This document shows positions 1 through 64,000 of a stretch of 64,000 nucleotides of DNA, one piece after another. The stretch is from Kribbella pittospori. Lineage in GTDB: Bacteria; Actinomycetota; Actinomycetes; Propionibacteriales; Kribbellaceae. A model generated the notes under the pieces. The model made no database searches, had not been told where the DNA came from, and was given only the letters and a program-made list of their open reading frames with translations. The position numbers and the translations under genes are program-made. Every line of letters starts with the position of its first letter. Position 1 is the first letter of the stretch. Location: positions 124,001 through 188,000 of the forward strand of contig NZ_SJKB01000012.1 in the NCBI RefSeq assembly GCF_004331465.1, read 5' to 3'.

Positions 1-1
1 C

Positions 2-97
2 CTTTGGTTGCTGCCAGGGGAGTCCCGGACGATCACGGTGACCACTCCGAGCTCGGCCTCCGGCCTGAAGCTGGAGGCCGAGCCCTTCAACGACTAA
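2..97 (+). CDS. C-terminal end of a probable family 2 glycoside hydrolase (partial)
   Basis: An open frame enters from the left edge and stops at TAA 95-97. It reads LWLLPGESRTITVT, then a Ser/Pro stretch and a short acidic tail. A late LLPGE-R-T-V segment is what I remember from the last beta-sandwich domain of beta-mannosidases and exo-beta-glucosaminidases of glycoside hydrolase family 2. Only 31 codons are visible, so the substrate cannot be named. The stop codon overlaps the end of the convergent proS by four bases. The alternative is a chance open frame, but the motif and the convergent spacing argue for a real gene end. Confidence 0.5.
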   Translation, partial: LWLLPGESRTITVTTPSSASGLKLEAEPFND

Positions 98-1506
98 TAG
101 GAGCGGGCGACGAATGCGGTCAGGCCGCGTTCGTCGTCTTCAGTCGGGAGCGTGCCGTCTGGGCGCTGCAGGCAGCGGACCGTGATCCCTGCCGTGGCGA
201 GTCTGTCCTCGCCGTCTTCACCGACGACGTCGTACGGCAGGCTCGCCCAGCCGGTCGTCGCCACCTCCAATGCCTCGTCCACGGTGGAGACCGCCGTGGT
301 CCGTGCGATCTGGCGCGCGGTCGCGTCCGCCAGCAGTTGAGCCTGGTCCGCTTGCATCGCCGCAACCATGGTCGAGGTGAGGTCCGGCAGACTGACGGTC
401 TCCTTGCCGGAGCCCCGCAGCCGGCGTGCGACCGTTGCCACGTTGCCGTCCAGGTCGCGGGGTCCGAGCTCGATCCGGACCGGGACGCCTTTCAGTTCCC
501 AGTTCACCGCGCGCCGGCCGAACGGCTGGTCGGTGCGATCGTCCACCTCGACGCGCAGGCCGGACGCCGTCAGCTCGTCCGCGATCCGTCGAGCGGCCGA
601 GACTGTCTCGTCTCGGACGGCGAGTACGACGACCTGGGTCGGCGCGACGACGGGCGGGACACGCAGCCCCGCGTCGTCACCGTGCACCATGATCATCCCG
701 CCGACCAGGCGCGTGGTGCTGCCCCACGAGGTGGTCCAGGCGAGCTCGCGCTGCCCGTCGCTCGACAGGAAGCCGATGTCGAAGGCACGGGCGAAGTTCT
801 GGCCGAGTTCGTGGGACGTGCCCATCTGCAGGGCCTTCCCATCACCGGTCATGGCTTCCAGCGTCATCGTGTTGATCGCCCCGGCGAACCGCTCCCTCCG
901 CGTCTTCCGGCCGGGCAGCACCGGGATCGCCAGCACGTTCACCATCACGTCGCGGTAGACGTCGTGCAGGATCCTGGTGGCGAACGCGCGGGCATCCTCG
1001 GCGGTCGCATGCGCGGTGTGGCCCTCCTGCCACAGGAACTCCGTCGTCCGCAGGAACAACCGTGGCCGCAGCTCCCAACGGACCGCGTTGGCCCACTGGT
1101 TCAGCAGCAGCGGTAGATCGCGATAGCTCTGGATCCACTTCGCCATGTACTCACCGATGACGGTCTCCGAGGTCGGGCGGACCACCGCCGGCTCCTCGAG
1201 TTGCTTGCCTCCGGCATGCGTCACCACGGCGAGCTCGGGACTGAAGCCCTCCACGTGCTCGGCCTCGCGGCGCAGGTAACTCTCGGGGATCAGCAGCGGG
1301 AAGTACGCGTTGGCCGCGCCGGCCGCCTTGATCCGCTCGTCCAGTGCCGCCTGCAGCCGCTCCCAGATCCCGTACCCGTACGGTCGGATGACCATGGTCC
1401 CCCGCACCGGCCCGTTGTCGGCGAGCTCGGCTTTGGCAATCACATCCTGGAACCATCGGGGAAAGTCCGTTGCCTGAGTAGCAAGCACGGATCGGGTTGC
1501 GGTCAT
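94..1506 (-). CDS. proS: Proline--tRNA ligase, archaeal/eukaryote-like type
   Basis: This class II synthetase charges tRNA-Pro with proline in the cytosol. At 470 residues it matches the short ProRS type that lacks the bacterial editing insertion. Motif 1 region RPTSETVI lies at about residues 110-117 and motif 2, FLRTTEFLWQEGH, at 151-163. A GTSHELGQNFARAF segment follows near 235, and the C-terminal anticodon-binding domain ends in FVARSY. I chose ATG 1504-1506 because the protein then begins MTATRSVLATQATDFPRW, normal for the family; the upstream in-frame ATG would add 14 low-complexity residues. It is the last gene of the minus-strand group, with its own upstream region after the idh terminator. 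Confidence 0.95.
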   Translation of the reverse strand: MTATRSVLATQATDFPRWFQDVIAKAELADNGPVRGTMVIRPYGYGIWERLQAALDERIKAAGAANAYFPLLIPESYLRREAEHVEGFSPELAVVTHAGGKQLEEPAVVRPTSETVIGEYMAKWIQSYRDLPLLLNQWANAVRWELRPRLFLRTTEFLWQEGHTAHATAEDARAFATRILHDVYRDVMVNVLAIPVLPGRKTRRERFAGAINTMTLEAMTGDGKALQMGTSHELGQNFARAFDIGFLSSDGQRELAWTTSWGSTTRLVGGMIMVHGDDAGLRVPPVVAPTQVVVLAVRDETVSAARRIADELTASGLRVEVDDRTDQPFGRRAVNWELKGVPVRIELGPRDLDGNVATVARRLRGSGKETVSLPDLTSTMVAAMQADQAQLLADATARQIARTTAVSTVDEALEVATTGWASLPYDVVGEDGEDRLATAGITVRCLQRPDGTLPTEDDERGLTAFVARSY

Positions 1507-1555
1507 GTGTCGTGAGTTTAGGAGCAGTAGCCGAACGCCGCCGCCCAATTACAGC

Positions 1556-1591
1556 TGAGCGCCCGGTGACCGATGGGTCACCGGGCGCTCA
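1556..1591 (-). terminator. Strong hairpin terminator after the isocitrate dehydrogenase gene
   Basis: A perfect 16-bp stem (1556-1571 with 1576-1591) closes a 4-nt loop, starting 10 nt past the idh stop on the minus strand. The T tract is weak, as is common in high-GC actinobacteria. It separates idh from the proS promoter region. Confidence 0.8.
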
Positions 1592-1601
1592 GAACTTCAG
1601 A

Positions 1602-3857
<2,256 letters not shown>

Positions 3858-3899
3858 CTAATAGGCGGTTCGCCCGACCCAGACCGGACGTGTCCATGC

Positions 3900-4574
3900 T
3901 CACGCTCCGTCGAGGTCATCGGGATGCGCGAGCTTGATTCCGGCCGCCGTGGTGACCGCGCTGGTGAAGGTCAGGGTGTCGATCGGGGAAGAGGCGGCCA
4001 CGGTCGCGCCGGTCAGGGCGGTCAAGCCGCGGGCGGCGTCCCAGGTGCAGTCGACGAAGACCGCCCCGGACGCCTTGACCTGGGAGAACTCGGCCCCGGT
4101 CAGGTCGCAGGAGCGGAACACGGCGCCGGTCAGGTCTGCGGAGACGAAGTCCGCGTTCTGCAGTCGGCAGTCGGAGAACTCCACCTTCACGAACTTCGCG
4201 AACCGGAACGAGCCGAAGTCGAGCACACTGTCACGGATCGTGGCGTGCTGGATGCTCATCCCCGGCCCGGCGAACCCGGTCAGCCGGGACGACGTGATCG
4301 CGACCCGGGTGAGGGCGGCATCGGACCAGCGCGCGTTCGCGACGTCGCACTGGGACAGCTCCGCGTCGACCAGGATCAGCTTGTCCAGGTCCGACCCGGC
4401 CAGCTTGGCGCGGGTCAGCCGGCACCCGCTCAGCTCGAGATGCTCGGCGACGAGATCGCTCAGATCCACGTCCTCCAGCGACAGGTCGAGCAGCCTGTCC
4501 TCGTCGTCGAGGTCCTCCGGCGTGGGCGAGGCGGACTCGAGCTGGGTGCGCAGCCGGGGCGCGGCGATCTTCAT
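3900..4574 (-). CDS. Pentapeptide-repeat protein
   Basis: A 224-residue soluble protein is built mostly of degenerate A(D/N)LXX repeats, for example CRLTRAKLAGSDLDKLILVD and NADFVSADLTGAVFRSCDLT. Such repeats fold as a right-handed quadrilateral beta-helix. Some members (MfpA, Qnr) mimic DNA and protect gyrase from quinolones, while most have no known role. There is no signal peptide or membrane segment. It lies between the ROK kinase gene (30 bp upstream) and idh on the same strand. The N-terminal 40 residues are acidic. A quinolone-protection role is possible but unsupported here. Confidence 0.85.
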   Translation of the reverse strand: MKIAAPRLRTQLESASPTPEDLDDEDRLLDLSLEDVDLSDLVAEHLELSGCRLTRAKLAGSDLDKLILVDAELSQCDVANARWSDAALTRVAITSSRLTGFAGPGMSIQHATIRDSVLDFGSFRFAKFVKVEFSDCRLQNADFVSADLTGAVFRSCDLTGAEFSQVKASGAVFVDCTWDAARGLTALTGATVAASSPIDTLTFTSAVTTAAGIKLAHPDDLDGA

Positions 4575-4604
4575 GGAGTGACCGTAGCCAGAGCCGTGGA
4601 CAAT

Positions 4605-5441
4605 TCAGTTCGAGCGCAGGTAGTGCGCCGCCGCGCCGATCAGTGCCGAGTGCTCGGTGTCCTTGGTGGGCGCGACGTCGAAGCTGAATACCTCCGCCAC
4701 GATGTCGAAAGCTCCCGAGATCGAGCCACCCAGCACGGTCTTCGTCACCCCGAAGCGGTCCAACCAAGGGGTGAGTGCGGTCGCAAGGTCACTGAAGGAT
4801 GTGAGCAGGGCGTCCTTCGCGGCGGCGTCATCGGCTCGCGCCTGGTCAGCGATCTCCTTGACCCCATGCGCTTCGGTACCCGTGCTTGCGAAGTACCTGC
4901 GCAGGATCGCCCGCCCCGAGATCGAGTCCTCCAGCGGCTTGCCGTCGTACTCCGTCTTGTAGAGCTCACCGCCGGGCGGGACGGTGTCGCCCTCGCGGAC
5001 CACGTGGCCGTCGGCCAGGAACGCCGTACCGACGCCGGTGCCGATGGTGACGCCGACGCAGCGCTCGACGCCGCGGACCTCGCCCGCGGTCCATTCACCG
5101 ACCGCGAACGCCTCGGCGTCGTTCATGAACATCAGCCGGTCCAGGGCGAGCTCCGCGCGCAGGCTGTCGCCCAGGTTGTACCCGTACAGCTGGTCGAACT
5201 TGTCCTGGCCGCGATACCAGGCGACGCCGGTGGCGAAGTCGAACGGACCGGGCAGTGCCACCGCCAGACCGTTTGCCAGCGGCAACTTCCGGGCCGCCGC
5301 CGCCAACTGGGCGACGACCACCTCGGCCGCCTGCTGCGACTCGAGCTTGGCTCGCTCCACCACGTTCACAGACCAGTCGTCCGGCGACACGACTGCCGCC
5401 GTCACGTGACTGCCCCCGATCTCCAGCACCGCTACGTCCAT
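4605..5441 (-). CDS. ROK-family sugar kinase-like protein
   Basis: A 278-residue actin-fold protein of the ROK group, most of which phosphorylate glucose or related sugars. The phosphate-1 loop is LEIGGSHVTAAVV near residue 6. The catalytic aspartate lies in FMNDAEAFAVGEW at about 105, and the adenosine region is GVTIGTGVGTAF. The CXCGXXGC zinc cluster typical of ROK proteins is missing: the equivalent stretch reads GGELYKTEYDGKPLEDSISG. No helix-turn-helix domain is present, so it is a kinase-type rather than repressor-type member. The substrate cannot be told. It begins the minus-strand group ending in idh. Confidence 0.8.
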   Translation of the reverse strand: MDVAVLEIGGSHVTAAVVSPDDWSVNVVERAKLESQQAAEVVVAQLAAAARKLPLANGLAVALPGPFDFATGVAWYRGQDKFDQLYGYNLGDSLRAELALDRLMFMNDAEAFAVGEWTAGEVRGVERCVGVTIGTGVGTAFLADGHVVREGDTVPPGGELYKTEYDGKPLEDSISGRAILRRYFASTGTEAHGVKEIADQARADDAAAKDALLTSFSDLATALTPWLDRFGVTKTVLGGSISGAFDIVAEVFSFDVAPTKDTEHSALIGAAAHYLRSN

Positions 5442-5567
5442 CCGGTCATCTTGACAGCAGCGGGGTGTCGATCGAACCGGAAGGACTCCCGCTGGGACAT
5501 CCGCGGCCGGCTCGGCGAGATCGCCGTACCGTGCACTGAGGGGAACCAGTCGGCAGTCCTGTCCGTA

Positions 5568-5591
5568 GAGTGTCTGGTACGAGTGACACTC
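5568..5591. promoter_or_regulatory. Inverted repeat upstream of the copper-related operon
   Basis: GAGTGTC (5568-5574) and GACACTC (5585-5591) form a 7-bp dyad with a 10-nt spacer, 13 bp before the ATG at 5605. It could be an operator or an mRNA hairpin for the membrane-protein gene. Which regulator would bind is unknown. Confidence 0.35.
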
Positions 5592-5604
5592 GAGGGGATC
5601 GGGA

Positions 5605-6153
5605 ATGCACGCCGAGAGCAGTGCGACGCCCGTGGTCGCGGCGCTGAGCGTCGTGGTCGCGGTGGGCGGTCATGCGCTCGCAGGTGGCACCGTCGCGTTG
5701 CAGTTGGTCTCGCCGCTGCTCGCCCTGACCGCGGTCTGCTGGCTGCTAGGTGAGTACCTCGCCGGCGAACGCGCACTGTCCGTGGTCGTTCTCGCGGCGA
5801 TCCAGCTGTTCGTCCACGTCACCCTCGACGCGGCCCACGAGCCGATGGCCATGCCGATGCACCACGGAGGGATGCCACAGGGGATCGGCGGCAGTCTCGT
5901 CATGACCGCCGCACACCTGACCGTCCTGGTAGCCGGCGTCGTCGCGATCACCGGCGCACATCGCTGGGTCCACCGGGTGCTGCGGATCTTCGCGCGTCTC
6001 CTGCCCCAGCTGCCGATCCTGACCCCAGTACGCCGGTACGCCGCCGTACTGCTCGTCGTGCCGGCATCACCGCGACTGGCTCAGCGGTGGCTCACCTCGA
6101 ACGTCTCGCGGCGCGGGCCGCCGGTCATCGCTGTGGTTTCAGCGATGTCCTGA
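5605..6153 (+). CDS. Integral membrane protein with Met/His-rich loop, copper locus
   Basis: A 182-residue protein with about four hydrophobic segments (roughly 9-28, 31-50, 56-75 and 100-120). Between segments 3 and 4, at residues 78-90, lies a loop rich in methionine and histidine (HEPMAMPMHHGGM), the kind of sequence that binds copper. The C-terminal 60 residues are basic and polar. I do not recognise the family. It precedes YcnI, CopC and CopD genes on the same strand, which supports a part in periplasmic or membrane copper handling. A hairpin separates it from the next gene, so it may be transcribed partly on its own. Confidence 0.75.
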   Translation: MHAESSATPVVAALSVVVAVGGHALAGGTVALQLVSPLLALTAVCWLLGEYLAGERALSVVVLAAIQLFVHVTLDAAHEPMAMPMHHGGMPQGIGGSLVMTAAHLTVLVAGVVAITGAHRWVHRVLRIFARLLPQLPILTPVRRYAAVLLVVPASPRLAQRWLTSNVSRRGPPVIAVVSAMS

Positions 6154-6179
6154 CCGGCCGCGTCTGCTTTCGCGGCCGG
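6154..6179 (+). terminator. Hairpin between the membrane-protein gene and ycnI
   Basis: A 9-bp GC-only stem (6154-6162 with 6171-6179) and an 8-nt loop start directly after the stop codon, followed by GTTGT. It could end or attenuate transcription before the YcnI-CopC-CopD genes. Confidence 0.5.
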
Positions 6180-6210
6180 GTTGTCCCGCGTGTTTCCGCG
6201 AAAGGTTCTC

Positions 6211-6900
6211 ATGTCCAAGAAGTTCGCCCTGCGTGCTGTCGCGATCGCGGCGGCATCCACGCTTGTTCTGGCCGGCGCCGCCACCTCGGCGTCGGCCCAC
6301 GTCACGGTGTCGTCGCCGGACGCCAAGCCCGGTGGGTACGCGAAGCTGGTCTTCCGCGTGCCGACCGAGTCCGATACGGCCGCCACCACGAAGCTCGTCG
6401 TCTCGTTGCCCAAGGACCACCCGTTCGCCAGCGTCGGCGCGCAGGTCAAGCCCGGCTGGACGGCGGTGAAGACGACCGAGCAGTTGCCCGCGCCGGTCAA
6501 GGTCGGCGACGTCACGCTGACCAAGGCGATCACCACCGTGACCTGGACCGCCACAGCCGGAGGAGTCCCGGCAGGCAACTTCGACGAGTTCTCCTTGTCC
6601 GTCGGGCGCATTCCGGACGGCGTCGACGCGTTGAGCTTCCCCGCAGTGCAGTCCTACAGCGACGGTGAGGTGGTCAAGTGGGACCAACTCGCCAAGGAGG
6701 GTGCTGAGGAGCCGGAGCACCCGGCGCCGACGCTCAAGCTGGCAGCCGCGATCACACCGGTCGCGGCAACGACGTCGGAGACCGAGGACTCGTCGGATCC
6801 GCTGGCTCGGATCCTCGGTGGCGCCGGCCTTCTGCTGGGCCTGATCGGCCTGGGCCTGGGGCTCCGGTCCCGCAAGCCGGCCGGATCCGAGAAGGCGTAG
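6211..6900 (+). CDS. YcnI-like DUF1775 copper-binding exported protein
   Basis: Residues 1-30 form a signal peptide (MSKKFALR, hydrophobic core, cleavage near SASA-HV). The mature protein begins HVTVSSPDAKPGGYAKLVFR, the DUF1775/YcnI start. Its N-terminal histidine binds Cu(II) in characterised YcnI proteins. The C-terminus has a transmembrane helix (ILGGAGLLLGLIGLGLGL) and a short basic tail, so the protein is anchored to the outer face of the membrane. I chose ATG 6211 over an in-frame earlier start because the signal peptide then begins normally. CopC follows after 2 bp and CopD after that, the usual copper-acquisition grouping. Confidence 0.9.
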   Translation: MSKKFALRAVAIAAASTLVLAGAATSASAHVTVSSPDAKPGGYAKLVFRVPTESDTAATTKLVVSLPKDHPFASVGAQVKPGWTAVKTTEQLPAPVKVGDVTLTKAITTVTWTATAGGVPAGNFDEFSLSVGRIPDGVDALSFPAVQSYSDGEVVKWDQLAKEGAEEPEHPAPTLKLAAAITPVAATTSETEDSSDPLARILGGAGLLLGLIGLGLGLRSRKPAGSEKA

Positions 6901-6902
6901 TC

Positions 6903-7415
6903 GTGCGCCGACTGATCGCAGTACTGGTGGCGTCGCTGCTCGCTCTGGTGGTTTCCACCGGGGTGGCGGCGGCGCACGCCAAACTCGAGTCGATGACCCC
7001 GGCCGACGGTTCGTCCATGGCCGCACCGCCGACCAAGGTGGTGCTGACCTTCAACGAGCCGGTCGGCAGCAACGGCACGCAGGTGCAGGTCAAGTCGCCG
7101 TCCGGGAAGAATGTGGCCACCGGCGACGTGCAGGTGATCGACAACACCGTGACCCAGCCGGTCGGCGCGATGGTCGACGCCGGTAGGTACCAGGTCGACG
7201 CCCGCGTGGTGTCGGCCGACGGCCACCCGATCACCGTCAGCGGATCGTTCTCCGTCACCCACGCCGGCCACCCGGCCACCCAGCCGGGCGGTACGCCGAC
7301 CGCCAGCCAGGACAGTGGTTCGAACACGGTCACGATCGTTGCCCTGTGCCTGGTGATGCTGGTCGTGGTGGCGCTCGCGATCGTCATCGTGCGCCGTCGG
7401 CCTGCCTCGCAATGA
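6903..7415 (+). CDS. CopC-like copper-binding protein
   Basis: A 170-residue exported protein starting at GTG. A signal peptide ends near VAAAHAKL, which leaves a mature N-terminal histidine, the copper ligand of CopC proteins. The beta-sandwich domain shows HAKLESMTPADGS, LTFNEPV and the second histidine region VVSADGHPITVSGSFSV. A Thr/Pro/Gly linker then leads to one C-terminal transmembrane helix and a basic tail. It overlaps the CopD gene by ATGA, which indicates translational coupling. CopC is thought to pass copper to CopD for import across the membrane. Confidence 0.92.
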   Translation: MRRLIAVLVASLLALVVSTGVAAAHAKLESMTPADGSSMAAPPTKVVLTFNEPVGSNGTQVQVKSPSGKNVATGDVQVIDNTVTQPVGAMVDAGRYQVDARVVSADGHPITVSGSFSVTHAGHPATQPGGTPTASQDSGSNTVTIVALCLVMLVVVALAIVIVRRRPASQ

Positions 7416-8404
7416 GGTCGGCGCGACTGACCGTCGCGGGCGGGATGGTTGCCGCTGGCATCGTGGTGATGGTGGTCGCCCTGGTCGCGGCCGGCGGTGC
7501 GCCGCAACAGTTGCCGGATGGTCTCATCGGTGCCGGAATGTCTTTGTCCTGGTCGGTTCCGGTACTGCGCTTCGTCGCCGACGCTGCCGCGATAGCAACG
7601 GGCGGTGCGCTGGTCGCCGTCGTACTATTGCTTCCAGCAACTGATGGGGTGTTGGGCCCGAAGGCGTTGCGGGCCTGCCAGGACGCGGCGATCGCGGCCG
7701 CGGTCTGGGCGGTGGCGAGCATCGGCGGGCTGATCACCTCGGCCGCGGTGATCCTGGGGATCCCGTTGTCGCACCTTGCCGAACACGCGTCCGTGGCGGG
7801 GGAGCTCTTACAGGTCAGGGCTCTGGCGGTGGCCGTCGTACTGACGGCGATTCTCGCGGTGGTCCTGAGCGGCTGCCGGACGGTCCGTGGCGCGTGGTTC
7901 GCGGTGCTGCTCACCGCAGCGGCACTGACCGGTCCGCTGCTCACCGGGCACGGCGCGATCGAGCGGACGAACGTCTGGTCCGTGCTCGCGACCACCTCGC
8001 TGGTCGTCCACGTCTTCGCGGCGACTGCCTGGATCGGCGGCCTGGGCGCCGTACTGCGGTATGCCCGGGATCGGCAGGCCGTCGAGCGCTTCAGTCGGCT
8101 CGCGCTGGTCTGTGCGATCGCGATGGGCGTCACCGGATTGCTCACCGCGGAGATCCATCTCGGCGGGCGGGAGGACGGCTGGGCGCTGATCACGCAGTGG
8201 GTCACCAGCGGGTACGGCGCTCTGGTTTTCGCGAAGACCGTGGCGTTCGCGATTCTCGTGGCGGTCGGGTGGTGGCATCGGCGTACGACGCTCCCGGAGC
8301 TGGCGGCCGGGGATCCGGCGGCGTTCCGGCGGCTGGCGGTCGTCGAGCTGCTGATCATGGCCGGGACCGTGGGCTTGGCGGTTGCCCTTTCGCGCACGCC
8401 GTGA
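7412..8404 (+). CDS. CopD-like copper-transport membrane protein
   Basis: A 330-residue polytopic protein with eight or more hydrophobic segments and typical CopD pieces: VVHVFAATAWIGGLGAV (conserved His and Trp), HLGGREDGW, and TKTVAF-like AKTVAFAILVAVGWWHRR near the end. CopD proteins are believed to move copper across the cytoplasmic membrane together with CopC. The ATG overlaps the CopC stop (ATGA), so I took it over an in-frame upstream ATG inside copC. No terminator is obvious before the MarR gene 46 bp later. Confidence 0.88.
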   Translation: MRSARLTVAGGMVAAGIVVMVVALVAAGGAPQQLPDGLIGAGMSLSWSVPVLRFVADAAAIATGGALVAVVLLLPATDGVLGPKALRACQDAAIAAAVWAVASIGGLITSAAVILGIPLSHLAEHASVAGELLQVRALAVAVVLTAILAVVLSGCRTVRGAWFAVLLTAAALTGPLLTGHGAIERTNVWSVLATTSLVVHVFAATAWIGGLGAVLRYARDRQAVERFSRLALVCAIAMGVTGLLTAEIHLGGREDGWALITQWVTSGYGALVFAKTVAFAILVAVGWWHRRTTLPELAAGDPAAFRRLAVVELLIMAGTVGLAVALSRTP

Positions 8405-8417
8405 CGTGCGGACTCGG

Positions 8418-8427
8418 TGATATGTCA
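8418..8427. promoter_or_regulatory. Candidate MarR operator upstream of marR
   Basis: TGATATGTCA is a near-palindrome 24 bp before the MarR start. Read on the other strand it gives TTGACATATCA, matching TTGACATGTCA at 8968-8978 in the promoter of the downstream reductase gene. One shared motif before both genes suggests autoregulation plus control of the target. Confidence 0.45.
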
Positions 8428-8450
8428 ACAGCTGTCCGTACAATGGGTGG

Positions 8451-8936
8451 ATGACGGAACCACGGTGGCTGGATGCGCGTGAGTCGCGCCTCTGGGAGTC
8501 GTACCGGGACGCGCATCGCGAACTGATGCGCGCCCTCGAGGCCCGGCTGATCGCGAACTCCGGGCTCTCCGGCGCCGACTACGCCCTGCTGCATCCGCTG
8601 TCCGTCGCGGAGGACGGCGTACTGCGCACCCGCGACCTGGGTAAGTCCGTCGGCTGGGAGCGCAGCCGGTTGTCGCACCAGGTCAGCCGGATGGAGAAGC
8701 GTGGGCTGGTCACTCGCGAGGAGTGCGAGTCGGACGCACGTGGCTCGATGGTCCGGCTCACCGGCCTCGGCCGGAAGGCGATCGAGGCGGCTGCACCGGA
8801 CCACGTCGAGGCCGTCCGCAGCTACTTCTTCGACCACCTGAGTCCCGAGGAACAGAGCCAGCTCAGTGTCCTCCTCGAACGCGTCCTCACCGCGGTGCCG
8901 GCGAATCCGTGCGCGACACCGGACTGCGACGAATAG
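8451..8936 (+). CDS. MarR-family transcriptional regulator
   Basis: A 161-residue winged-helix protein. After an N-terminal dimerisation helix (WLDARESRLWESYRDAHRE) the core shows DYALLHPLS, the recognition helix region LGKSVGWERSRLSHQVSRME and the wing KRGLVTREECESDARGSMV, followed by LTGLGRKAIEAA. These are standard MarR elements. The acidic C-terminus carries two cysteines (NPCATPDCDE), which might sense oxidants or metals, but this is inference. Dyads before this gene and before the downstream FMN reductase gene point to that enzyme as its target. Confidence 0.9.
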   Translation: MTEPRWLDARESRLWESYRDAHRELMRALEARLIANSGLSGADYALLHPLSVAEDGVLRTRDLGKSVGWERSRLSHQVSRMEKRGLVTREECESDARGSMVRLTGLGRKAIEAAAPDHVEAVRSYFFDHLSPEEQSQLSVLLERVLTAVPANPCATPDCDE

Positions 8937-8967
8937 ATCACATCCGACCGTCTCGTGAACCCTTGGG

Positions 8968-8995
8968 TTGACATGTCATCTCGATTGGGTATTTT
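8968..8995 (+). promoter_or_regulatory. Sigma-70-type promoter of the FMN reductase gene
   Basis: A consensus TTGACA at 8968-8973 is followed, after 16 bp, by TATTTT at 8990-8995. The -35 lies inside the palindrome TGACATGTCA (8969-8978). The -10 overlaps the larger palindrome that starts at 8993. Confidence 0.65.
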
Positions 8996-9012
8996 GGTGA
9001 TGCATCACCAAA
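8993..9012. promoter_or_regulatory. Perfect 20-bp palindrome over the -10/start region
   Basis: TTTGGTGATG and its exact mirror meet at 9002/9003, giving a gap-free 20-bp palindrome 39 bp before the reductase start. Its place over the -10 and probable transcription start fits a repressor site, most simply for the adjacent MarR protein. Confidence 0.6.
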
Positions 9013-9050
9013 GAGCCTTCGGGCGCCCCTCTCTTCGTGAAGGAACAGTC

Positions 9051-9620
9051 ATGCCCAAGATCGCGATCATCCTCGGCAGCACCCGCCCGGGCCGCAACGG
9101 CGAAGCCGTGGCGCAGTGGGTGCTGGATCTCGCCAAGCAGCGCAGCGACGCCGAGTTCGAGCTGGTCGACATCGCCGACTACAAGCTGCCGCACCTCGAC
9201 GAGGCCGTGCCGCCGTCGATGGGTCAGTACAGCCAGCCGCACACGCACGCCTGGGCCGAGAAGATCGGGTCGTTCGACGGGTTCGTCTTCGTCACCCCGG
9301 AGTACAACCACTCGACGTCCGGCGCGCTGAAGAACGCGATCGACTTCCTGTTCAAGGAGTGGAACGACAAGGCGGCCGGCTTCGTCAGCTACGGCGCCGT
9401 CGGCGGCGCCCGCGCGGTCGAGCACCTGCGCCTGGTGATGGGCGAGCTCAAGGTCGCCGACGTCCGCAACCAGGTCACGCTGTCGCTGGCCACCGACTTC
9501 AAGAACTACTCCGAGTTCGCCCCGGCCGACTTCCACGAGCCCGAGGTCCACGCCATGCTCGACCAGGTGATCAGCTGGAGCAACGCCCTCGCCAGCGTGC
9601 GAGTCCCCGCCGCTGCCTGA
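9051..9620 (+). CDS. NADPH-dependent FMN reductase family protein
   Basis: A 189-residue flavodoxin-fold reductase. The phosphate loop IILGSTRPGRNGEAVAQW sits at residues 5-22. The FMN-binding VTPEYNHSTSGALKNAIDFL follows near 85, and GFVSYGAVGGARAVEHLR near 112. The family (also called azoreductase or quinone reductase) passes electrons from NADPH through FMN to quinones, azo dyes or chromate. I chose ATG 9051 because GAAGGA at 9039-9044 is a good ribosome site and the earlier start would place the promoter inside the gene. It is probably repressed by the upstream MarR protein and ends at a clear terminator. Confidence 0.92.
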   Translation: MPKIAIILGSTRPGRNGEAVAQWVLDLAKQRSDAEFELVDIADYKLPHLDEAVPPSMGQYSQPHTHAWAEKIGSFDGFVFVTPEYNHSTSGALKNAIDFLFKEWNDKAAGFVSYGAVGGARAVEHLRLVMGELKVADVRNQVTLSLATDFKNYSEFAPADFHEPEVHAMLDQVISWSNALASVRVPAAA

Positions 9621-9635
9621 TCGTCCTGCTTCTCC

Positions 9636-9674
9636 AGCCCGTCCCGGTGCTCTCTGCGCCGGGGCGGGCTTTCT
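9636..9674 (+). terminator. Terminator after the FMN reductase gene
   Basis: A 12-bp stem (9636-9647 with 9659-9670, one G-T pair) with an 11-nt loop is followed by TTCT. It lies 16 bp past the stop codon and isolates the reductase unit from the ABC operon. Confidence 0.8.
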
Positions 9675-9775
9675 GGTGGTGACTCCCGGTATTCAGACGT
9701 GACACGCCGTCACGGAGAGCAGTCGGGGGACGGGGTCGGAAGAATGATGGCGTCGGGTTCGGATGCGCGCTGGAT

Positions 9776-9795
9776 TTGACAATCGTTTTCACTAA
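9776..9795. promoter_or_regulatory. Zur/Fur-type operator before the ABC-PLP-MFS operon
   Basis: TGACAATCGTTTTCA (9777-9791) is a 7-1-7 dyad with two mismatched pairs, very like the actinobacterial Zur box as I remember it (TGAAAATGATTTTCA type). The bases TTGACA at 9776-9781 can also serve as a -35 element, so a bound repressor would block the promoter. It is the only AT-rich dyad in this gap and ends 20 bp before the chosen GTG start. Fur or another FUR-family member cannot be excluded. Confidence 0.6.
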
Positions 9796-9811
9796 CGTGA
9801 GGATGTGGCGC

Positions 9812-11344
9812 GTGTCCGATGCTCTGAACAGACGCGGGTTCCTGGGGCTGGCCGGTGCGTCGGCACTGGCCGGACTGACCGGTTGCGGCGCCGATGGCGA
9901 GGCCGCGGCCCAACCGAAGAACGGCGGCCGGCTGCGGGCCGTGTACGCCGGTGGCGGTGCCAAGGAGGTCCTCGATCCGCACGTCCAGAGCCTGTTCGTG
10001 GACATCGCGCGGCACAAGGCGACGTACGAGAAGCTGGTCGAGCTCGGGCCTGATCTGAAGCCGGTTGGGCGGCTGGCCGAGAAGTGGGAGCACGACGGCG
10101 AGGCGACGACCTGGCGGTTCAGTCTCCGGGATGCGACCTTTCACGACGGCGGGAAGCTGACCAGCGAGGACGTGCTCTACAGCCTCGCCCGGATCGCCGA
10201 CCCGGCCGTGCCGGAACGCGTCGCTCAGTCGTCGCTCGCGACCCTGGACCTGCGGCGCAGCCGGGCCGTCGATGCGCGCACGGTCGAGCTGACGCTGACC
10301 GCGCCGAACGCGGAATTCCCTGCCCTGCTGGCGGGAATCGGGACCCAGATCGTGCGGGACGGCTTCAAGGATCCGGCGAAACCGGTCGGGACCGGCCCGT
10401 TCCGGTTCGTCTCGTTCGCGGCCGGCCGGTCGATGATCGCGAACCGGTACGACGACTACTGGGACGAGCCGGCCCGGATCGAGGAACTGCACATCCTCTC
10501 CGCCGACTCCGAGGCTCGGGCGAACGCCGTACAGGGTGGACAGGCGGAGTACGCGAATGACATGACTGCGACGTTTGCGCGGACCGCGTCGGCCGGTCGG
10601 ACGGTGCGGATCGTGGCGGCGAAGGCCAGCACGATGCAGGCGTTTGTGATGAAGGTGGATCGGCCGCCGTTCGACAATCCGGATGTGCGGATGGCGTTCA
10701 AGCTGCTCGCCGACCGGCAGCGGTTGGTCGACGTGGTGCTCGCGGGTCGTGGTGAGGTCGGAAATGACCTGTTCGGCAAGGGGTATCAGTACTATCCGGC
10801 CGACCTGGCGCAGCGGGAGCGCAACGTGTCGGAGGCCAAGGACCTTCTGCGGAAGACCGGGTTGGTGAACAAGGAGATCGAGTTCCTGACCGCGGATGCA
10901 TCGGCTGGGTTTGTCGAGTCGGCCACGCTGTTCGCGGAGCAGGTTGCTGAGGCTGGGGTGAAGCTCAAGATCGTTCCGGGGAGTGCGCAGACGTACGCGA
11001 AGGACCTGCTGACGAAGGGGGGCATTGGCAACCATCGGTCCGGTGCGATGCCGATTCCGCAGTACGTCACTGATCGGCTGCTGAGCAAGTCGCCGTTCAA
11101 TGTGACGCATTGGCGCCGGGCTGGTTTTGACGCTGGGTTTGCGGCTGCGCAGCGGTTGACGGATGAGGGTGCGCGGTCGGCGAAGTACGGCGAGCTGCAG
11201 GGGACGCTGCGGGACGAGGGCGGCATTCTTGCGTGGGGGCTGCCGGATTATCTGGTCGCGGTGTCGGCGACGGTGCAGGGGGTGCAGGCGGTGCCGCCGA
11301 ACACGCTGGACTCCGGCCGGTTCGACAAGGTGTGGCTGGCCTGA
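9812..11344 (+). CDS. ABC transporter substrate-binding lipoprotein, family 5 (Opp/Nik/Cnt type)
   Basis: A 510-residue extracytoplasmic binding protein. The N-terminus combines a twin-arginine stretch (NRRGFLGLAGASALAGL) with a lipobox LTGC near residue 22, so it is probably exported folded and lipid-anchored. The SBP_bac_5 body shows DPHVQSLFVDIARHKATYEKLVE, LAEKWEHDGEATTWRFSLRD, FHDGGKLTSEDVLYSLARI and GTGPFRFV. I chose GTG 9812 because GTGAGG at 9797-9802 precedes it; TTG 9776 lies in the operator. Family 5 proteins bind peptides, nickel chelates or metallophores such as staphylopine (CntA). The operon context favours a metal complex. The permease follows at once (1 bp after the stop). 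Confidence 0.92.
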   Translation: MSDALNRRGFLGLAGASALAGLTGCGADGEAAAQPKNGGRLRAVYAGGGAKEVLDPHVQSLFVDIARHKATYEKLVELGPDLKPVGRLAEKWEHDGEATTWRFSLRDATFHDGGKLTSEDVLYSLARIADPAVPERVAQSSLATLDLRRSRAVDARTVELTLTAPNAEFPALLAGIGTQIVRDGFKDPAKPVGTGPFRFVSFAAGRSMIANRYDDYWDEPARIEELHILSADSEARANAVQGGQAEYANDMTATFARTASAGRTVRIVAAKASTMQAFVMKVDRPPFDNPDVRMAFKLLADRQRLVDVVLAGRGEVGNDLFGKGYQYYPADLAQRERNVSEAKDLLRKTGLVNKEIEFLTADASAGFVESATLFAEQVAEAGVKLKIVPGSAQTYAKDLLTKGGIGNHRSGAMPIPQYVTDRLLSKSPFNVTHWRRAGFDAGFAAAQRLTDEGARSAKYGELQGTLRDEGGILAWGLPDYLVAVSATVQGVQAVPPNTLDSGRFDKVWLA

Positions 11345-12283
11345 ATGCGGTCGTACGCCGGACAGCGGGCGCTGCTCGCCGTCCTTCAGCTAGGTGTGCT
11401 GTCGGTGTTGGTGTTCGTGCTGACTGCGTTGCTGCCGGGGGATGCGGCGGACATGCGGTTCACCGAGACGCTGACGCCGGATCAGGTGTCGCGGCTGCGT
11501 GCTGAGCTGGGGCTCGACCAGCCTTTGGTGGAACGGTTTGTTGGTTGGTTCGGCGGCGTGGTCAGGGGTGATCTGGGTACGTCGTTGATCAGCGGGGGGC
11601 CGGTGGTCGACATCGTGAAGAGCTCGGTCGGGGCGACGCTGGTGCTCACGCTGGCCACGCTCGCGGTCGTCGTGCCACTGGCTGTTGCCCTCGGCATTCT
11701 TATGGGGACGCGGGAGGGCGGGCGGCTCGATCGGGCGATCACGTCGGTGACGCTGGCGTTGAGTGCGATCCCGGACTTCGTGATCTCGGTGCTGCTGGTG
11801 GCGGTGTTCTCGCTGAAGCTCGGGTGGTTGCCGGCGACCTGGATCGGCGGGTCGCTGCTCGCTTCGCCGGTGTTGCTGGTCCTGCCAGTTGCGGTGCTTC
11901 TTGGGCGCACGGTCTGCTTGCTGTCACGCCAGGTGCGCGCGGGGACGATCACGGCGCTGACCGCGGAGTACGTCGTACAGGCGCGGAGGCTTGGGGTCCC
12001 CCGACGACGGTTGCTGCTCCGGCACGTGCTGCCGAACGCCGCGGTCCCCGGCGTACAGGAGCTGGCTCGAACTGGCGACACGTTGCTGGGTGGGGTCCTC
12101 GTGGTCGAGGCGATCTTCGCCATCCCCGGCTTCGCCACCGCCTTGGTAGACGGCGTCGAAACCCGCGACGTCCCAGTGGTCCAGGGCCTGACCCTCGTCC
12201 TAGCAGTAGCCGCCCTCCTCCTCAACCTAGCCGCCGACCTCCTCTGCAACCGCCTGGTCCCCCGAACGGAACTCCTCCGATGA
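11345..12283 (+). CDS. ABC transporter permease, DppB/NikB/CntB type
   Basis: A 312-residue membrane protein with about six transmembrane helices. The N-terminal TM helix is followed by a large outer loop with DQVSRLRAELGLDQPLVERFVGW and a GDLGTSL signature, typical of the first permease of peptide/nickel importers. The EAA coupling loop is YVVQARRLGVPRRRLLLRHV near residues 200-220. Start and stop abut or overlap the neighbours (ATGA with the next permease). The last 100 bases switch to strongly C-rich codon choice. It is one half of the channel for the operon's importer. Confidence 0.92.
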   Translation: MRSYAGQRALLAVLQLGVLSVLVFVLTALLPGDAADMRFTETLTPDQVSRLRAELGLDQPLVERFVGWFGGVVRGDLGTSLISGGPVVDIVKSSVGATLVLTLATLAVVVPLAVALGILMGTREGGRLDRAITSVTLALSAIPDFVISVLLVAVFSLKLGWLPATWIGGSLLASPVLLVLPVAVLLGRTVCLLSRQVRAGTITALTAEYVVQARRLGVPRRRLLLRHVLPNAAVPGVQELARTGDTLLGGVLVVEAIFAIPGFATALVDGVETRDVPVVQGLTLVLAVAALLLNLAADLLCNRLVPRTELLR

Positions 12284-13236
12284 ACCGCACACCTGAACGA
12301 CGGGTCGTCGCGTCTGACCCGGGTGACGTCGCCAGCGGTCGGCGGCGCCTGCGTGCCGGGGTGCTCGGACGTTTGCGAGCGCTCGGTGGGCGGCGCGCGG
12401 GTTCTGGGAGGGCGGGGGGTGACGGACGGCTTCGGGTGGTCCGTGGTCGGGTTTCGGGTGTTGTGGGGGTGGGGTTGGTTGGGGTTCCTGTGGGAGTGGC
12501 GGTGTTCGGGCCTCTGGTGCGGGTTGGGGTGGGGGCGGGGTTGCCTTATGCGTCGGATGGGGTTTTGGGGACGGATGGGTTGGGGCGGGATGTGCTGCAA
12601 CTCCTGCTGGTGGGTGGGAGGACGGCTCTGGGGATGGCGATCGGGGCTGTGGTGATCGCGTACGTGATCGGTGGGTTGATTGGGTTGGTGGCTGCGTCGA
12701 CGCGGCACCGGTGGTTGGACGAGGGGTTGATCCGGCCGCTCGACGTACTGCTGCCGTTGCCTTCGCTTCTCGTGATCAGCGTGGTCGCGGTCGGGTGGCG
12801 GGCGTCGGCGCTCGCGATCACGTTGGCGGTTGCCTTGGTCAACGTCCCGACGGTTGCCCGGTTGGTCCGGGCGGCTGCGCTGGACGCTGCGAGCAGTCCG
12901 GTGGTCGAAGCCCTTCGGATGCAGCGCGAGTCCTGGTTCGCCATCCACCTCGGGTACGTCGGGCGGTCTGTCCTCGCCCCGGTCGCCGCCGACCTCGGCA
13001 CCCGCATCACCCTCGGCGTGTTCCTGGTTGCCTCCGTCAACTTCCTCGGCTTGGGCCTCAGCCCCACCGCCCCCGACTGGGCGGTCAGCATCTCCCGCAA
13101 CCGCGAAGGCCTCCTCCTCCAACCCTGGTCCGTCCTGGCGCCGGCCCTCCTCCTGGTCTCGTTCACCCTAGGTTTCAACCTCCTGGCCGACCGCCTCCTC
13201 CACCACACCCGCCGCCCGACCGAGGCCACCCGATGA
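12280..13236 (+). CDS. ABC transporter permease, DppC/NikC/CntC type
   Basis: A 318-residue second permease. The first 45 residues are basic, Gly/Arg-rich and low in complexity. The membrane domain then shows GTDGLGRDVLQLLLVGGRTAL, the classic DppC-type signature, followed by further helices. The EAA loop is degenerate (VVEALRMQRESWFAIHLGYV), yet the following SVLAPVAADLGTRITLGVFL fits the family. The coding strand is G/T-rich for the first half and C-rich near the end. ATGA overlaps at both ends show tight coupling. Confidence 0.9.
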   Translation: MNRTPERRVVASDPGDVASGRRRLRAGVLGRLRALGGRRAGSGRAGGDGRLRVVRGRVSGVVGVGLVGVPVGVAVFGPLVRVGVGAGLPYASDGVLGTDGLGRDVLQLLLVGGRTALGMAIGAVVIAYVIGGLIGLVAASTRHRWLDEGLIRPLDVLLPLPSLLVISVVAVGWRASALAITLAVALVNVPTVARLVRAAALDAASSPVVEALRMQRESWFAIHLGYVGRSVLAPVAADLGTRITLGVFLVASVNFLGLGLSPTAPDWAVSISRNREGLLLQPWSVLAPALLLVSFTLGFNLLADRLLHHTRRPTEATR

Positions 13237-14924
13237 CCACCCCACCCCCCGATCCCCCATCTGCTGGGCTGACCCATCCGTCGGTGGGTTGGCCCATGGG
13301 ATTCCGGTTGGCCAACCCACCGTCTGCTGGGTCGACCCAGCAGACGCCGCAGGAGTCGGGTGGGACCGGGCGGCGGGACGTGGTCGTGCGGGTGAGGGGG
13401 CTGGGGGCTTTTGCTGGGCATGCCGTTCTGGTGGATGGGGTTTCGTTTGTGGTGGGGGTGGGGGAGGTTACGGCGTTGGTGGGGGCTTCGGGGTCGGGGA
13501 AGACTACTTCGGCCTTGGCGTTGTTGGGGGAGGTTGGGGAAGGGGTTCGGCTGGAGGGGAGGGTGGAGGTCGGGGGAGAGGTCATTGTTGATGGCAACGG
13601 AGTGACGGAGGCGGCGGCGGGGGTTCGGGGGCGGGTGGTGGCGTATATGCCTCAGCATCCGGGGAGTGCGCTCAATCCGGCGCGGCGGATCGGTACGACG
13701 TTGCGTGAGCTCGAGGGGCTGCATCACCGTGGGGAGTCGGTGGTCCCGGGAGCCCTTAGGGCGGCGCAGTTGCCGGCGGATCGGGAGACGTTGCGGAGGT
13801 TTCCGCATCAGTTCTCGGGTGGGCAGCGGCAGCGGGTCGCGCTTGCGCAGGCGTTGACGTGCCGCCCGAAGGTACTGGTGCTGGACGAGCCGAGCACCGG
13901 CCTCGACTCGATCACCCGCCTGCAGTTGGTCCACGAGCTGAGAGAGCTGGCCGCCGACGGGCTCGGGATCTTGTTGCTGAGTCACGATCTCGACCTGGTC
14001 CGCGCGCTCGCCACCCGCGTCGTGGTGCTGTCCGCCGGCCGAGTGATCGACTCCGGCGGTCCCGACGTACTCCCAGAAGCACCCGACCTCGAGCGATCGG
14101 GAACCACTGCCGCCGGGCATCCGTTGCTCCAGGCAATGAAGCTGTCCGCGTCGCTGCGTCCCCGCGGCCGCGACCCCATCCTGCACGAGATCGACCTCGC
14201 CGTCCGCCCGGGCGCGTGCGTGGGCGTCGTCGGCCGTTCCGGTAGTGGCAAGACCACGTTGGCCCGCTGCCTGGCCGGCCTGCACGAGCGCTACACCGGC
14301 GGCCTCCTCCTGGACGACGAACCGCTACCCGTCCTACGCAAGCGATCACGCCCCCAGAACCGCCGCGTCCAGTACGTCTGGCAAGAGGTCCGCGGCTCGT
14401 TCGACGAGCGCCGCCCGGTCGATCAGCAAGTCGCCCGGACAGCCCAACGCCTCCGGGGCCTCGACCCCAAGCAGGCCCACGCCGAAGCCGTCGCGACCCT
14501 CGCCCGCCTCGGCGTCTCCGCGATGACAGCAGCCCGTACGCCGAGCCGCCTCTCCGGTGGTGAGCTGCAACGGGCCGCCCTCGCCCGGGCCGTCCTGGCG
14601 CACCCCGACGTACTGATCTGCGACGAGATCACCACCGCGCTCGACGACCGCGGTACGGCGCTCGTCGTCGAACTGCTGACCGAGCTGAAGGACCGCGGTA
14701 CCGCGCTGATCTGGATCGGCCACGACCTCGGCCTGGTCGCGGCGGTCTCCGACCACGTCCTGGTGATCGATGCCGGCCGCGTGGTCGAGCAAGGACGACC
14801 CGCGACCGTCATGACCGAACCGCACCACGAACTGACCCGGCGGCTGGTGAGGGCCGCCTCGATCGGTCACCCACAATCTCCGCCCGTGCTGACAATCGAC
14901 ACGAGGAGCGAACCGCGCCGATGA
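13233..14924 (+). CDS. Fused double ABC ATPase (DppD-DppF/CntD-CntF type)
   Basis: A 563-residue cytoplasmic protein joins the two ATPases that are separate genes in most peptide/nickel/staphylopine importers. Domain 1: Walker A GASGSGKTT at 84-92, signature FSGGQRQRVALAQAL, Walker B VLVLDEPSTGLD, switch LLLSHD. Domain 2: Walker A GRSGSGKTT near 333, signature LSGGELQRAALARA, Walker B LICDEITTALDD, switch WIGHD. Both sites look catalytically complete. The N-terminal 45 residues are a Pro/Ser/Gly-rich extension coded by a palindrome-dense DNA block (13259-13346). ATGA overlaps couple it to both neighbours. Confidence 0.93.
   Translation: MTTPPPDPPSAGLTHPSVGWPMGFRLANPPSAGSTQQTPQESGGTGRRDVVVRVRGLGAFAGHAVLVDGVSFVVGVGEVTALVGASGSGKTTSALALLGEVGEGVRLEGRVEVGGEVIVDGNGVTEAAAGVRGRVVAYMPQHPGSALNPARRIGTTLRELEGLHHRGESVVPGALRAAQLPADRETLRRFPHQFSGGQRQRVALAQALTCRPKVLVLDEPSTGLDSITRLQLVHELRELAADGLGILLLSHDLDLVRALATRVVVLSAGRVIDSGGPDVLPEAPDLERSGTTAAGHPLLQAMKLSASLRPRGRDPILHEIDLAVRPGACVGVVGRSGSGKTTLARCLAGLHERYTGGLLLDDEPLPVLRKRSRPQNRRVQYVWQEVRGSFDERRPVDQQVARTAQRLRGLDPKQAHAEAVATLARLGVSAMTAARTPSRLSGGELQRAALARAVLAHPDVLICDEITTALDDRGTALVVELLTELKDRGTALIWIGHDLGLVAAVSDHVLVIDAGRVVEQGRPATVMTEPHHELTRRLVRAASIGHPQSPPVLTIDTRSEPRR
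13259..13346. repeat. Palindrome-dense block inside the ATPase gene start
   Basis: Three dyads lie within 88 bp of coding DNA. The first has 13-bp arms at 13282-13294 and 13310-13322 with a 15-nt loop. The second is a 12-bp palindrome GGTTGGCCAACC at 13306-13317. The third is a perfect gap-free 26-bp palindrome at 13321-13346. A direct repeat also links 13259-13275 and 13323-13339 (TCTGCTGGG, then GACCCA). The encoded residues are a non-conserved linker. It looks like an inserted REP-type sequence or a set of mRNA hairpins. Confidence 0.7.
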
Positions 14925-15967
14925 CGCGACTGCACGACCACCTGGCGGAGGCGATCAAGGACCCGGATCCGATCCGGGTCGGCGATCATCTGATCTGCCT
15001 GCGGTTCGAGACGATGAAGGTGTACTCCGCGCTCGGCGCCGTCCGGCACCTGCTGGAGACCGGCGCGGTCCGGCCCGGCGACACGCTGATCGACAGCTCG
15101 AGCGGGATCTACGCGCATGCGCTGGCGCTGGCCTGTCACCGGTACGGGATGAGGTGCCACATCGTTGGCTCGACCACCGTTGACCGGACGCTCAAGATCC
15201 AGCTGGAGATCCTCGGCGCGACCGTCGAGCAGGTGCCGTCGTCGAACAACCTGCAGCTCGACCAGAACCTCCGGGTCCGCCGGATCGGCGAGATCCTGCG
15301 CGACAACCCGTCGTACCACTGGATGCAGCAGTACCACGACGACATCCACTACCTCGGGTACGGCGCGGTCGCGGATCTCGTGGCCGAACTCGTGCCGGCC
15401 GGCCCGCTGTGTCTCGTCGGAGGGGTCGGGACCGGCGCGTCGACGGGTGCGATCGCGGAGTACCTGCGCGATCGCGGCCGGGACGTGAACCTGGTCGGCG
15501 TACAGCCGTTCGGCAGCATCACCTTCGGCGCCGGGCACACCCAGGATCCGGAGATGATCATCGCGGGGATCGGCAGCTCGATCGAGTTCCGCAACGTCCG
15601 GCACGAGCTGTACGACCGGCTGCACTGGGTGTCGTTCGACTACGCGATGTCGGCCGCGGTGGACCTGCTACGGACGTCCGGGGTGTTCGCGGGCCTGTCC
15701 GCGGGAGCGGCGTACCTCTCGGCGCTGTGGGAACACAACTGCGACAGCAGCCGTAAGCATGTGTTCCTGGCCGCCGACACCGGGACGCGGTACGTCGAGT
15801 CCGCGTTCGCCCGGCACGCCGACGCCCGGCCGATGGAGTCGATGCGACCGCGCGAGATCGACTCGCTGGACCAGCTCGCGGTGCCGTGGTCGGCCATGTC
15901 GTGGGACCGCCGGGAATCTGCCTGGACACGGCGCGAGGAGTTTCCATCTGCGACTCCGTCGCATTAG
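14921..15967 (+). CDS. Fold-type II PLP enzyme, cysteine synthase / SbnA-like family
   Basis: A 348-residue cytosolic enzyme of the cysteine synthase superfamily. Lys33 in RFETMKVYSALGA is the expected Schiff-base lysine. SSSGIYAHALA (near 68) takes the place of the substrate Asn loop. GGVGTGASTGAIAEYL (near 167) is the glycine-rich phosphate-binding loop, and GVFAGLSAGAAYLSA is the late PLP-ring segment. The substrate loop differs from OASS (SGIYA instead of SGNTG), so it is not a housekeeping cysteine synthase. SbnA, a remembered relative, makes a diaminopropionate precursor of staphyloferrin B. In this operon it probably builds an amino-acid-derived metal ligand. That is inference. Confidence 0.8.
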   Translation: MTRLHDHLAEAIKDPDPIRVGDHLICLRFETMKVYSALGAVRHLLETGAVRPGDTLIDSSSGIYAHALALACHRYGMRCHIVGSTTVDRTLKIQLEILGATVEQVPSSNNLQLDQNLRVRRIGEILRDNPSYHWMQQYHDDIHYLGYGAVADLVAELVPAGPLCLVGGVGTGASTGAIAEYLRDRGRDVNLVGVQPFGSITFGAGHTQDPEMIIAGIGSSIEFRNVRHELYDRLHWVSFDYAMSAAVDLLRTSGVFAGLSAGAAYLSALWEHNCDSSRKHVFLAADTGTRYVESAFARHADARPMESMRPREIDSLDQLAVPWSAMSWDRRESAWTRREEFPSATPSH

Positions 15968-16001
15968 TGTTTGGCCTGACCGACGACCGAAAGGCTGGCC
16001 G

Positions 16002-16814
16002 ATGACCGCTTCCGTGGCTGCGCTCACCTCGTCTGTCCTCGCTGGTTCCCGAGGTCCGGCTCCGTCGACGCTGTCCGTGACGAGCGCGTTCTGGCTGCAT
16101 CACACGACTCGGCTGCCGGGCGCCGAGGTGACGTACCGGAACTACTACGTCCTGCTCCGCGTCGGCGAAGTCTTCGGCGCGTGCTCGTTCGAGGCCGGCG
16201 AGCTCGATCCGTCGTACTGCGCGGATGCGTCCGGCGTGTCGCTGGACGAGTTGATCGCGGATGGTCCGTTGCCGGTGAGGATCGCGGCACTGGACGCGTA
16301 TCTCGCGTCGGTGGAGCCGCATCATTCGGCAGCCGGAGCCGAGGAGATCGTGCTTCCCGCCGGTGCGCCGGACGTCCGCGCACGGGCCCGGGATGCGGCG
16401 GTCGCCGGGCTGCTCGACGTTCGACCCGGCTGGAAGGTCGCGCTGATCGGGGTGGTGAACCCACTCGTCGACGCGATCACCGAGCGGGGTGGGATCTGCT
16501 TGCCCTGCGACTTCAACCTGCGCGAGACCGCGTCCGGGCTGCCAGTTTCTCGTGACATGACTGAGGTCATCGACGCCGCCGACGCCGTCGTGGCGACCGG
16601 GATGACCTTGTCCAACGGGAGTTTCGACGTACTCCTCGATCGTTGCCGCCAGCAATCGAAGCCACTGGCGATCTATGCGCAGACCGGGAGTGCTGTGGTC
16701 CGCGCCTTCCTCGGCTCCGGAGTCACGGCCCTCTCCGCCGAGCCCTTCCCCTTCTCCCAGTTCAGTGCCCGCTCCACCTCCCTCTACCGCTACCCCACCA
16801 GGACGGACGCATGA
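16002..16814 (+). CDS. DUF364 (putative heavy-metal chelation) Rossmann-like protein
   Basis: A 270-residue protein. The N-terminal 90 residues (VTYRNYYVLLRVGEVFGAC) resemble the DUF4213 half, and the rest is DUF364. The latter has a Rossmann-like VALIGVVNPLVDAI, GGICLPCDFNLRETASG, DMTEVIDAADAVVATGMTLSN, YAQTGSAV and the ending AEPFPFSQFSARSTSLYRY. The Pfam family is named for possible metal chelation, but no reaction is established that I know of. Cys and His residues are few. GAAAGG-type ribosome site at 15988-15993 precedes ATG 16002. It sits between the PLP enzyme and the exporter, so a biosynthetic or metal-loading role is likely. Confidence 0.82.
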   Translation: MTASVAALTSSVLAGSRGPAPSTLSVTSAFWLHHTTRLPGAEVTYRNYYVLLRVGEVFGACSFEAGELDPSYCADASGVSLDELIADGPLPVRIAALDAYLASVEPHHSAAGAEEIVLPAGAPDVRARARDAAVAGLLDVRPGWKVALIGVVNPLVDAITERGGICLPCDFNLRETASGLPVSRDMTEVIDAADAVVATGMTLSNGSFDVLLDRCRQQSKPLAIYAQTGSAVVRAFLGSGVTALSAEPFPFSQFSARSTSLYRYPTRTDA

Positions 16815-18037
16815 GCAGTGTCGTCGGCCGGCGGCCGACAGAGGTGCCTGGGGATCTGTGGATGGTACGGCGGTTGTGGCCGTTCCTGGTGGCGTCGGCG
16901 GTGAGTTTGATTCCGTTCACGGTGTTCGGGATGTACCTGGTGCCGATCGCGGCCGCGGCTGGTGGGGATGTGGCGGAGATCGGCGGGTTGCGGGGGCTGG
17001 GTGGATTGGCCGCGTTGGTGGTCGGATTCTTGGTGGCGCCGTTGATCGATCGGTTGGCGCGGGAGTTGGTGGCTGCGGGTGGGCTGGCGTTGCTGGGGGT
17101 CTCGGCGGCGCTTGGTGCTGTGGGCAACGTGTTTGCGCTGGCGGCGTTCTGTTTGTTGATCGGGGCATCCACCTCGATCCTTGCGCCGTCGATCGGTGCG
17201 GCCGCGGCCGACCGGTTCACGTCCGCGGCGGCGGCAGGGCGGGCCGCGACGCTGGTGTCCGCGACCACCTCGATGATGGCGATGCTGGCTGCACCGGTTC
17301 TCGCCGTACCAGGACTGCTGTGGGGTTGGCGAGGCAACCTGCTCGCCGCGTCGACCGTCTCGTTGGCGTTGTCGGCTGCGTTCTTCTGGCGTGGCCGCGG
17401 CCGGAAGGCGCCGCTGCGGGTGGGCGGCAACCAACGGATCAGCTACCTCACGACGTACCGCGAGTTGGCCCGGATCCCCGGCGCCCTTCCGCTGCTCGTC
17501 GTCGCGATGCTCCGGACGGCCGCCTTCATGGGATACCTGGCGTACCTCGCTGCCTTCTACGACGAGAAGTTCGACCTTGCACCAGGCTGGTTCGCACTCG
17601 TCTGGTCGCTGAGCGGCGCGTCGTTCTTCCTCGGCAACCTCCTGGCCGGCCGCCACATCGCGCTCGAACGTCCGTGGATCGGCCCGGAGAAGATGTTGCT
17701 TATCGGGCTCAGCGTCGCGCTGACCAGCGTTGTCCTCTTCTACTTCTCACCGACGCTTCCGCTGACTCTCGTCCTGACCGCACTCCTCGGTGCCAGCCAC
17801 GCGACCGTCGCCGCCTGCGTCACCACTCTTCTGGTCCGCCGCAGTGGAGATCTCCGCGGCTCGGCCCTCAGCGTCAACGCCGCCGGGATGAGCCTCGGCA
17901 CGTTCCTCGGCGCGGCCATCGGCGGTCTCGGCCTGGGCCTCGGCGGGTACCCGGGCACCGCGCTGGCGTTCTCCGCGATCACGCTGCTCGCGGTCCTGTT
18001 CGCGGTCCGAGTACGCCGTACACCGAGCCTGACCTGA
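16811..18037 (+). CDS. MFS efflux transporter, probable metallophore exporter
   Basis: A 408-residue transporter with about twelve hydrophobic segments and the usual 6+6 layout. Family pieces include GLRGLGGLAALVVGFLVAPL, DRLARELVAAGGLALLG (the loop 2-3 region) and GASTSILAPSIGAAAADRF. The ATG overlaps the DUF364 stop (ATGA). In Cnt-type opine-metallophore operons an MFS protein (CntE) exports the product, and the position here as last gene after the biosynthetic pair is the same. The substrate is inferred from context. No good terminator follows before 18094. Confidence 0.88.
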   Translation: MSSVVGRRPTEVPGDLWMVRRLWPFLVASAVSLIPFTVFGMYLVPIAAAAGGDVAEIGGLRGLGGLAALVVGFLVAPLIDRLARELVAAGGLALLGVSAALGAVGNVFALAAFCLLIGASTSILAPSIGAAAADRFTSAAAAGRAATLVSATTSMMAMLAAPVLAVPGLLWGWRGNLLAASTVSLALSAAFFWRGRGRKAPLRVGGNQRISYLTTYRELARIPGALPLLVVAMLRTAAFMGYLAYLAAFYDEKFDLAPGWFALVWSLSGASFFLGNLLAGRHIALERPWIGPEKMLLIGLSVALTSVVLFYFSPTLPLTLVLTALLGASHATVAACVTTLLVRRSGDLRGSALSVNAAGMSLGTFLGAAIGGLGLGLGGYPGTALAFSAITLLAVLFAVRVRRTPSLT

Positions 18038-18093
18038 CCCCCGGCGGTCAGGGAATCGATCCGGAAGATTCAGGCTCCGTTTCGGGCCTGTCT

Positions 18094-18103
18094 CGATATA
18101 TCG
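18094..18103. promoter_or_regulatory. CGATATATCG palindrome at the DUF1707 gene promoter
   Basis: A perfect 10-bp AT-cored palindrome ends 9 bp before ATG 18113 and probably overlaps the -10. The short leader suggests a nearly leaderless mRNA. PadR-family repressors bind sites of this look, but no padR gene is in view. Confidence 0.4.
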
Positions 18104-18112
18104 TTCGGTCTT

Positions 18113-18787
18113 ATGGAGAACCTGCCCGACCGCCAGAACCCGCATGCGCGCCTGCGTGCGTCCGACACCGATCGCGACCAGGTCGTCGACGTACTGCGGG
18201 AAGCCTTGATGTCGGGGCGGTTGACTCAGGACGAGCATGCCGAGCGGCTGGAGCAGACGCTGCAGGCCAAGACCCTCGGTGAACTGGAGCCGATCACCAG
18301 TGACCTGGTCATCCCGGGTGGGACGACGCCGCTGCCGAGCCCGATGGCCCAGCCGGTCACGTCGAACAGCCCGGTCCCGATCGAGGAGCCGGCGAACCCG
18401 CAGGACAGCTTCGACACCATGCTGGCGATCTTCGGCGGCGGTGAGCGGACGGGCCGCTGGCGGGTGAAGCGGCGTACCAATGCGGTCGCGGTGTTCGGTG
18501 GGCACGACCTGGACATGACCGACGCGGTCTTCGAGGGCCGCGAGGTGACGATCTGGGCGTTCGCGGTGTTCGGCGGGATCGACATCACCGTCCCCGAGGG
18601 GGTCACCGTCCGCAACGAGGGCGTCGGCATCTTCGGCGGTTTCGGAGCCCGCGGGAGCGACGACCCGCACCCCGACGCGCCCGTCGTGGTGGTCAAGGGC
18701 CTGGCTCTCTTCGGCGGCGTCGGCGGCCAGTCGTCCGCCAAGCGTCACAAGAAACGCTTCAAGAACCACGGCGAACTCGGCCATTAG
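18113..18787 (+). CDS. DUF1707 and cell-wall-active-antibiotic-response domain protein
   Basis: A 224-residue soluble protein. Residues 10-65 form a DUF1707 domain (RLRASDTDRDQVVDVLREAL, then GRLTQDEHAERLEQTLQAKT). The C-terminal part from about 105 is a LiaF/VraT-type beta-helix (FGGGERTGRW, AVFGGHDLDMTDA, VFGGIDITVPEGV, IFGGFGARG, LFGGVGG). It has no membrane helix, unlike LiaF itself. Proteins of this make-up are common in actinobacteria and are thought to help regulate envelope stress, without a proven mechanism. It is a single-gene unit convergent with pmt. Confidence 0.88.
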   Translation: MENLPDRQNPHARLRASDTDRDQVVDVLREALMSGRLTQDEHAERLEQTLQAKTLGELEPITSDLVIPGGTTPLPSPMAQPVTSNSPVPIEEPANPQDSFDTMLAIFGGGERTGRWRVKRRTNAVAVFGGHDLDMTDAVFEGREVTIWAFAVFGGIDITVPEGVTVRNEGVGIFGGFGARGSDDPHPDAPVVVVKGLALFGGVGGQSSAKRHKKRFKNHGELGH

Positions 18788-18919
18788 TCCCCAACCACAC
18801 CGCTTCACTCGAGCGGAGATCCCCTGGTGTTGTGAGTTGTCCACCGGTATGCGAGGGGAGAACCCAGAACCGCTGGGGATGTCTGCCGGTTGCGGCTGAA
18901 TCTGTGAGCGGGCAAGGAG

Positions 18920-19028
18920 CGGCGTACCGATCGACAGGTAGTGCACCTGCGGTACGCCGTACACCGGACGCCGCGTTCGCTCAGCTGCACCGCGAGTCGC
19001 CAGGTACTACCTGTCCAGCTGTACGCCG
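18920..19028. repeat. Long inverted repeat between convergent genes
   Basis: Arms 18920-18942 and 19006-19028 pair over 18 of 23 positions: CGGCGTAC with GTACGCCG, and GACAGGTAGT with ACTACCTGTC, with a 5-nt mismatched bulge. The loop is 63 nt. It ends just before the pmt stop and may act as a two-way terminator. The rest of this gap (18788-18919) shows nothing clear. Confidence 0.6.
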
Positions 19029-19030
19029 GC

Positions 19031-20713
19031 TCAGATCCAGGATTTGAACCACATTCGGCTGAGCCAGTCGGAGTGGGGGAGGACCTTGTCGGTGAGGATC
19101 GGCCAGATGTAGGCGAAGTTCAGCACGACCAGTACGACGAAGGCGCCGACCACCGCGCTGCCGATCAGGCGGCGTGGTGTGGCGTTGCCGAACGCCGATC
19201 TGGCCGGTCCGAGGATCTTGCCGAGGACCAGCGCCAGCGCCATCACCGTGAACGGGATCATCGTGACGGCGTAGAAGAAGAAGATCGGTCTGTCGTCGAA
19301 CGCGAACCACGGCACCCAGCAGGTGACATAGCCGACGATCGGTATCCCGAATCTCCAGTCCCGCGAGCCTATCCACAGCACCAGGGCCGCGATCAGCGCG
19401 AGTGCTCCGCCCCACCACAGGATCGGCGTACCCAGCGCAGAGATCACCGACAGGCAGTTCTGGCCGGCCGGCGGGTTGCAGCCCGGCGTCCCGGGCTTGA
19501 TGTCGTTGACCGCGTCGAACCCGATCGGGCGGGCGATGATCGGCCAGCCGGCCGGGTTCGAGGCGTACGGGTGGGTGGCGTTCTTGATGTAGTCACCGGT
19601 GTGGAACGCGAGCACTTCCTGGTGGTAGTGCAGCAGCGATCTGAAGTCGTCCGGGACGATCTTCATCACGCCGGTCGCCGGATTCTTGGACGCGTAGTCG
19701 TGGTCGTAGGCGTTGTCGTGCAGCAGCCAGCCGGTCCAGGTGGCCAGATACGTGACGCCCGCGACCAGCACGATGCTGATGAACGCCGGGATGCCGTCGA
19801 CCAGCACGGACTTCAGAAACGCCAGCCGTACGCCGAGCGCGCGCCGGGCGCCGTAGTCCCAGGCGAAGACGAGAATGCCGAAGCCGGCCAGCACCCAGAT
19901 CGCCGACCACTTGGTGCCGAGCGCGAGGCCGAAGCAGACACCGGCCAGGATCCGCCAGGGCCGGAACAGCAGCCAGCGGCCGAGTCCGCGGCGCTCGCCG
20001 TCGGGGACCGGGGTGTCGAGGGACCTCGCGTGCCGGCGCCGGGTCCAGTCCCGGTCGGCGACCAGGCAGGAGACCGCGGCCACCAGCCAGAACGCCAGGA
20101 AGATGTCGAGCAGCGCGACCCGGGACATCACGAAGTGCAGGCCGTCGACCGCGAGCAGGATGCCCGCGATGCTGCCGATCAGGGTCGACCGGGTCATCCG
20201 CCGTACGGTCCGGATCACCAGCAGCACGGTCAGCGCGCCGAACAGGGCCGGCATGAAGCGCCAGCCGAACGTGTTCATCCCGAACAGTTGTTCACCGGCC
20301 GCGATCATCCACTTGCCGACCTCGGGGTGCACGGTCAGGCTTGGGGTGTCCTTGAAGACGTCCAGGTTGCCGGCCAGGATCGCCTTGTCCGCGGCGCCCT
20401 CCGGCTGGTCGATGAACTGCCGGGCGTACCCGAACTTCAGCAGGCTGAAGGCGTCCTTGGCGTAGTACGTCTCGTCGAAGACGAACTTGGCCGGGTCGCC
20501 GAGGTGCCAGAACCGGATGAACGCGGCCAGCGCGGTGATCGCCAGGGTGGCGATCCAGCCGCCCTCGAAGTCGCGCGGCATCGGCGAGTACAGGCGTTCC
20601 TTCAGCGGTGGCAACCGTCTCCCGAGTACGTCGCGCCCCAGCGTCTCCCGCCCGGTGGCAGCGTCCGCACGGCGCGCGGTTCCGTCCTCGATCACAGCAG
20701 TCACGCCCGCCAT
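19031..20713 (-). CDS. pmt: Protein O-mannosyltransferase (PMT family, GT39)
   Basis: A 560-residue membrane glycosyltransferase that moves mannose from polyprenyl-phosphate-mannose to Ser/Thr of proteins exported through Sec. The first outer loop holds the catalytic acidic pair in FVFDETYYAKDAFSLLKFG. The family segment HPEVGKWMIAAGEQLFGMNTFGWR follows, and the chain has about ten further helices. The ending PILTDKVLPHSDWLSRMWFKSWI is typical of the actinobacterial form. I chose ATG 20711-20713; an in-frame GTG lies four codons later, and longer frames upstream are not family-like. The gene is divergent from rsmI, as in Mycobacterium (Rv1002c/Rv1003). Confidence 0.93.
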   Translation of the reverse strand: MAGVTAVIEDGTARRADAATGRETLGRDVLGRRLPPLKERLYSPMPRDFEGGWIATLAITALAAFIRFWHLGDPAKFVFDETYYAKDAFSLLKFGYARQFIDQPEGAADKAILAGNLDVFKDTPSLTVHPEVGKWMIAAGEQLFGMNTFGWRFMPALFGALTVLLVIRTVRRMTRSTLIGSIAGILLAVDGLHFVMSRVALLDIFLAFWLVAAVSCLVADRDWTRRRHARSLDTPVPDGERRGLGRWLLFRPWRILAGVCFGLALGTKWSAIWVLAGFGILVFAWDYGARRALGVRLAFLKSVLVDGIPAFISIVLVAGVTYLATWTGWLLHDNAYDHDYASKNPATGVMKIVPDDFRSLLHYHQEVLAFHTGDYIKNATHPYASNPAGWPIIARPIGFDAVNDIKPGTPGCNPPAGQNCLSVISALGTPILWWGGALALIAALVLWIGSRDWRFGIPIVGYVTCWVPWFAFDDRPIFFFYAVTMIPFTVMALALVLGKILGPARSAFGNATPRRLIGSAVVGAFVVLVVLNFAYIWPILTDKVLPHSDWLSRMWFKSWI

Positions 20714-20748
20714 GGTACGGACGCCCCGGTCACTCCGCCTCAAGGACT

Positions 20749-20848
20749 GTGCATCTCGACAGGACGTCTCGGCTGGAGAGGCCCCGCCTGAGCGGTGCTC
20801 AGGCGGGGATCGGACCTCCCGGAACCGACACCTCCTGTCGAGATGCAC
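20749..20848. repeat. Nested inverted repeat between pmt and rsmI
   Basis: Outer arms of 16 bp (20749-20764 with 20833-20848) are perfect. An inner 12-bp hairpin (20782-20793 with 20797-20808, 3-nt loop) sits between them. The unit ends 19 bp before the rsmI start and begins 35 bp before the pmt start. It fills the divergent promoter region. Confidence 0.75.
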
Positions 20849-20867
20849 GCGCCCTAGACTCGGCGGC

Positions 20868-21710
20868 ATGACCGGGCGATTGGTGTTGGCGGGGACTCCT
20901 ATCGGGGACGTGCTGGACGCCTCGCCGCGGCTGGGGCGGGTGCTGGGCGAGGCGGATGTGGTGGCCGCCGAGGACACGCGGCGGTTGCGGCGGCTGACTT
21001 CGGAGCTGGGGGTCGTGGTCGCCGGCCGGGTGGTCAGCTACTTCGAGGGGAACGAGCGGGAGCGGACGCCCGAGCTGCTGGACGCGCTGACCTCGGGGCA
21101 GACCGTCGTGGTGGTGACCGACGCGGGGATGCCGAGCGTCTCGGATCCCGGATACCGGCTGGTGGCCGCCGCGATCGACGTCGGCGTGGAGGTGACCGCC
21201 GTACCGGGGCCGTCGGCGGTGCTGACTGCGCTGGCGCTGTCCGGTCTCCCGGTGGACCGGTTCACGTTCGAGGGGTTCCTGCCGCGGAAACCCGGGGAGC
21301 GGGCCCGGCGGCTGGCGGACCTGGCGGACGAGCCGCGGACGATGGTGTTCTTCGAGGCGCCGCACCGGCTGACCGCGTCACTCGAGGCGATGGCGGAGGC
21401 CTTCGGCGCGGATCGTCGTACGGCGGTCTGCCGGGAACTCACCAAGACGTATGAAGAGGTCAAACGCGGCCCGCTGGACGAGCTCGTGACCTGGTCCAAG
21501 GACGGCGTCCGGGGCGAGATCACGGTCGTCGTGTCCGGCGCGGACCCGAACAAGGTCCTCACCCCGGCCGAGCTCGCCGCGGAGGTCGCCACCGACGAGG
21601 AGGCGGGTACGCCGCGTAAGCAGGCCATCTCGGACGTCGCCAAGCGCTTCAACGTCCCGAAACGCACCGTGTACGACGCCGTACTGGCCGCACGAGACCC
21701 TGGTAAATAG
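20868..21710 (+). CDS. rsmI: 16S rRNA (cytidine1402-2'-O)-methyltransferase
   Basis: A 280-residue SAM-dependent enzyme that 2'-O-methylates C1402 in the ribosomal decoding centre. The tetrapyrrole-methylase fold shows LVLAGTPIGDVLDASPRL at the start, AEDTRRLRRL, SYFEGNERERTPELL, the SAM loop VVTDAGMPSVSDPGYRLV and VPGPSAVLTALALSGLP. The family region FEGFLPRKPGERARRL follows. ATG 20868 gives the standard N-terminus; an upstream in-frame extension would run through the inverted repeat. metG follows after 29 bp. Confidence 0.96.
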   Translation: MTGRLVLAGTPIGDVLDASPRLGRVLGEADVVAAEDTRRLRRLTSELGVVVAGRVVSYFEGNERERTPELLDALTSGQTVVVVTDAGMPSVSDPGYRLVAAAIDVGVEVTAVPGPSAVLTALALSGLPVDRFTFEGFLPRKPGERARRLADLADEPRTMVFFEAPHRLTASLEAMAEAFGADRRTAVCRELTKTYEEVKRGPLDELVTWSKDGVRGEITVVVSGADPNKVLTPAELAAEVATDEEAGTPRKQAISDVAKRFNVPKRTVYDAVLAARDPGK

Positions 21711-21739
21711 CCCTGGCCCGCGGCACTACCCTTTTACCT

Positions 21740-23305
21740 ATGTCCGAGAAGGCCTATTACGTCACCACCCCGATCTACTACGTCACGGCACCGCCGCACA
21801 TCGGCAGCGCCTACACGACGGTGGCCGGGGACGTCCTGACCCGTTGGCACGCCCAGCGTGGCGAGCAGAAGTGGTACCTGACCGGTACCGACGAGCACGG
21901 CGAGAAGGTGATGCGCAGCGCCGAGGCGCAGGGCATGTCCCCGCAGGCCTGGACGGACAAGCTGGTCGAGGAGTCCTGGAAGCCGGCCTGGGTCGACGTC
22001 GACATCGCGTACGACGACTTCATCCGGACCACCGAGCAGCACCACACCGAGCGGGTCCGGGAGTTCTGGCAGAAGCTCTACGACAAGGGCGACGTCTACA
22101 AGGGCGAGTACGAGGGCCTGTACTGCGTCGGCTGCGAGGAGTTCAAGCTGCCGACCGACATCCGCACCGACGAGGACGGCACCCAGCGGTGCATGATCCA
22201 CGGCACCGAGCTGGAGAAGGTCTCCGAGACCAACTACTTCTTCCGGCTCTCGGCGTACGCCGACAAGCTGCTGGAGCTGTACGAATCCCAGCCGGACTTC
22301 GTCGCGCCCGCCAGCGCCCGGAACGAGGTGATCGCGTTCGTCAAGCAGGGCCTGCAGGACCTGTCGATCACCCGGTCCACCTTCGACTGGGGCATCCCGG
22401 TGCCGTGGGACGAGGACCACGTCCTGTACGTCTGGATCGACGCGCTGCTGAACTACGTGACGGCGGCGGGCTACGGCACCGACCCGGAGCGGTTCGAGCG
22501 GCTGTGGCCGGCGAACGTCCACCTCGTCGGCAAGGACATCCTCCGGTTCCACGCGGTGATCTGGCCGGCCATGCTGATGGCCGCGGAGGTCGCCGTACCG
22601 AGGCAGGTGTTCGCGCACGGCTGGCTGCTGGTCGGCGGCGAGAAGATGAGCAAGTCCAAGCTGACCGCGATCGCGCCGCACGAGATCACCGACCACTTCG
22701 GGTCGGACGCGTTCCGGTACTACTTCCTGCGCACGATCCAGTTCGGGTCGGACGGGTCGTTCTCCTGGGAGCACCTGAGCGCTGTCTACACCTCCGAGCT
22801 CGCCAACGGCCTGGGCAACCTGGCCAGCCGGATCGCGGCGATGGTCGGGAAGTACTTCGACGGCGCGCTGCCGGAGCCGACGGACCACGGACCGGCCGAG
22901 CAGGCGCTGGCCGACAAGCTCGCGCAGACCGTCGCGACCGCGGACAAGGCGATGGACACGCTCGCGTTCCAGGACGCCCTGGCCGCGATCAACGAGCTGG
23001 TCGGCGCGATCAACGGCTACGTGACCGAGCAGGAGCCGTGGAAGGTCGCGAAGGACGAGTCCCAGCGGGACCGCCTGGCGACGATCCTGTACTCCGCCGC
23101 CGAGGCGCTGCGGGCGGTCGCCGTACTGCACAACCCGACGATGCCGAAGTCGGCCGCGAAGCTGTGGACCCTGCTCGGCGCCGAGGAGAAGCTCGGCCAG
23201 CTCAAGGACCAGCGCGTCCAGGACGCCGCCACCTGGGGCCAACTCCCCGCCGGCGCCACCCTGACCAAGGGCGACGCCCTGTTCCCGCGTCTCGAGGAGA
23301 GCTAG
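21740..23305 (+). CDS. metG: Methionine--tRNA ligase (primary)
   Basis: A 521-residue class I synthetase that charges initiator and elongator tRNA-Met. The HIGH motif is TAPPHIGSAYT near residue 16, and KMSKS is in GGEKMSKSKLTA near 295. The connective domain carries CVGCEEF and an RCMIHGTELE partner with a reduced metal knuckle. The anticodon-binding domain ends at about 480, and there is no C-terminal tRNA-binding extension. The length matches the mycobacterial enzyme, and the position beside rsmI is conserved. The stop overlaps that of the convergent LuxR gene. Two more MetRS-like genes lie within 14 kb. Confidence 0.95.
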   Translation: MSEKAYYVTTPIYYVTAPPHIGSAYTTVAGDVLTRWHAQRGEQKWYLTGTDEHGEKVMRSAEAQGMSPQAWTDKLVEESWKPAWVDVDIAYDDFIRTTEQHHTERVREFWQKLYDKGDVYKGEYEGLYCVGCEEFKLPTDIRTDEDGTQRCMIHGTELEKVSETNYFFRLSAYADKLLELYESQPDFVAPASARNEVIAFVKQGLQDLSITRSTFDWGIPVPWDEDHVLYVWIDALLNYVTAAGYGTDPERFERLWPANVHLVGKDILRFHAVIWPAMLMAAEVAVPRQVFAHGWLLVGGEKMSKSKLTAIAPHEITDHFGSDAFRYYFLRTIQFGSDGSFSWEHLSAVYTSELANGLGNLASRIAAMVGKYFDGALPEPTDHGPAEQALADKLAQTVATADKAMDTLAFQDALAAINELVGAINGYVTEQEPWKVAKDESQRDRLATILYSAAEALRAVAVLHNPTMPKSAAKLWTLLGAEEKLGQLKDQRVQDAATWGQLPAGATLTKGDALFPRLEES

Positions 23306-24561
23306 GCGGTCGCCGTCGCGTGGTAGAGGGCGGCGGCCTGGGTCCGGGTGGTCACGGCCAGTTTGGTCAGGATGTTCGCGACGTGGAACTTCACCGTGGA
23401 CTCGCTGATGTGCAGGTCGTCGGCGATCGAGCGGTTGCGGTGTCCCTGGGCCAGCCGCTCCAGCACCTCCAGCTCGCGTGACCCGAGCGCGATCAGCGGA
23501 TCCGAGGTGGTGGTCCGGGCCTCCGGGTGGGTCCGGAGGGTGATGCGAGCAGTGATGCCCCAGCCGGGTACGGCGTCCAGGTCCAGGTCGCCCTCGTGCA
23601 GGCGGAGGCGCTCGGCCAGCTGCCCGAGATCGAGGACGTCCTCGATCCGGCCGGGTCCGTCGTCGCGGACGGTCGAGCGGAGCTCGGTCCCGGTCCACTG
23701 CCAGCCGACCCGGATCCGCCGTACGCCGTCCTGGGTGAGCATCGCCAGGATGACGGCGCGGACCGCGACCCGAGCGGTATGGGCGACGCCGGCCGGGATC
23801 AGCTGATCGTTGCCAGGGGCATCCAGTTCGAGGTCGATCGGGCCGTGCCGGAGCAGGGCGCGCAGAGACTCCGCGAGCCGGTCGAACGCCTTGCCGGCCG
23901 GCTCCTCGCCGCTGTACACGAGGTCGCGTTGGGTGTCGGTCCGTAGGTCCGCCAGGCCGTTCAGCGCGAGCTCCACCACCATCGTGCGGGCCGAGGTGTC
24001 GTCGATCCGCTGGTTCCGCAGTACGCCGAGGAAGGTGGCCAGCGATGCCGCGTGCGCCTCACCGAGCTCGGCGGCGACGTCGGCGCGGGCCTCGGCCACG
24101 GCGCGGTTCTGGGCCAGTACGCCGGGCTCGCGCTCGAGGGTCAGCTGGTACATGTGCGCGGTGACGACGTCCCACAGCGCCTGCAGCGTGGTGCCCGCGG
24201 TCGTCGGCGTCTCGTCGTCCCGGATGAAGACGACCACCGATCCGCGTGGTGCCCGGTCGCTGGCGACGGCCAGGACGTAGTGCTTCGAGCCTGCGATCGG
24301 TACGACGCCCTGCCACGGGTGGCCCGCGGTCACGGTGCCGAGCAGGCCGGCCAGGTCCGCGCCGGTGACCGCCTCGGCCAGGCCGGGTTCGCCGTACGCC
24401 GTGACAGGTGTGGATGCACACTGGGAGGCGAGCTGGGCGACCGCGCGGTGCGGGATCAGTTCCGTGGTCGCCGCGGACAGTCGCTCGAGGATCTCCGCCG
24501 CCGGTCCGTCGATGATCTGCGCCGCGGTGGTCAGCAGTTGCGCCGGGTCTGCCGTCTGCAT
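23302..24561 (-). CDS. LuxR-type regulator with sensor and kinase-like middle region
   Basis: A 419-residue protein. The N-terminal 150 residues look like a GAF-type sensor region (LASQCASTPVTAYGEPGLAEAV, VVPIAGSKHYVLAVASDRAP). The middle (about 170-340) resembles the dimerisation and ATP-binding domains of NarL-system kinases, with VRDDGPGRIEDVLDLGQLAERL matching a G-box-like stretch but no clear H-box. The C-terminal 60 residues are a LuxR helix-turn-helix (LGSRELEVLERLAQGHRNRSIADDL). Sensor and DNA-binding functions are thus on one chain. I chose ATG 24559-24561 (MQTADPAQL). The divergent quinone-oxidoreductase-like gene is a plausible target. Confidence 0.82.
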   Translation of the reverse strand: MQTADPAQLLTTAAQIIDGPAAEILERLSAATTELIPHRAVAQLASQCASTPVTAYGEPGLAEAVTGADLAGLLGTVTAGHPWQGVVPIAGSKHYVLAVASDRAPRGSVVVFIRDDETPTTAGTTLQALWDVVTAHMYQLTLEREPGVLAQNRAVAEARADVAAELGEAHAASLATFLGVLRNQRIDDTSARTMVVELALNGLADLRTDTQRDLVYSGEEPAGKAFDRLAESLRALLRHGPIDLELDAPGNDQLIPAGVAHTARVAVRAVILAMLTQDGVRRIRVGWQWTGTELRSTVRDDGPGRIEDVLDLGQLAERLRLHEGDLDLDAVPGWGITARITLRTHPEARTTTSDPLIALGSRELEVLERLAQGHRNRSIADDLHISESTVKFHVANILTKLAVTTRTQAAALYHATATA

Positions 24562-24578
24562 GCCGATCAGCCTACGTC

Positions 24579-24594
24579 GGTTGATGCATCCACC
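24579..24594. promoter_or_regulatory. Palindrome between the LuxR gene and the oxidoreductase gene
   Basis: GGTTGATGCATCCACC is a 16-bp palindrome with one mismatched pair, 17 bp before the LuxR start. Its GATGCATC core also occurs in the palindrome at 8993-9012, which may be coincidence. Confidence 0.3.
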
Positions 24595-24704
24595 CGAGCC
24601 CGTCTTTCGGCCGGTGGACAACTACCCGAACGGCCAGTCGGCGTTACCGCGGCCTGCCGGAGGCTTCGTTCGAAGCCATTACATCGACGAGTGGAGGCAG
24701 GGAT

Positions 24705-25610
24705 ATGCAAGCGGTGGTCTTCGAGGAGTTCGGGGGTCCCGAGGTACTGCGGGTCCGGGACGTGGCCGAGCCGCACGCCGGCCCGGGACAGGTGCGGGTC
24801 AGGGTCCGCGCGGCCGGAGTGAATCCGCTCGACTACAAGGTCCGCAGCGGCTGGGCGAAGGACTTCATGGAGGTCACGTTCCCGGCCATCCCAGGGCTCG
24901 AGGTCGCCGGGGTCGTTGACGAAGCCGGGGACGGCTTTGCCATTGGGGACGAGGTGGTCGGATGGTCCTCGACCGGCTCGTACGCCGAGCACGCGGTCGT
25001 CGCGAATGTCGCCCGCAAACCGGCCGATGTGAGCTGGGAACAGGCGGTCGGTGTCCCGATCGCGGGTCAGACCGCGCAGGGAGTCCTCGACGAACTTGGC
25101 GTCAAGGCCGGCGAGACGCTATTGCTGCACGGTGCCGCGGGTGCGGTCGGTTCGGTCGCTGTCCAGCTCGCCGAGGCCGCGGGCGTCACCGTGATCGGTA
25201 CGGCGTCGCTCGGCAACCACGACTTCCTCCGCTCGCTCGGGGCGATCCCGATCGAGTACGGCGACGGTCTGCTTGACCGGGTGCGCGCGGTCGCCCCGGA
25301 CGGCATCGACGCGGTCTTCGACTGCGCCGGCCTGGGTGGTCTGCAGGAGTCGATCGAGCTGCGCGGCAGCACCGATCGCATCGTCACGATCGCCGACTTC
25401 GCCGCCGGGCAGCTCGGCGTCACGGTCTGGATGGGCAGCACGGCCACGCCCGAGGCAGCGCGCGCCGTCCTGGCCGATCAGCTCCAAGCCGTCGCGGACG
25501 GCACGCTCACAGTCCGGATCGCCGAGACCTTCGCCCTGGCCGACGCCGCCAAGGCCCAGGAACTCAGCGAATCCGGCCACGCCCCCGGCAAAGTCGTCGT
25601 ACTCCTGTAG
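24705..25610 (+). CDS. NADP-dependent medium-chain oxidoreductase (quinone oxidoreductase-like)
   Basis: A 301-residue MDR-superfamily enzyme. The GroES-like half shows VRVRAAGVNPLDYKVRSGW and FPAIPGLEVAGVVDEAG. The Rossmann half has LLLHGAAGAVGSVAVQLA (the AXXGXXG NADPH loop) near residue 140. Zinc-ligand cysteines are absent, so it belongs to the zinc-free quinone reductase/enoyl reductase branch. A GGAGG ribosome site precedes ATG 24705. It is divergent from the LuxR-type regulator. The natural substrate is unknown. Confidence 0.9.
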   Translation: MQAVVFEEFGGPEVLRVRDVAEPHAGPGQVRVRVRAAGVNPLDYKVRSGWAKDFMEVTFPAIPGLEVAGVVDEAGDGFAIGDEVVGWSSTGSYAEHAVVANVARKPADVSWEQAVGVPIAGQTAQGVLDELGVKAGETLLLHGAAGAVGSVAVQLAEAAGVTVIGTASLGNHDFLRSLGAIPIEYGDGLLDRVRAVAPDGIDAVFDCAGLGGLQESIELRGSTDRIVTIADFAAGQLGVTVWMGSTATPEAARAVLADQLQAVADGTLTVRIAETFALADAAKAQELSESGHAPGKVVVLL

Positions 25611-25620
25611 CCCGGACCTG

Positions 25621-25706
25621 CGGCACTCACCAACCTCAGCAGGCAGCTCGCCGCTCCGCGTGCGCAGGCACGCTCCCGGCCGGCAATCGCAGGTTGGTGA
25701 GTGTCG
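25621..25706. repeat. Inverted repeat between the oxidoreductase and second MetRS genes
   Basis: Arms 25621-25636 and 25691-25706 pair over 16 bp with one G-T pair; the core is CACTCACCAACCT with AGGTTGGTGAGTG. The loop is 54 nt. It starts 11 bp after one gene and ends 67 bp before the next, so it may serve as a terminator or belong to the intergenic repeat set. Confidence 0.65.
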
Positions 25707-25772
25707 GGGATCCGCGATCCGCGCTGCCAAACCGGTCGCCGGTGACGTGGCCCGGGCTCTACAGTCGGCCGC

Positions 25773-27527
25773 ATGACCAGCATCCTGTCCGCCGTGGCCT
25801 GGCCGTACGTGAACGGTCCCAGGCACATCGGCCATGTCTCCGGCTTCGGTGTTCCGTCCGATGTGTTCAGCCGGTACCAACGGATGGCTGGGAACGACGT
25901 ACTGATGGTGTCCGGGACCGACGAGCACGGTACGCCGATCCTCGTCCAGGCGGAGCGGGAAGGCGTCACCCCGCGGGAGCTGGCCGATCGGTACAACCGG
26001 GTCATCGTCGAGGACCTGCAGGCGCTCGGGCTGTCGTACGACCTGTTCACCCGGACGACCACGCGCAACCACTACGCCGTCGCGCAGGAGTTGTTCAGAA
26101 CCGTTCACCGCAACGGATATCTTGTTCCGCGGACCGGGATGGGCGCGATCTCGCCGTCGACCGGCCGCACGCTGCCGGACCGCTACATCGAGGGCACCTG
26201 CCCGATCTGCGGGTACGACGGTGCGCGCGGCGACCAGTGCGACAACTGCGGCAACCAGCTGGACGCGATCGACCTGCGGAACCCGCGCAGCCGGATCAAC
26301 GGTGAGACGCCGGTGTTCGTGGAGACCGAGCACATCTACCTGGATCTCCCGGCTCTGGCCGATGCCCTCGGAGCCTGGCTGCGGACCCGGACCGGCTGGC
26401 GGCCGAACGTTCTCAAGTTCGCGCTGAACTTGCTGGACGACGTACGCCCGCGACCGATGACGCGGGACATCGACTGGGGTATCCCGGTGCCGCTGCCGGG
26501 CTGGGAGGACAACCCGAACAAGCGGCTGTACGTCTGGTTCGACGCGGTGATCGGCTACCTCTCGGCGAGTATCGAGTGGGCCCGGCGCAGCGGTGATCCG
26601 GAGGCCTGGCGGAAGTGGTGGTCCGATCCGGAGGCGCTGTCGTACTACTTCATGGGCAAGGACAACATCACCTTCCACGCGCAGATCTGGCCGGCCGAAC
26701 TACTCGGCTACAACGCGTCGCCGGGACCGTACGGCGTACTGAACCTGCCGACCGAGGTGGTCAGCAGCGAGTACTTGACCCAGGAAGGACGGAAGTTCTC
26801 CTCCTCGCGGTCGGTGGTGATCTACGTCCGCGACGTACTGGAGCGGTACGGGCCGGACGCGTTGCGGTACTTCATCGCCGTGGCCGGGCCGGAGACGCAC
26901 GACTCCGACTTCACCTGGTCGGAGTTCGTCCGCCGGAACAACGACGAACTGGTCGGCACCTGGGGCAACCTGGTGAACCGGACCGCGTCGATGATCGCGA
27001 AGAACTTCGGCGCGATCCCGGCGGCCGGCGAGCTGACCCCGGCCGATCGCGAACTGCTTGCCAGCAGCAAGGAAGCGTTCGGGACGGTCGGCGATCACCT
27101 CGGGCACCATCGGCTCCGGCTCGGGATCAGTGCGGCGATGAAGAACGCCGCGGACGCCAATCAGTACCTCTCCCAGCAGGCGCCCTGGAAGGAGACGGAT
27201 CAGGAGCGGAAGGCAACGATCCTGCACGTCGCTGCCCAGGTGGTGGCCGACAGCAACCGGCTGCTCGCGCCGTTCCTGCCGCACTCGGCGCAGCAGGTGC
27301 ACGAGACGCTGGGCGGAACCGGGACGTTTCAGCCGCAGCCGGAGGTTCGCGACGTCGACGACCTCGACGGCGGGCCGTCGTACCCGATCATCACCGGCGA
27401 CTACTCCGCGCAACCACGCTGGGAATCGGAGCCGGTCGTACCGGGAACTCCGGTACGGCCGCCGACGCCGGTGTTCGCGAAGCTGGGGCCGGAAGTGGTC
27501 GACGAGGAGCTGGCGCGACTCGGGTGA
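25773..27527 (+). CDS. Second methionine--tRNA ligase, zinc-knuckle type
   Basis: A 584-residue class I synthetase distinct from metG. HIGH motif [11 protein letters not shown] lies at about residue 14. The zinc knuckle [18 protein letters not shown] is near 148-165. The KMSKS equivalent is GRKFSSSRS near 350, where F-S-S-S replaces M-S-K-S as in many MetRS of this branch. The anticodon-binding domain ([20 protein letters not shown]) and a C-terminal extension follow. All core parts are present, so it is probably active. A second, divergent MetRS is known in other bacteria to give resistance to MetRS inhibitors, which is a possible role here. Confidence 0.9.
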
Positions 27528-27592
27528 CGCTTTTCTACAAGACCGTAAGGAGCGACGGTCGTACGGTCGAAGCAGAAAGGAGCTGATGACCA

Positions 27593-28018
27593 ATGACCGG
27601 CTACCTGGCGACTGCCGAGACCGACATCGCGGCGACTCCTGCGCAGGTCTGGGAGGTGCTGACCGATCCGAAGCAACTGAAGCAGCTGTGGTTCGGTGCC
27701 GAGGTGGACACGGACTGGCAGGTGGGCAGCCCGATCACCTGGACCGGTGAGTTCGAGGGCAAGGCCTACCAGGACAAGGGCGAGATCCTCGAGGTCGAGT
27801 CCGGCCGCCTGCTGCGGCTGACGCATTTCAGCCCGTTGACCGGACAGCCCGACGTACCCGAGAACTACCACACGCTCACCTATGAGCTGACCGGCGACGA
27901 CGCGACCCACCTCAAGCTCTCGCAGGACAACAACGCGAGCGAGGAGGAGGCGAAGCACTCCCAGGGCATGTGGGAGATGCTCGTGGCCAAGGTCAAAGAG
28001 GCTGCCGAGGGTCAGTAA
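27593..28018 (+). CDS. SRPBCC / AHSA1-domain protein
   Basis: A 141-residue START-like protein: ETDIAATPAQVWEVLTDPKQLKQLWFGAEVD at the start, GSPITWTGEFEGKAYQDKGEI in the middle, and a long C-terminal helix (QGMWEMLVAKVKEAAEG). The fold has a deep cavity for hydrophobic ligands. The AHSA1-like branch has no single known function. AAAGGAG lies upstream of the ATG at 27593. It stands between the second MetRS and tatD on the same strand, 10 bp before tatD, so the two are probably cotranscribed. Confidence 0.88.
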   Translation: MTGYLATAETDIAATPAQVWEVLTDPKQLKQLWFGAEVDTDWQVGSPITWTGEFEGKAYQDKGEILEVESGRLLRLTHFSPLTGQPDVPENYHTLTYELTGDDATHLKLSQDNNASEEEAKHSQGMWEMLVAKVKEAAEGQ

Positions 28019-28028
28019 CCTGGGCAAC

Positions 28029-28943
28029 ATGTCTGCTGATGGTGTGGAGGTCGACCGGCCGACCCGGGAGCGCGCAGCGATCGGGGAGGACGGCCGGTCG
28101 CGCGACCGGCGTCGCCCGGCGCTGCCCGACCCGCTGCCGATGAGCGTGGTCGACGCGCACTGCCATCTCGACATCGCCGACGGCGAGGACGGCGCGTGGC
28201 TGAGCCCGGCCGAAGCGATCCGGATGGCGTCGTCCGTCGGCGTCACGCGGATCGTCCAGGTCGGCTGTGACCTGCCGGGCGCGGTCTGGGCGGTCGAGGC
28301 CGCGGAGCAGTACCCGAACCTCATCGCCGGCGTCGCACTGCACCCCAACGAAGCGCCGAAACTCAAGGCAGCAGGGGAGTTGGACAGCGCGCTGGCCGAG
28401 ATCGAGCGGCTGGCGCAGACCTCGGACAAGGTCCGGGTGATCGGCGAGACCGGGCTGGACTACTTCCGCACCGGCGAGGACGGGCGGGCCGCGCAGCACG
28501 AGTCGTTTGCCGCGCACATCGAAATGGCGAAGCGGCTGGACAAGACACTGATGATCCATGACCGTGACGCGCACGACGACATCCTGAAGATCCTGGACCG
28601 TGAGGGCGTGCCGGACCGGCTGGTGATGCACTGCTTCTCCGGCGACACGGAGTTCGCCCGCAAATGCGTCGAGCGGGGTGCGTTCCTGAGCTTCGCGGGA
28701 GTGGTGACGTTCAAGAACGCCCAGTCCCTGCGTGACGCGCTCGCCGTGACCCCGCTCGACCGCGTCCTGGTCGAGACCGACGCGCCGTACCTGACGCCGT
28801 CTCCACATCGCGGCCAGCCGAACGCGTCGTACCTGATCCCGCACACGGCCCGAAAGATGGCCGGCGTACTGAACATCTCGGTCGCCGAACTCTGCGGCGC
28901 CCTGAGCAACAACGCCGACCGAGCCTTCGGCGGCTCGTGGTAG
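28029..28943 (+). CDS. tatD: TatD-family metal-dependent hydrolase / DNase
   Basis: A 304-residue TIM-barrel hydrolase. The metal ligands are visible as VVDAHCHLD (near 42), GETGLDYFR (near 140), MIHDRDA, VMHCFSGD and ETDAPYLTP (near 247). TatD proteins act as 3'-5' exonucleases or D-tyrosyl-tRNA-type hydrolases in quality control. The N-terminal 36 residues are charged and variable (RPTRERAAIGEDGRSRDRRR), so a later start at MSVVDAHC (28140) cannot be ruled out. The position just upstream of rpfB, ksgA and ispE matches Mycobacterium. Confidence 0.9.
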   Translation: MSADGVEVDRPTRERAAIGEDGRSRDRRRPALPDPLPMSVVDAHCHLDIADGEDGAWLSPAEAIRMASSVGVTRIVQVGCDLPGAVWAVEAAEQYPNLIAGVALHPNEAPKLKAAGELDSALAEIERLAQTSDKVRVIGETGLDYFRTGEDGRAAQHESFAAHIEMAKRLDKTLMIHDRDAHDDILKILDREGVPDRLVMHCFSGDTEFARKCVERGAFLSFAGVVTFKNAQSLRDALAVTPLDRVLVETDAPYLTPSPHRGQPNASYLIPHTARKMAGVLNISVAELCGALSNNADRAFGGSW

Positions 28944-28986
28944 CCGGTGATCTTCTGCTCGGTTGGGCGGCTGGTAGACAGTGCTC

Positions 28987-29601
28987 ATGGAGTTCAGTGA
29001 GGTAGTGCGGCGGCGCCGGATGGTGCGGAACTTCGACCCGGACCGGCCGGTGCCGGCAGAGGTCCGGGAACGGATCCTCGAGAACGGTCTGCACGCCCCG
29101 TCCGGTGGCTTCAGCCAGGGGTGGGCGTTCCTGACGCTGGAGGGCGACGATCGCGAGCGGTACTGGGGAATCGCGGCCGCCGACGCCGACGAGAAGTATG
29201 TGGGATGGCTCACAGGATTGCGCCGGGCGCCGCTGCTGATCCTCGCCTTCGCCCACAAGGACGCGTACCTCGATCGGTACGCCGAAGCGGACAAGGGCTG
29301 GACCGACCGCGACGAGTCCCACTGGACGGCGCCGTACTGGTACGTCGACACCGGGATGGCGGTCCTGCTGATGCTGCAGACGGTCGTCGACGAAGGCCTG
29401 GGAGCGTGCTTTTTCGGGCCTCCTGCGGACAAGGTGGCCAAGCTGTACGACGAGTTCGGGGTGCCTGCCGGGTTCGATCTGATCGGCCTGCTGGCGGTCG
29501 GCCACCGGGCCCCGGACAAGCGCTCCCCGTCGCTCAAACGAGGCCGCCGCAACACCGCGGAAGTAGTGCATCGAGGGCACTGGGGCAATCACCTGGCGTA
29601 A
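28987..29601 (+). CDS. Nitroreductase-family FMN oxidoreductase
   Basis: A 204-residue flavoprotein with the nitroreductase start FSEVVRRRRMVRNFDPDRPV (FMN-binding Arg-Arg), HAPSGGFSQGWAFL, and the later VDTGMAVLLMLQTVVDEGLG. Family members reduce nitro compounds, quinones or iodinated rings, and some take part in F420 or BluB-like reactions. An in-frame GTG at 28981 is an equally possible start. It sits between tatD and rpfB, which are adjacent in Mycobacterium, so it is an insertion into the conserved block. The substrate is unknown. Confidence 0.85.
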   Translation: MEFSEVVRRRRMVRNFDPDRPVPAEVRERILENGLHAPSGGFSQGWAFLTLEGDDRERYWGIAAADADEKYVGWLTGLRRAPLLILAFAHKDAYLDRYAEADKGWTDRDESHWTAPYWYVDTGMAVLLMLQTVVDEGLGACFFGPPADKVAKLYDEFGVPAGFDLIGLLAVGHRAPDKRSPSLKRGRRNTAEVVHRGHWGNHLA

Positions 29602-29639
29602 CTGGCCCATTACACTATTTTGCGACTCGCCGACGAGAG

Positions 29640-30949
<1,310 letters not shown>

Positions 30950-30961
30950 CACACTGACGGG

Positions 30962-31849
30962 GTGACCTCGTCTGATTCATCCACTTCCGCCGGACCGAGA
31001 CTTCTCGGTCCGGCGGAAGTGCGTTCACTGGCCGCCGCGCTCGGCGTCCGCCCGACCAAGCAGCGCGGCCAGAACTTCGTCATCGACCCCAACACGGTCC
31101 GCCGGATCGTCCGCGCGGCTGAACTGTCCGACGGAGAGACGGTGCTCGAGGTCGGTCCCGGACTCGGGTCGCTGACGCTGGCATTGCTCGCTGAAGGGCA
31201 TCCGGTCACCGCGGTCGAGATCGATCCGGTGCTCGCGTCCGCGTTGCCGTCGACGATCGCGACGTACGCCCCGCACCAGGCCGGCGACTTCACGGTGATC
31301 GAGGCCGACGCGATGACGGTCGGTCCCGAGCAGATCGGGTCGCCGACGGCGTGTGTCGCCAATCTGCCGTACAACGTCGCCGTACCGGTGCTGCTGCACC
31401 TGCTCGAGGTGTCGCCGTCGCTACGGCACGGGCTCGTGATGGTCCAGTCCGAGGTGGCCGATCGGCTCGCCGCACCGCCCGGTTCGCGGACGTACGGCGT
31501 ACCGTCCGCGAAGGCCGCCTGGTACGCCGAGGTCCGCCGGGCCGGCCCGGTCGGGCGGAACGTGTTCTGGCCGGCGCCGAACGTCGACTCGGGGCTGGTC
31601 GCGTTCGAACGACGGGAGCCGCCGGCGACGAGCGCGAGCCGGGAGGAGGTGTTCGCGGTGATCGAGGCGGCGTTCTCGCAGCGGCGCAAGACCGTCCGCT
31701 CGGCGCTCGCGCGGTGGATGCCAGACCGCGAGCGCCTCGACGAGGTGTTCCGGGTCACAGGCATCGATCCGGGCCTGCGCGGCGAGATGCTCGGAATCAC
31801 CGAGTTCGCCGCCCTCGCGGGTGCAGGTCGCGGGCAGTCACCTGTATGA
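30962..31849 (+). CDS. ksgA: 16S rRNA dimethyladenosine transferase
   Basis: A 295-residue enzyme that dimethylates A1518 and A1519 in 16S rRNA. It shows [34 protein letters not shown], the SAM loop [16 protein letters not shown], the acidic VTAVEID and catalytic [11 protein letters not shown]. The C-terminal region has [18 protein letters not shown] 30962 is the likely start. The first 20 codons encode a perfect 19-bp hairpin (30982-31021), unusual for a translation-initiation region. The next gene, ispE, is separated only by a 169-bp inverted-repeat element. Confidence 0.95.
30982..31021. repeat. Perfect hairpin within the 5' coding part of ksgA
   Basis: Arms 30982-31000 and 31003-31021 are exact complements of 19 nt with a 2-nt gap. 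It begins 20 nt after the ksgA start codon and 32 nt after the rpfB stop. It could slow ribosomes or act as a terminator or processing site for rpfB mRNA. Confidence 0.85.
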
Positions 31850-31854
31850 GGCAC

Positions 31855-32023
31855 CTAGGGCATGTCGCGGTCTCCCGCGCGTGCTGCGCGGCACTCGGCG
31901 GGCACCTCGCGGCACTGGTGCAAAGGTCACGATGCTGGAGCATCGCAACCTTCGCCCCAGCACCCCGAGGCACTCCGCCGAGCACCTGCTCGCGACTGCG
32001 CGGGAGACCGCGACATGCCCTAG
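31855..32023. repeat. 169-bp inverted-repeat element between ksgA and ispE (family member 1)
   Basis: Perfect 26-bp arms (31855-31880 and 31998-32023) enclose a 117-bp core with GCACCTCGCGGCACT (31902-31916), the hairpin CGATGCT-GG-AGCATCG extended by AAGGT/ACCTT, and CAGCACCCCGAGGCAC. The same core order occurs at 36367-36530. It starts 6 bp after the ksgA stop and ends 9 bp before the ispE GTG. No ORF or target-site duplication is seen. Confidence 0.85.
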
Positions 32024-32032
32024 CCTGTCCGC

Positions 32033-32965
32033 GTGTCACCTTCTGCTGAGGTCACGGTGCGGTCGCCGGCCAAGATCAATCTCGGTCTGTCGGTCGGTCC
32101 GCCGCGCCCGGACGGGTATCACCCCGTCGCCACGGTCTACCAGGCCGTTGCCCTGTACGACGATGTGACCGCGGTGGTGCGGGACGACGACGCGGCGGTC
32201 TCGGTCGAGGCGGTCGGTGACTTCGCGGCCGACGTACCGACCGACGAGACGAACCTCGCGGTCCGCGCGGCGCGGTTGCTGCAGGCGGAGTACGACGTCG
32301 AGGAAGGCGTCGCGCTGACGATCCGGAAGACCATCCCGGTCGCCGGTGGGATGGCCGGTGGATCCACTGACGCGGCAGCGACTCTGGTGGCGTGCAATCG
32401 GCTGTGGGGCTTGCAGTTGTCGCAGACCGAGTTGCAGAATCTCGCGGCCGAACTCGGCAGCGACGTACCGTTCTGCCTGGTCGGCCACACCGCGCTCGGC
32501 CACGGTCGCGGCGAGCAGGTCACCGAGGTGATGTCGCGCGGCACGTTCCACTGGGTCTTCGCGATCGCCGAGGGCGGACTGTCGACGCCGGCCGTGTACG
32601 GCGAACTGGACCGGCTGCGTCCGCTCCGCCGGGTCGAGTCGCCCGAGGTACGCCCCGAGCTCCTCACCGCACTGCTCTCCGGCCGGGCCGACGCACTCGC
32701 AGTTGCCCTCAGCAATGACCTCCAGGCGGCCGCTCTCTCCCTCCGCCCCGAGCTCGGCGACACCCTCCAGTTCGGCCTCGACCAGGGCGCCCTCGCCGCC
32801 CAGATCTCCGGCTCCGGTCCCACCTGCCTGTTCCTCGCCGCCGACAGCCGCAGCGCCGTCGACCTCGCCGTAGAACTCGCCGAATCCGGCCTCTGCCGCA
32901 TGGTCCGCCAAGCCGAAGCCCCCGTCCCCGGAGCCCGAATCCTCCCCGCCCCCGCCAACCGCTAG
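32033..32965 (+). CDS. ispE: 4-diphosphocytidyl-2-C-methyl-D-erythritol kinase
   Basis: A 310-residue GHMP kinase of the non-mevalonate isoprenoid pathway that phosphorylates CDP-methylerythritol. It shows VRSPAKINLGLSVGPPRPDGYH at the start, the ATP loop IPVAGGMAGGSTDAAATLV near 105, GSDVPFCLVGHTALGHGRGE, and the late ISGSGPTCLFLAAD. GTG 32033 is the start; the element upstream ends only 9 bp away, so the ribosome site must lie in it or the mRNA is leaderless. The last third is strongly C-rich at codon third positions. After ispE the conserved block breaks until glmU at 61 kb. Confidence 0.95.
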   Translation: MSPSAEVTVRSPAKINLGLSVGPPRPDGYHPVATVYQAVALYDDVTAVVRDDDAAVSVEAVGDFAADVPTDETNLAVRAARLLQAEYDVEEGVALTIRKTIPVAGGMAGGSTDAAATLVACNRLWGLQLSQTELQNLAAELGSDVPFCLVGHTALGHGRGEQVTEVMSRGTFHWVFAIAEGGLSTPAVYGELDRLRPLRRVESPEVRPELLTALLSGRADALAVALSNDLQAAALSLRPELGDTLQFGLDQGALAAQISGSGPTCLFLAADSRSAVDLAVELAESGLCRMVRQAEAPVPGARILPAPANR

Positions 32966-32973
32966 GCACATTC

Positions 32974-33117
32974 ATGGACGAACTGCAGGAAGAGAATCCT
33001 GGCTGGACGCAGCCTGCCGGTCGTGGGTCGCTCGCCGGCCGGATCGAGTTCGCGGATGACTGGGACGCCGCGGAGACCAATCAAGCGATCGCCGAAGACT
33101 TCCATCGCTTGACGTGA
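32974..33117 (+). CDS. Small 47-residue protein, antitoxin-tail-like
   Basis: A short ORF starts 8 bp after ispE. It is acidic, and its second half (RGSLAGRIEFADDWDA, then AIAEDFH) resembles the C-terminal toxin-binding tail of Phd/VapB antitoxins, which often reads G-S-L-x-G-x-I-x-x-A-D-D-x-D. The N-terminal DNA-binding domain and a partner toxin are missing. It could be a remnant of a toxin-antitoxin pair, a minimal antitoxin, or a chance ORF. No clear ribosome site precedes it, but coupling to ispE is possible. Confidence 0.45.
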   Translation: MDELQEENPGWTQPAGRGSLAGRIEFADDWDAAETNQAIAEDFHRLT

Positions 33118-33137
33118 CACCGCCCTCGGCCTGGTGC

Positions 33138-33503
33138 TCAGCCGCGGAGGGAGTCTGGTGGGGGTGGCGCCAATGACGGGTGTACTTCTTCTATTACTGA
33201 GGTGCCGGTGGCGCCGTCGAGGCGGTGGTAGTGCTCGGTGAGGGTGAGGGTGCCGGCGGGGGTGTAGGCGGGGGTGCTGGTGACCTGGCCGGCGGTGACG
33301 GTGCCGTCGGTGGCTAGTTGGCAGTAGGTGGCGGTGATGACTCCGTCGTCGTCGCACATGCCAACGAGGCGGCCGAAGTACAGGCGGCCGCCGCCGAACT
33401 CGGCCCAGATCAGCTTGCCGTTCTGGTGGTAGCGGCCGGTCGGCGCGTCCGGCGGGTTGCCGAGCGGGCGGAAGATCCGGCCGTCGTAGTTCGGGACGTC
33501 CAT
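33138..33503 (-). CDS. Small beta-rich protein often labelled N-acetylglutamate synthase-like
   Basis: A 121-residue protein with DGRIFRPLGN, TGRYHQNGKLIWAEFGGGRLYFGRLVGMCDDDG and TEHYHRLDGATGTSVIEEV. This pattern (YHQ-G-L-WAEY-GG, G-L-G, TEHW-W, G-S-IEE) belongs to a small family that databases often call N-acetylglutamate synthase, without evidence I know of. Its start lies 1 nt after the stop of the MetRS-like gene, so it is translationally coupled and the last gene of that group. The 3' part is coded by unusual GT-rich (plus-strand) sequence. The function is unknown. Confidence 0.7.
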   Translation of the reverse strand: MDVPNYDGRIFRPLGNPPDAPTGRYHQNGKLIWAEFGGGRLYFGRLVGMCDDDGVITATYCQLATDGTVTAGQVTSTPAYTPAGTLTLTEHYHRLDGATGTSVIEEVHPSLAPPPPDSLRG

Positions 33504-33504
33504 G

Positions 33505-34854
33505 TCATCGCCCGATCAGGATCGACAGCAACTGTTCGACTCCGGGCGCACTCGCGGCCAGCCCGGTCAGCGCAGCCCGGACCGCGAGCGCGGGATCGAA
33601 CCCGCGCGGCCGCAACGCCGCCGCACCCCGCTTCACGTCTTCCTCGGCCAGTACGGCGGGCACCGGCGACGTCTTGACCGCACCGTCGAGCAACGGACGC
33701 ACGTACGCCTCGAACTCCCGGTACGACGCCACCGTGAAGTCACTGGCGTAGCGGTCCGGCCGATCCCACGCGAGGTAGAGCCGCACGATGTCGACGTCCT
33801 CGTCGTGCAGGAAGTCGTTCGCCCAGATCGCGTGGTTCCGGCTGGTCGAGAACTTCGAGCCGTCCAGCGTGTAGAACTCGTTCACCTGTGCCCCGCCGAT
33901 CGCTTCCGGCGGCACCCCGCACGCCAGGTACACCGCCGGCCAGAACAACGCGAAGTAGAACCCGTTGTCGATCCCGTTGAAGTGCCACAACGCCCCGACC
34001 TCGGACCAGGCCCGCGAGGTCTCCTCCAGCCCCAACGCCCCAGGTTGCAGCGACTGCGCGACGCCGTACACGGTCGACAACCCGACCTCGGCGTACACCT
34101 CGAGCCGCAGACCCTCGTGCGGGCCGGTGCCTCTCAGTCCCCAGTTGGTCGGATACGCGATGGGTACGTCGGGCAGCCGGTGCTCGAGGTAGTGCGTGAC
34201 GATCCGGCGGGCGCGCTCCGGGAGCTCCGCGCGCAACCAGATGTCGATCAGTTCCTGGCGGTAGTCCTCCATCGACAGCACCGGCACGTTCGCCTGGAAG
34301 GGTTTCGGCGCTCCACCGCAGCGGTTGCAGACCGGGTCCACGAGGTTCTCCGCCGAGGTGTAGCCGCCGCAACCCTCGCAGCCGCCACCCGCTGCCTCCG
34401 ATCCACACCAGTTGCAGGTGCCGACGACGTACGACTGATGCAGGGTGCGTCCGCAGTCCTCGCAGGCGAGCAATGTCAGCCTGCGCATGGGGAACCGGCC
34501 GGCCTCGGTGAGGTCGGCCGCGAGAGTGGTGACGCCGTGCTGGTACGCCGTACTTTGCGGGTCGAGGAACACGTCGTACCGGATTCTGGCGGCATCCAGT
34601 GCTTCGACGATCTCGTCCCGGTACTCGGCGGCCAGCTTCTCGACGTCGACGCCCTCCTTCTCGGCGCGGGTCAGCACCCAGTTCTGGTGGACGTCGAATC
34701 CGGCGGTCGTCACCACCCGCTCGCCGCGCGCTCGCGCCGCCCGGGCCGCGATGTCCGCGGCCAGGTACGGCCCGGACAGGTGCCCGACGTGCAGCGGCCC
34801 GTTGGCCGTGGCCGGCGGCACGACGACAACGGTCACACCGGTGGAGGTGATCAT
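33505..34854 (-). CDS. MetRS-like class I aminoacyl-tRNA synthetase paralog
   Basis: A 449-residue protein, the third MetRS relative in the window. HIGH motif: NGPLHVGHLSG near residue 18. A four-CXXC zinc region spans about 130-190 (CEDCG, CNWCG, CEGCG, CNRCG). KMSKS equivalent: GSKFSTSRN near 330. The catalytic domain looks whole, while the anticodon-binding part is short (about 100 residues). AGGAG precedes ATG 34852-34854. It follows an ATP-grasp gene on the same strand. A role in making amino acid amides or short peptides through an aminoacyl-adenylate or aminoacyl-tRNA is an attractive guess; charging tRNA-Met as a resistance copy is the alternative. Confidence 0.8.
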   Translation of the reverse strand: MITSTGVTVVVVPPATANGPLHVGHLSGPYLAADIAARAARARGERVVTTAGFDVHQNWVLTRAEKEGVDVEKLAAEYRDEIVEALDAARIRYDVFLDPQSTAYQHGVTTLAADLTEAGRFPMRRLTLLACEDCGRTLHQSYVVGTCNWCGSEAAGGGCEGCGGYTSAENLVDPVCNRCGGAPKPFQANVPVLSMEDYRQELIDIWLRAELPERARRIVTHYLEHRLPDVPIAYPTNWGLRGTGPHEGLRLEVYAEVGLSTVYGVAQSLQPGALGLEETSRAWSEVGALWHFNGIDNGFYFALFWPAVYLACGVPPEAIGGAQVNEFYTLDGSKFSTSRNHAIWANDFLHDEDVDIVRLYLAWDRPDRYASDFTVASYREFEAYVRPLLDGAVKTSPVPAVLAEEDVKRGAAALRPRGFDPALAVRAALTGLAASAPGVEQLLSILIGR

Positions 34855-34964
34855 GCGGCGGCTCCTACCTCGGGGCGGCAGTGGCTGCGGCAGACCCCGA
34901 TCACTCTCCTCACAGGGCCGGTCGCAGTCCGCGAGATTACTCCCCGGAGCCGTCACCCGCCAGC

Positions 34965-34995
34965 CTGAAAACCCTTGAAAACAAGGGGCTTTCAG
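34965..34995 (-). terminator. Hairpin between the ATP-grasp and MetRS-like genes
   Basis: CTGAAA pairs with TTTCAG and CCCTTG with CAAGGG around an AAAA loop; on the minus strand the inner stem is followed by TTTTC. It lies 25 nt after the ATP-grasp stop and 110 nt before the MetRS-like start. It may be a partial terminator or attenuator. Confidence 0.55.
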
Positions 34996-35020
34996 ACCGG
35001 CGGGCGAAGCGAACGTTTGA

Positions 35021-36346
35021 CTACGGCGTCTGGAAGAAGCAGCAGCCGCCGGTCGCGCCGGTGGACATGCCGACCACACCACCGTCGAGATCACGCGATC
35101 CGCGGATCAGGAACCCGCCCAGACCGCCGGCGACCAGGAATGCACCCCAGGTCAGCAACCACTGCTCGTCCCCGTCATCGGTCAGGAACGTCTCCGGCAC
35201 CGGATGGATCCGGCGCTGCAGCACCCACGGGTTGCCCATCGCGCTGTCGAGCCGGTCGGCCCACGTCGCCGCGTCGGTCTGCCAGCCGAGCAGTACGCCG
35301 TCCCCGCCGTGCAACGAGGTGGGCTTGAGGACGAGCTCGTGCTGGTTGGCGATCGCGTACTCCCGCAGATCGGTCTGCTGCCCATCGACGGTGACCTCAC
35401 CGGCACGGACCATCCGCGTCCACGGCAGGATGCGGTCGAGGACGGCGAGTTCGTCGGCCGGGTAGCGATCGCGGTACGCCTCGTCGGACAGCAGCGCGAG
35501 CGATCCCTTGCTGCCGTACAGCTCGGCGTCGAGTGGGGTGAAGATCGCGACGTGCCCGCGTTCGGCCGCCTGCAGGACAGGCTCGAGCATCTCGACCGTA
35601 CCCGGCTTCAGCAGGTCCTCGATCATGAACAACCGGAACACCACGTCGATCGCCTGATCGCCCAGCCACACCCGGTCGTCCCGATACGTCAGCGCGTCCA
35701 CCGGGCAGGGCACTGCGTCGATCCCCATCGGCGCCAGCATCGCGGCGCTCTTGTGCAGCTGCCGCTCGAGGTCGGGGTAGCTGTCCGGGAAGTCGGCGAT
35801 CGCCATCACCGGCCGTACGCCGGTCGGCACCTTCGCCTCGGTCAGGATGGTCCGGACGACCTCCTCCATCGTCTCGGTGAAGGTGAGTCGATGCTCGTCG
35901 GTGAACTCGGCGAAGAACGGCAGCTCCAGCAGCGCCCGGTTCAGCACCGGGTTGTCCACCCCGCCGACGGTGCTGCCCATGTTGATCTCGAGCAGGTGGA
36001 AGCCCTGCTCGTCCTTGTACAGATCCGCACGACCCATCCGGCTCGGCGCGGGCCCGCGACCACGTACGACGGCCTCGGTCTGCGTCTCAGTCAGGCCGAC
36101 CGCGCGAGCGAACGCCCCGAGGTCGCCGTTGAACACGCGTTCCGGCAGCCGGGTGAGCGCAGAGTGCAGTAGATCCAGGTCGGTGGTCAGCCGGCTGTAC
36201 TCGGCGGCGTCCAGGAAGGCCGGGCGGCTCAGGGACCGGCCGAGGAACGTGGTGGCGTCGAGCTTCGGGTCGACCGCCGCGCGGATCGCGCTCGGCGTGG
36301 GACCCCGGTTGATGGCGGCGGCGAGATAGTCGTCCGTCAGAGACAT
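35021..36346 (-). CDS. ATP-grasp / glutathionylspermidine synthase-like protein
   Basis: A 441-residue cytosolic protein. Segments such as RADLYKDEQGFHLLEINMGSTVGGVDNP, then LRLFM-like VVFRLFMIEDLLKP, ELVLKPTSLHGGDGVLLGW and WVLQRRIHPVPETF fit the ATP-grasp core of glutathionylspermidine-synthase-type ligases (metal-binding E-x-N, Lys and Gly-rich ATP loop). Such enzymes join a carboxylate to an amine with ATP. It ends GATGGCCFFQTP. AAGGAG lies 5 nt before ATG 36344-36346. It is followed by the MetRS-like gene, and the pair may form a small amide-making pathway. The substrate is unknown. A structured repeat sits in its upstream region. Confidence 0.75.
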   Translation of the reverse strand: MSLTDDYLAAAINRGPTPSAIRAAVDPKLDATTFLGRSLSRPAFLDAAEYSRLTTDLDLLHSALTRLPERVFNGDLGAFARAVGLTETQTEAVVRGRGPAPSRMGRADLYKDEQGFHLLEINMGSTVGGVDNPVLNRALLELPFFAEFTDEHRLTFTETMEEVVRTILTEAKVPTGVRPVMAIADFPDSYPDLERQLHKSAAMLAPMGIDAVPCPVDALTYRDDRVWLGDQAIDVVFRLFMIEDLLKPGTVEMLEPVLQAAERGHVAIFTPLDAELYGSKGSLALLSDEAYRDRYPADELAVLDRILPWTRMVRAGEVTVDGQQTDLREYAIANQHELVLKPTSLHGGDGVLLGWQTDAATWADRLDSAMGNPWVLQRRIHPVPETFLTDDGDEQWLLTWGAFLVAGGLGGFLIRGSRDLDGGVVGMSTGATGGCCFFQTP

Positions 36347-36366
36347 GAGAACTCCTTGTCCTCCCA

Positions 36367-36530
36367 AGTGTCCTGAGTCGGAGGTGCGGCGGCGCTTTCA
36401 GCGCCCAGGCACGCACCTCGCGGCACTTGCCCAGCGCCCACGATGCTCCGCATCGAGGCCGCTGCTCAAGCACCCCGATGCACGCACCTGAACACCGAAA
36501 TCTCTCGCCGCACCTCCGACTCAGGACACT
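36367..36530. repeat. 164-bp inverted-repeat element (family member 2)
   Basis: Perfect 25-bp arms (36367-36391 and 36506-36530) enclose a core with GCACCTCGCGGCACT (36413-36427), the hairpin CGATGC-TCC-GCATCG with AGCGCC/GGCCGCT continuing the stem, and AAGCACCCCGATGCAC. The arms share no sequence with those at 31855-32023, yet core order and pairing are kept. It ends 20 bp from the ATP-grasp start codon. Confidence 0.85.
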
Positions 36531-36540
36531 GGCACCCGCC

Positions 36541-36730
36541 CTGGAAGTCCCGTTCCGCGAAGTATGTAACGGGACCTGGGCGGCTGCGTGGGCGGCAGGT
36601 TAATCGGCGCCGATCGCCTTCTGAAAGGGCTGACGGGAAAATCGCTCGCGACGTGCCGGGCCCGGGGTTACCATCCAAGCGTTTGCCATCGAAGGTCCTC
36701 ATCGACCAGGACCAGTGACAGGAGACCGGG
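36541..36730 (+). promoter_or_regulatory. Leader region of the ribosomal protection gene
   Basis: This 190-bp stretch has no long ORF. It contains two hairpins: GTCCCGTT/AACGGGAC (36547-36575) and GGTCCT/AGGACC (36694-36713). The second lies just before the ribosome site of the leader ORF at 36731. Promoter elements are not clear. Confidence 0.4.
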
Positions 36731-36838
36731 ATGCGCCGCGCAGTGATCTACCTCGACAGGACTGATCACTTCGACGTATTCGCGAGGACCCTTGAACTCT
36801 CTGACGATGGGCATTGTGGCGCATGTCGACGCCGGTAA
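36731..36838 (+). CDS. 35-codon leader ORF overlapping the ribosomal protection gene
   Basis: ATG 36731 is preceded by AGGAG at 36720-36724. The ORF runs 35 codons (MRRAVIYLDRTDHFDV, ending GACRRR) and stops at 36838, 47 nt inside the next gene in another frame. An overlapping translated leader would tie initiation of the main gene to ribosome movement, as in inducible ribosome-protection and erm genes. It could also be a chance ORF. The peptide is basic at both ends and resembles nothing I know. Confidence 0.45.
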   Translation: MRRAVIYLDRTDHFDVFARTLELSDDGHCGACRRR

Positions 36839-38705
36839 GACGAGCCTGACCGAGCGGCTGCTGTACGCCGCCGGTGTGATCGACCGGGTCGGCCGGGTCG
36901 ATGCGGGGGACACCCAGACCGACTCGATGGACCTCGAGCGCAAGCGCGGCATCACCATCCGCTCGGCGGTGGTGTCGTTCGAGCTGGGTGACCTGAGTGT
37001 CAACCTGATCGACACCCCGGGCCACTCCGACTTCATCGCCGAGGTCGAGCGGGCGCTGTCCGTGCTGGACGGCGCGGTGCTGGTGATCTCGGCGGTCGAA
37101 GGTGTGCAGGTCCAGACCCGGCTGCTGATGCGGACGCTGGGCCGGCTGCGCATCCCGACCTGCCTGTTCGTGAACAAGATCGACCGGGTCGGCGCCCGGT
37201 ACGACGAGTTGCTCGCGGACATCGCGCGGTTGCTGACGACGTCCGCCGTACCGATGGGATCGGTGGACGAGCTTGGGACGCGGGCGGCGCGGTTCTCGCC
37301 GTTCTCCCTGCAGAACAAGGGACTTGGGGAGCTGCTTGCTGAGAGCAACGATGAATTCTTGGCGCGGTATCTAGAGGACTCGTTGTCTGCGCACGACTAT
37401 GCGGTCGAGTTGCGGCGGCAGGTGGGGGCGGCGCAGGTTCATCCGGTGTACTTCGGGTCGGCGATGACCGGCGACGGGGTGCCGGACCTGATCGAGGGCA
37501 TTCGGTCGTGGTTGCCGCGGGCAACGGCTGGCGCGTCGGACCAGCTGCGGGCTCGGGTGTTCAAGGTCGAGCGGGGTGCGGCCGGGCAGAAGATCGCGTC
37601 GGCTCGGGTGTTCGCGGGGTCGCTGTCGTCCCGGGCGTACGTCGACGTACACCCTGCGGACGGGCCGTCGTACCAGGCTCGGCCGACGGCTGTGGATGTG
37701 TTCGAGCACGGCTCGCGGCGGTCCGTCGAGCGTGCCGAGGCTGGGCAGATCGTGGCGTTGCGTGGGCTGAAGGAGGTCCGGATCGGTGATCAGCTCGGCG
37801 TACGGTCGTCCGGGGTCGGGCAACTGTTTGCACCGCCGACGCTCGAGACCGTTGTCTCTGCACGGGATCGGATGAGGCTCTACCAGGCGCTCACTCAGCT
37901 GGCCGAGCAGGATCCGCTGATCCGTGTGCGCAAGGCAGACGACCTCACGGTGAGCCTGTACGGCGAGGTGCAGAAGGAGGTGATCGCCTCGTTGCTGGAG
38001 AGCGAGTACGGGTTGGAGGTCACCTTCAGCGAGACCAGCCCGATCTACGTTGAACGGGTGGACGGCGTCGGTACGTCGTACCGGGAGATCGGTGCCCCCG
38101 ACAATCCTTGGGTGGCCGGCGTTGGTTTCCGCATGTCACCGGTTGCTGAGGGCATCGATTATCAGCTGGTGGTCGAGCTTGGGGCGCTGCCGCGGGCGTT
38201 CCACACGGCGATCGAGGAGACGGCTCGCCTGACGTTGCAGCAGGGCTTGTCCGGCTGGGAGATTCCGAATTGCCGGATCGAGCTCACGTACACCGACTAC
38301 TTCAGCGCGGGCACGGTCGCCGCCGACTTCCGCCGTCTCGTCCCGCCGGTCCTGATGCAGGCGATCCACGACGCCGGCACCACGGTGATGGAGCCCATCA
38401 ACCACTTCGAGCTCGACATCCCACCCGACTCGATCTCCCGCGTCCTCGGCCACCTCGCCGAGGCCCGCGGCCTGGTCGAGCACACCGCCCTGCACCCCGA
38501 CCACGCCCACCTCGAAGGCACCATCCCCGCCGCCACCACCCACCCCTTCGAGTCCCACCTCCCCACCCTCACCCACGGCGAAGCCCTCCTCACCACCACC
38601 TTCCACACCCACCACCCCGTCCCCACCCCACCCCCCACGCGCCCCAGAACCGACGGAAACCCCCTCAACCACAACGAATACCTGGTCCACCTCAACCGCC
38701 AATGA
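36792..38705 (+). CDS. Ribosomal protection protein, Tet(M)/OtrA type
   Basis: A 637-residue translational GTPase. The start MNSLTMGIVAHVDAGKTSLTERLL mirrors Tet(M) and OtrA. G1 is AHVDAGKT, G2 RGITI, G3 DTPGHSDF and G4 NKID. EF-G-like domains II-V follow, and the C-terminal 50 residues are His/Pro/Thr-rich. I chose TTG 36792 to match the family N-terminus; ATG 36807 would cut it. Such proteins free the ribosome from tetracycline, and OtrA gives self-resistance in an oxytetracycline maker. A related elongation role is the alternative. The last 250 bases are strikingly C-rich. It overlaps the next gene by ATGA. Confidence 0.88.
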   Translation: MNSLTMGIVAHVDAGKTSLTERLLYAAGVIDRVGRVDAGDTQTDSMDLERKRGITIRSAVVSFELGDLSVNLIDTPGHSDFIAEVERALSVLDGAVLVISAVEGVQVQTRLLMRTLGRLRIPTCLFVNKIDRVGARYDELLADIARLLTTSAVPMGSVDELGTRAARFSPFSLQNKGLGELLAESNDEFLARYLEDSLSAHDYAVELRRQVGAAQVHPVYFGSAMTGDGVPDLIEGIRSWLPRATAGASDQLRARVFKVERGAAGQKIASARVFAGSLSSRAYVDVHPADGPSYQARPTAVDVFEHGSRRSVERAEAGQIVALRGLKEVRIGDQLGVRSSGVGQLFAPPTLETVVSARDRMRLYQALTQLAEQDPLIRVRKADDLTVSLYGEVQKEVIASLLESEYGLEVTFSETSPIYVERVDGVGTSYREIGAPDNPWVAGVGFRMSPVAEGIDYQLVVELGALPRAFHTAIEETARLTLQQGLSGWEIPNCRIELTYTDYFSAGTVAADFRRLVPPVLMQAIHDAGTTVMEPINHFELDIPPDSISRVLGHLAEARGLVEHTALHPDHAHLEGTIPAATTHPFESHLPTLTHGEALLTTTFHTHHPVPTPPPTRPRTDGNPLNHNEYLVHLNRQ

Positions 38706-39166
38706 ACGCTGATCTACGGGTGCTGGCGACCCTCGCCGATGTGCCCGACGCTGACCTGACGGACGAGCATGTCCGCTGGGAGATCTATCAACGAGTGCTC
38801 GTGCAGCCAGAGGCCCGGCGCCACCTCCGCGCGGTCCTGCCCACCGAGCCGGTCCCGTCCCTGGCGTCGTCGGTCGTGATCGAACTCTTCAACCACATCC
38901 CACCAACCGACCGCGCAGCATGGCTCGAAGTCCTACCGGCATCCACCCGCCCGTTCGCGACCCAGCGCCTCGCCGACCTGGAACTCCTGGAGTCCCACCA
39001 AGACCTCGAGGTGTTCGACCCCGCTCCACACACGCCCTGGCTCCAACGCCAGTTGGCGGCCAACTCCATCAACCCAACGCTCCTCACGGTCCTAGCCACC
39101 ACCGGCACCACCAGACGCATCCGAGCACTCGCACGCGTCCGATTGCAGGACCTGACGAAGCACTGA
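38702..39166 (+). CDS. Hypothetical helical protein coupled to the ribosomal protection gene
   Basis: A 154-residue protein that I do not recognise. It is predicted mostly helical and soluble (ADLRVLATLADVPDADLTDEHV, LPTEPVPSLASSVVIELFNHI, PFATQRLADLELLESHQDL) and ends in a repeat-like helical pair (LLTVLATTGTTRRIRALARV), perhaps HEAT-like. ATGA overlap with the preceding GTPase gene indicates co-translation and possibly a joint function. It is C-rich at third positions throughout. It ends one base before the convergent fructosamine kinase gene. Confidence 0.7.
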   Translation: MNADLRVLATLADVPDADLTDEHVRWEIYQRVLVQPEARRHLRAVLPTEPVPSLASSVVIELFNHIPPTDRAAWLEVLPASTRPFATQRLADLELLESHQDLEVFDPAPHTPWLQRQLAANSINPTLLTVLATTGTTRRIRALARVRLQDLTKH

Positions 39167-39167
39167 T

Positions 39168-40019
39168 TCAGAAGGGTTGGAGGGTGGTGTGGATCTCGGT
39201 GAGGGTGTTGGGACTGGATAGTGCGTGGGCGTGGGCCAGGACGCAGAGTTGTTCTCTGAGGTGGAGGAGGGGGATGCGACTGCGCCAGTCGGGAGCGAGC
39301 GGGTGGAGGTCCTGGTACGCGCCGAGGAAGGCGTCGTCGTCGAGGTGGCCGTAGGTGATGAGGGTGGCAAGTTCGGCTTCGGGCCAGCCGTAGTGGACGG
39401 CGGGGTCGATCAGGGCTGGGGCGGGGAGGAGGTTGCCGTGCCAGAGGTCGCCGTGGAGGAGGGACGCGGGCTGGGGAGGGATGAGGTCGGGCAGGCGGTT
39501 GGCGAGGCGTTCCAGGCGGTGGCGGTCGTCGGGGGAGAGGGCGTTGTAGCAGTTGGGCACTTCCAGGTAGCGGAGCAGGCGGTGCTCGGCGAAGAAGGCG
39601 TGGCCGTCGTCGGTCCACGGATTGCGTTGCGGGAGGACACCCAGGTAGTTGTCCAGGTGGTAGCCGAACTTGTCCGCGGTCTGCTGGTGCTGCACGGCCA
39701 AGCGACGCCCGGCGTCACGCCAGAAATCGTCAGAGTCCGAGGGCAACGACGACGACCCGAGGTCGGACAGCACGATGAACGTCGGAGTCACCCGCAGAAC
39801 CTCCGGTACGACGAACGCCCCGGGAACACCCAGCGCCTCGAGCCCATCCGCCTCCAGCGCATACAGGTCAACCGGTACGTCGTCGTGCGTCTTCACGATC
39901 GCCGACCGGCCCAGCGTCGTACTCACGCGATAGGTCTTACTCGCATACCCGCCGTCCACCGGTGAGGCGCTCACGGCGTCGCCGAGGGACAGGCCGTCGA
40001 GCCAAGCGGGATTCAGCAC
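39168..40019 (-). CDS. Fructosamine kinase family protein
   Basis: A 283-residue protein kinase-fold enzyme. It has VDGGYASKTYRVSTTLGRSAIVKTH (ATP-binding Lys), FIVLSDLG, LLHGDLWHGNLL (catalytic HGDLWxGN) and LIDPAVHYGWPEAELA (the D-P-A-x-x-YG-x-x-E signature of fructosamine-3-kinases). These enzymes phosphorylate sugars stuck to protein amines so that the adduct falls off, a protein-repair role. I chose GTG 40017-40019, which has AGGA 9 nt upstream; the longer in-frame start would overlap the ABC-F gene. The 3' part is very GT-rich on the plus strand. Confidence 0.92.
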   Translation of the reverse strand: MLNPAWLDGLSLGDAVSASPVDGGYASKTYRVSTTLGRSAIVKTHDDVPVDLYALEADGLEALGVPGAFVVPEVLRVTPTFIVLSDLGSSSLPSDSDDFWRDAGRRLAVQHQQTADKFGYHLDNYLGVLPQRNPWTDDGHAFFAEHRLLRYLEVPNCYNALSPDDRHRLERLANRLPDLIPPQPASLLHGDLWHGNLLPAPALIDPAVHYGWPEAELATLITYGHLDDDAFLGAYQDLHPLAPDWRSRIPLLHLREQLCVLAHAHALSSPNTLTEIHTTLQPF

Positions 40020-40068
40020 GTGGACGATCCTGGCACGTGCGGAGAGGTCGGCTACCCTGGGGCGCGTT

Positions 40069-41871
40069 ATGGCGGCACCTAACTTGGTCAATCTGGAAGC
40101 TGTTTCGAAGGGCTTCGGGACCCGGACACTGCTCGACTCGCTAAGTCTTGGCGTAGGCCGGGGCGAGCGCGTCGGCGTGGTCGGGCGCAACGGCGACGGT
40201 AAATCGACGCTGCTCCGGCTCCTGGCCCGGCGGGAGGAGCCCGACAGCGGCCGGATCACTCACAATCGCGACCTCCGGCTCGGGTACCTCGGTCAGAGTG
40301 ACGATCTCGACCCGGAGCAGACCGTGCTGCACGCGGTGCTCGGTGATGTCGAGACCTACACCTGGGCCGCCGATCCGCGAGCGCGGTCGGTGATGGAGCA
40401 CTTGCTCGGCGGAGTGGACCACGGCGCGTTCGTCGGCACCCTGAGCGGTGGTGAACGCCGCCGCGCATCGCTGGCGAGGCTGCTGCTGACCGAGGTCGAC
40501 CTGCTGATCCTCGACGAGCCGACCAACCACCTCGACATCGAGGCGGTCAACTGGCTGGCCGATCACGTGGTCGACCGCGCCGGTGCGCTGATCGTCGTCA
40601 CCCACGACCGCTGGTTCCTCGACGCGGTCTGCACCGACACGTGGGAGGTGCAGGGCGGCCGCGTCACGTCGTACGACGGTGGGTACGCAGCCTACGTACT
40701 CGCGAAGGCGGAACGCTCCCGGAGCGCCCAGGTCAGCGAGACGAAGCGGCAGAACCTGCTGAAGAAGGAACTCGCCTGGCTGCGGCGCGGTGCTCCGGCC
40801 CGGACCAGCAAGCCGAAGTTCCGGATCGACGCCGCCAACGCCCTGATCGAGAACGAGCCGCCGCCGCGCGACAAGCTGGCGCTGTCCCAGTTGGCGACCG
40901 CGCGCCTCGGCAAGGACGTGTTCGACGCCGAGGACGTGAGCCTCAGCTTCGGCGACCGGCTGATGTTCGACCACGTCACGTTCCGCCTCGGCCCGGCCGA
41001 CCGGATCGGGCTGCTCGGACCGAACGGTGCCGGCAAGACGACGTTCCTGAGGCTGCTGACCGGTCAGCTCGCGCCGGACCACGGCAGGGTCAAGCAGGGC
41101 AAGACGGTCCGGACCGCCAACCTGTCGCAGAACCTCGAAGAGGTCGATGGTGCGGCGACTGTTCTCGACCACATCACGGCAATCCGGCGTACGGCGGCCC
41201 TCGCCGGGCGCGGCGGCGAACTCACGTCGTCGCAACTGCTGGAGCGGTTCGGGTTCACCGGCGACAAGCTGACGACCCGGGTCTCGGACCTGTCCGGTGG
41301 TGAACGGCGCCGCCTGCAACTGCTGCGCATCCTGCTCGACGAGCCGAACGTGCTGATCCTCGACGAGCCGACCAACGACCTCGATGTCGAGACGCTCACC
41401 GTGCTCGAGGACTTCCTCGACAGCTGGCCGGGCGTCGTCGTCACCGTCACCCACGACCGGTACTTCCTCGAGCGCGTCAGCGACATGGTCTACGCGATCA
41501 TGGGCGATGCCCGCGTCCGGCATTTGCCCCGTGGCGTCGACCAGTACATCGAGGAGCTCGCCGACCGAGGCCCTCGCCGTACGACGTACACGTCGTCGGC
41601 ATCCGAGCCGGTGGTGTCCAACGAAGCGACGCCGGCGGACGAGCCGGTCGTTGACGCGGCAGTGGCCCGCGCGGCGAAGAAGGAACTCAACCGGATCGAA
41701 CGCCAGCTCGCGAAGCTCGCCGAGGCGGAGACCAAGTTGCACGACCAGATCGCCACGCACGCGAGCGACTACGAGCGGCTGGCCGAGCTGGACACGGAGT
41801 TGCGCAAGTTGGCCGAGGAACGCGGCGAACTGGAAACCGCGTGGTTCGAGGCGGCCGAACGCGCCGAATGA
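40069..41871 (+). CDS. ABC-F ATPase, Uup-like
   Basis: A 600-residue soluble protein with two ABC domains and no membrane part. Domain 1: GRNGDGKST, LSGGERRRASLARLL, ILDEPTNHLD, VTHDRWFL. Linker with basic PtIM-type helices (SETKRQNLLKKELAWLRRG). Domain 2: GPNGAGKTT, LSGGERRRLQLLR, ILDEPTNDLD, VTHDRYFL. A C-terminal coiled coil (KKELNRIERQLAKLAEAETKL) is typical of Uup. ABC-F proteins act at the ribosomal E site. This Uup-like type is probably housekeeping rather than an antibiotic-resistance protein. Its start lies 49 bp from the divergent fructosamine kinase. Confidence 0.92.
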   Translation: MAAPNLVNLEAVSKGFGTRTLLDSLSLGVGRGERVGVVGRNGDGKSTLLRLLARREEPDSGRITHNRDLRLGYLGQSDDLDPEQTVLHAVLGDVETYTWAADPRARSVMEHLLGGVDHGAFVGTLSGGERRRASLARLLLTEVDLLILDEPTNHLDIEAVNWLADHVVDRAGALIVVTHDRWFLDAVCTDTWEVQGGRVTSYDGGYAAYVLAKAERSRSAQVSETKRQNLLKKELAWLRRGAPARTSKPKFRIDAANALIENEPPPRDKLALSQLATARLGKDVFDAEDVSLSFGDRLMFDHVTFRLGPADRIGLLGPNGAGKTTFLRLLTGQLAPDHGRVKQGKTVRTANLSQNLEEVDGAATVLDHITAIRRTAALAGRGGELTSSQLLERFGFTGDKLTTRVSDLSGGERRRLQLLRILLDEPNVLILDEPTNDLDVETLTVLEDFLDSWPGVVVTVTHDRYFLERVSDMVYAIMGDARVRHLPRGVDQYIEELADRGPRRTTYTSSASEPVVSNEATPADEPVVDAAVARAAKKELNRIERQLAKLAEAETKLHDQIATHASDYERLAELDTELRKLAEERGELETAWFEAAERAE

Positions 41872-41930
41872 GCGCGGATTCCGTTTGGTTTTCAACCGCG
41901 AAATGGCGGCGTGATCAAATCCCACCGAGT

Positions 41931-41975
41931 CGCGGCGCGTCCTCCGATCCCCTGTTCTTCGGAGGGCGCGCCGCG
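41931..41975 (+). terminator. Hairpin after the ABC-F gene
   Basis: A 17-bp stem with one G-T pair (41931-41947 with 41959-41975) and an 11-nt loop lies 60 bp past the ABC-F stop. No T tract follows. Between it and 42087 there is one more hairpin (42045-42076) and no convincing gene. Confidence 0.55.
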
Positions 41976-42086
41976 CCTACCGGGTGAGCGGGCCCCGTGC
42001 CGGCCGGCGTTGTTCGGGCCCCGAGCCCCGGACACCGCGCGGCCACTTTCGGCGGACCACCTCTTGCCGCCGAAGTCACCGTATTC

Positions 42087-42236
42087 TTGACGTTTCGTGG
42101 TCGGTTCGACACCGACAGTGAGGACCCTAGTGCGGGTGCTCACTCAGTGTCGATAGCCGTCCGCTACAGCAGCCTCTCGATCTCGTTGCAACTAGCAACG
42201 ATCGGGACCCCGGTGAAGTGACGGGTCGTCTTTTCG
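42087..42236 (+). ncRNA. Candidate small structured RNA with intrinsic terminator
   Basis: A -35-like TTGACG (42087-42092) is followed by a stem of TCGACAC/GTGTCGA (42106-42112, 42147-42153) with AGTGAG/CTCACT (42117-42122, 42139-42144). A second stem is CGTTGC/GCAACG (42184-42189, 42195-42200). Last comes GACCC/GGGTC (42206-42227), then GTCTTTTC. No gene in this direction follows for 670 bp, since tamR is on the other strand. The -10 is unclear. The layout fits a standalone sRNA. Confidence 0.4.
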
Positions 42237-42313
42237 GATTATTCCGGCACAATTCCCGGGCTTTCTCCGCGGCCAGAAAAAATCACGCGTGAATGTATAC
42301 AAAACGGCGCCGG

Positions 42314-42811
42314 TCAGTGCTTTTCCAGGTCGAACGGACGGACCAGTTCGCGCAGTACCCGGGCGATCTTGGCCTGGTCGCGCTCGCTGATCGTGCCGAG
42401 CAGGGAGCGCTCGTGCGCGAGCAGATCGGCCATCGCGGCGTCGACCGCGTCGCGGCCGGTGGTGGTGAGTTGGACCAGCACACCGCGCCGGTCGCCCGGG
42501 TCCGGAAGTCGCTCGACCAGTCCGCGCGCGGCCAGCCGATCGACCCGGTTCGTCATGGTGCCGGAGGTGACCAGGGTTTCCTTGAGCAGCTTCCCCGGCG
42601 ACAGTTGGTACGGCGCTCCCGCGCGGCGAAGGGCGGCGAGTACGTCGAACTCCCACGACTCCAGGCCGTGGGTCTCGAAGGCCTGGCTTCGGGCGCGGTC
42701 CAGGTGCCGGGCCAGCCGGCTGACCCGCGACAGCACCTCCATCGGCGCGACGTCGAGGTCGGGTCGTTCCCTGCGCCAGGCCTCGATCAGCCGGTCGACC
42801 TCGTCATCCAT
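42314..42811 (-). CDS. tamR: MarR-family regulator, TamR-like
   Basis: A 165-residue winged-helix repressor. VLSRVSRLARHLDRARSQAFETHGLE leads into WEFDVLAALRRAGAPYQLSPGKL, the recognition helix LKETLVTSGTMTNRVDRLAARG, and the wing LVERLPDPGDRRGVLVQLT. The divergent gene is trans-aconitate methyltransferase, the arrangement described for Streptomyces TamR. That protein senses trans-aconitate or citrate-like ligands and represses tam and its own gene. Two operator-like dyads lie between the genes. A short palindrome with a T6 run (about 42277-42292) may end its mRNA. Confidence 0.85.
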   Translation of the reverse strand: MDDEVDRLIEAWRRERPDLDVAPMEVLSRVSRLARHLDRARSQAFETHGLESWEFDVLAALRRAGAPYQLSPGKLLKETLVTSGTMTNRVDRLAARGLVERLPDPGDRRGVLVQLTTTGRDAVDAAMADLLAHERSLLGTISERDQAKIARVLRELVRPFDLEKH

Positions 42812-42835
42812 GCTTCGAGATTACGTCATCAAGAG

Positions 42836-42849
42836 TCTTGACATCAAGA
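42836..42849. promoter_or_regulatory. TamR operator 1
   Basis: TCTTGACATCAAGA is a 6-2-6 dyad 25 bp before the tamR start. TTGACA within it may also be part of a promoter. A third half-like copy, GTCATCAAGA, lies at 42825-42834. Confidence 0.65.
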
Positions 42850-42868
42850 CAAGTAACAGGACTAGAGT

Positions 42869-42884
42869 ATCTCGACATCAAGAT
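42869..42884. promoter_or_regulatory. TamR operator 2
   Basis: ATCTCGACATCAAGAT is a near-perfect dyad of the same consensus, centred 34 bp (about three helical turns) from operator 1 and 24 bp before the tam start. Two spaced copies suggest binding of two dimers on one DNA face. Confidence 0.65.
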
Positions 42885-42908
42885 AAATGCGTCAGAGAGG
42901 TGCTCGCC

Positions 42909-43697
42909 ATGCGCACGTCACCGGTGTGGAATCCAGTCCAGTACGGCACGTACGCCGACGAACGCGGGCGGCCGTACGGGGATCTGGTCGGCCGGGTCCG
43001 GGCCGACTACGTCCGCACGGTCGTCGATCTCGGCTGTGGTCCGGGCGGCCTGACCGTCACGCTGCGAGAGGTGTGGCCGGAGGCAACCATCGTCGGTGTC
43101 GACAACTCGCCGCCGATGCTCGAGGCAGCACAGCAGTACGCCGATGACCGGCTGACCTTCGAGCTCGGCGACGTACGCGAATGGTCCGCGCCGGAAGGTT
43201 CGATCGATGTCATCGTGACCAACGCGACCCTGCAGTGGATCCCTGAGCAGGTGGACCTGCTGCCCGGGTTCGTGAAGGCGCTGCGGCCGGGTGGTTGGCT
43301 GGCGATCCAGATCCCCGGCAACGGCAACGCCCCGTCGCACTCGATCCTGCGCGACCTCGCCGCCACCGAGCCGTACGCGGAGTACGCGAAGGACACGTCA
43401 CTGCGGCCTGACGTCCCCGGTCCGGCGGAGTACATCGACGTACTGAGTGCTGAAGGGTGTGTCGTCGATGCGTGGGAGACGACGTACTTCCACGTTCTGC
43501 AGGGCGACAACGCCGTGCTCGAATGGGTGAAGGGGACTGGTGCGCGGCCGGTATTGCAGTCGCTGCCGGACGACCTGCGGGTGCAGTTCGAGGCGGAGTA
43601 CGGCGCTCGGCTGGCGGAGGCGTATCCGCAGCGGGACTACGGGACTCTGCTGCCGTTCCGGCGGATCTTCGCCGTGGCTCAGAAGAAGGAGAGCTGA
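42909..43697 (+). CDS. tam: Trans-aconitate 2-methyltransferase
   Basis: A 262-residue class I SAM methyltransferase. It matches E. coli Tam in order: WNPVQYGTYADERGRPYGDLVGRV, VVDLGCGPGGLTVTL, IVGVDNSPPMLEAA, VTNATLQWIPEQ, GGWLAIQIPGN, DVLSAEGCVVDAWETTYFHVL and the C-terminal LLPFRRIFAVAQ. The enzyme methylates trans-aconitate, a spontaneous isomer that inhibits aconitase. GAGAGG (42895-42900) precedes ATG 42909. It is controlled by the divergent TamR-like gene and followed after 2 bp by a VOC-family gene, probably cotranscribed. Confidence 0.92.
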   Translation: MRTSPVWNPVQYGTYADERGRPYGDLVGRVRADYVRTVVDLGCGPGGLTVTLREVWPEATIVGVDNSPPMLEAAQQYADDRLTFELGDVREWSAPEGSIDVIVTNATLQWIPEQVDLLPGFVKALRPGGWLAIQIPGNGNAPSHSILRDLAATEPYAEYAKDTSLRPDVPGPAEYIDVLSAEGCVVDAWETTYFHVLQGDNAVLEWVKGTGARPVLQSLPDDLRVQFEAEYGARLAEAYPQRDYGTLLPFRRIFAVAQKKES

Positions 43698-43699
43698 GG

Positions 43700-44047
43700 A
43701 TGCGGCTCGATCATGTGCAGGTGTCCTGTCCGCCAGACGGGGAGGACGTCGCGCGGGCCTTCTACGGGGACGCGCTCGGGATGACCGAGGTGGAGAAGCC
43801 GGAGCTGCTGAAGGCTCGGGGCGGCTGCTGGTTCAAGGAAGGTGCCGCGGAGGTGCACGTCGGCGTGGAGCAGGACTTCCGGCCGGCGAAGAAGGCGCAC
43901 CCGGCGCTGGCCGTGGACGACCTGGATGCGCTCGCCGCGAAGCTCACCGAGCTCGGCTACCCGGTGACCTGGGACAACGAGACGATCCCGGGCCGCCGGC
44001 GGTTCCACACCGCCGACGGCCACGGGAATCGGGTCGAGATCGTCTGA
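43700..44047 (+). CDS. VOC-family (glyoxalase-like) protein
   Basis: A 115-residue single-domain vicinal oxygen chelate protein: RLDHVQVSCPPDGEDVARAFYGDALGM at the start, ELLKARGGCWFKEGAAEVHVGVE in the middle, and RRRFHTADGHGNRVEIV at the end. Metal-ligand candidates are His4, His-in-EVHV and the final Glu. The ATG follows the tam stop by 2 bp. The function is unknown; it is likely expressed with tam. The stop is adjacent to that of the convergent ABC permease. Confidence 0.85.
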   Translation: MRLDHVQVSCPPDGEDVARAFYGDALGMTEVEKPELLKARGGCWFKEGAAEVHVGVEQDFRPAKKAHPALAVDDLDALAAKLTELGYPVTWDNETIPGRRRFHTADGHGNRVEIV

Positions 44048-46507
44048 CTACTCGGTGGCCAAGGCGCCGGCGGGAGCGACCTTGGCAGCTCGCCGGGCGG
44101 GCAGGACGGACGCGAGCAGACCGGCCACCGCAGCGACCGCGGCGATCGCGACGAGCAGCGTGCCGGGTACGGCGTACTCCACGCCACCGTCGACGGTCTG
44201 ACCGCCCATGAGGGCGCTGGTCCCGGTCCAGCCGTAGATCAGGCCTAGGACGATGCCCAGTGCGGCCGCGACCAGTGCCATCAGCAACGACTCGACCGCG
44301 AGCATGCCGCGCAACTGGCGCCGGGTCAGACCCATGGCCCGGAGCAGTGCGTTCTCGCGGGTCCGTTCCAGCACCGACAGGCTGAGCGTGTTGCCTACAC
44401 CGACCAGTGCGATCAGGACCGAGACCCCGAGCAGACCGATGCCGACGAGCAGCAGGACGTCGAAGATCTTCGTGTAGCTGGTCCGTTCGGCCAGGCCGCC
44501 GCTGACCGACAGATCCTTGACCGTCGGGATCGACTGCTCCACCGAGTCGATCACCTGCGATCCGTCCGCCTTCGGGTCGGACGCCACCCAGAACCCGTTC
44601 ACTGCGGCGTTCGGGACGAGCTTCGAGAGGTCGGCGGCCGTGATCGTCATCGGGTCCAGCCCGGTCGCGCCCTGCGCGGTGAGCGTCAACTTGTGCTTGC
44701 CGGAGACGAGCGTGATCGGCGTACCGCTCTTGATGTCCAACCCGTTCATGGTCTGGTAGTCGAGCAGCGCCGTCCCCGGCTTCAGTTGACCGACCAGCGT
44801 CGGGTCGTGGATGACCGTCCCGGTCCCGGCCTGGTCGATCCCGGTCACAGGCACCTGCTGTGCGCCGGCCTTGAGCGTCACCTGGCTCACCGGGACCACC
44901 TGCGTGATGCCCTTGATGTCACGCAGTTGCTGCTCGGCACTGGCCGGCATCTTGTCGTTGTACGCCCGCACCACCAGGTCGACCGGGTACTGGCTGTCCA
45001 TCGACACGTCGAACGTCTTGCGCACCGACGCGATTCCGACACAGGTCAGGCTGATCAGGGTCACACCGATCAGCAGCGCCGACGTGGTGGCCGCCGTACG
45101 CTTCGGGTTGCGGACCGCGTTCGCGACGGCGATCCGGGACGGTACGCCGGTCCGGGCCGGCAGGGCGCCAAGCACCCGGATCAGCGCCGGCACCAGCAGC
45201 GAACCGACCGCGAGTACGCCGAGGAACGACAGCACACCGCCGGCCACACCGACGATCACCTGGCTGTCCCCTGCCCCGACGGCCAGCAGCAGGCCACCAC
45301 CCGCGAGCAACAGGAAGCCGAGGACCAACCGAACCACACCGGCCTTGGACCCGGCGGCCGGAGCGGCCTCGGGACGAAGCGCGGCGAGCGGCGCGACCCG
45401 GGTCGCCCGGCGAGCCGGTACGACGGCGGCCACGATGGTCGCCGCGGTCCCGAGCAGCAGCGGCAGGAGCACCGACCACACGTCCAGGTGCAGCGGCACC
45501 GGCGGGATGCCCCATTCGAACTCGCGGGCAAGCGCCAGTGCCAACGCCGAGAGCGCGACTCCGAACACGACCCCGATCGCGGACGCGACCACGCCGACCA
45601 CGCTCGCCTCCGCGAGCACTGAGGAGAACACCTGCCGGCGGGACGCGCCGACGCAGCGCAGCAGCGCCATCTCCCGGGTGCGCTGGGCGATCACGATCGT
45701 GAAGGTGTTGCCGATCACCAGGCAGGCGACGAACAGCGCGATCACCGCGAACATGCCGAACACACCGCCGAGAACGTCGATGCCGTTCGTGAAGCCCTTC
45801 ACCTCGTGGTCGATCCACTCCTCACCGGTGTAGACCTTCAGATCATGCGGTACGACGTTCTGGACGGTGGCGGCGAGCGCCTCCTGGTCCACGCCGGGCT
45901 TCGCCGCGATCGCGACCGCCCGGGTGAAGCCGTCCGGCTCGAAGATTTTCACCGCGGCCGGGGTGGCGACGCCATGTGCCTGGCCGACCGAGTTCGAGTC
46001 GTCCAGCAGGCCGACCACGGTGACGTCGAACGACTTGTTGTTCCACGTGTTGAGCCGGAGCTTCTGACCGACCGCGACCTTGTGCTTGTCCGCCAGCTTG
46101 GCCGGAAGCGCGATCTCGTTCGTTGCGGTCGGCAACCGGCCGGACGACGTACCGGGCCCGGCGATCTTCGTGGTGTCGTAGAGCGCGTCGATCTCGAGAG
46201 CCTCGTCCCGGACCAGCCCGGGGTACGACGCATCCAGGTAGGCGGTGGTCAGTGAGACCACGGACGCGGCCTGCGGGACCTTGTTGACCTTCGCGACATC
46301 GGCCGCGGTGATCTCGGCGTTCTCCGGGTACACCAGGGCGTCGACGCCGCGGTACTGCGCTCCGATCGTCGTGTCGACGCCGTGTGCCGCGGACCCGTGC
46401 GCGGTCATCGCCAGGGTGCCGAAACCGACACCCAGCACGATCGCCAGACAGGCGGCGACCAGGCGGCCCAGGTGGGCGCGCAGCGAGGAGAGAATCGAAC
46501 GGCGCAC
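44048..46507 (-). CDS. FtsX/MacB-type ABC transporter permease, two-repeat form
   Basis: An 819-residue membrane protein with the duplicated FtsX layout: one N-terminal helix (LVAACLAIVLGVGFGTLAMTAHG), a large extracytoplasmic domain, three helices (around 250-400), then a second unit ending in three helices (LLVGIGLLGVSVLIALVGVGNTL, GMLAVESLLMALVAAALGIVLG, VAIAAVAAVAGLLASVLPARRAAK). RLLRCVGASRRQV and NALLRAMGLTRRQLRGMLAVE are the coupling loops. GTG 46505-46507 starts 1 nt after the ATPase stop. Such pairs export lipoproteins or peptides, or sense and remove antimicrobials. The neighbouring two-component system supports an envelope role. Confidence 0.9.
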   Translation of the reverse strand: MRRSILSSLRAHLGRLVAACLAIVLGVGFGTLAMTAHGSAAHGVDTTIGAQYRGVDALVYPENAEITAADVAKVNKVPQAASVVSLTTAYLDASYPGLVRDEALEIDALYDTTKIAGPGTSSGRLPTATNEIALPAKLADKHKVAVGQKLRLNTWNNKSFDVTVVGLLDDSNSVGQAHGVATPAAVKIFEPDGFTRAVAIAAKPGVDQEALAATVQNVVPHDLKVYTGEEWIDHEVKGFTNGIDVLGGVFGMFAVIALFVACLVIGNTFTIVIAQRTREMALLRCVGASRRQVFSSVLAEASVVGVVASAIGVVFGVALSALALALAREFEWGIPPVPLHLDVWSVLLPLLLGTAATIVAAVVPARRATRVAPLAALRPEAAPAAGSKAGVVRLVLGFLLLAGGGLLLAVGAGDSQVIVGVAGGVLSFLGVLAVGSLLVPALIRVLGALPARTGVPSRIAVANAVRNPKRTAATTSALLIGVTLISLTCVGIASVRKTFDVSMDSQYPVDLVVRAYNDKMPASAEQQLRDIKGITQVVPVSQVTLKAGAQQVPVTGIDQAGTGTVIHDPTLVGQLKPGTALLDYQTMNGLDIKSGTPITLVSGKHKLTLTAQGATGLDPMTITAADLSKLVPNAAVNGFWVASDPKADGSQVIDSVEQSIPTVKDLSVSGGLAERTSYTKIFDVLLLVGIGLLGVSVLIALVGVGNTLSLSVLERTRENALLRAMGLTRRQLRGMLAVESLLMALVAAALGIVLGLIYGWTGTSALMGGQTVDGGVEYAVPGTLLVAIAAVAAVAGLLASVLPARRAAKVAPAGALATE

Positions 46508-46508
46508 G

Positions 46509-47288
46509 TCAGGCCCCCAGCTGCCGCAGCGCGTCCAGCACAGTCTCCGGCTTCGGGTTGTGCAGCTCACCCGCGAGCTTGCCGTCGGCAAGCATCACGA
46601 CGCGGTCGGCGTACGACGCGGCGAGCGGGTCGTGAGTGACCATCACCACGGTCTGGCCGAACTCACGGACCGAGCGGCGCAGGAACCCGAGCACCTCGGC
46701 CCCGGACCGCGAGTCCAGGTTGCCAGTCGGCTCGTCCGCGAACACGACCTCCGGCCGTCCGACCAACGCGCGAGCGACCGCGACGCGCTGCTGCTGACCG
46801 CCGGACAGCTCCGACGGGCGGTGCGTGAGCCGGTCCTGCAGTCCGAGTACGTCGACCAGCGTGGTGAGCCACTGCTGGTCGGGCTTGCGGTTGCCGAGCT
46901 CGAGCGGGAGCAGGATGTTGTCCTTCGCCGACAGCATCGGCAGCAGGTTGAACGACTGGAAGACGAAGCCGACCCGGTCCCGGCGGATCTTGGTCAGCTC
47001 GGCGTCCGGCAGCTGGGTCAGCTCGGTCTCGCCGAGCAGGACCTGACCGCTGGTCGGGGTGTCGAGGCCGGCCAGGCAGTGCATCAGCGTCGACTTGCCC
47101 GAGCCGGACGGGCCCATGATCGCGGTGAACCGGCCGACACCGAAGTCGACCGAGACGCCGTCGAGCGCGGCGACCGCGGTGTCGCCCTGTCCGTACACCT
47201 TGCGCAACTCGTGCGCCCGGATCGCGGTCCGCGGCGTCCCGTCCTGCGGCAACCGCCCGACCGCAAGCTCACCGGTCTGCAAAGTCAT
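46509..47288 (-). CDS. ABC transporter ATPase, LolD/MacB type
   Basis: A 259-residue ATPase with ELRKVYGQGDTAVAALDGVS, Walker A GPSGSGKST near residue 58, the Q-loop FVFQSFNLLPMLSA, signature LSGGQQQRVAVARAL, Walker B VVFADEPTGNLD and MVTHDPLAASYADRVV. The TGNLD ending of Walker B marks the MacB/LolD group that works with FtsX-type permeases. AAGGAG lies 4 nt before the ATG at 47286-47288. A 103-bp gap from the response regulator gene could hold its own promoter, since TTGACC stands at about -45 on the minus strand. Confidence 0.95.
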   Translation of the reverse strand: MTLQTGELAVGRLPQDGTPRTAIRAHELRKVYGQGDTAVAALDGVSVDFGVGRFTAIMGPSGSGKSTLMHCLAGLDTPTSGQVLLGETELTQLPDAELTKIRRDRVGFVFQSFNLLPMLSAKDNILLPLELGNRKPDQQWLTTLVDVLGLQDRLTHRPSELSGGQQQRVAVARALVGRPEVVFADEPTGNLDSRSGAEVLGFLRRSVREFGQTVVMVTHDPLAASYADRVVMLADGKLAGELHNPKPETVLDALRQLGA

Positions 47289-47391
47289 GTCACTCCTTGA
47301 TTCAACTGAACCTGACGTTGGTCAAGAAGTTAGTGATTCCGCCGCCGGATCTCGTCGGACCGCAGACTGGAGTCGGAGTACTACCTGGGTA

Positions 47392-48060
47392 TTACTTGGT
47401 CGGCCGGACCAGTCCCGTTTCGTAGCCCAGGACCACCAGGGCGACCCGGTCGCGCAGGCCGGTCTTGGCCAGGATCCGGCCGATATGCGTCTTGACCGTT
47501 GCCTCGGACAACGTGAACAGCTGGGCGATCTCGGTGTTCGACAGACCGCGGGCGACCTCGAGCAGGACCTCGCGTTCCCGGGCGGTCAGCTCGGCCAGAT
47601 CCGGCCGTTCGGTCTCGGTGTCGGGCAGGGCGCCGGCGAAGTGCTCCAGCAGCCGCTTCGTCGTACTGGGGGAGACCACCGCGTCACCGGAGTACACCTG
47701 GCGGATCGCCGACAGCAGGTCCGCGGGCGGCGTGTTCTTGAGCAGGAAGCCGGCCGCGCCGGCCTTGATCGCGGCGAACGCGTACTCGTCCAGGTCGAAC
47801 GTGGTCAGCACGATCACCTTCGGTGCCTGCGGCAACGACTGGATCCGCTGGGTGGCCTCCACGCCGTCCAGGCGGGGCATCCGGACGTCCATCAGTACGA
47901 CGTCGCACGCGGTCACCTGGATCTTCTCCACCGCCTCGCCGCCGTCGCCGGCCTGGCCGACCACCCGCATGTCCGGCTGGGAGTCCACCAGCATGGTGAA
48001 CCCGGCCCTGACGAGCTCCTGGTCGTCCACGAGGAAGACCCTGATCACGTCGTCGGTCAC
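47392..48060 (-). CDS. NarL/LuxR-family response regulator
   Basis: A 222-residue two-component regulator. The receiver domain has VFLVDDQELVRAGF (acidic pocket), VVLMDVRMPRLDGVEA with the phospho-acceptor Asp near residue 53, and the KNTPP-like LLKNTPPADLL. The C-terminal LuxR helix-turn-helix is LTAREREVLLEVARGLSNTE followed by VKTHIGRILAKTGL. Its start overlaps the kinase gene end by 4 nt, so the two are translated together. It probably controls the downstream ABC transporter genes. Confidence 0.94.
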   Translation of the reverse strand: MTDDVIRVFLVDDQELVRAGFTMLVDSQPDMRVVGQAGDGGEAVEKIQVTACDVVLMDVRMPRLDGVEATQRIQSLPQAPKVIVLTTFDLDEYAFAAIKAGAAGFLLKNTPPADLLSAIRQVYSGDAVVSPSTTKRLLEHFAGALPDTETERPDLAELTAREREVLLEVARGLSNTEIAQLFTLSEATVKTHIGRILAKTGLRDRVALVVLGYETGLVRPTK

Positions 48061-49241
48061 TGCTCGCCTCCAGTGGGAAGGTGGTACGGGAGTTTGGCGA
48101 TCACCTCGTAACCACCACCCGCCTTCGGTCCGGCGCTCACCGTACCGCCCGAGATCGAGGCGCGTTGCCGCATCCCCACCAGGCCGTGGCCCGGATCCGC
48201 GCTCGGCGCGACCCCGGCACCCCGGCCGTCGTCGGTGACCACCACGGTCAGCATCTCGCGACCGAAGTCCAGCAGGACGGAGGTCCGCGCTCCCGGCCCG
48301 GCGTGTTTCAGCGTGTTGGTCAGGCCCTCCTGCACGATCCGGTACGCCGTCAGGCCCAGCAGCGCCTCCAGGTCGCGCGGCTCGCCGGTCACCTCGTAGT
48401 CGACGGTCAGCCCGGCGTCGCGGACGTTGTCGATCAGCTCGGGCAGGGACGAAACGCCCGGCTGCGGGCGGGGCTGGTTCGGGTCGAGCTCGGGCTGCTC
48501 GTCCTGCTTGAGCAGGCCGAGCATCTTGCGCATCTCGGTCAGACTCGCGCGTCCGGTGTCGCCGATCGTGGCCAGCGCCTTCTTCGCCTGCTCCGGTGAC
48601 TTGTCCGCGGCGTACAGTCCGCCGTCGGCCTGGACGATCATGATCGACAGGCCGTGCGCGACGACGTCGTGGATCTCGCGGGCGATCCGGGTCCGCTCGT
48701 TGGACACGGCCAGTTTGGCCTCACGGTCGCGGTCACGTTCCAGTTGCTCCGCGCGTTCCTCGAGCTGGGCGACGTACAGGCCACGGGTACGGCGGCGTTC
48801 GCCGAACGCCCAGACGCCGAAGATCAGCGCGCCGAGGGCAACCATCATGGTCACCTGCTGGCGCCAGTCGGAGTTCGACCAGTACCGCGAGGTCGCCATC
48901 AGGACGCCGAGGCCGCCGACTCCGAGCGCGATCCGGCTGTAGCGGACCTCGCCGTACACGGAGATCGTGTACAGGGCGACGAGCAGGCCGACGTTGGCCG
49001 GCATCAACTGGGCGCCGAACAGCCACTGCACCGAGGCGACCGCGGAGACGCCGAAGAAGACAAGCTCGGGATGGCTGCGGCGCCAGATCAGCGGGACCAG
49101 CATGCCGAAGCCGAGGATGCCTTCGAACCCGGCCTGCGCGATCGACAGCAGGCCGAAGACCATGCACAGGCTGCCGGTCAGCAGCAGGTCGAACGCCTTG
49201 CTGCGGGCAGGCACGGGCCGCGCGGTCAGGATCCCCGTCAT
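48057..49241 (-). CDS. Sensor histidine kinase, HisKA_3 (NarL-partner) type
   Basis: A 394-residue membrane kinase. About five hydrophobic segments (residues 15-140) form the sensor, with almost no extracytoplasmic loop. A coiled-coil linker (AQLEERAEQLERDRDREAKL) leads to the phosphorylated histidine in RTRIAREIHDVVAHGLS near 205. The ATPase domain has VTDDGRGAG and GHGLVGMRQRASISGG. Intramembrane-sensing kinases of this type respond to envelope stress or antimicrobials. Its start is followed upstream by the TetR gene on the same strand, 75 bp away. Confidence 0.93.
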   Translation of the reverse strand: MTGILTARPVPARSKAFDLLLTGSLCMVFGLLSIAQAGFEGILGFGMLVPLIWRRSHPELVFFGVSAVASVQWLFGAQLMPANVGLLVALYTISVYGEVRYSRIALGVGGLGVLMATSRYWSNSDWRQQVTMMVALGALIFGVWAFGERRRTRGLYVAQLEERAEQLERDRDREAKLAVSNERTRIAREIHDVVAHGLSIMIVQADGGLYAADKSPEQAKKALATIGDTGRASLTEMRKMLGLLKQDEQPELDPNQPRPQPGVSSLPELIDNVRDAGLTVDYEVTGEPRDLEALLGLTAYRIVQEGLTNTLKHAGPGARTSVLLDFGREMLTVVVTDDGRGAGVAPSADPGHGLVGMRQRASISGGTVSAGPKAGGGYEVIAKLPYHLPTGGEQ

Positions 49242-49316
49242 GCGGGCCAGGGTACGGCCCGGTCGCGGCCCGAGGGGTCATGCCACGGGCGGATCTCGGC
49301 GTACGACCAGAGGTTG

Positions 49317-49958
49317 TTACTTGTGCGGGCGGGTCGACAGCGTCGGCTTGGCTTCGAGGCCGGAGAGGCCGTTCCAGGCGAGGTTGACCAGGTGGGCGGC
49401 GACGTCCGGCTTCTTCGGGCGACGGGCGTCCAGCCACCACTGACCGGTGAGCGCGACCATGCCGACCAGCATCTGGGCGTACATCGGGGCGTTCTTCGGG
49501 TCCAGGCCACGGCGCTTGAACTCCTCGGCCAGGATGTGCTCGACCCTGGTCGCGACGTCGCTGAGGATCGAGATGAACGAGCCGGTGGACGACCCCACCG
49601 GCGAGTCCCGGACCAGGATCCGGAAGCCGTCGGAGTTGTTCTCGATGTAGTCCAGCAGCGCGAGCGCGGCCTGCTCGACCAGTTCGTGCGCGCGGCCGGC
49701 CGTCAGAGATTGGGTCACGCCGTCGAGCAGCGCCCGTACCTCGCGGTCCACGACCACGGCGTACAGGCCTTCCTTGCCGCCGAAGTGTTCGTAGACGACC
49801 GGCTTGGAGACCTCGGCGCGCGCCGCGATCTCCTCCACCGACGTCGCCTCGTACCCCTTCTGGGCGAACAGGCCGCGGGCGATGGTGATGAGTTGTTCGC
49901 GACGCTCGGCACTCGTCATCCGGATCCGGCCGGACCGCCGCGGTTTGGGTTCCGTCAC
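49317..49958 (-). CDS. TetR-family regulator next to a fatty-acid desaturase gene
   Basis: A 213-residue TetR protein with the DNA-binding domain RREQLITIARGLFAQKGYEATSV...ISKPVVYEHFGGKEGLY form (here EVSKPVVYEHFGGKEGLYAVVV near residues 50-70). The ligand domain is generic. It lies 69 bp downstream of the desaturase gene on the same strand. Operator-like dyads stand in front of the desaturase gene, so control of unsaturated fatty acid synthesis, as by DesT or similar TetR proteins, is likely. The ligand is unknown. Confidence 0.9.
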   Translation of the reverse strand: MTEPKPRRSGRIRMTSAERREQLITIARGLFAQKGYEATSVEEIAARAEVSKPVVYEHFGGKEGLYAVVVDREVRALLDGVTQSLTAGRAHELVEQAALALLDYIENNSDGFRILVRDSPVGSSTGSFISILSDVATRVEHILAEEFKRRGLDPKNAPMYAQMLVGMVALTGQWWLDARRPKKPDVAAHLVNLAWNGLSGLEAKPTLSTRPHK

Positions 49959-50027
49959 GTCGAGATCACGTCAGCATCATGCCGTACTTCGGTGTTGCCG
50001 GTGGCCGAATAACCGCTGCGCACTGTT

Positions 50028-51035
50028 TCAGGCGGCAGCTTTCAATGGGGTCTTCGCGGTCGTGTCGACGCGGCGGGCCTCCAGGCGTTCGCGCACCGGC
50101 CAGCGGACGTCGCTGACCCAGCCCATCCGCTCGAAGAACCAGATGCACCGGGCCGACGTGTCGAGTTGGCCCTTCAGTACGCCGTGCCGCGCGCAGGTCG
50201 GGTCCGAGTGGTGCAGGTTGTGCCACGACTCGCCCTGGCTCAGGATCGCCAGCCACCACACGTTGCCGGACTTGTCCCGGCTCTTGAACGGCCGGTCGCC
50301 GATCGTGTGGCAGATCGAGTTGATCGACCAGGTGACGTGGTGCAGCAGCGCGATCCGGACCAGGCTGGCCCAGAAGAATGCGGTCAGCGCGCCCTCGATC
50401 GACCACGACCACAGGCCGCCGATGACGGCCGGCGCGAGCAGCGAGACGGCGACGAGCATCGGGAACATCCGGGACACGTGGACGACGTCCTTGTCCTTCA
50501 GCAGATCCGGCGCGTACTGGCGCTGAGGGGTCTGCTCGGTGTCGAACAGCCAGCCGATGTGCGCATGCAGGAAGCCCTTGGTGAGCGCGCCGAGGCTCGT
50601 GCCGTACTTCCAGGGGCTGTGCGGGTCGCCATCGCGGTCGGAGAACTTGTGGTGCTTGCGGTGGTCGGCCACCCAGCGGATCACCGGACCCTCGATCGCC
50701 AGCGAGCCGGCGATGGCCAGCGCGTACTTCATCGGGCGGTTCGGCTTGAACGACTTGTGCGTGAACAGCCGGTGGAAACCGATCGAGATGCCGTGGCCGG
50801 CGACCGTGTAGAAGATGACCGCCAGCACCACGTCGCGCCAGCCCAGGAATCCGCCCCAGGCGATCGGTACGGCGGCCAGCACGGCGAGGAACGGGATCCC
50901 GATGAACAACGCCAGCGCCACCTGCTCCCACGGCCGCTTCTGCTCCCCACCCAGCGTCCCGGTGTGCACGTCGAGGTCGTCGGCCTGTGCAGGGCGGGTG
51001 GGCGCCTCGGGCGCGGCAACGGGGGGTGGAGTCAT
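50028..51035 (-). CDS. Acyl-CoA delta-9-type fatty acid desaturase
   Basis: A 335-residue membrane di-iron enzyme that puts a double bond into saturated acyl chains. All three histidine boxes are present: HRLFTH (near residue 87), HRKHH (near 124) and HNLHH (near 260). The helices fit the four-TM desaturase layout (LALFIGIPFLAVLAAVPIAW, VVLAVIFYTVAGHGISIGFH). The N-terminal 30 residues are Pro/Ala-rich. ATG 51033-51035 is the start. A TetR-type operator lies in its promoter, and the TetR gene follows. The enzyme adjusts membrane fluidity. Confidence 0.94.
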   Translation of the reverse strand: MTPPPVAAPEAPTRPAQADDLDVHTGTLGGEQKRPWEQVALALFIGIPFLAVLAAVPIAWGGFLGWRDVVLAVIFYTVAGHGISIGFHRLFTHKSFKPNRPMKYALAIAGSLAIEGPVIRWVADHRKHHKFSDRDGDPHSPWKYGTSLGALTKGFLHAHIGWLFDTEQTPQRQYAPDLLKDKDVVHVSRMFPMLVAVSLLAPAVIGGLWSWSIEGALTAFFWASLVRIALLHHVTWSINSICHTIGDRPFKSRDKSGNVWWLAILSQGESWHNLHHSDPTCARHGVLKGQLDTSARCIWFFERMGWVSDVRWPVRERLEARRVDTTAKTPLKAAA

Positions 51036-51062
51036 GGTGGTTTCCCTCGGCTGGAGGACAGC

Positions 51063-51099
51063 TTACCTACGCTACCGTAACCTACGGACCCGTAGGTAA
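51063..51099. promoter_or_regulatory. TetR operator before the desaturase gene
   Basis: ACCTACGG and CCGTAGGT (51080-51087, 51090-51097) form a perfect 8-2-8 dyad. A further TTACCTACG at 51063-51071 pairs with CGTAGGTAA at 51091-51099. The block lies 28-64 bp upstream of the ATG, in the promoter position. The neighbouring TetR protein is the natural candidate binder. Confidence 0.7.
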
Positions 51100-51157
51100 G
51101 GAACCCCTCAGCGTGTCGTCCACCCCACTCCATGGCAAACTGTCCCGGCGACCACGA

Positions 51158-51229
51158 TCCCCCGTGGGGTAATCGGCAGCCCGCGAGACTTTGAATCTCG
51201 AAGACCAGGATCGAAACCTGGCGGGGGAG
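51158..51229 (+). tRNA. tRNA-Gln (anticodon TTG)
   Basis: The cloverleaf folds fully. The acceptor stem is TCCCCCG/CGGGGGA, and the anticodon stem is CGAGA/TCTCG around loop CTTTGAA, with anticodon TTG. The T stem is CCAGG/CCTGG, with an unusual T loop ATCGAAA in place of TTCGAAT. Discriminator G fits tRNA-Gln. CCA is not encoded. A short AACC/GGTT hairpin follows. Confidence 0.85.
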
Positions 51230-51572
51230 CAACCAACCTGCGGGTTCTTGTATGAACACGGACTGTGGCCCACCCCACGCGGAGCCACGCGCGCTCCTGC
51301 GTCACGTGCTCGCCACCGCCGGGAGTCGGACTTACGGGCGGGTAAGCGCGCCGGTTCGGTCGACCCACCACACCTCGACTCCCGCGGCTGCTCTTGGGAG
51401 TTCCTTCGAGCTGCTCTCCTGCAACCATGCGCGTCGTACCTCGGATGCGGATCGATCCTTCTCGAAGTCCATGTTCGATCAGCGCAGGAACAGCAGCTCG
51501 CCCCGACGGGCACCGGAGTACGCGACGGCCGGCGCAGACGACTGATGCTCGGCTGTCGCTAGCATCGTCGGC
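51230..51572. other. Gap after tRNA-Gln without a convincing gene
   Basis: Only short ORFs occur. One minus-strand ORF of 46 codons (51333-51473) reads like protein in places but lacks a ribosome site. A small hairpin just after the tRNA may be its terminator. Nothing else is recognised. Confidence 0.5.
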
Positions 51573-52301
51573 ATGGCGACGCGGCTTGTTCAAATCAACA
51601 TGAAGGCTCGGGACGATTCCGCGCTGGGCGGGTTCTGGGCGGACGCGCTCGGCTGGGGAGTGTCGAGCGAGGGACCCGGCGTGACCAACCTCGAACCCGA
51701 GGGTTTCGTCTACCCCGACCCCGTCGCCGTCTGTCTCGACCTCGTCGCCTCCGCGGAACCCAAGACGGTCAAGAACCGCGTGCACGTCGACCTCGCCACC
51801 ACCTCGGCGGCCCATCAGGCGGAGCTGGTGGCGCGCTTGAAGGATCTCGGCGCAACACTCGCCGACGTGGGCCAGGGCGACGTCCCCTGGACGGTCATGG
51901 CCGACCCGGAGGGCAACGAGTTCTGCGTGCTGGACTGGCACGACCCGATCCGAGACACCGGACCGATCGCCACGGTCGTCGTTGACTGCGCGGATCCGCG
52001 AGCTATGGCCCGCTTCTGGTGCAACGCCATGGACTGGACCCTGCACAAGGTGACCGATCACAACGCCGTACTGCGCTCCGCCAAGGGCGTCGGCCCATAC
52101 CTGCAGTTCCTCCGTACGCCCGACGTAAAGACCGGGTGGAATCGAGTGCATCTCGACCTCCGCCCGTACCCAGGTGACGAGGTGGAGGCGGAGGCGGCCA
52201 GACTGCGGACTCTCGGCGCCACGACCATCGACCTCGATGTCACGTGGACGGTCCTCGCCGACCCGGAAGGCAACGAGTTCTGCCTCCTCGCCCCAGGCTG
52301 A
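51573..52301 (+). CDS. Two-domain VOC (glyoxalase-like) protein
   Basis: A 242-residue protein made of two tandem VOC units. Unit 1 begins RLVQINMKARDDSALGGFWADALGW and ends WTVMADPEGNEFCVLDW. Unit 2 begins IATVVVDCADPRAMARFWCNAMDW and ends WTVLADPEGNEFCLLAPG. The D-P-E-G-N-E-F-C motif is repeated exactly. Each unit offers His and Glu as metal ligands. Two units make one whole barrel, so the protein may act as a monomer. Proteins of this type are frequent in actinobacteria, some giving resistance to small molecules by binding them. The ligand is unknown. Confidence 0.88.
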   Translation: MATRLVQINMKARDDSALGGFWADALGWGVSSEGPGVTNLEPEGFVYPDPVAVCLDLVASAEPKTVKNRVHVDLATTSAAHQAELVARLKDLGATLADVGQGDVPWTVMADPEGNEFCVLDWHDPIRDTGPIATVVVDCADPRAMARFWCNAMDWTLHKVTDHNAVLRSAKGVGPYLQFLRTPDVKTGWNRVHLDLRPYPGDEVEAEAARLRTLGATTIDLDVTWTVLADPEGNEFCLLAPG

Positions 52302-52425
52302 CCCCAACCTTCTTCATCCGCCCACTACGGCCACGAGCGGTCCGATTCGGCCGGCCATTCGGTCGGGGGTCGGGGTGCTTGGAGCCTCATCGCGGAAGGG
52401 TGGACCGCTTCGCTAGCATCGCGCC

Positions 52426-52863
52426 GTGGCAGTGACAGCCTCTGGGGTGTTCCGACGAACCGCGATCGAGCGGGCAGATCAACGAGTCTCCTGGGAACGA
52501 ACGGATCAGGCCTTCTTCTCGAGTGGGGCATGCCACGTGCTGGCCTGGACGTGCAGGGATTTCTATCCCGATCAGGGGATCGCTTTGGCGGCGATGTACT
52601 TGGGTGACTACGAGCATCCACTGCACACGTACGCGAGGTGGGGCACGTGGGCGTTCGATGCGTCGGGTTGGAACCCTGAGTCCGAACTCCTGCAGGTCAA
52701 CAGCGACTTCGAGGGTCGCCCCGTCCGTCAGGTGGAGACGATCAGAAGTGACCTTCGGGAGTTCTGCGAAGAGCATGTGCACCGGCAACCGCACCAGTAC
52801 TGGGCAGATCCGACAGAACGCGCACGCGCCTACGTGGCCCGATACGACCCACCCTGGCTGTAG
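52426..52863 (+). CDS. Conserved hypothetical protein
   Basis: A 145-residue soluble protein starting at GTG. It is rich in aromatic residues: GACHVLAWTCRDFYPDQGIALAAMYL, then HPLHTYARWGTWAFDASGWNPESELL and a C-terminal QYWADPTERARAYVARYDPPWL. I remember similar uncharacterised proteins in streptomycetes. No catalytic motif is evident. It is a single gene with a 124-bp gap upstream and convergent neighbours. Confidence 0.7.
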   Translation: MAVTASGVFRRTAIERADQRVSWERTDQAFFSSGACHVLAWTCRDFYPDQGIALAAMYLGDYEHPLHTYARWGTWAFDASGWNPESELLQVNSDFEGRPVRQVETIRSDLREFCEEHVHRQPHQYWADPTERARAYVARYDPPWL

Positions 52864-53005
52864 GCCCTTCGCTCGCAGCAGACTGGGCTCTGTCAAGGAT
52901 CTTGGACGGTTGGTGTGGCAGTCCTCGGCTGGACCTGAGTTCCGTTGTCGATAAGCCTTGGCCCAAGCGTCCGATCACGCCGCGGCGAGTGCGCGTAGTG
53001 GGCTT

Positions 53006-53539
53006 TCACGGGCACTCGGCGGTGATGAACTCGCTCAACGGGGTGACTCGGAACTTCGGGGGAACGGCGTCGTACGGCGGGGTCTCGTCGGCGGGTGGGG
53101 AGTCGTGGCGGACCTGGCCGGGCTTGACGGTCTTGAGGTCTCCTAGGGTGAACTCGGTGCCGCGGCCCGACCACTCGTGTCGTTCGCCCCAGGCGTGGAT
53201 CACGTACTTGCCATCAGCGCGCAAGGCCGGCGCATCTCCCATGACCTGCCAGCCGTTCCCACCGGTCCGGATGGGGATCTGGACCACCGACTTGTCCGGG
53301 TGCTGGTTCACGTACGTCGTCCCGAGCGCGGGTGCGGTTTCCTCCGTTCGCGGCCAAGTCTGGTCGTAGAACTCGAGCTCGGCGATGTCGCCGTCGCAGT
53401 TCTGCAGCACGATCACCGGCACGCCCGCGTCGTCGACCGACATGCCGACCACACCGCGGGACTTCCGCGGTCCGCAACCGGTGATGAGGCTCGCCGCGCA
53501 GACAACCACCACCGCGGCGAGCAGAGTCGATCTGCGCAT
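53006..53539 (-). CDS. Secreted lipoprotein of unknown function
   Basis: A 177-residue protein with a lipoprotein signal peptide (MRRSTLLAAVVVVCAASLITGC, lipobox LITGC, Cys22). The mature part has a predicted beta-sandwich feel (VVGMSVDDAGVPVIVLQNCDGDIAELEFYD) and one further cysteine pair. It ends SEFITAECP. No family is recognised. It would be anchored on the outer face of the membrane. The gap 52864-53005 downstream shows no clear gene. Confidence 0.75.
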   Translation of the reverse strand: MRRSTLLAAVVVVCAASLITGCGPRKSRGVVGMSVDDAGVPVIVLQNCDGDIAELEFYDQTWPRTEETAPALGTTYVNQHPDKSVVQIPIRTGGNGWQVMGDAPALRADGKYVIHAWGERHEWSGRGTEFTLGDLKTVKPGQVRHDSPPADETPPYDAVPPKFRVTPLSEFITAECP

Positions 53540-53603
53540 CCCGTCAGGGTAGGGCAGTGGAAGTCTGCACCCATGGATCGACAGCGCGCCGCCGAGCCGG
53601 CGG

Positions 53604-54257
53604 TTAAGCGGGATCTACCTGGCCGATGCTGTGGTTCAGCAATTCCAGATCGATCATCACCATCGCGATCCTGTCAGCGGCATCGCGCCCGATTCGGATC
53701 GGATAGAACCCGTCGCCCATGCCGCAGGCGACGAATACAGCGGCTGTTCCGCCCGGGGCGTCGGGAATGGCAGCGAATCCGGCATCGCCGGCCGCATCGA
53801 GCGCGGCGTCGACCCGGTCCTCGTCGTCACTGAGCAGTGCGAGCAACTCTCGCTGGGAAGCGTCGTAGAAACAGGCCGTACCGGCGTCGACGCCGACTCC
53901 AAGGACCTTGCCGTCCGATCGCTCGTCGACCCAGCTCCACGTGGCGACTGGCTCATCGCTGATCTTGAGCGTGGCCGCCGTCACGACACGGCTGTACCGG
54001 TGACTCTCCTCGGTCGAGGGCCACGTAACGACGGAGAGCAATACCGGGTAGGTGCCCGGAGGTACCTCGGCCACGACGGGCGTCGCGTCGTCGAAATGGT
54101 GAGGATAAGCCGGATCTACGGCGACGACCTGCCCCGTGGCAAGGTCCAGCTGGCAAACCTCGACAACCTCCAGCGTGGACACGTCCCGATCGGGCCATCG
54201 ATGCTGCGCGCCGTGTTCCAACAGTGCCCCGGCATTCAGCCACTCATCAAAACCCAT
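53604..54257 (-). CDS. DUF4241 protein
   Basis: A 217-residue protein of the DUF4241 type: an N-terminal CQLDLATGQVVAVDPAYP, PVVAEVPPGTYPVLLSVVTW in the middle, then VLGVGVDAGTACFYDASQRELLA and a C-terminal GDGFYPIRIGRDAADRIAMVMIDLELL. The family is widespread, sometimes near toxin-immunity loci, but has no known biochemical role. No signal peptide is seen. It is on the same strand as, and 64 bp upstream of, the lipoprotein gene. Confidence 0.8.
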   Translation of the reverse strand: MGFDEWLNAGALLEHGAQHRWPDRDVSTLEVVEVCQLDLATGQVVAVDPAYPHHFDDATPVVAEVPPGTYPVLLSVVTWPSTEESHRYSRVVTAATLKISDEPVATWSWVDERSDGKVLGVGVDAGTACFYDASQRELLALLSDDEDRVDAALDAAGDAGFAAIPDAPGGTAAVFVACGMGDGFYPIRIGRDAADRIAMVMIDLELLNHSIGQVDPA

Positions 54258-54597
54258 CGATCCAACCTCTCCTAGAGGCGCCTGAAGGTATCAAGGAACT
54301 GCGGATGTAACACCGGACGCGCCCCGGACAGCCGCCGTGGCATGCGATTGGGCGGGTCAGCCGAGGTCAAGTGGAGTCACCCGGCGGGCATCGCTTCAGA
54401 CTCAGCACCAGATCGTGGGCGTGCCGTCGGTCGAACTTTGAGACTGGCTAGTTGTTAATGCTGGTTGATGGTCAAGACACAAGGATGCGTTCTACGAAGG
54501 CCTCTTTGCCTGCTATGTAGGGATCTCGCGATTGATGTTGCGCTGGAGCGGGTTCTGGAGGCCGGTTTCTGTCCGGGGGCGGTGGTTGAATGCGGGG
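54258..54597. other. Gap between the DUF4241 and acetyltransferase genes
   Basis: This 340-bp stretch is less GC-rich near 54440-54480 and holds no convincing gene, repeat or RNA. A minus-strand open frame near 54472-54550 (SRDPYIAGKEAFVERILVS) might be the tail of a lost gene, but it is too short to call. Confidence 0.4.
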
Positions 54598-55158
54598 ATG
54601 GACGTGACGGTTCGGGCGGTTGACCAGGGGCGGTGGGACGACCTGGTTGAGTTGTTCGGGCCCAGTGGGGGGACGCGGGGGTGTTGGTGTATGGCTCGGC
54701 GGTTGCCGAGTTCGGTGGTTGCGGTAAATGGCAGCGCGGAGAATCGGGCTGCCTTGGAAGGGTTTGTGCACGACGGATCGCCGGTTGGGCTGATCGGGTA
54801 TGTGGATGAGCGGCCGGCTGCTTGGTGTGCGGTTGCGCCGCGGACGGAGTACTACGCGATCGTTCACTCGCGGGCGTTGCCGATCGACGAACCGGACGAT
54901 GAGTCGATCTGGGCGATCAACTGTCTGTTCGTGAAGAGTGGATATCGCGGGCGTGGTACGACGCTGCCGATGGTGGAGGCGGCGGTCGAATACGCTCGCG
55001 GTTCGGGCGCGCGGATGGTGGAGGCTTATCCGGTCAAGGCGATGCCGGGTGATCCTGGGCGCGGGGTGCTGAGCACGTTTCTCGCCGCCGGGTTCACGGT
55101 GTACGGCGAGGAACGCACCACGGCGAAACGCAACGTCGTCGTACGGCGGAGTCTGTGA
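54598..55158 (+). CDS. GNAT-family N-acetyltransferase
   Basis: A 186-residue acetyltransferase. VRAVDQGRWDDLVELFG begins the fold, CWCMARRLP is the family's early cysteine stretch, and the acetyl-CoA loop is VKSGYRGRGTTLPMVEAAVEYA (R-G-x-G-T). A strand with VEAYPVKAMPGD follows. This subgroup (with GTRGCWCM) is common in actinobacteria and has no fixed substrate. I chose ATG 54598, since the preceding 22 residues of the open frame are not family-like. The stop overlaps the next gene (GTGA). Confidence 0.85.
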   Translation: MDVTVRAVDQGRWDDLVELFGPSGGTRGCWCMARRLPSSVVAVNGSAENRAALEGFVHDGSPVGLIGYVDERPAAWCAVAPRTEYYAIVHSRALPIDEPDDESIWAINCLFVKSGYRGRGTTLPMVEAAVEYARGSGARMVEAYPVKAMPGDPGRGVLSTFLAAGFTVYGEERTTAKRNVVVRRSL

Positions 55159-55817
55159 ACCAGCGGCCTGAGGGTCTGGGGCCGACGGCGGCTGAGGTGG
55201 CTGAAGCGGCGTACTGGGCTCGGCTTTATGGGCGCTGGGAGGCGATGGATCTGGCTGGAGTTGCCGGGTTCATGGAGGGGTTCGACCGGCCGTGGTGGGT
55301 GGTCGGTGGGTGGGCTGTCGATGCGTTCACGGGAGTGGCGCGCGGGCATGACGATGTCGATGTCTCGATCTTTGCTTCTGATGTGCCTGCGCTTCGTGCG
55401 CATGTCGGGGATCGGTGGCACCTGTGGAGTCTTGCCGGGGAGGACATGCGGCCGCTGACCGATCGGCATCCGGAGGTGTTTCATCCGGCGAGTCAGATCT
55501 GGGTGCGGGAACATGGCGATGCGCCCTGGGTGATCGACCTGCCGTTGACGCCGGATCGCGACGGTCTGTGGACGAACAAGTTCATTGCGGATCACGTTGC
55601 CCCGCTAGAAGAAGTCACGTGGGTTGCGGACGACGGGATCCGGTACCTCAATCCCGAGATCGTTCTGCTGTTCAAGGCACGAAAGCGGCGTACGAAGGAC
55701 GAGCGCGATCTGGCGTGCGTCTGGCCGCTGCTGAGCGAGGACAAGCAGCGCTGGCTCCGCGACATGATCCGTCGTACCGACAACAACCACCCCTGGCTGC
55801 ACCAACTCATCCAGTAG
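55155..55817 (+). CDS. Nucleotidyltransferase-fold protein, aminoglycoside-nucleotidyltransferase-like
   Basis: A 220-residue protein. WWVVGGWAVDAFTGVARGHDDVDVSIF (residues 47-73) is the G-G-W-A-x-D-x10-H-D-D-V-D motif of AadB/LinB-type nucleotidyltransferases, with the two metal-binding aspartates. Later segments are PWVIDLPLTP and YLNPEIVLLFKARKRRTKDERDL. Known relatives adenylylate aminoglycosides or lincosamides, but environmental members are mostly untested. It overlaps the GNAT gene by GTGA, a pair that could together modify amino-group compounds. Resistance is inference. Confidence 0.82.
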   Translation: MNQRPEGLGPTAAEVAEAAYWARLYGRWEAMDLAGVAGFMEGFDRPWWVVGGWAVDAFTGVARGHDDVDVSIFASDVPALRAHVGDRWHLWSLAGEDMRPLTDRHPEVFHPASQIWVREHGDAPWVIDLPLTPDRDGLWTNKFIADHVAPLEEVTWVADDGIRYLNPEIVLLFKARKRRTKDERDLACVWPLLSEDKQRWLRDMIRRTDNNHPWLHQLIQ

Positions 55818-55827
55818 CCCAACCGGT

Positions 55828-56661
55828 CTAGGGGGACTCGAGGAACTTTCGGATGTGGTTGGACCAGGTGGTGGGGGTTTCGAAGTGGCACATGTGGGCG
55901 GTGTTGGGGATGACAGCCAGTTGGCTGGTGGGGAGGGCGGCGTGGAGGCGGCGGGCCAACTGGACGGGGAAGCCCATGTCTTGCTCGCCGTGCAGGATGA
56001 GGATGGGCTTGCCGGAGTCGCGGAGGATGCGTTCGGGGTCGCCGGGGCACCACGGGTGCATGTCGCCGTTGATGGCGCGTTCCTCGCTCCAGTCACCGGT
56101 GTCGGAACCTAGGCTTTCCAGCAGTTCCAGGTACGCCGGTGCGTGGTCGAGGTCCCAGACGAAGACGGTGGAGTTCCGCAGCCTCCCGCCGGCCGCGTCC
56201 TCCGCGCGCTGGCGCCGCTGGTACTCCTCCCAGCCCACCAGGTATTGCTCCGCATCGGTGTACGCCGTCGTCGACGCGAGGACGAGCCGCCGTACCTGCT
56301 CGGGATGCTTGTCCACGAACTGCATCGCCGCCCTGCCGCCGGTGGAGAAGCCCAGCAGATCCACCTGCCCGAGGCCGAGCTTGTCGATCAGCCGATACGT
56401 GTCCCGTACGACGTACTCCGGTTGAAGGTCCTCGTCGGGAAGGCCTCGAGTGCTCCGGCCGCAACCACGGAAGTCGAACAGTACGACGTGATGGTCGCGA
56501 GCCAGCGGTTCGAACCCCGGCACCAGGTAGCCGTACCCGACATCCGGCCCGCCATGCATCACCACCAACGAAGGCTTGTGTCCACGCTCGCCGAGTTCCC
56601 GAACGAACAACGTGACATCCCCGACGTCGACCAGCGCTCCGTCACCCATGCCGCCGAGCAT
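55828..56661 (-). CDS. Alpha/beta hydrolase, prolyl aminopeptidase-like
   Basis: A 277-residue hydrolase. LVVMHGGPDVGYGYLVPGFEPLA holds the HGGP oxyanion motif. VVLFDFRGCGRSTR follows, and the nucleophile elbow is LLGFSTGGRAAMQF with Ser near residue 108. The acid and His are in ILILHGEQDMGFPVQ and IPNTAHMCHFETP. HGGP and DxRGxGxS are typical of proline iminopeptidases and related esterases. I chose ATG 56659-56661, 8 nt after the sigma gene stop and preceded by GAGG. It is cotranscribed with the sigma factor and YCII genes. Confidence 0.88.
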   Translation of the reverse strand: MLGGMGDGALVDVGDVTLFVRELGERGHKPSLVVMHGGPDVGYGYLVPGFEPLARDHHVVLFDFRGCGRSTRGLPDEDLQPEYVVRDTYRLIDKLGLGQVDLLGFSTGGRAAMQFVDKHPEQVRRLVLASTTAYTDAEQYLVGWEEYQRRQRAEDAAGGRLRNSTVFVWDLDHAPAYLELLESLGSDTGDWSEERAINGDMHPWCPGDPERILRDSGKPILILHGEQDMGFPVQLARRLHAALPTSQLAVIPNTAHMCHFETPTTWSNHIRKFLESP

Positions 56662-56669
56662 GCCAAACC

Positions 56670-57893
56670 TCAGGGCCGGACTGTTGCTCGTCGGTGCGTC
56701 AGATGCTCCCGTTCGGCCGCGTTGTCGCAGGCTGCGAGGGCGACGTCGTACGCCGTCACAGCCTCCTCGGGGCGGCCGGCGCGCGCCAGGAGTTCGGCAC
56801 GTACCGTGGGGAGGCGGTGGCCTGGCATCTGCAGTCCGTCGAGCAGCCACAGCCCGGCGGCCGGACCTTCGGCCTCTGCGACGGCGACGGCGCGGTTGAT
56901 CCGAACGACCGGCGATCCCGTCAGGATCTCGAGTTCTTCGTACCACTCGGCGATGCGCGTCCAGTCGGTGTCGGCGGCGGTCGGCGCGATCGAGTGCTCT
57001 GCGGCGATGAGTGCCTGCAGCAAGTACGGCGCGGATGGCGCTCGCTCGGCCAACGGGGTCAGGAGGGCAAGCGCTTCGGCGATCTCGGTGGTGCGCCAGC
57101 GGCTGCGATCCTGATCGGGGAGGAGTACCAGCTTGCCGTTGTCGACGCGCGCGTCACGGCGAGAGTGCTGGAGCATCATCAACGCCAGCAGCGCGTCGAG
57201 GTCGTGGCTCTCCGGGCTGACCTCGCGAAGTACCCGAACCAACCGGATCGCCTCGCCTGCTTCACTCGCGCGTACGACGTCTCGACCGGACCCGGGCGCG
57301 TACGCCGCGGTGAACGCCAGACAGGCGATGTCGGCGACTGTCGAGATCCTTGCCTCTAGCACCGATCCTGTTGGCACCTCGAACGCGGCGCCGGCGAGGC
57401 TCTTCCGGGCACGCGTAAGCCGCGCGGCCATGGTGGTGGTCGGGACCAGGAACAGGCGTGCGATATCGCTGGTCGGCACGCCGAGTACGAGCCGAAGCGT
57501 GAGGGCGGCAGCGGCCTCCTGGGTCAGCGACGGATGTGCGGACAGCAGGATCAGTCGCAGACGTTCGTCGACTGCGCCGATCTCACCTGGTGCCGAGCCG
57601 TCGGCGATCACCCGTCGTGCGTTCTCGGTGATGCCGGCCTCGACGGCCAGCAGCGGGAGGGACTTGGCGGCGATTGCCTCGGCTCGCAACCGGTTGAGGG
57701 CTCGGCGGCGAGCCGCGGTGAGCAGCCAGGCTGGTGGGTTGGCCGGCGCGCCTCGGTCAGGCCAAGTTCGTGCCGCCGACTCGAACGCCTCGGCCAGCGA
57801 GTCCTCGGCCAGATCGAGGCGCCGGAACTGCGCGACGAGCAGAGCCAGCAGCCGGCCCCAGTCGTCACGCAGCGCTGTTTCCAACGGGGTCAT
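56670..57893 (-). CDS. ECF42-group RNA polymerase sigma factor
   Basis: A 407-residue SigJ-like factor. Region 2 is LLALLVAQFRRLDLAEDSLAEAFESA with NPPAWLLTAARRRALNRLR. Region 4 is LTLRLVLGVPTSDIARLFLVPTTTMAARLTRARK. A long C-terminal TPR-like domain follows (DLDALLALMMLQHSRRDARVD, APYLLQALIAAEHS), the mark of ECF42. Such factors have no anti-sigma gene and pair with a YCII/DGPF-domain gene, found here overlapping upstream. I chose ATG 57891-57893. Their signal is unknown; some are linked to oxidative stress or antibiotic tolerance. Confidence 0.92.
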   Translation of the reverse strand: MTPLETALRDDWGRLLALLVAQFRRLDLAEDSLAEAFESAARTWPDRGAPANPPAWLLTAARRRALNRLRAEAIAAKSLPLLAVEAGITENARRVIADGSAPGEIGAVDERLRLILLSAHPSLTQEAAAALTLRLVLGVPTSDIARLFLVPTTTMAARLTRARKSLAGAAFEVPTGSVLEARISTVADIACLAFTAAYAPGSGRDVVRASEAGEAIRLVRVLREVSPESHDLDALLALMMLQHSRRDARVDNGKLVLLPDQDRSRWRTTEIAEALALLTPLAERAPSAPYLLQALIAAEHSIAPTAADTDWTRIAEWYEELEILTGSPVVRINRAVAVAEAEGPAAGLWLLDGLQMPGHRLPTVRAELLARAGRPEEAVTAYDVALAACDNAAEREHLTHRRATVRP

Positions 57894-58255
57894 TCGTCTG
57901 GTACTCCCACGTCGAGGCACTCGCGTACCTCGACGTCGTAGTCGCGGGGGAGCAACGACGCCACGTCGATGGCGGTGGCGAGGTCCGGCAGTTCCACAAG
58001 GTAGAAGCCGCCGAGTTGCTCTACTGTCTCGGCATACGGGCCTTCGGTCACCCGCTTTCCCTCGCCGTCGGGCCGCAGCGTGCGCGCATCCTTCGGTTGG
58101 ACCAGCGCCTCACCACCCCGAAACCGTCCACGCGCGCGCACCGCGGCCGTGAACGCCCGGAAGTCGGCGAACACCTGCTCCCGCGTCGCGTCGTCAGCCG
58201 CATCCCACCGGGCGAAGTGATCCTCCTCGGCCATCAGGATCAGGAACCGCGCCAT
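57890..58255 (-). CDS. YCII-related (DGPF-type) protein
   Basis: A 121-residue protein: FLILMAEEDHFARWDAADDATREQVFADF at the start, VTEGPYAETVEQLGGFYLVE (the D-G-P-F-A-E-x-K-E-equivalent loop) in the middle, and a C-terminal EVRECLDVG. The fold is ferredoxin-like, as in YciI. It overlaps the ECF42 sigma gene by 4 nt, as is usual for this pair. It may sense the signal or modify the sigma factor, but the mechanism is not established. Confidence 0.92.
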   Translation of the reverse strand: MARFLILMAEEDHFARWDAADDATREQVFADFRAFTAAVRARGRFRGGEALVQPKDARTLRPDGEGKRVTEGPYAETVEQLGGFYLVELPDLATAIDVASLLPRDYDVEVRECLDVGVPDE

Positions 58256-58334
58256 CAGCTCACCTTCCGTCGCCTCCAGAACAACTCTGTCACCACGATG
58301 ACCCGCACCGATCCCCGAAATCGACAGCCGCTCC

Positions 58335-58832
58335 GTGAATACTGAGCTGGTGCATGCGGCATCGGGTCTGGAGAAGGCGACGTGGACGGACGTGGACTTC
58401 GAGGTGATGGGCTGGCACGACTGCCGGATTCACGCCCTGAGCATCGGTGAACACGAGGACGGCACGCTCCCGCCGGCGCGGGTGCTGCTCGACCTCGACT
58501 ACATCGTGCGCTGGGTGGATCCGGCGTACGGGCAGGAGCATTTCAGCTTCTGGATCGCTCCGGCGACGCTGGTGTTCGACCACGCGTGGGACGTGTCCGG
58601 CGACCTCGGCCCGCTGCACGAGTTGCTGGAGATCGACGCACTCCACCGCCTCGCATCACCCGACCGAGACCCGGCTCCGCTGTGGCACCTCGAAGGCCAC
58701 AACTTCGACCTCCGCCTCCGCGCCGCGACGTACAGGCAGTACTTGCGCATGCCGCCGCAACACGTCGATCGGCAGATGCTCACCGCGCTGGAGCGCGGTG
58801 GTCTCAGCTTCGCGGAGCGGTCGTTCGGTTGA
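58335..58832 (+). CDS. Conserved hypothetical protein
   Basis: A 165-residue soluble protein starting at GTG. It has DFEVMGWHDCRIHALSIGEHED and LLDLDYIVRWVDPAYGQEHFSFWIAPATLVFD, then WHLEGHNFDLRLRAATYRQYLR. The pattern of two beta-rich halves with W-H-D and L-D-D-Y is known to me from uncharacterised proteins only. It is divergent from the YCII gene with 79 bp between. No membrane segment or signal peptide is seen. Confidence 0.7.
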   Translation: MNTELVHAASGLEKATWTDVDFEVMGWHDCRIHALSIGEHEDGTLPPARVLLDLDYIVRWVDPAYGQEHFSFWIAPATLVFDHAWDVSGDLGPLHELLEIDALHRLASPDRDPAPLWHLEGHNFDLRLRAATYRQYLRMPPQHVDRQMLTALERGGLSFAERSFG

Positions 58833-58943
58833 TCAACCCGCCCTGGCCTGAACAAACCCGAGTTCGTTGCCGTCGGGGTCTCTGATGGGCAGGTCGCGCA
58901 CGTTCGCGCGGACATGCGTCAAGCGAGGAACGTCTCCGGACAT
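58833..58943 (-). pseudogene. Internally deleted VOC-family gene remnant
   Basis: A 36-codon ORF begins MSGDVPRLTHVRANVRDL and continues directly into PIRDPDGNELGFVQ. The first part matches the start and the second the end of a VOC protein of about 110 residues, so the middle has been lost. Its stop overlaps nothing. It is probably a pseudogene; a functional micro-protein is unlikely. Confidence 0.6.
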
Positions 58944-59171
58944 CTTTGTCCCCTTTCTCCGATCCAACGGGGACAGCATCACACCGGCCGCCGACAGTTC
59001 CAGAACGTGCGGAGCATGGGGGTTTTCGAGGTGTGGCGGTGGACGAAGTTCGGGAAGGGGAAGTCGATCGGGCTTACTGGGTTGAGGTTGACCCGTTGGC
59101 CGGAGCGGGGGACGACGTACGCGGGAGCCCGAATGCCTTCAGCAGCAGGGCAATCCCGCGGGTGGGACCGT
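58944..59171. other. Stretch without a recognised gene
   Basis: Open frames exist on both strands, but none has a ribosome site or a family-like sequence. Flanking remnants suggest that the region is decaying. Confidence 0.4.
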
Positions 59172-59504
59172 TCACCCGATGACGCAGAAGATGGTGTCGT
59201 CGGGAGCGGCCAGTACGACGAAGTCCGCGTTCGGTGGGTAGGTCCAGTCCTCGACGCGGCGGGCGCCGAGCGCGATGAGGCGGTCGATCTCGGCCTCGAC
59301 GGTGGAGGTGTTGCGGTCGACCCAGAGGTCCAGGTGGGTGCGGTCGGTTTCGTCGAGGTGGAGTTCGGTAGGCCGGCCGCCTGGCGGGACGAGGAAGTCG
59401 GGGTTGTCGGGTGCAGCGCCGTACCTGAGGGCCTGGCGCCAGAACTCGGCCGCGGGGCCGATGTCCTTCACGTTGAGAACGATTGCTCCGAGAGTGAGTC
59501 CCAT
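59172..59504 (-). CDS. VOC-family (glyoxalase-like) protein
   Basis: A 110-residue single VOC domain: LTLGAIVLNVKDIGPAAEFWRQAL at the start, PPGGRPTELHLDETDRTHLDLWVD in the middle, and VLAAPDDTIFCVIG at the end. The histidine of THLDLWV and the late acidic residue fit the fold's metal site. AGGAG precedes ATG 59502-59504. A DinB-type gene tail lies just upstream on the same strand, and such pairs often form operons. The substrate is unknown. Confidence 0.85.
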   Translation of the reverse strand: MGLTLGAIVLNVKDIGPAAEFWRQALRYGAAPDNPDFLVPPGGRPTELHLDETDRTHLDLWVDRNTSTVEAEIDRLIALGARRVEDWTYPPNADFVVLAAPDDTIFCVIG

Positions 59505-59517
59505 GGTTCGCTCCTGG

Positions 59518-59598
59518 TCATCCGCCGGTTCGGCCGTCGAGTGCTTCACGGATCAGGTCGGCATGGCTGTTATGGCGGGCCCTACTCGCCGACCAGTT
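59518..59598 (-). pseudogene. C-terminal remnant of a DinB/DUF664-type gene
   Basis: A 26-codon frame without a start codon reads RARHNSHADLIREALDGRTGG before its stop. The conserved end of mycothiol-dependent DinB-superfamily proteins (A-R-H-N-x-H-A-D-L-x-R-E) is recognisable from memory. The body of the gene is gone. The 220 bp further upstream, to 59819, show no gene. Confidence 0.45.
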
Positions 59599-59819
59599 TC
59601 AGCGCCATCCTCTCCCTCCAGGGGTCACTCCCACAGAAGCTGCGGATCCTGTCGGGTGTGAGGACGTGGCGACTGGGCGGGCCTGAGCCAGCCGCGACTG
59701 GAGTGCGCTATGCGCGGACCACTGACAGATCAGGTGTGACGGGAGGTGGAGGTCAAGGCGTCTAGAGATGTGGTGCCTGCGATTCGCGTGGGGACCAGAC
59801 AGTGACTTGGAGGGGTTCT

Positions 59820-60932
59820 GTGCGGGAGAACAATCGGGGGACGCGCAGGCTTGCGGCGGTTCTTGGGGTCGTTGCGTGCGTGTTCACAGGCAGTTCGATC
59901 ACCGCGGAAGCACAGCCGGCCGTCGTGCAGGCGGCGTTGCAGTGGACGGTGACTCCGACCGGGCGGCAGCCGGCGAACCTTGATGACATCGACAGCCGGG
60001 CGGGGGAGACCTGGGCGGTGGGTGGTGACCAGATCGACGGGTTCCAGGACCAGCGGCCGCTCGCGCTGCGCTGGGACGGCAAGGGCTGGAAGGCCACCGC
60101 GCAGCCGGTGCGTACGAACGCGACGCTTCAGAGCGTGGCAGTGGCCGGCGCCGAGAACGTTTGGGCGGTCGGCGAGGACCGTGCCGATCCCGCGACGCCC
60201 AAGCCGCTGGTCATGCACTGGAACGGCACTCGCTGGCGCGTCGTACCGGGGCCGTCTGTGCCGACTGGATCGTTCGGCACCGTCGCCATCGGTCCGAACG
60301 GCGCCGTCTGGGCGGCCGGCTGGGCCAACGTCGGTGGGCAGGAGCACGCCGTTGTCTACCGGTACTCCGGCGGATCGTGGCAGCCGCTGACGACAGGACT
60401 CGAGGGATCCATCAACGGCAACACCCTCGCCGTCATCTCCGCCAAGGACGCCTGGCTCGGGCTGAACGGCGGACTGGCGCACTTCGACGGCAATCGGTGG
60501 ACGCTGGTGGACGACGTACCGGCCGACGGCTCCCAGATCCCGACCGGCATCGCGGTGGCCGGGCCGAAGAACATCTGGCTCGTCGGTGTGGAGCATGCCG
60601 CCCAGGACCGTCCGCTGGTCCTGCACTACGACGGCGTCTCCTGGACCCGGGTGCCGGCCCCGACCGGATGGTCGCAGCTGTACGACGTCGCACTGCGCAA
60701 CAACCGTCCGGTCGCCGTGGGGGAGCGGTTCGAGGAGTCGGGGAACAGCATCTTCGCGAAGCCTTACGTGCTGGAGTACCGCGGTTCGAAGTTCGTCGAA
60801 GCACCGAGCCCGAAGGCCGCCTACGGCACCCTGACCGGAGCCGCCGCAGACAATGACCGGCTGTGGACGGCCGGGCTCACCAGCACCACTCCGGACGCTC
60901 CGTTCTCGGCCTTCACCGCGTTCGCCCGCTGA
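59820..60932 (+). CDS. Secreted beta-propeller-like repeat protein
   Basis: A 370-residue exported protein. After a signal peptide (RRLAAVLGVVACVFTGSSITAEA) come repeated blades of about 45 residues with ENVWAVGED, NGAVWAAGW, KDAWLGLNGG and KNIWLVGVEH, each followed by W-D/N-G-x-x-W (RWDGKGW, HWNGTRW, HFDGNRW, HYDGVSW). The pattern suggests a six- to seven-bladed propeller, perhaps sugar- or wall-binding. GGAGG at 59809-59813 favours GTG 59820 over GTG 59802. No catalytic residues are evident. Confidence 0.8.
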   Translation: MRENNRGTRRLAAVLGVVACVFTGSSITAEAQPAVVQAALQWTVTPTGRQPANLDDIDSRAGETWAVGGDQIDGFQDQRPLALRWDGKGWKATAQPVRTNATLQSVAVAGAENVWAVGEDRADPATPKPLVMHWNGTRWRVVPGPSVPTGSFGTVAIGPNGAVWAAGWANVGGQEHAVVYRYSGGSWQPLTTGLEGSINGNTLAVISAKDAWLGLNGGLAHFDGNRWTLVDDVPADGSQIPTGIAVAGPKNIWLVGVEHAAQDRPLVLHYDGVSWTRVPAPTGWSQLYDVALRNNRPVAVGERFEESGNSIFAKPYVLEYRGSKFVEAPSPKAAYGTLTGAAADNDRLWTAGLTSTTPDAPFSAFTAFAR

Positions 60933-60958
60933 CAATGCCGTGAGACGAGTCACGTGAT

Positions 60959-60987
60959 CCCGCACGGCCGCGCGGAGGCCGTGCGGG
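60959..60987 (+). terminator. Hairpin after the propeller-protein gene
   Basis: A perfect 11-bp stem (60959-60969 with 60977-60987) and 7-nt loop lie 26 bp after the stop. No T run follows. The next 100 bp to glmU have no other clear element. Confidence 0.65.
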
Positions 60988-61087
60988 AACCGGTCTGAGG
61001 AGCAAGTAGGCTTGCGCGGGCACAGTTTCGAGTGTCCGTGCCGATACTTGTTCCAGAAACTCGCAGGGAACTCGAGGAGTAGACCGC

Positions 61088-62575
61088 GTGACTTCCCATC
61101 GTCCCGCGGCGGTCGTCATCATGGCCGCCGGTCTGGGAACCAGGATGAAATCGGCGATCCCGAAGGTGTTGCACGAGATCGGCGGGCGCAGTCTCGTCGG
61201 GCACGCGGTGGTCACCGCCCGTGCACTCGACCCCGAACACCTGGTGGTCGTGGTCGGCAGCGGCCGGGAGTTGGTCGAGGCTCATCTGCAGGAGATCGAC
61301 CCCGGAGCCAGGACCGCCGTCCAGGAGCAGCAACTCGGCACCGGTGACGCCGTACGCGCCGGCCTGACCGCCGTACCGGCCGACTTCGACGGCTCGGTCG
61401 TCGTCACGTCAGGCGACGTACCGCTGCTGGAGGCGGAGACGCTCCAGGAGCTGATCGCCGAGCACGACAAGCAGGGGAACGCGATCACCGTGCTGACCGC
61501 GCGGGTGCCCGACCCGACCGGGTACGGACGGATCATCCCGGGGGACGACGGCACCGTCGCCGGGATCGTCGAGCACAAGGACGCGACGCCCCAGCAGCGG
61601 CAGATCGACGAGATCAACGCCGGCATCTACGCCTTCGACGCGGCCACGCTGCGTGACGGACTGAGCCGGCTGACCACCGACAACGCGCAGGGCGAGCTGT
61701 ACCTGACCGACGTCCTGGCCATCGCGAAGAGCGACGGCAAGCGGGTCGGCGCGTACGCGACCGAGGATGCGATGCAGACCGAGGGCGTGAACGACCGCGT
61801 CCAGCTGGCCACGCTGCGGGCCGAGCTGAACCGCCGGTACCTCGACAAGCTGATGCGTGCCGGCGTCACGATCGTCGACCCGAACACCACCTGGGTCGAC
61901 CAGACGGTCCGGATCGAGCGCGACGCCACCCTCTTGCCGAACACCCAGTTGCACGGCGCGACCACGGTCGGGTCCGGTACGACGATCGGCCCGGACACGA
62001 CGCTGAGCGACGTACAGATCGGTTCCGGCGCCACGATCATCCGCGCGCACGGGTCGAGCTCGGAGATCGGCGACGGCGCGAACGTCGGACCGTTCGCCTA
62101 CCTCCGCCCCGGGACCAAGCTGGGCGTGAAGGCCAAGATCGGGACGTTCGTCGAGACCAAGAACAGCACCATCGGGGACGGCGCCAAGGTGCCGCACCTG
62201 TCGTACGCCGGTGACGCGACGATCGGCGAGGGCGCGAACATCGGCGCCGGCACGATCTTCGCCAACTACGACGGCGTCGCGAAGCACCCGACGCAGGTCG
62301 GCAAGCACTCGTTCATCGGCAGCAACTCGGTGCTGGTCGCGCCTCGGACCATCGCCGACGGCGCGTACCTGGCCGCCGGCACGGCGCTGACCGAGGACGT
62401 CGGCCCGGGCGAGATCGCGGTCGCTCGCGGGCGGCAGCGCAACATCAAGGGCTGGGTCGCGCGCAAGCGCGCCGGCACCAAGACAGCGAAGGCGGCGGAA
62501 GAGGCGCTGTCGGCCGATGCCGGACAGGCACCGGCGGATCACGCGGCGTTGAGCGACACTGGCGAGAAGAAGTAA
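61088..62575 (+). CDS. glmU: Bifunctional UDP-N-acetylglucosamine pyrophosphorylase / glucosamine-1-phosphate N-acetyltransferase
   Basis: A 495-residue enzyme making UDP-GlcNAc for peptidoglycan. The N-terminal uridylyltransferase has VVIMAAGLGTRMKSAIPKVLH, LGTGDAVRAGL and VVTSGDVPLLEAETL. From about residue 260 the left-handed beta-helix acetyltransferase shows hexapeptide repeats and FAYLRPGTKLGVKAKIGTFVE, then NIGAGTIFANYDGVAKHPTQVG. The final 40 residues are an Ala/Lys-rich tail, usual in actinobacteria. GTG 61088 with GGAG 9 nt upstream is the start. prs follows 14 bp later, the conserved actinobacterial order. Confidence 0.97.
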   Translation: MTSHRPAAVVIMAAGLGTRMKSAIPKVLHEIGGRSLVGHAVVTARALDPEHLVVVVGSGRELVEAHLQEIDPGARTAVQEQQLGTGDAVRAGLTAVPADFDGSVVVTSGDVPLLEAETLQELIAEHDKQGNAITVLTARVPDPTGYGRIIPGDDGTVAGIVEHKDATPQQRQIDEINAGIYAFDAATLRDGLSRLTTDNAQGELYLTDVLAIAKSDGKRVGAYATEDAMQTEGVNDRVQLATLRAELNRRYLDKLMRAGVTIVDPNTTWVDQTVRIERDATLLPNTQLHGATTVGSGTTIGPDTTLSDVQIGSGATIIRAHGSSSEIGDGANVGPFAYLRPGTKLGVKAKIGTFVETKNSTIGDGAKVPHLSYAGDATIGEGANIGAGTIFANYDGVAKHPTQVGKHSFIGSNSVLVAPRTIADGAYLAAGTALTEDVGPGEIAVARGRQRNIKGWVARKRAGTKTAKAAEEALSADAGQAPADHAALSDTGEKK

Positions 62576-62589
62576 CGGGAGGCCGGGCC

Positions 62590-63570
62590 ATGAGCGGGAT
62601 GAAGCGAACCACCGAGAAGAACCTGATGGTGTTCTCCGGCCGGGCCCATCCCGGTCTGGCCGAGGAGGTCGTCGAGCAGCTCGGCACCGGCCTGGTCCCG
62701 ACCGCGGCGTACGACTTCGCCAACGGCGAGATCTACGTCCGGTTCGAGGAGTCGGTCCGGGGCAGCGACGCGTTCGTGATCCAGAGCCACACCTCGCCGA
62801 TCAACGAGTGGATCATGGAGCAGCTGATCATGGTCGACGCGCTGAAGCGGGCGTCGGCCAAGCGGATCACTGTGGTGCTGCCGTTCTACGGCTACGCCCG
62901 GCAGGACAAGAAGCACCGTGGCCGGGAACCGATCTCGGCCCGGCTGATGGCCGACCTGTTCAAGACCGCCGGCGCGGACCGGCTGATCTGCGTCGACCTG
63001 CACACCTCGCAGATCCAGGGCTTCTTCGACGGCCCGGTGGACCACCTGATGGCGCTGCCGATCCTGAGCGAGTACGTCCGGACCAAGTACGGCGACCAGA
63101 AGCTGGCCGTGGTGTCGCCGGACGCGGGCCGGATCAAGGTGGCCGAGCAGTGGTCGGCCCGGCTGAACAACGCGCCGCTGGCCTTCATCCACAAGACCCG
63201 CGACATCGAGCGGCCGAACGAGACGGTCGCGAACCGGGTCGTCGGTGAGGTCAAGAACCGGGTCTGCATCCTGGTCGACGACATGATCGACACCGCCGGC
63301 ACCATCACCAAGGCCGCCGACGCGCTGTACGCCGAGGGCGCCGCGGGCGTGGTGATCGCCGCGACGCACGCGATCTTGTCCGGCCCGGCGGTGGACCGGT
63401 TGAAGAACTGCCAGGCCAGCGAGGTGATCGTCACCAACACGCTGCCGATCGCCGAGGACCGCCGGTTCGACAAGCTCACCGAACTGTCGATCGCACCCCT
63501 GATCAGCCGAGCCATCCGCGAAGTCTTCGAGGACGGCTCGGTGACCAGCCTGTTCGACGGCCGCGCCTGA
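62590..63570 (+). CDS. prs: Ribose-phosphate pyrophosphokinase
   Basis: A 326-residue enzyme that makes PRPP from ribose 5-phosphate and ATP for nucleotide, His and Trp synthesis. It shows NLMVFSGRAHPGLAEEV, FANGEIYVRFEESVRGSDAFV, the flexible loop FYGYARQDKKHRGREPISARL, VDLHTSQIQGFFDGPVDHL and the PRPP-binding loop VCILVDDMIDTAGT near residue 225. GGGAGG lies before ATG 62590. It forms an operon with glmU. In many actinobacteria rplY and pth follow, but here a minus-strand gene stands instead. Confidence 0.97.
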   Translation: MSGMKRTTEKNLMVFSGRAHPGLAEEVVEQLGTGLVPTAAYDFANGEIYVRFEESVRGSDAFVIQSHTSPINEWIMEQLIMVDALKRASAKRITVVLPFYGYARQDKKHRGREPISARLMADLFKTAGADRLICVDLHTSQIQGFFDGPVDHLMALPILSEYVRTKYGDQKLAVVSPDAGRIKVAEQWSARLNNAPLAFIHKTRDIERPNETVANRVVGEVKNRVCILVDDMIDTAGTITKAADALYAEGAAGVVIAATHAILSGPAVDRLKNCQASEVIVTNTLPIAEDRRFDKLTELSIAPLISRAIREVFEDGSVTSLFDGRA

Positions 63571-63573
63571 CGG

Positions 63574-64000
63574 TCAGGCGTTGATCCGCCGGCCGGACAG
63601 CTTCCCGCTGCCCGACTCCACCACCTGGGTGTCGCTGCCGGGAGCGAACACGGTGAACCGGTAGGTGGCGGTGAGCGTGCCACCGGACACCTTGCCCTTC
63701 AGCCGCACCCGGGCTGTCGGCCCGACGGAGTCCGGCCCCTGCTCGCCCGGGAACCCGGTCCAGAACGTTGCCTGGAACCACTTGCCGTGCCGCGACCAGG
63801 TCCCGGTGAACGGCGGTCCGGCCGGGCTGATGTCGTGGGTCACGATCACGCCGCCGTCGGCGAAACTCACCACCACCCGGATCTTGTCGGGCGTGCCGTC
63901 GTCCTGCCGCACGCACATCCAACTGCCGAGCAACCCGTTGTCGGCCATGGCCGGCGTTGCCGTCGCCAGTCCGGCGATCGCCACACCACCCGCCGCGATA
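63574..64000 (-). CDS. Secreted protein of unknown function (N-terminus beyond window)
   Basis: The frame is open to the right edge. The visible start region IAAGGVAIAGLATATPAMA-DNG is the hydrophobic core and cleavage site of a signal peptide whose initiation codon lies outside. The mature part of about 120 residues is beta-rich: GLLGSWMCVRQDDGTPDKIRV, TGTWSRHGKWFQATFWTGFP and TATYRFTVFAPGSDTQVVESG. This pattern of W-S-R/H-G-W-x-A resembles small exported lipocalin-like proteins of actinobacteria, but I cannot name a family. It converges with prs, with 3 bp between the stops. Confidence 0.7.
   Translation of the reverse strand, partial: IAAGGVAIAGLATATPAMADNGLLGSWMCVRQDDGTPDKIRVVVSFADGGVIVTHDISPAGPPFTGTWSRHGKWFQATFWTGFPGEQGPDSVGPTARVRLKGKVSGGTLTATYRFTVFAPGSDTQVVESGSGKLSGRRINA

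Follow-up and report, generated by a model that had tools for sequence, protein, structure and literature searches.

An operon behind a Zur box in Kribbella pittospori pairs an SbnA-like PLP enzyme with a DUF364 protein and probably encodes a zincophore system

Gene organization of the operon

The DNA analyzed here, referred to throughout as the window, is a stretch of 64,000 nt from Kribbella pittospori (assembly GCF_004331465.1, contig NZ_SJKB01000012.1, positions 124,001 to 188,000, forward strand). Pfam and NCBIfam profiles delineate a seven-gene operon at window positions 9803-18037, which encodes a lipoprotein, two permeases, fused ATPases, a PLP enzyme, a DUF364 protein and an MFS transporter, and is preceded by a Zur box:

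9777..9791, + strand: Zur box TGACAATCGTTTTCA, a 15-bp palindrome (7-1-7) matching the published actinobacterial consensus taaTGaNAANNNTTNtCANta
9803..11344, + strand: solute-binding lipoprotein, SBP_bac_5, NikA/CntA-like (PF00496, 8.7e-68)
11345..12283, + strand: Opp/Nik-type permease B (PF00528 and PF19300)
12283..13236 (start approximate), + strand: Opp/Nik-type permease C (PF00528, 4.5e-15)
13233..14924, + strand: fused double ABC ATPase, NikDE/CntDF-like, with two ABC_tran stretches
14921..15967, + strand: PLP enzyme of fold type II, kin of SbnA and CysK, with the loop SSSGIY (PF00291, PALP, 1.8e-32; 348 aa)
16002..16814, + strand: divergent DUF364 protein (PF04016, 2.3e-10; 270 aa)
16811..18037, + strand: MFS transporter, putative metallophore exporter (PF07690, 3.4e-26), co-conserved

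The PLP gene overlaps the ATPase gene, and the MFS gene the DUF364 gene, by 4 bp each. An initial annotation had singled out the interval 14921-16814, and both genes that it named are present there, the PLP gene at 14921-15967 and the DUF364 gene running to 16814; the interval covers the two enzymes but neither the remaining operon genes nor the promoter. The gene set is syntenic among 12 Kribbella-type relatives, save for a draft locus (L044) in which the upstream part is absent, and a search of 37 genomes of the genus, among them the window's own, gave one DUF364 homologue in each.

The lipoprotein carries a signal that reads as Tat-like in its sequence (NRRGFLGLAG..LTGC) and scores 132 bits against the NCBIfam profile Opp5A_nikA and 60 bits against CntA, each under its own cut-off. 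For permease B, the top NCBIfam profiles are Opp2B and Opp1B, again under cut-off, and the fused ATPase reaches 292 bits with NikD and 262 bits with CntF, likewise under the cut-offs. The pairing of an Opp- or FecCD-type importer with an MFS/EamA exporter, by which opine zincophore loci are recognized, is found in the window operon. No SbnB-like, opine-dehydrogenase-like or kinase gene was seen in the operon.

The Zur box and its conservation

The Zur box TGACAATCGTTTTCA stops 11 bp upstream of the first ATG of the operon, and the 15-bp pattern TGaNAANNNTTNtCA, whose presence in the promoter was taken to mark the Zur regulon, is matched exactly at 9777-9791. The actinobacterial consensus taaTGaNAANNNTTNtCANta was derived from 17 genomes (PMC5472717). 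The strict pattern occurs at 3 sites in the whole 9.49 Mb genome and its reversed form at none; the two other sites lie directly 5' of znuABC (ZnuA PF01297, 264 bits) and 5' of a cobW/COG0523 gene encoding a CobW_C protein, that is, of classical Zur targets (PMC6103462). Across 38 Kribbella genomes, each has 3 to 7 occurrences of the strict pattern and 0 or 1 of the reversed control.

The box precedes the operon in 16 of 18 Kribbella loci, the other two having no binding-protein gene. In a separately fetched set of 12 Kribbella-type loci it does so in 11 (all that are intact), that gene being missing from the twelfth as well; the two sets have species in common. Outside Kribbella, in Streptomyces and other genera, a Zur-like site of at least 14 bits was detected in 55 of 60 loci compared with 1 of 60 for the reversed control; the score matrix was made from Kribbella sites, those of znuABC and cobW included, and sites were counted irrespective of their distance to the gene. 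A looser Streptomyces coelicolor motif, tGaNNatSatNNtCa, was dropped: it gave 7 sites, with 1 in the reversed control, and misses the window box, the centre of which is TCGT.

Since the only other genes with this box are znuABC and the cobW gene, zinc is likelier than iron, and the metal of the operon is most likely the former. The initial annotation had pictured a small amino-acid chelator, with reference to SbnA-like enzymes that make siderophore precursors; the chelator fits well, but in view of the Zur box in the promoter an iron siderophore was not retained as a reading. A search of the plus strand of loci L037-L056 with a single iron-box-like pattern, TTAGG.TAG.CTAACC, yielded no match.

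A PLP enzyme with an altered substrate loop

The PLP enzyme contains K33 within FETMKVYS, the loop SSSGIYAHA at residues 59-67 and the phosphate loop GVGTGASTG at 168-176, and K33, S59, S60, S61, G62, I63, R118, Q137 and Y138 are invariant across 27 homologues. The Schiff-base lysine and phosphate loop are thus retained, as had been proposed, and the invariance of SSSGIY in the homologues identifies it as a fixed feature and no sequencing error. SbnA and CysK carry S-x-SGN at this place. The enzyme had been expected to be no normal sulfhydrylase; against the CysK/CysM equivalog it scores 77 bits versus a cut-off of 351, with SSGIYA instead of SGNTG.

The suggested likeness to SbnA holds as kinship but not as identity. 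By profile, the nearest solved relatives are SbnA (147.6 bits) and CmnB (136.9 bits), and a Foldseek search with a model of moderate quality (pLDDT 75.6) returned SbnA structures as its top four matches, but the score against the SbnA equivalog TIGR03945 is 125 bits versus a cut-off of 349.95. By these NCBI equivalog cut-offs, the enzyme is neither a true SbnA nor a true CysK. In the printed profile alignment with SbnA, on which correspondences were counted by hand, S61 falls on the conserved Ser75 of the active-site loop, G62 on the following Gly, and I63 replaces Asn; R118 corresponds to Arg132, Y138 to Tyr152 and G170 to Ser185. Arg132, Tyr152 and Ser185 are the residues reported to select O-phosphoserine in SbnA (PMC12414870); the window enzyme keeps the first two and has Gly170 for the third. 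In a more distant PLP group (loci L054-L056), the loop Asn is Thr. Because the Lys, Arg and Tyr counterparts are kept and the loop Asn and Ser185 are changed, the enzyme looks competent for beta-substitution and tuned to other substrates. It likely makes the building block of the chelator.

A divergent DUF364 protein

Membership in DUF364 is secure by profile (PF04016, 40.7 bits; gathering cut-off 23) and by structure: the AF2 model (pLDDT 91) matches 3l5o and 3npg, the two solved DUF364 structures, with Z scores of 18.6 and 18.2, the next best match being at 10.9. The other matches to Rossmann-like folds (Z about 10), for the most part to large domains of PLP enzymes of fold type I, were taken as generic. 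Where the ordinary DUF364 proteins of the phylum have LER and GPS/GPT motifs in the Rossmann part, the window protein has CDFN and AQTGS, and the motif TG-x-T-x-x-N is mostly retained.

The family and the Rossmann-like core were thus correctly recognized in the initial annotation, but the CLPCDFN patch, described there as conserved, is invariant only at C169, its second Cys, and at D170. Its first Cys gives way to Pro in 17 of 37 homologues, so a conserved CxxC metal site is ruled out. A nucleotide-binding dehydrogenase was also considered and rejected, GxGxxG being absent from the sequence. The DUF364 protein could plausibly perform either a second biosynthetic step or the handling of the imported chelate.

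Distribution of the gene pair

When the 80 best DUF364 relatives from named genomes were inspected, this subfamily proved to have the PLP enzyme alongside at 76 loci. Three of the four exceptions start (L092, L127) or end (L106) at a contig end adjoining DUF364; in the fourth, from Kribbella sindirgiensis (L070), the PLP and importer genes were apparently lost or the sequence, which contains no Ns, is misassembled. Most of the 80 loci have an MFS gene, and the importer is Opp-type with a binding protein (24 loci), FecBCD-type (50 loci) or both.

Extra enzymes differ from locus to locus and include a PhyH oxygenase (L058), a GHMP kinase (L096), a methyltransferase (L053) and an L-amino-acid ligase (L056), variation of the kind usual in biosynthetic clusters. 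Next to an SbnA-like enzyme, a GHMP kinase might serve to provide a phosphorylated hydroxy amino acid; a search run without a positive control found no homologue of this kinase in the window's own genome.

Predicted function and alternatives

We consider it probable that the operon is a Zur-controlled system for making, exporting and importing a zincophore of a new biosynthetic type. Judging from the box at 9777-9791, Zur would leave it when zinc is scarce and the genes would be expressed. By kinship to SbnA and CmnB, the PLP enzyme would convert an activated serine (O-acetyl- or O-phosphoserine), or the threonine counterpart, to aminoacrylate, to which an amine, probably that of an amino acid, would add as the nucleophile to give an N-(2-amino-2-carboxyethyl)-amino-acid-like chelator or building block; the beta-substitution product would be a diamino acid or an N-carboxyalkyl amino acid. 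DUF364 might then complete this product or process the chelate. As the architecture common with staphylopine-type loci suggests, the MFS protein would export the chelator, which would capture zinc, and the lipoprotein and Opp-type ABC transporter would bring the complex back in. Gene order, the Zur box and its conservation, co-occurrence and kinship support this scheme, and from them we infer the reaction, the product and the metal.

More tentatively, and with rather less confidence, the SbnA-like PLP enzyme and DUF364 might by themselves constitute a minimal zincophore pathway, that of a new class of small zincophore spread widely through Kribbella, Streptomyces, Amycolatopsis and their relatives. 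A complement of two enzymes is small for making a chelator and, like the lack of an SbnB-like, opine-dehydrogenase-like or kinase gene among those seen in the operon, counts against the zincophore reading. A two-step pathway of this kind, as initially proposed, is plausible, no more being warranted because the pairing holds in the actinomycete subfamily but breaks elsewhere: ordinary DUF364 proteins of the phylum lack a PLP neighbour in 13 of 14 cases, the remaining one having a neighbour that matches the B-type PLP query at 28%, and a sample taken across the phylum contains 2 genomes with PLP_A but without DUF364 at that locus (L158, with a methyltransferase, the PLP enzyme, an ATP-grasp ligase and an MFS gene; L159, with PLP and MFS genes).

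The same exceptions bear on a somewhat unlikely variant of the zincophore operon, in which the PLP and housekeeping enzymes alone make the chelator and a cytosolic DUF364 protein frees the metal or recycles the ligand from the imported zinc-chelate. A FecCD permease lies within about 6 kb of the ordinary DUF364 gene at 7 of 14 loci, a raw count without a chance baseline, and a metal-transporter context is described in PMC2954201 as well; this proximity to importers without a PLP enzyme suggests an uptake-side role, and DUF364 may belong there. The DUF364-less loci L158 and L159 also agree, no importer or Zur box having been seen in the regions read, but they are only two. In Kribbella, moreover, DUF364 sits between the PLP enzyme and the exporter, with which its gene overlaps, and the DUF364 pocket looks enzymatic, though this implies no particular reaction (PMC2954201).

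The operon could instead import and degrade a chelator made by others, either a xenometallophore or a plant nicotianamine-like ligand, with the PLP and DUF364 proteins freeing zinc and the MFS protein expelling the ligand. The importer, the Zur box and the two enzymes are compatible with this too, and PF10100, the opine dehydrogenase family, has no match in the window's genome, the control genomes being likewise empty. We regard such scavenging as improbable given that the nearest characterized PLP kin, SbnA and CmnB, are biosynthetic and that the enzymes varying between loci are tailoring enzymes usual in synthesis.

It is less probable still that the operon, albeit Zur-regulated, serves a metal other than zinc, nickel or cobalt for instance, through a Nik/Opp-like transporter. 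NikA, NikB and NikD profiles are among the top scorers for several transporter parts, but all of them stay under the equivalog cut-offs, CntD/F is nearly equal for the ATPase, importers at other loci are FecBCD-type, and Zur regulation points to zinc. PALP and SBP_bac_5 are common families, and ordinary cysteine-synthase-like and DUF364 genes could lie 3' of a peptide transporter by chance, but this is hardly credible with the pairing kept in several genera despite swapped importers and with the Zur box conserved.

If the zincophore reading is correct, the system is known in kind, as a Zur-controlled zincophore system, and apparently undescribed in its enzyme set, no description of the PLP-DUF364 combination having been found in open-licence papers. 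Zinc starvation would give a concrete physiological setting to DUF364, a family with no assigned reaction, and zincophore clusters of a family apparently new to the literature would be present in many soil actinomycetes, forming a comparative set with the two-enzyme minimal form here and kinase, oxygenase, methyltransferase or ligase forms elsewhere. If the minimal PLP and DUF364 pathway is real, a step on an amino-acid metallophore would be the first reaction ascribed to DUF364.

Comparison with known systems

The window operon resembles the cnt loci for staphylopine, bacillopaline and pseudopaline in combining an Opp- or FecCD-type ABC importer with adjacent biosynthetic genes, and the staphylopine and bacillopaline types also in the MFS exporter (PMC7438024); for pseudopaline, Zur control is reported too (PMC6103462). 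The exchange of Opp for FecBCD importers among the PLP and DUF364 loci mirrors the choice reported for opine zincophore clusters, those of actinobacteria using FecCD permeases or the two importer types together (PMC7438024). The difference lies in the biosynthetic part, here a PLP enzyme and DUF364: a Pfam domain scan revealed no CntK-, CntL- or CntM-like gene in the operon, and opine genes were not seen in the PLP and DUF364 loci.

SbnA of the L-Dap pathway to staphyloferrin B and CmnB of capreomycin biosynthesis are the closest solved relatives of the PLP enzyme, which departs from SbnA in the loop Ile, in the Gly at Ser185, in a shorter N-terminal part and in having no SbnB-like partner in its operon. 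A metal-chelation context has been proposed for DUF364 proteins (PMC2954201). The window protein shares its entire fold with Dhaf4260 (3l5o) and PH1506 (3npg), but its sequence is barely alignable with theirs beyond the Rossmann part, and it is PLP-linked.

Among actinomycete metallophores, the coelibactin cluster is non-ribosomal and far larger than the window operon. Zur control of a metallophore cluster is the trait that the operon would have in common with coelibactin in Streptomyces and with [S,S]-EDDS in Amycolatopsis japonicum (PMC6103462, PMC5472717).

Sequence and gene content of the related loci

The window contains the following feature within DUF364:
16497-16517, CLPCDFN patch
Identification of this patch as a conserved CxxC was ruled out because its first cysteine is replaced by proline in about half of the DUF364 homologues.

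In the loci from other genomes compared with the window's operon, PLP_A and DUF364 were also found apart. One segment (L158, 5486-9774), in which PLP_A is accompanied by an ATP-grasp ligase, a methyltransferase, and an MFS protein, and no DUF364, importer, or Zur box was seen, is perhaps an amino acid-derived natural product cluster. The Kribbella sindirgiensis locus (L070) retains DUF364 and the MFS gene around position 10001, and no PLP gene, importer, or Zur box was seen in this 20.8 kb stretch, which is free of Ns.

In a second cluster type (L054, L055, and L056), DUF364 is accompanied by an ATP-grasp L-amino-acid ligase, a PLP enzyme nearer to SbnA, a related binding protein, and an MFS protein. 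Zur-like boxes lie by the start of the ligase gene.

In a Streptomyces-type locus (L096), a GHMP-family kinase (10813-11823) is sandwiched between DUF364 and PLP, and similar gaps are present in other Streptomyces-type loci; such a kinase may be a source of phosphorylated serine or threonine.

In one Kribbella operon (L058), the extra gene between PLP and DUF364 (9240-10001) was established as a PhyH-family oxygenase, and the similar gap at this position in L059, L060, L066-L068, L073, and L074, assigned by its equal size, probably accommodates the same gene. The PhyH-family oxygenase is found in some Kribbella operons; the window's operon lacks it.
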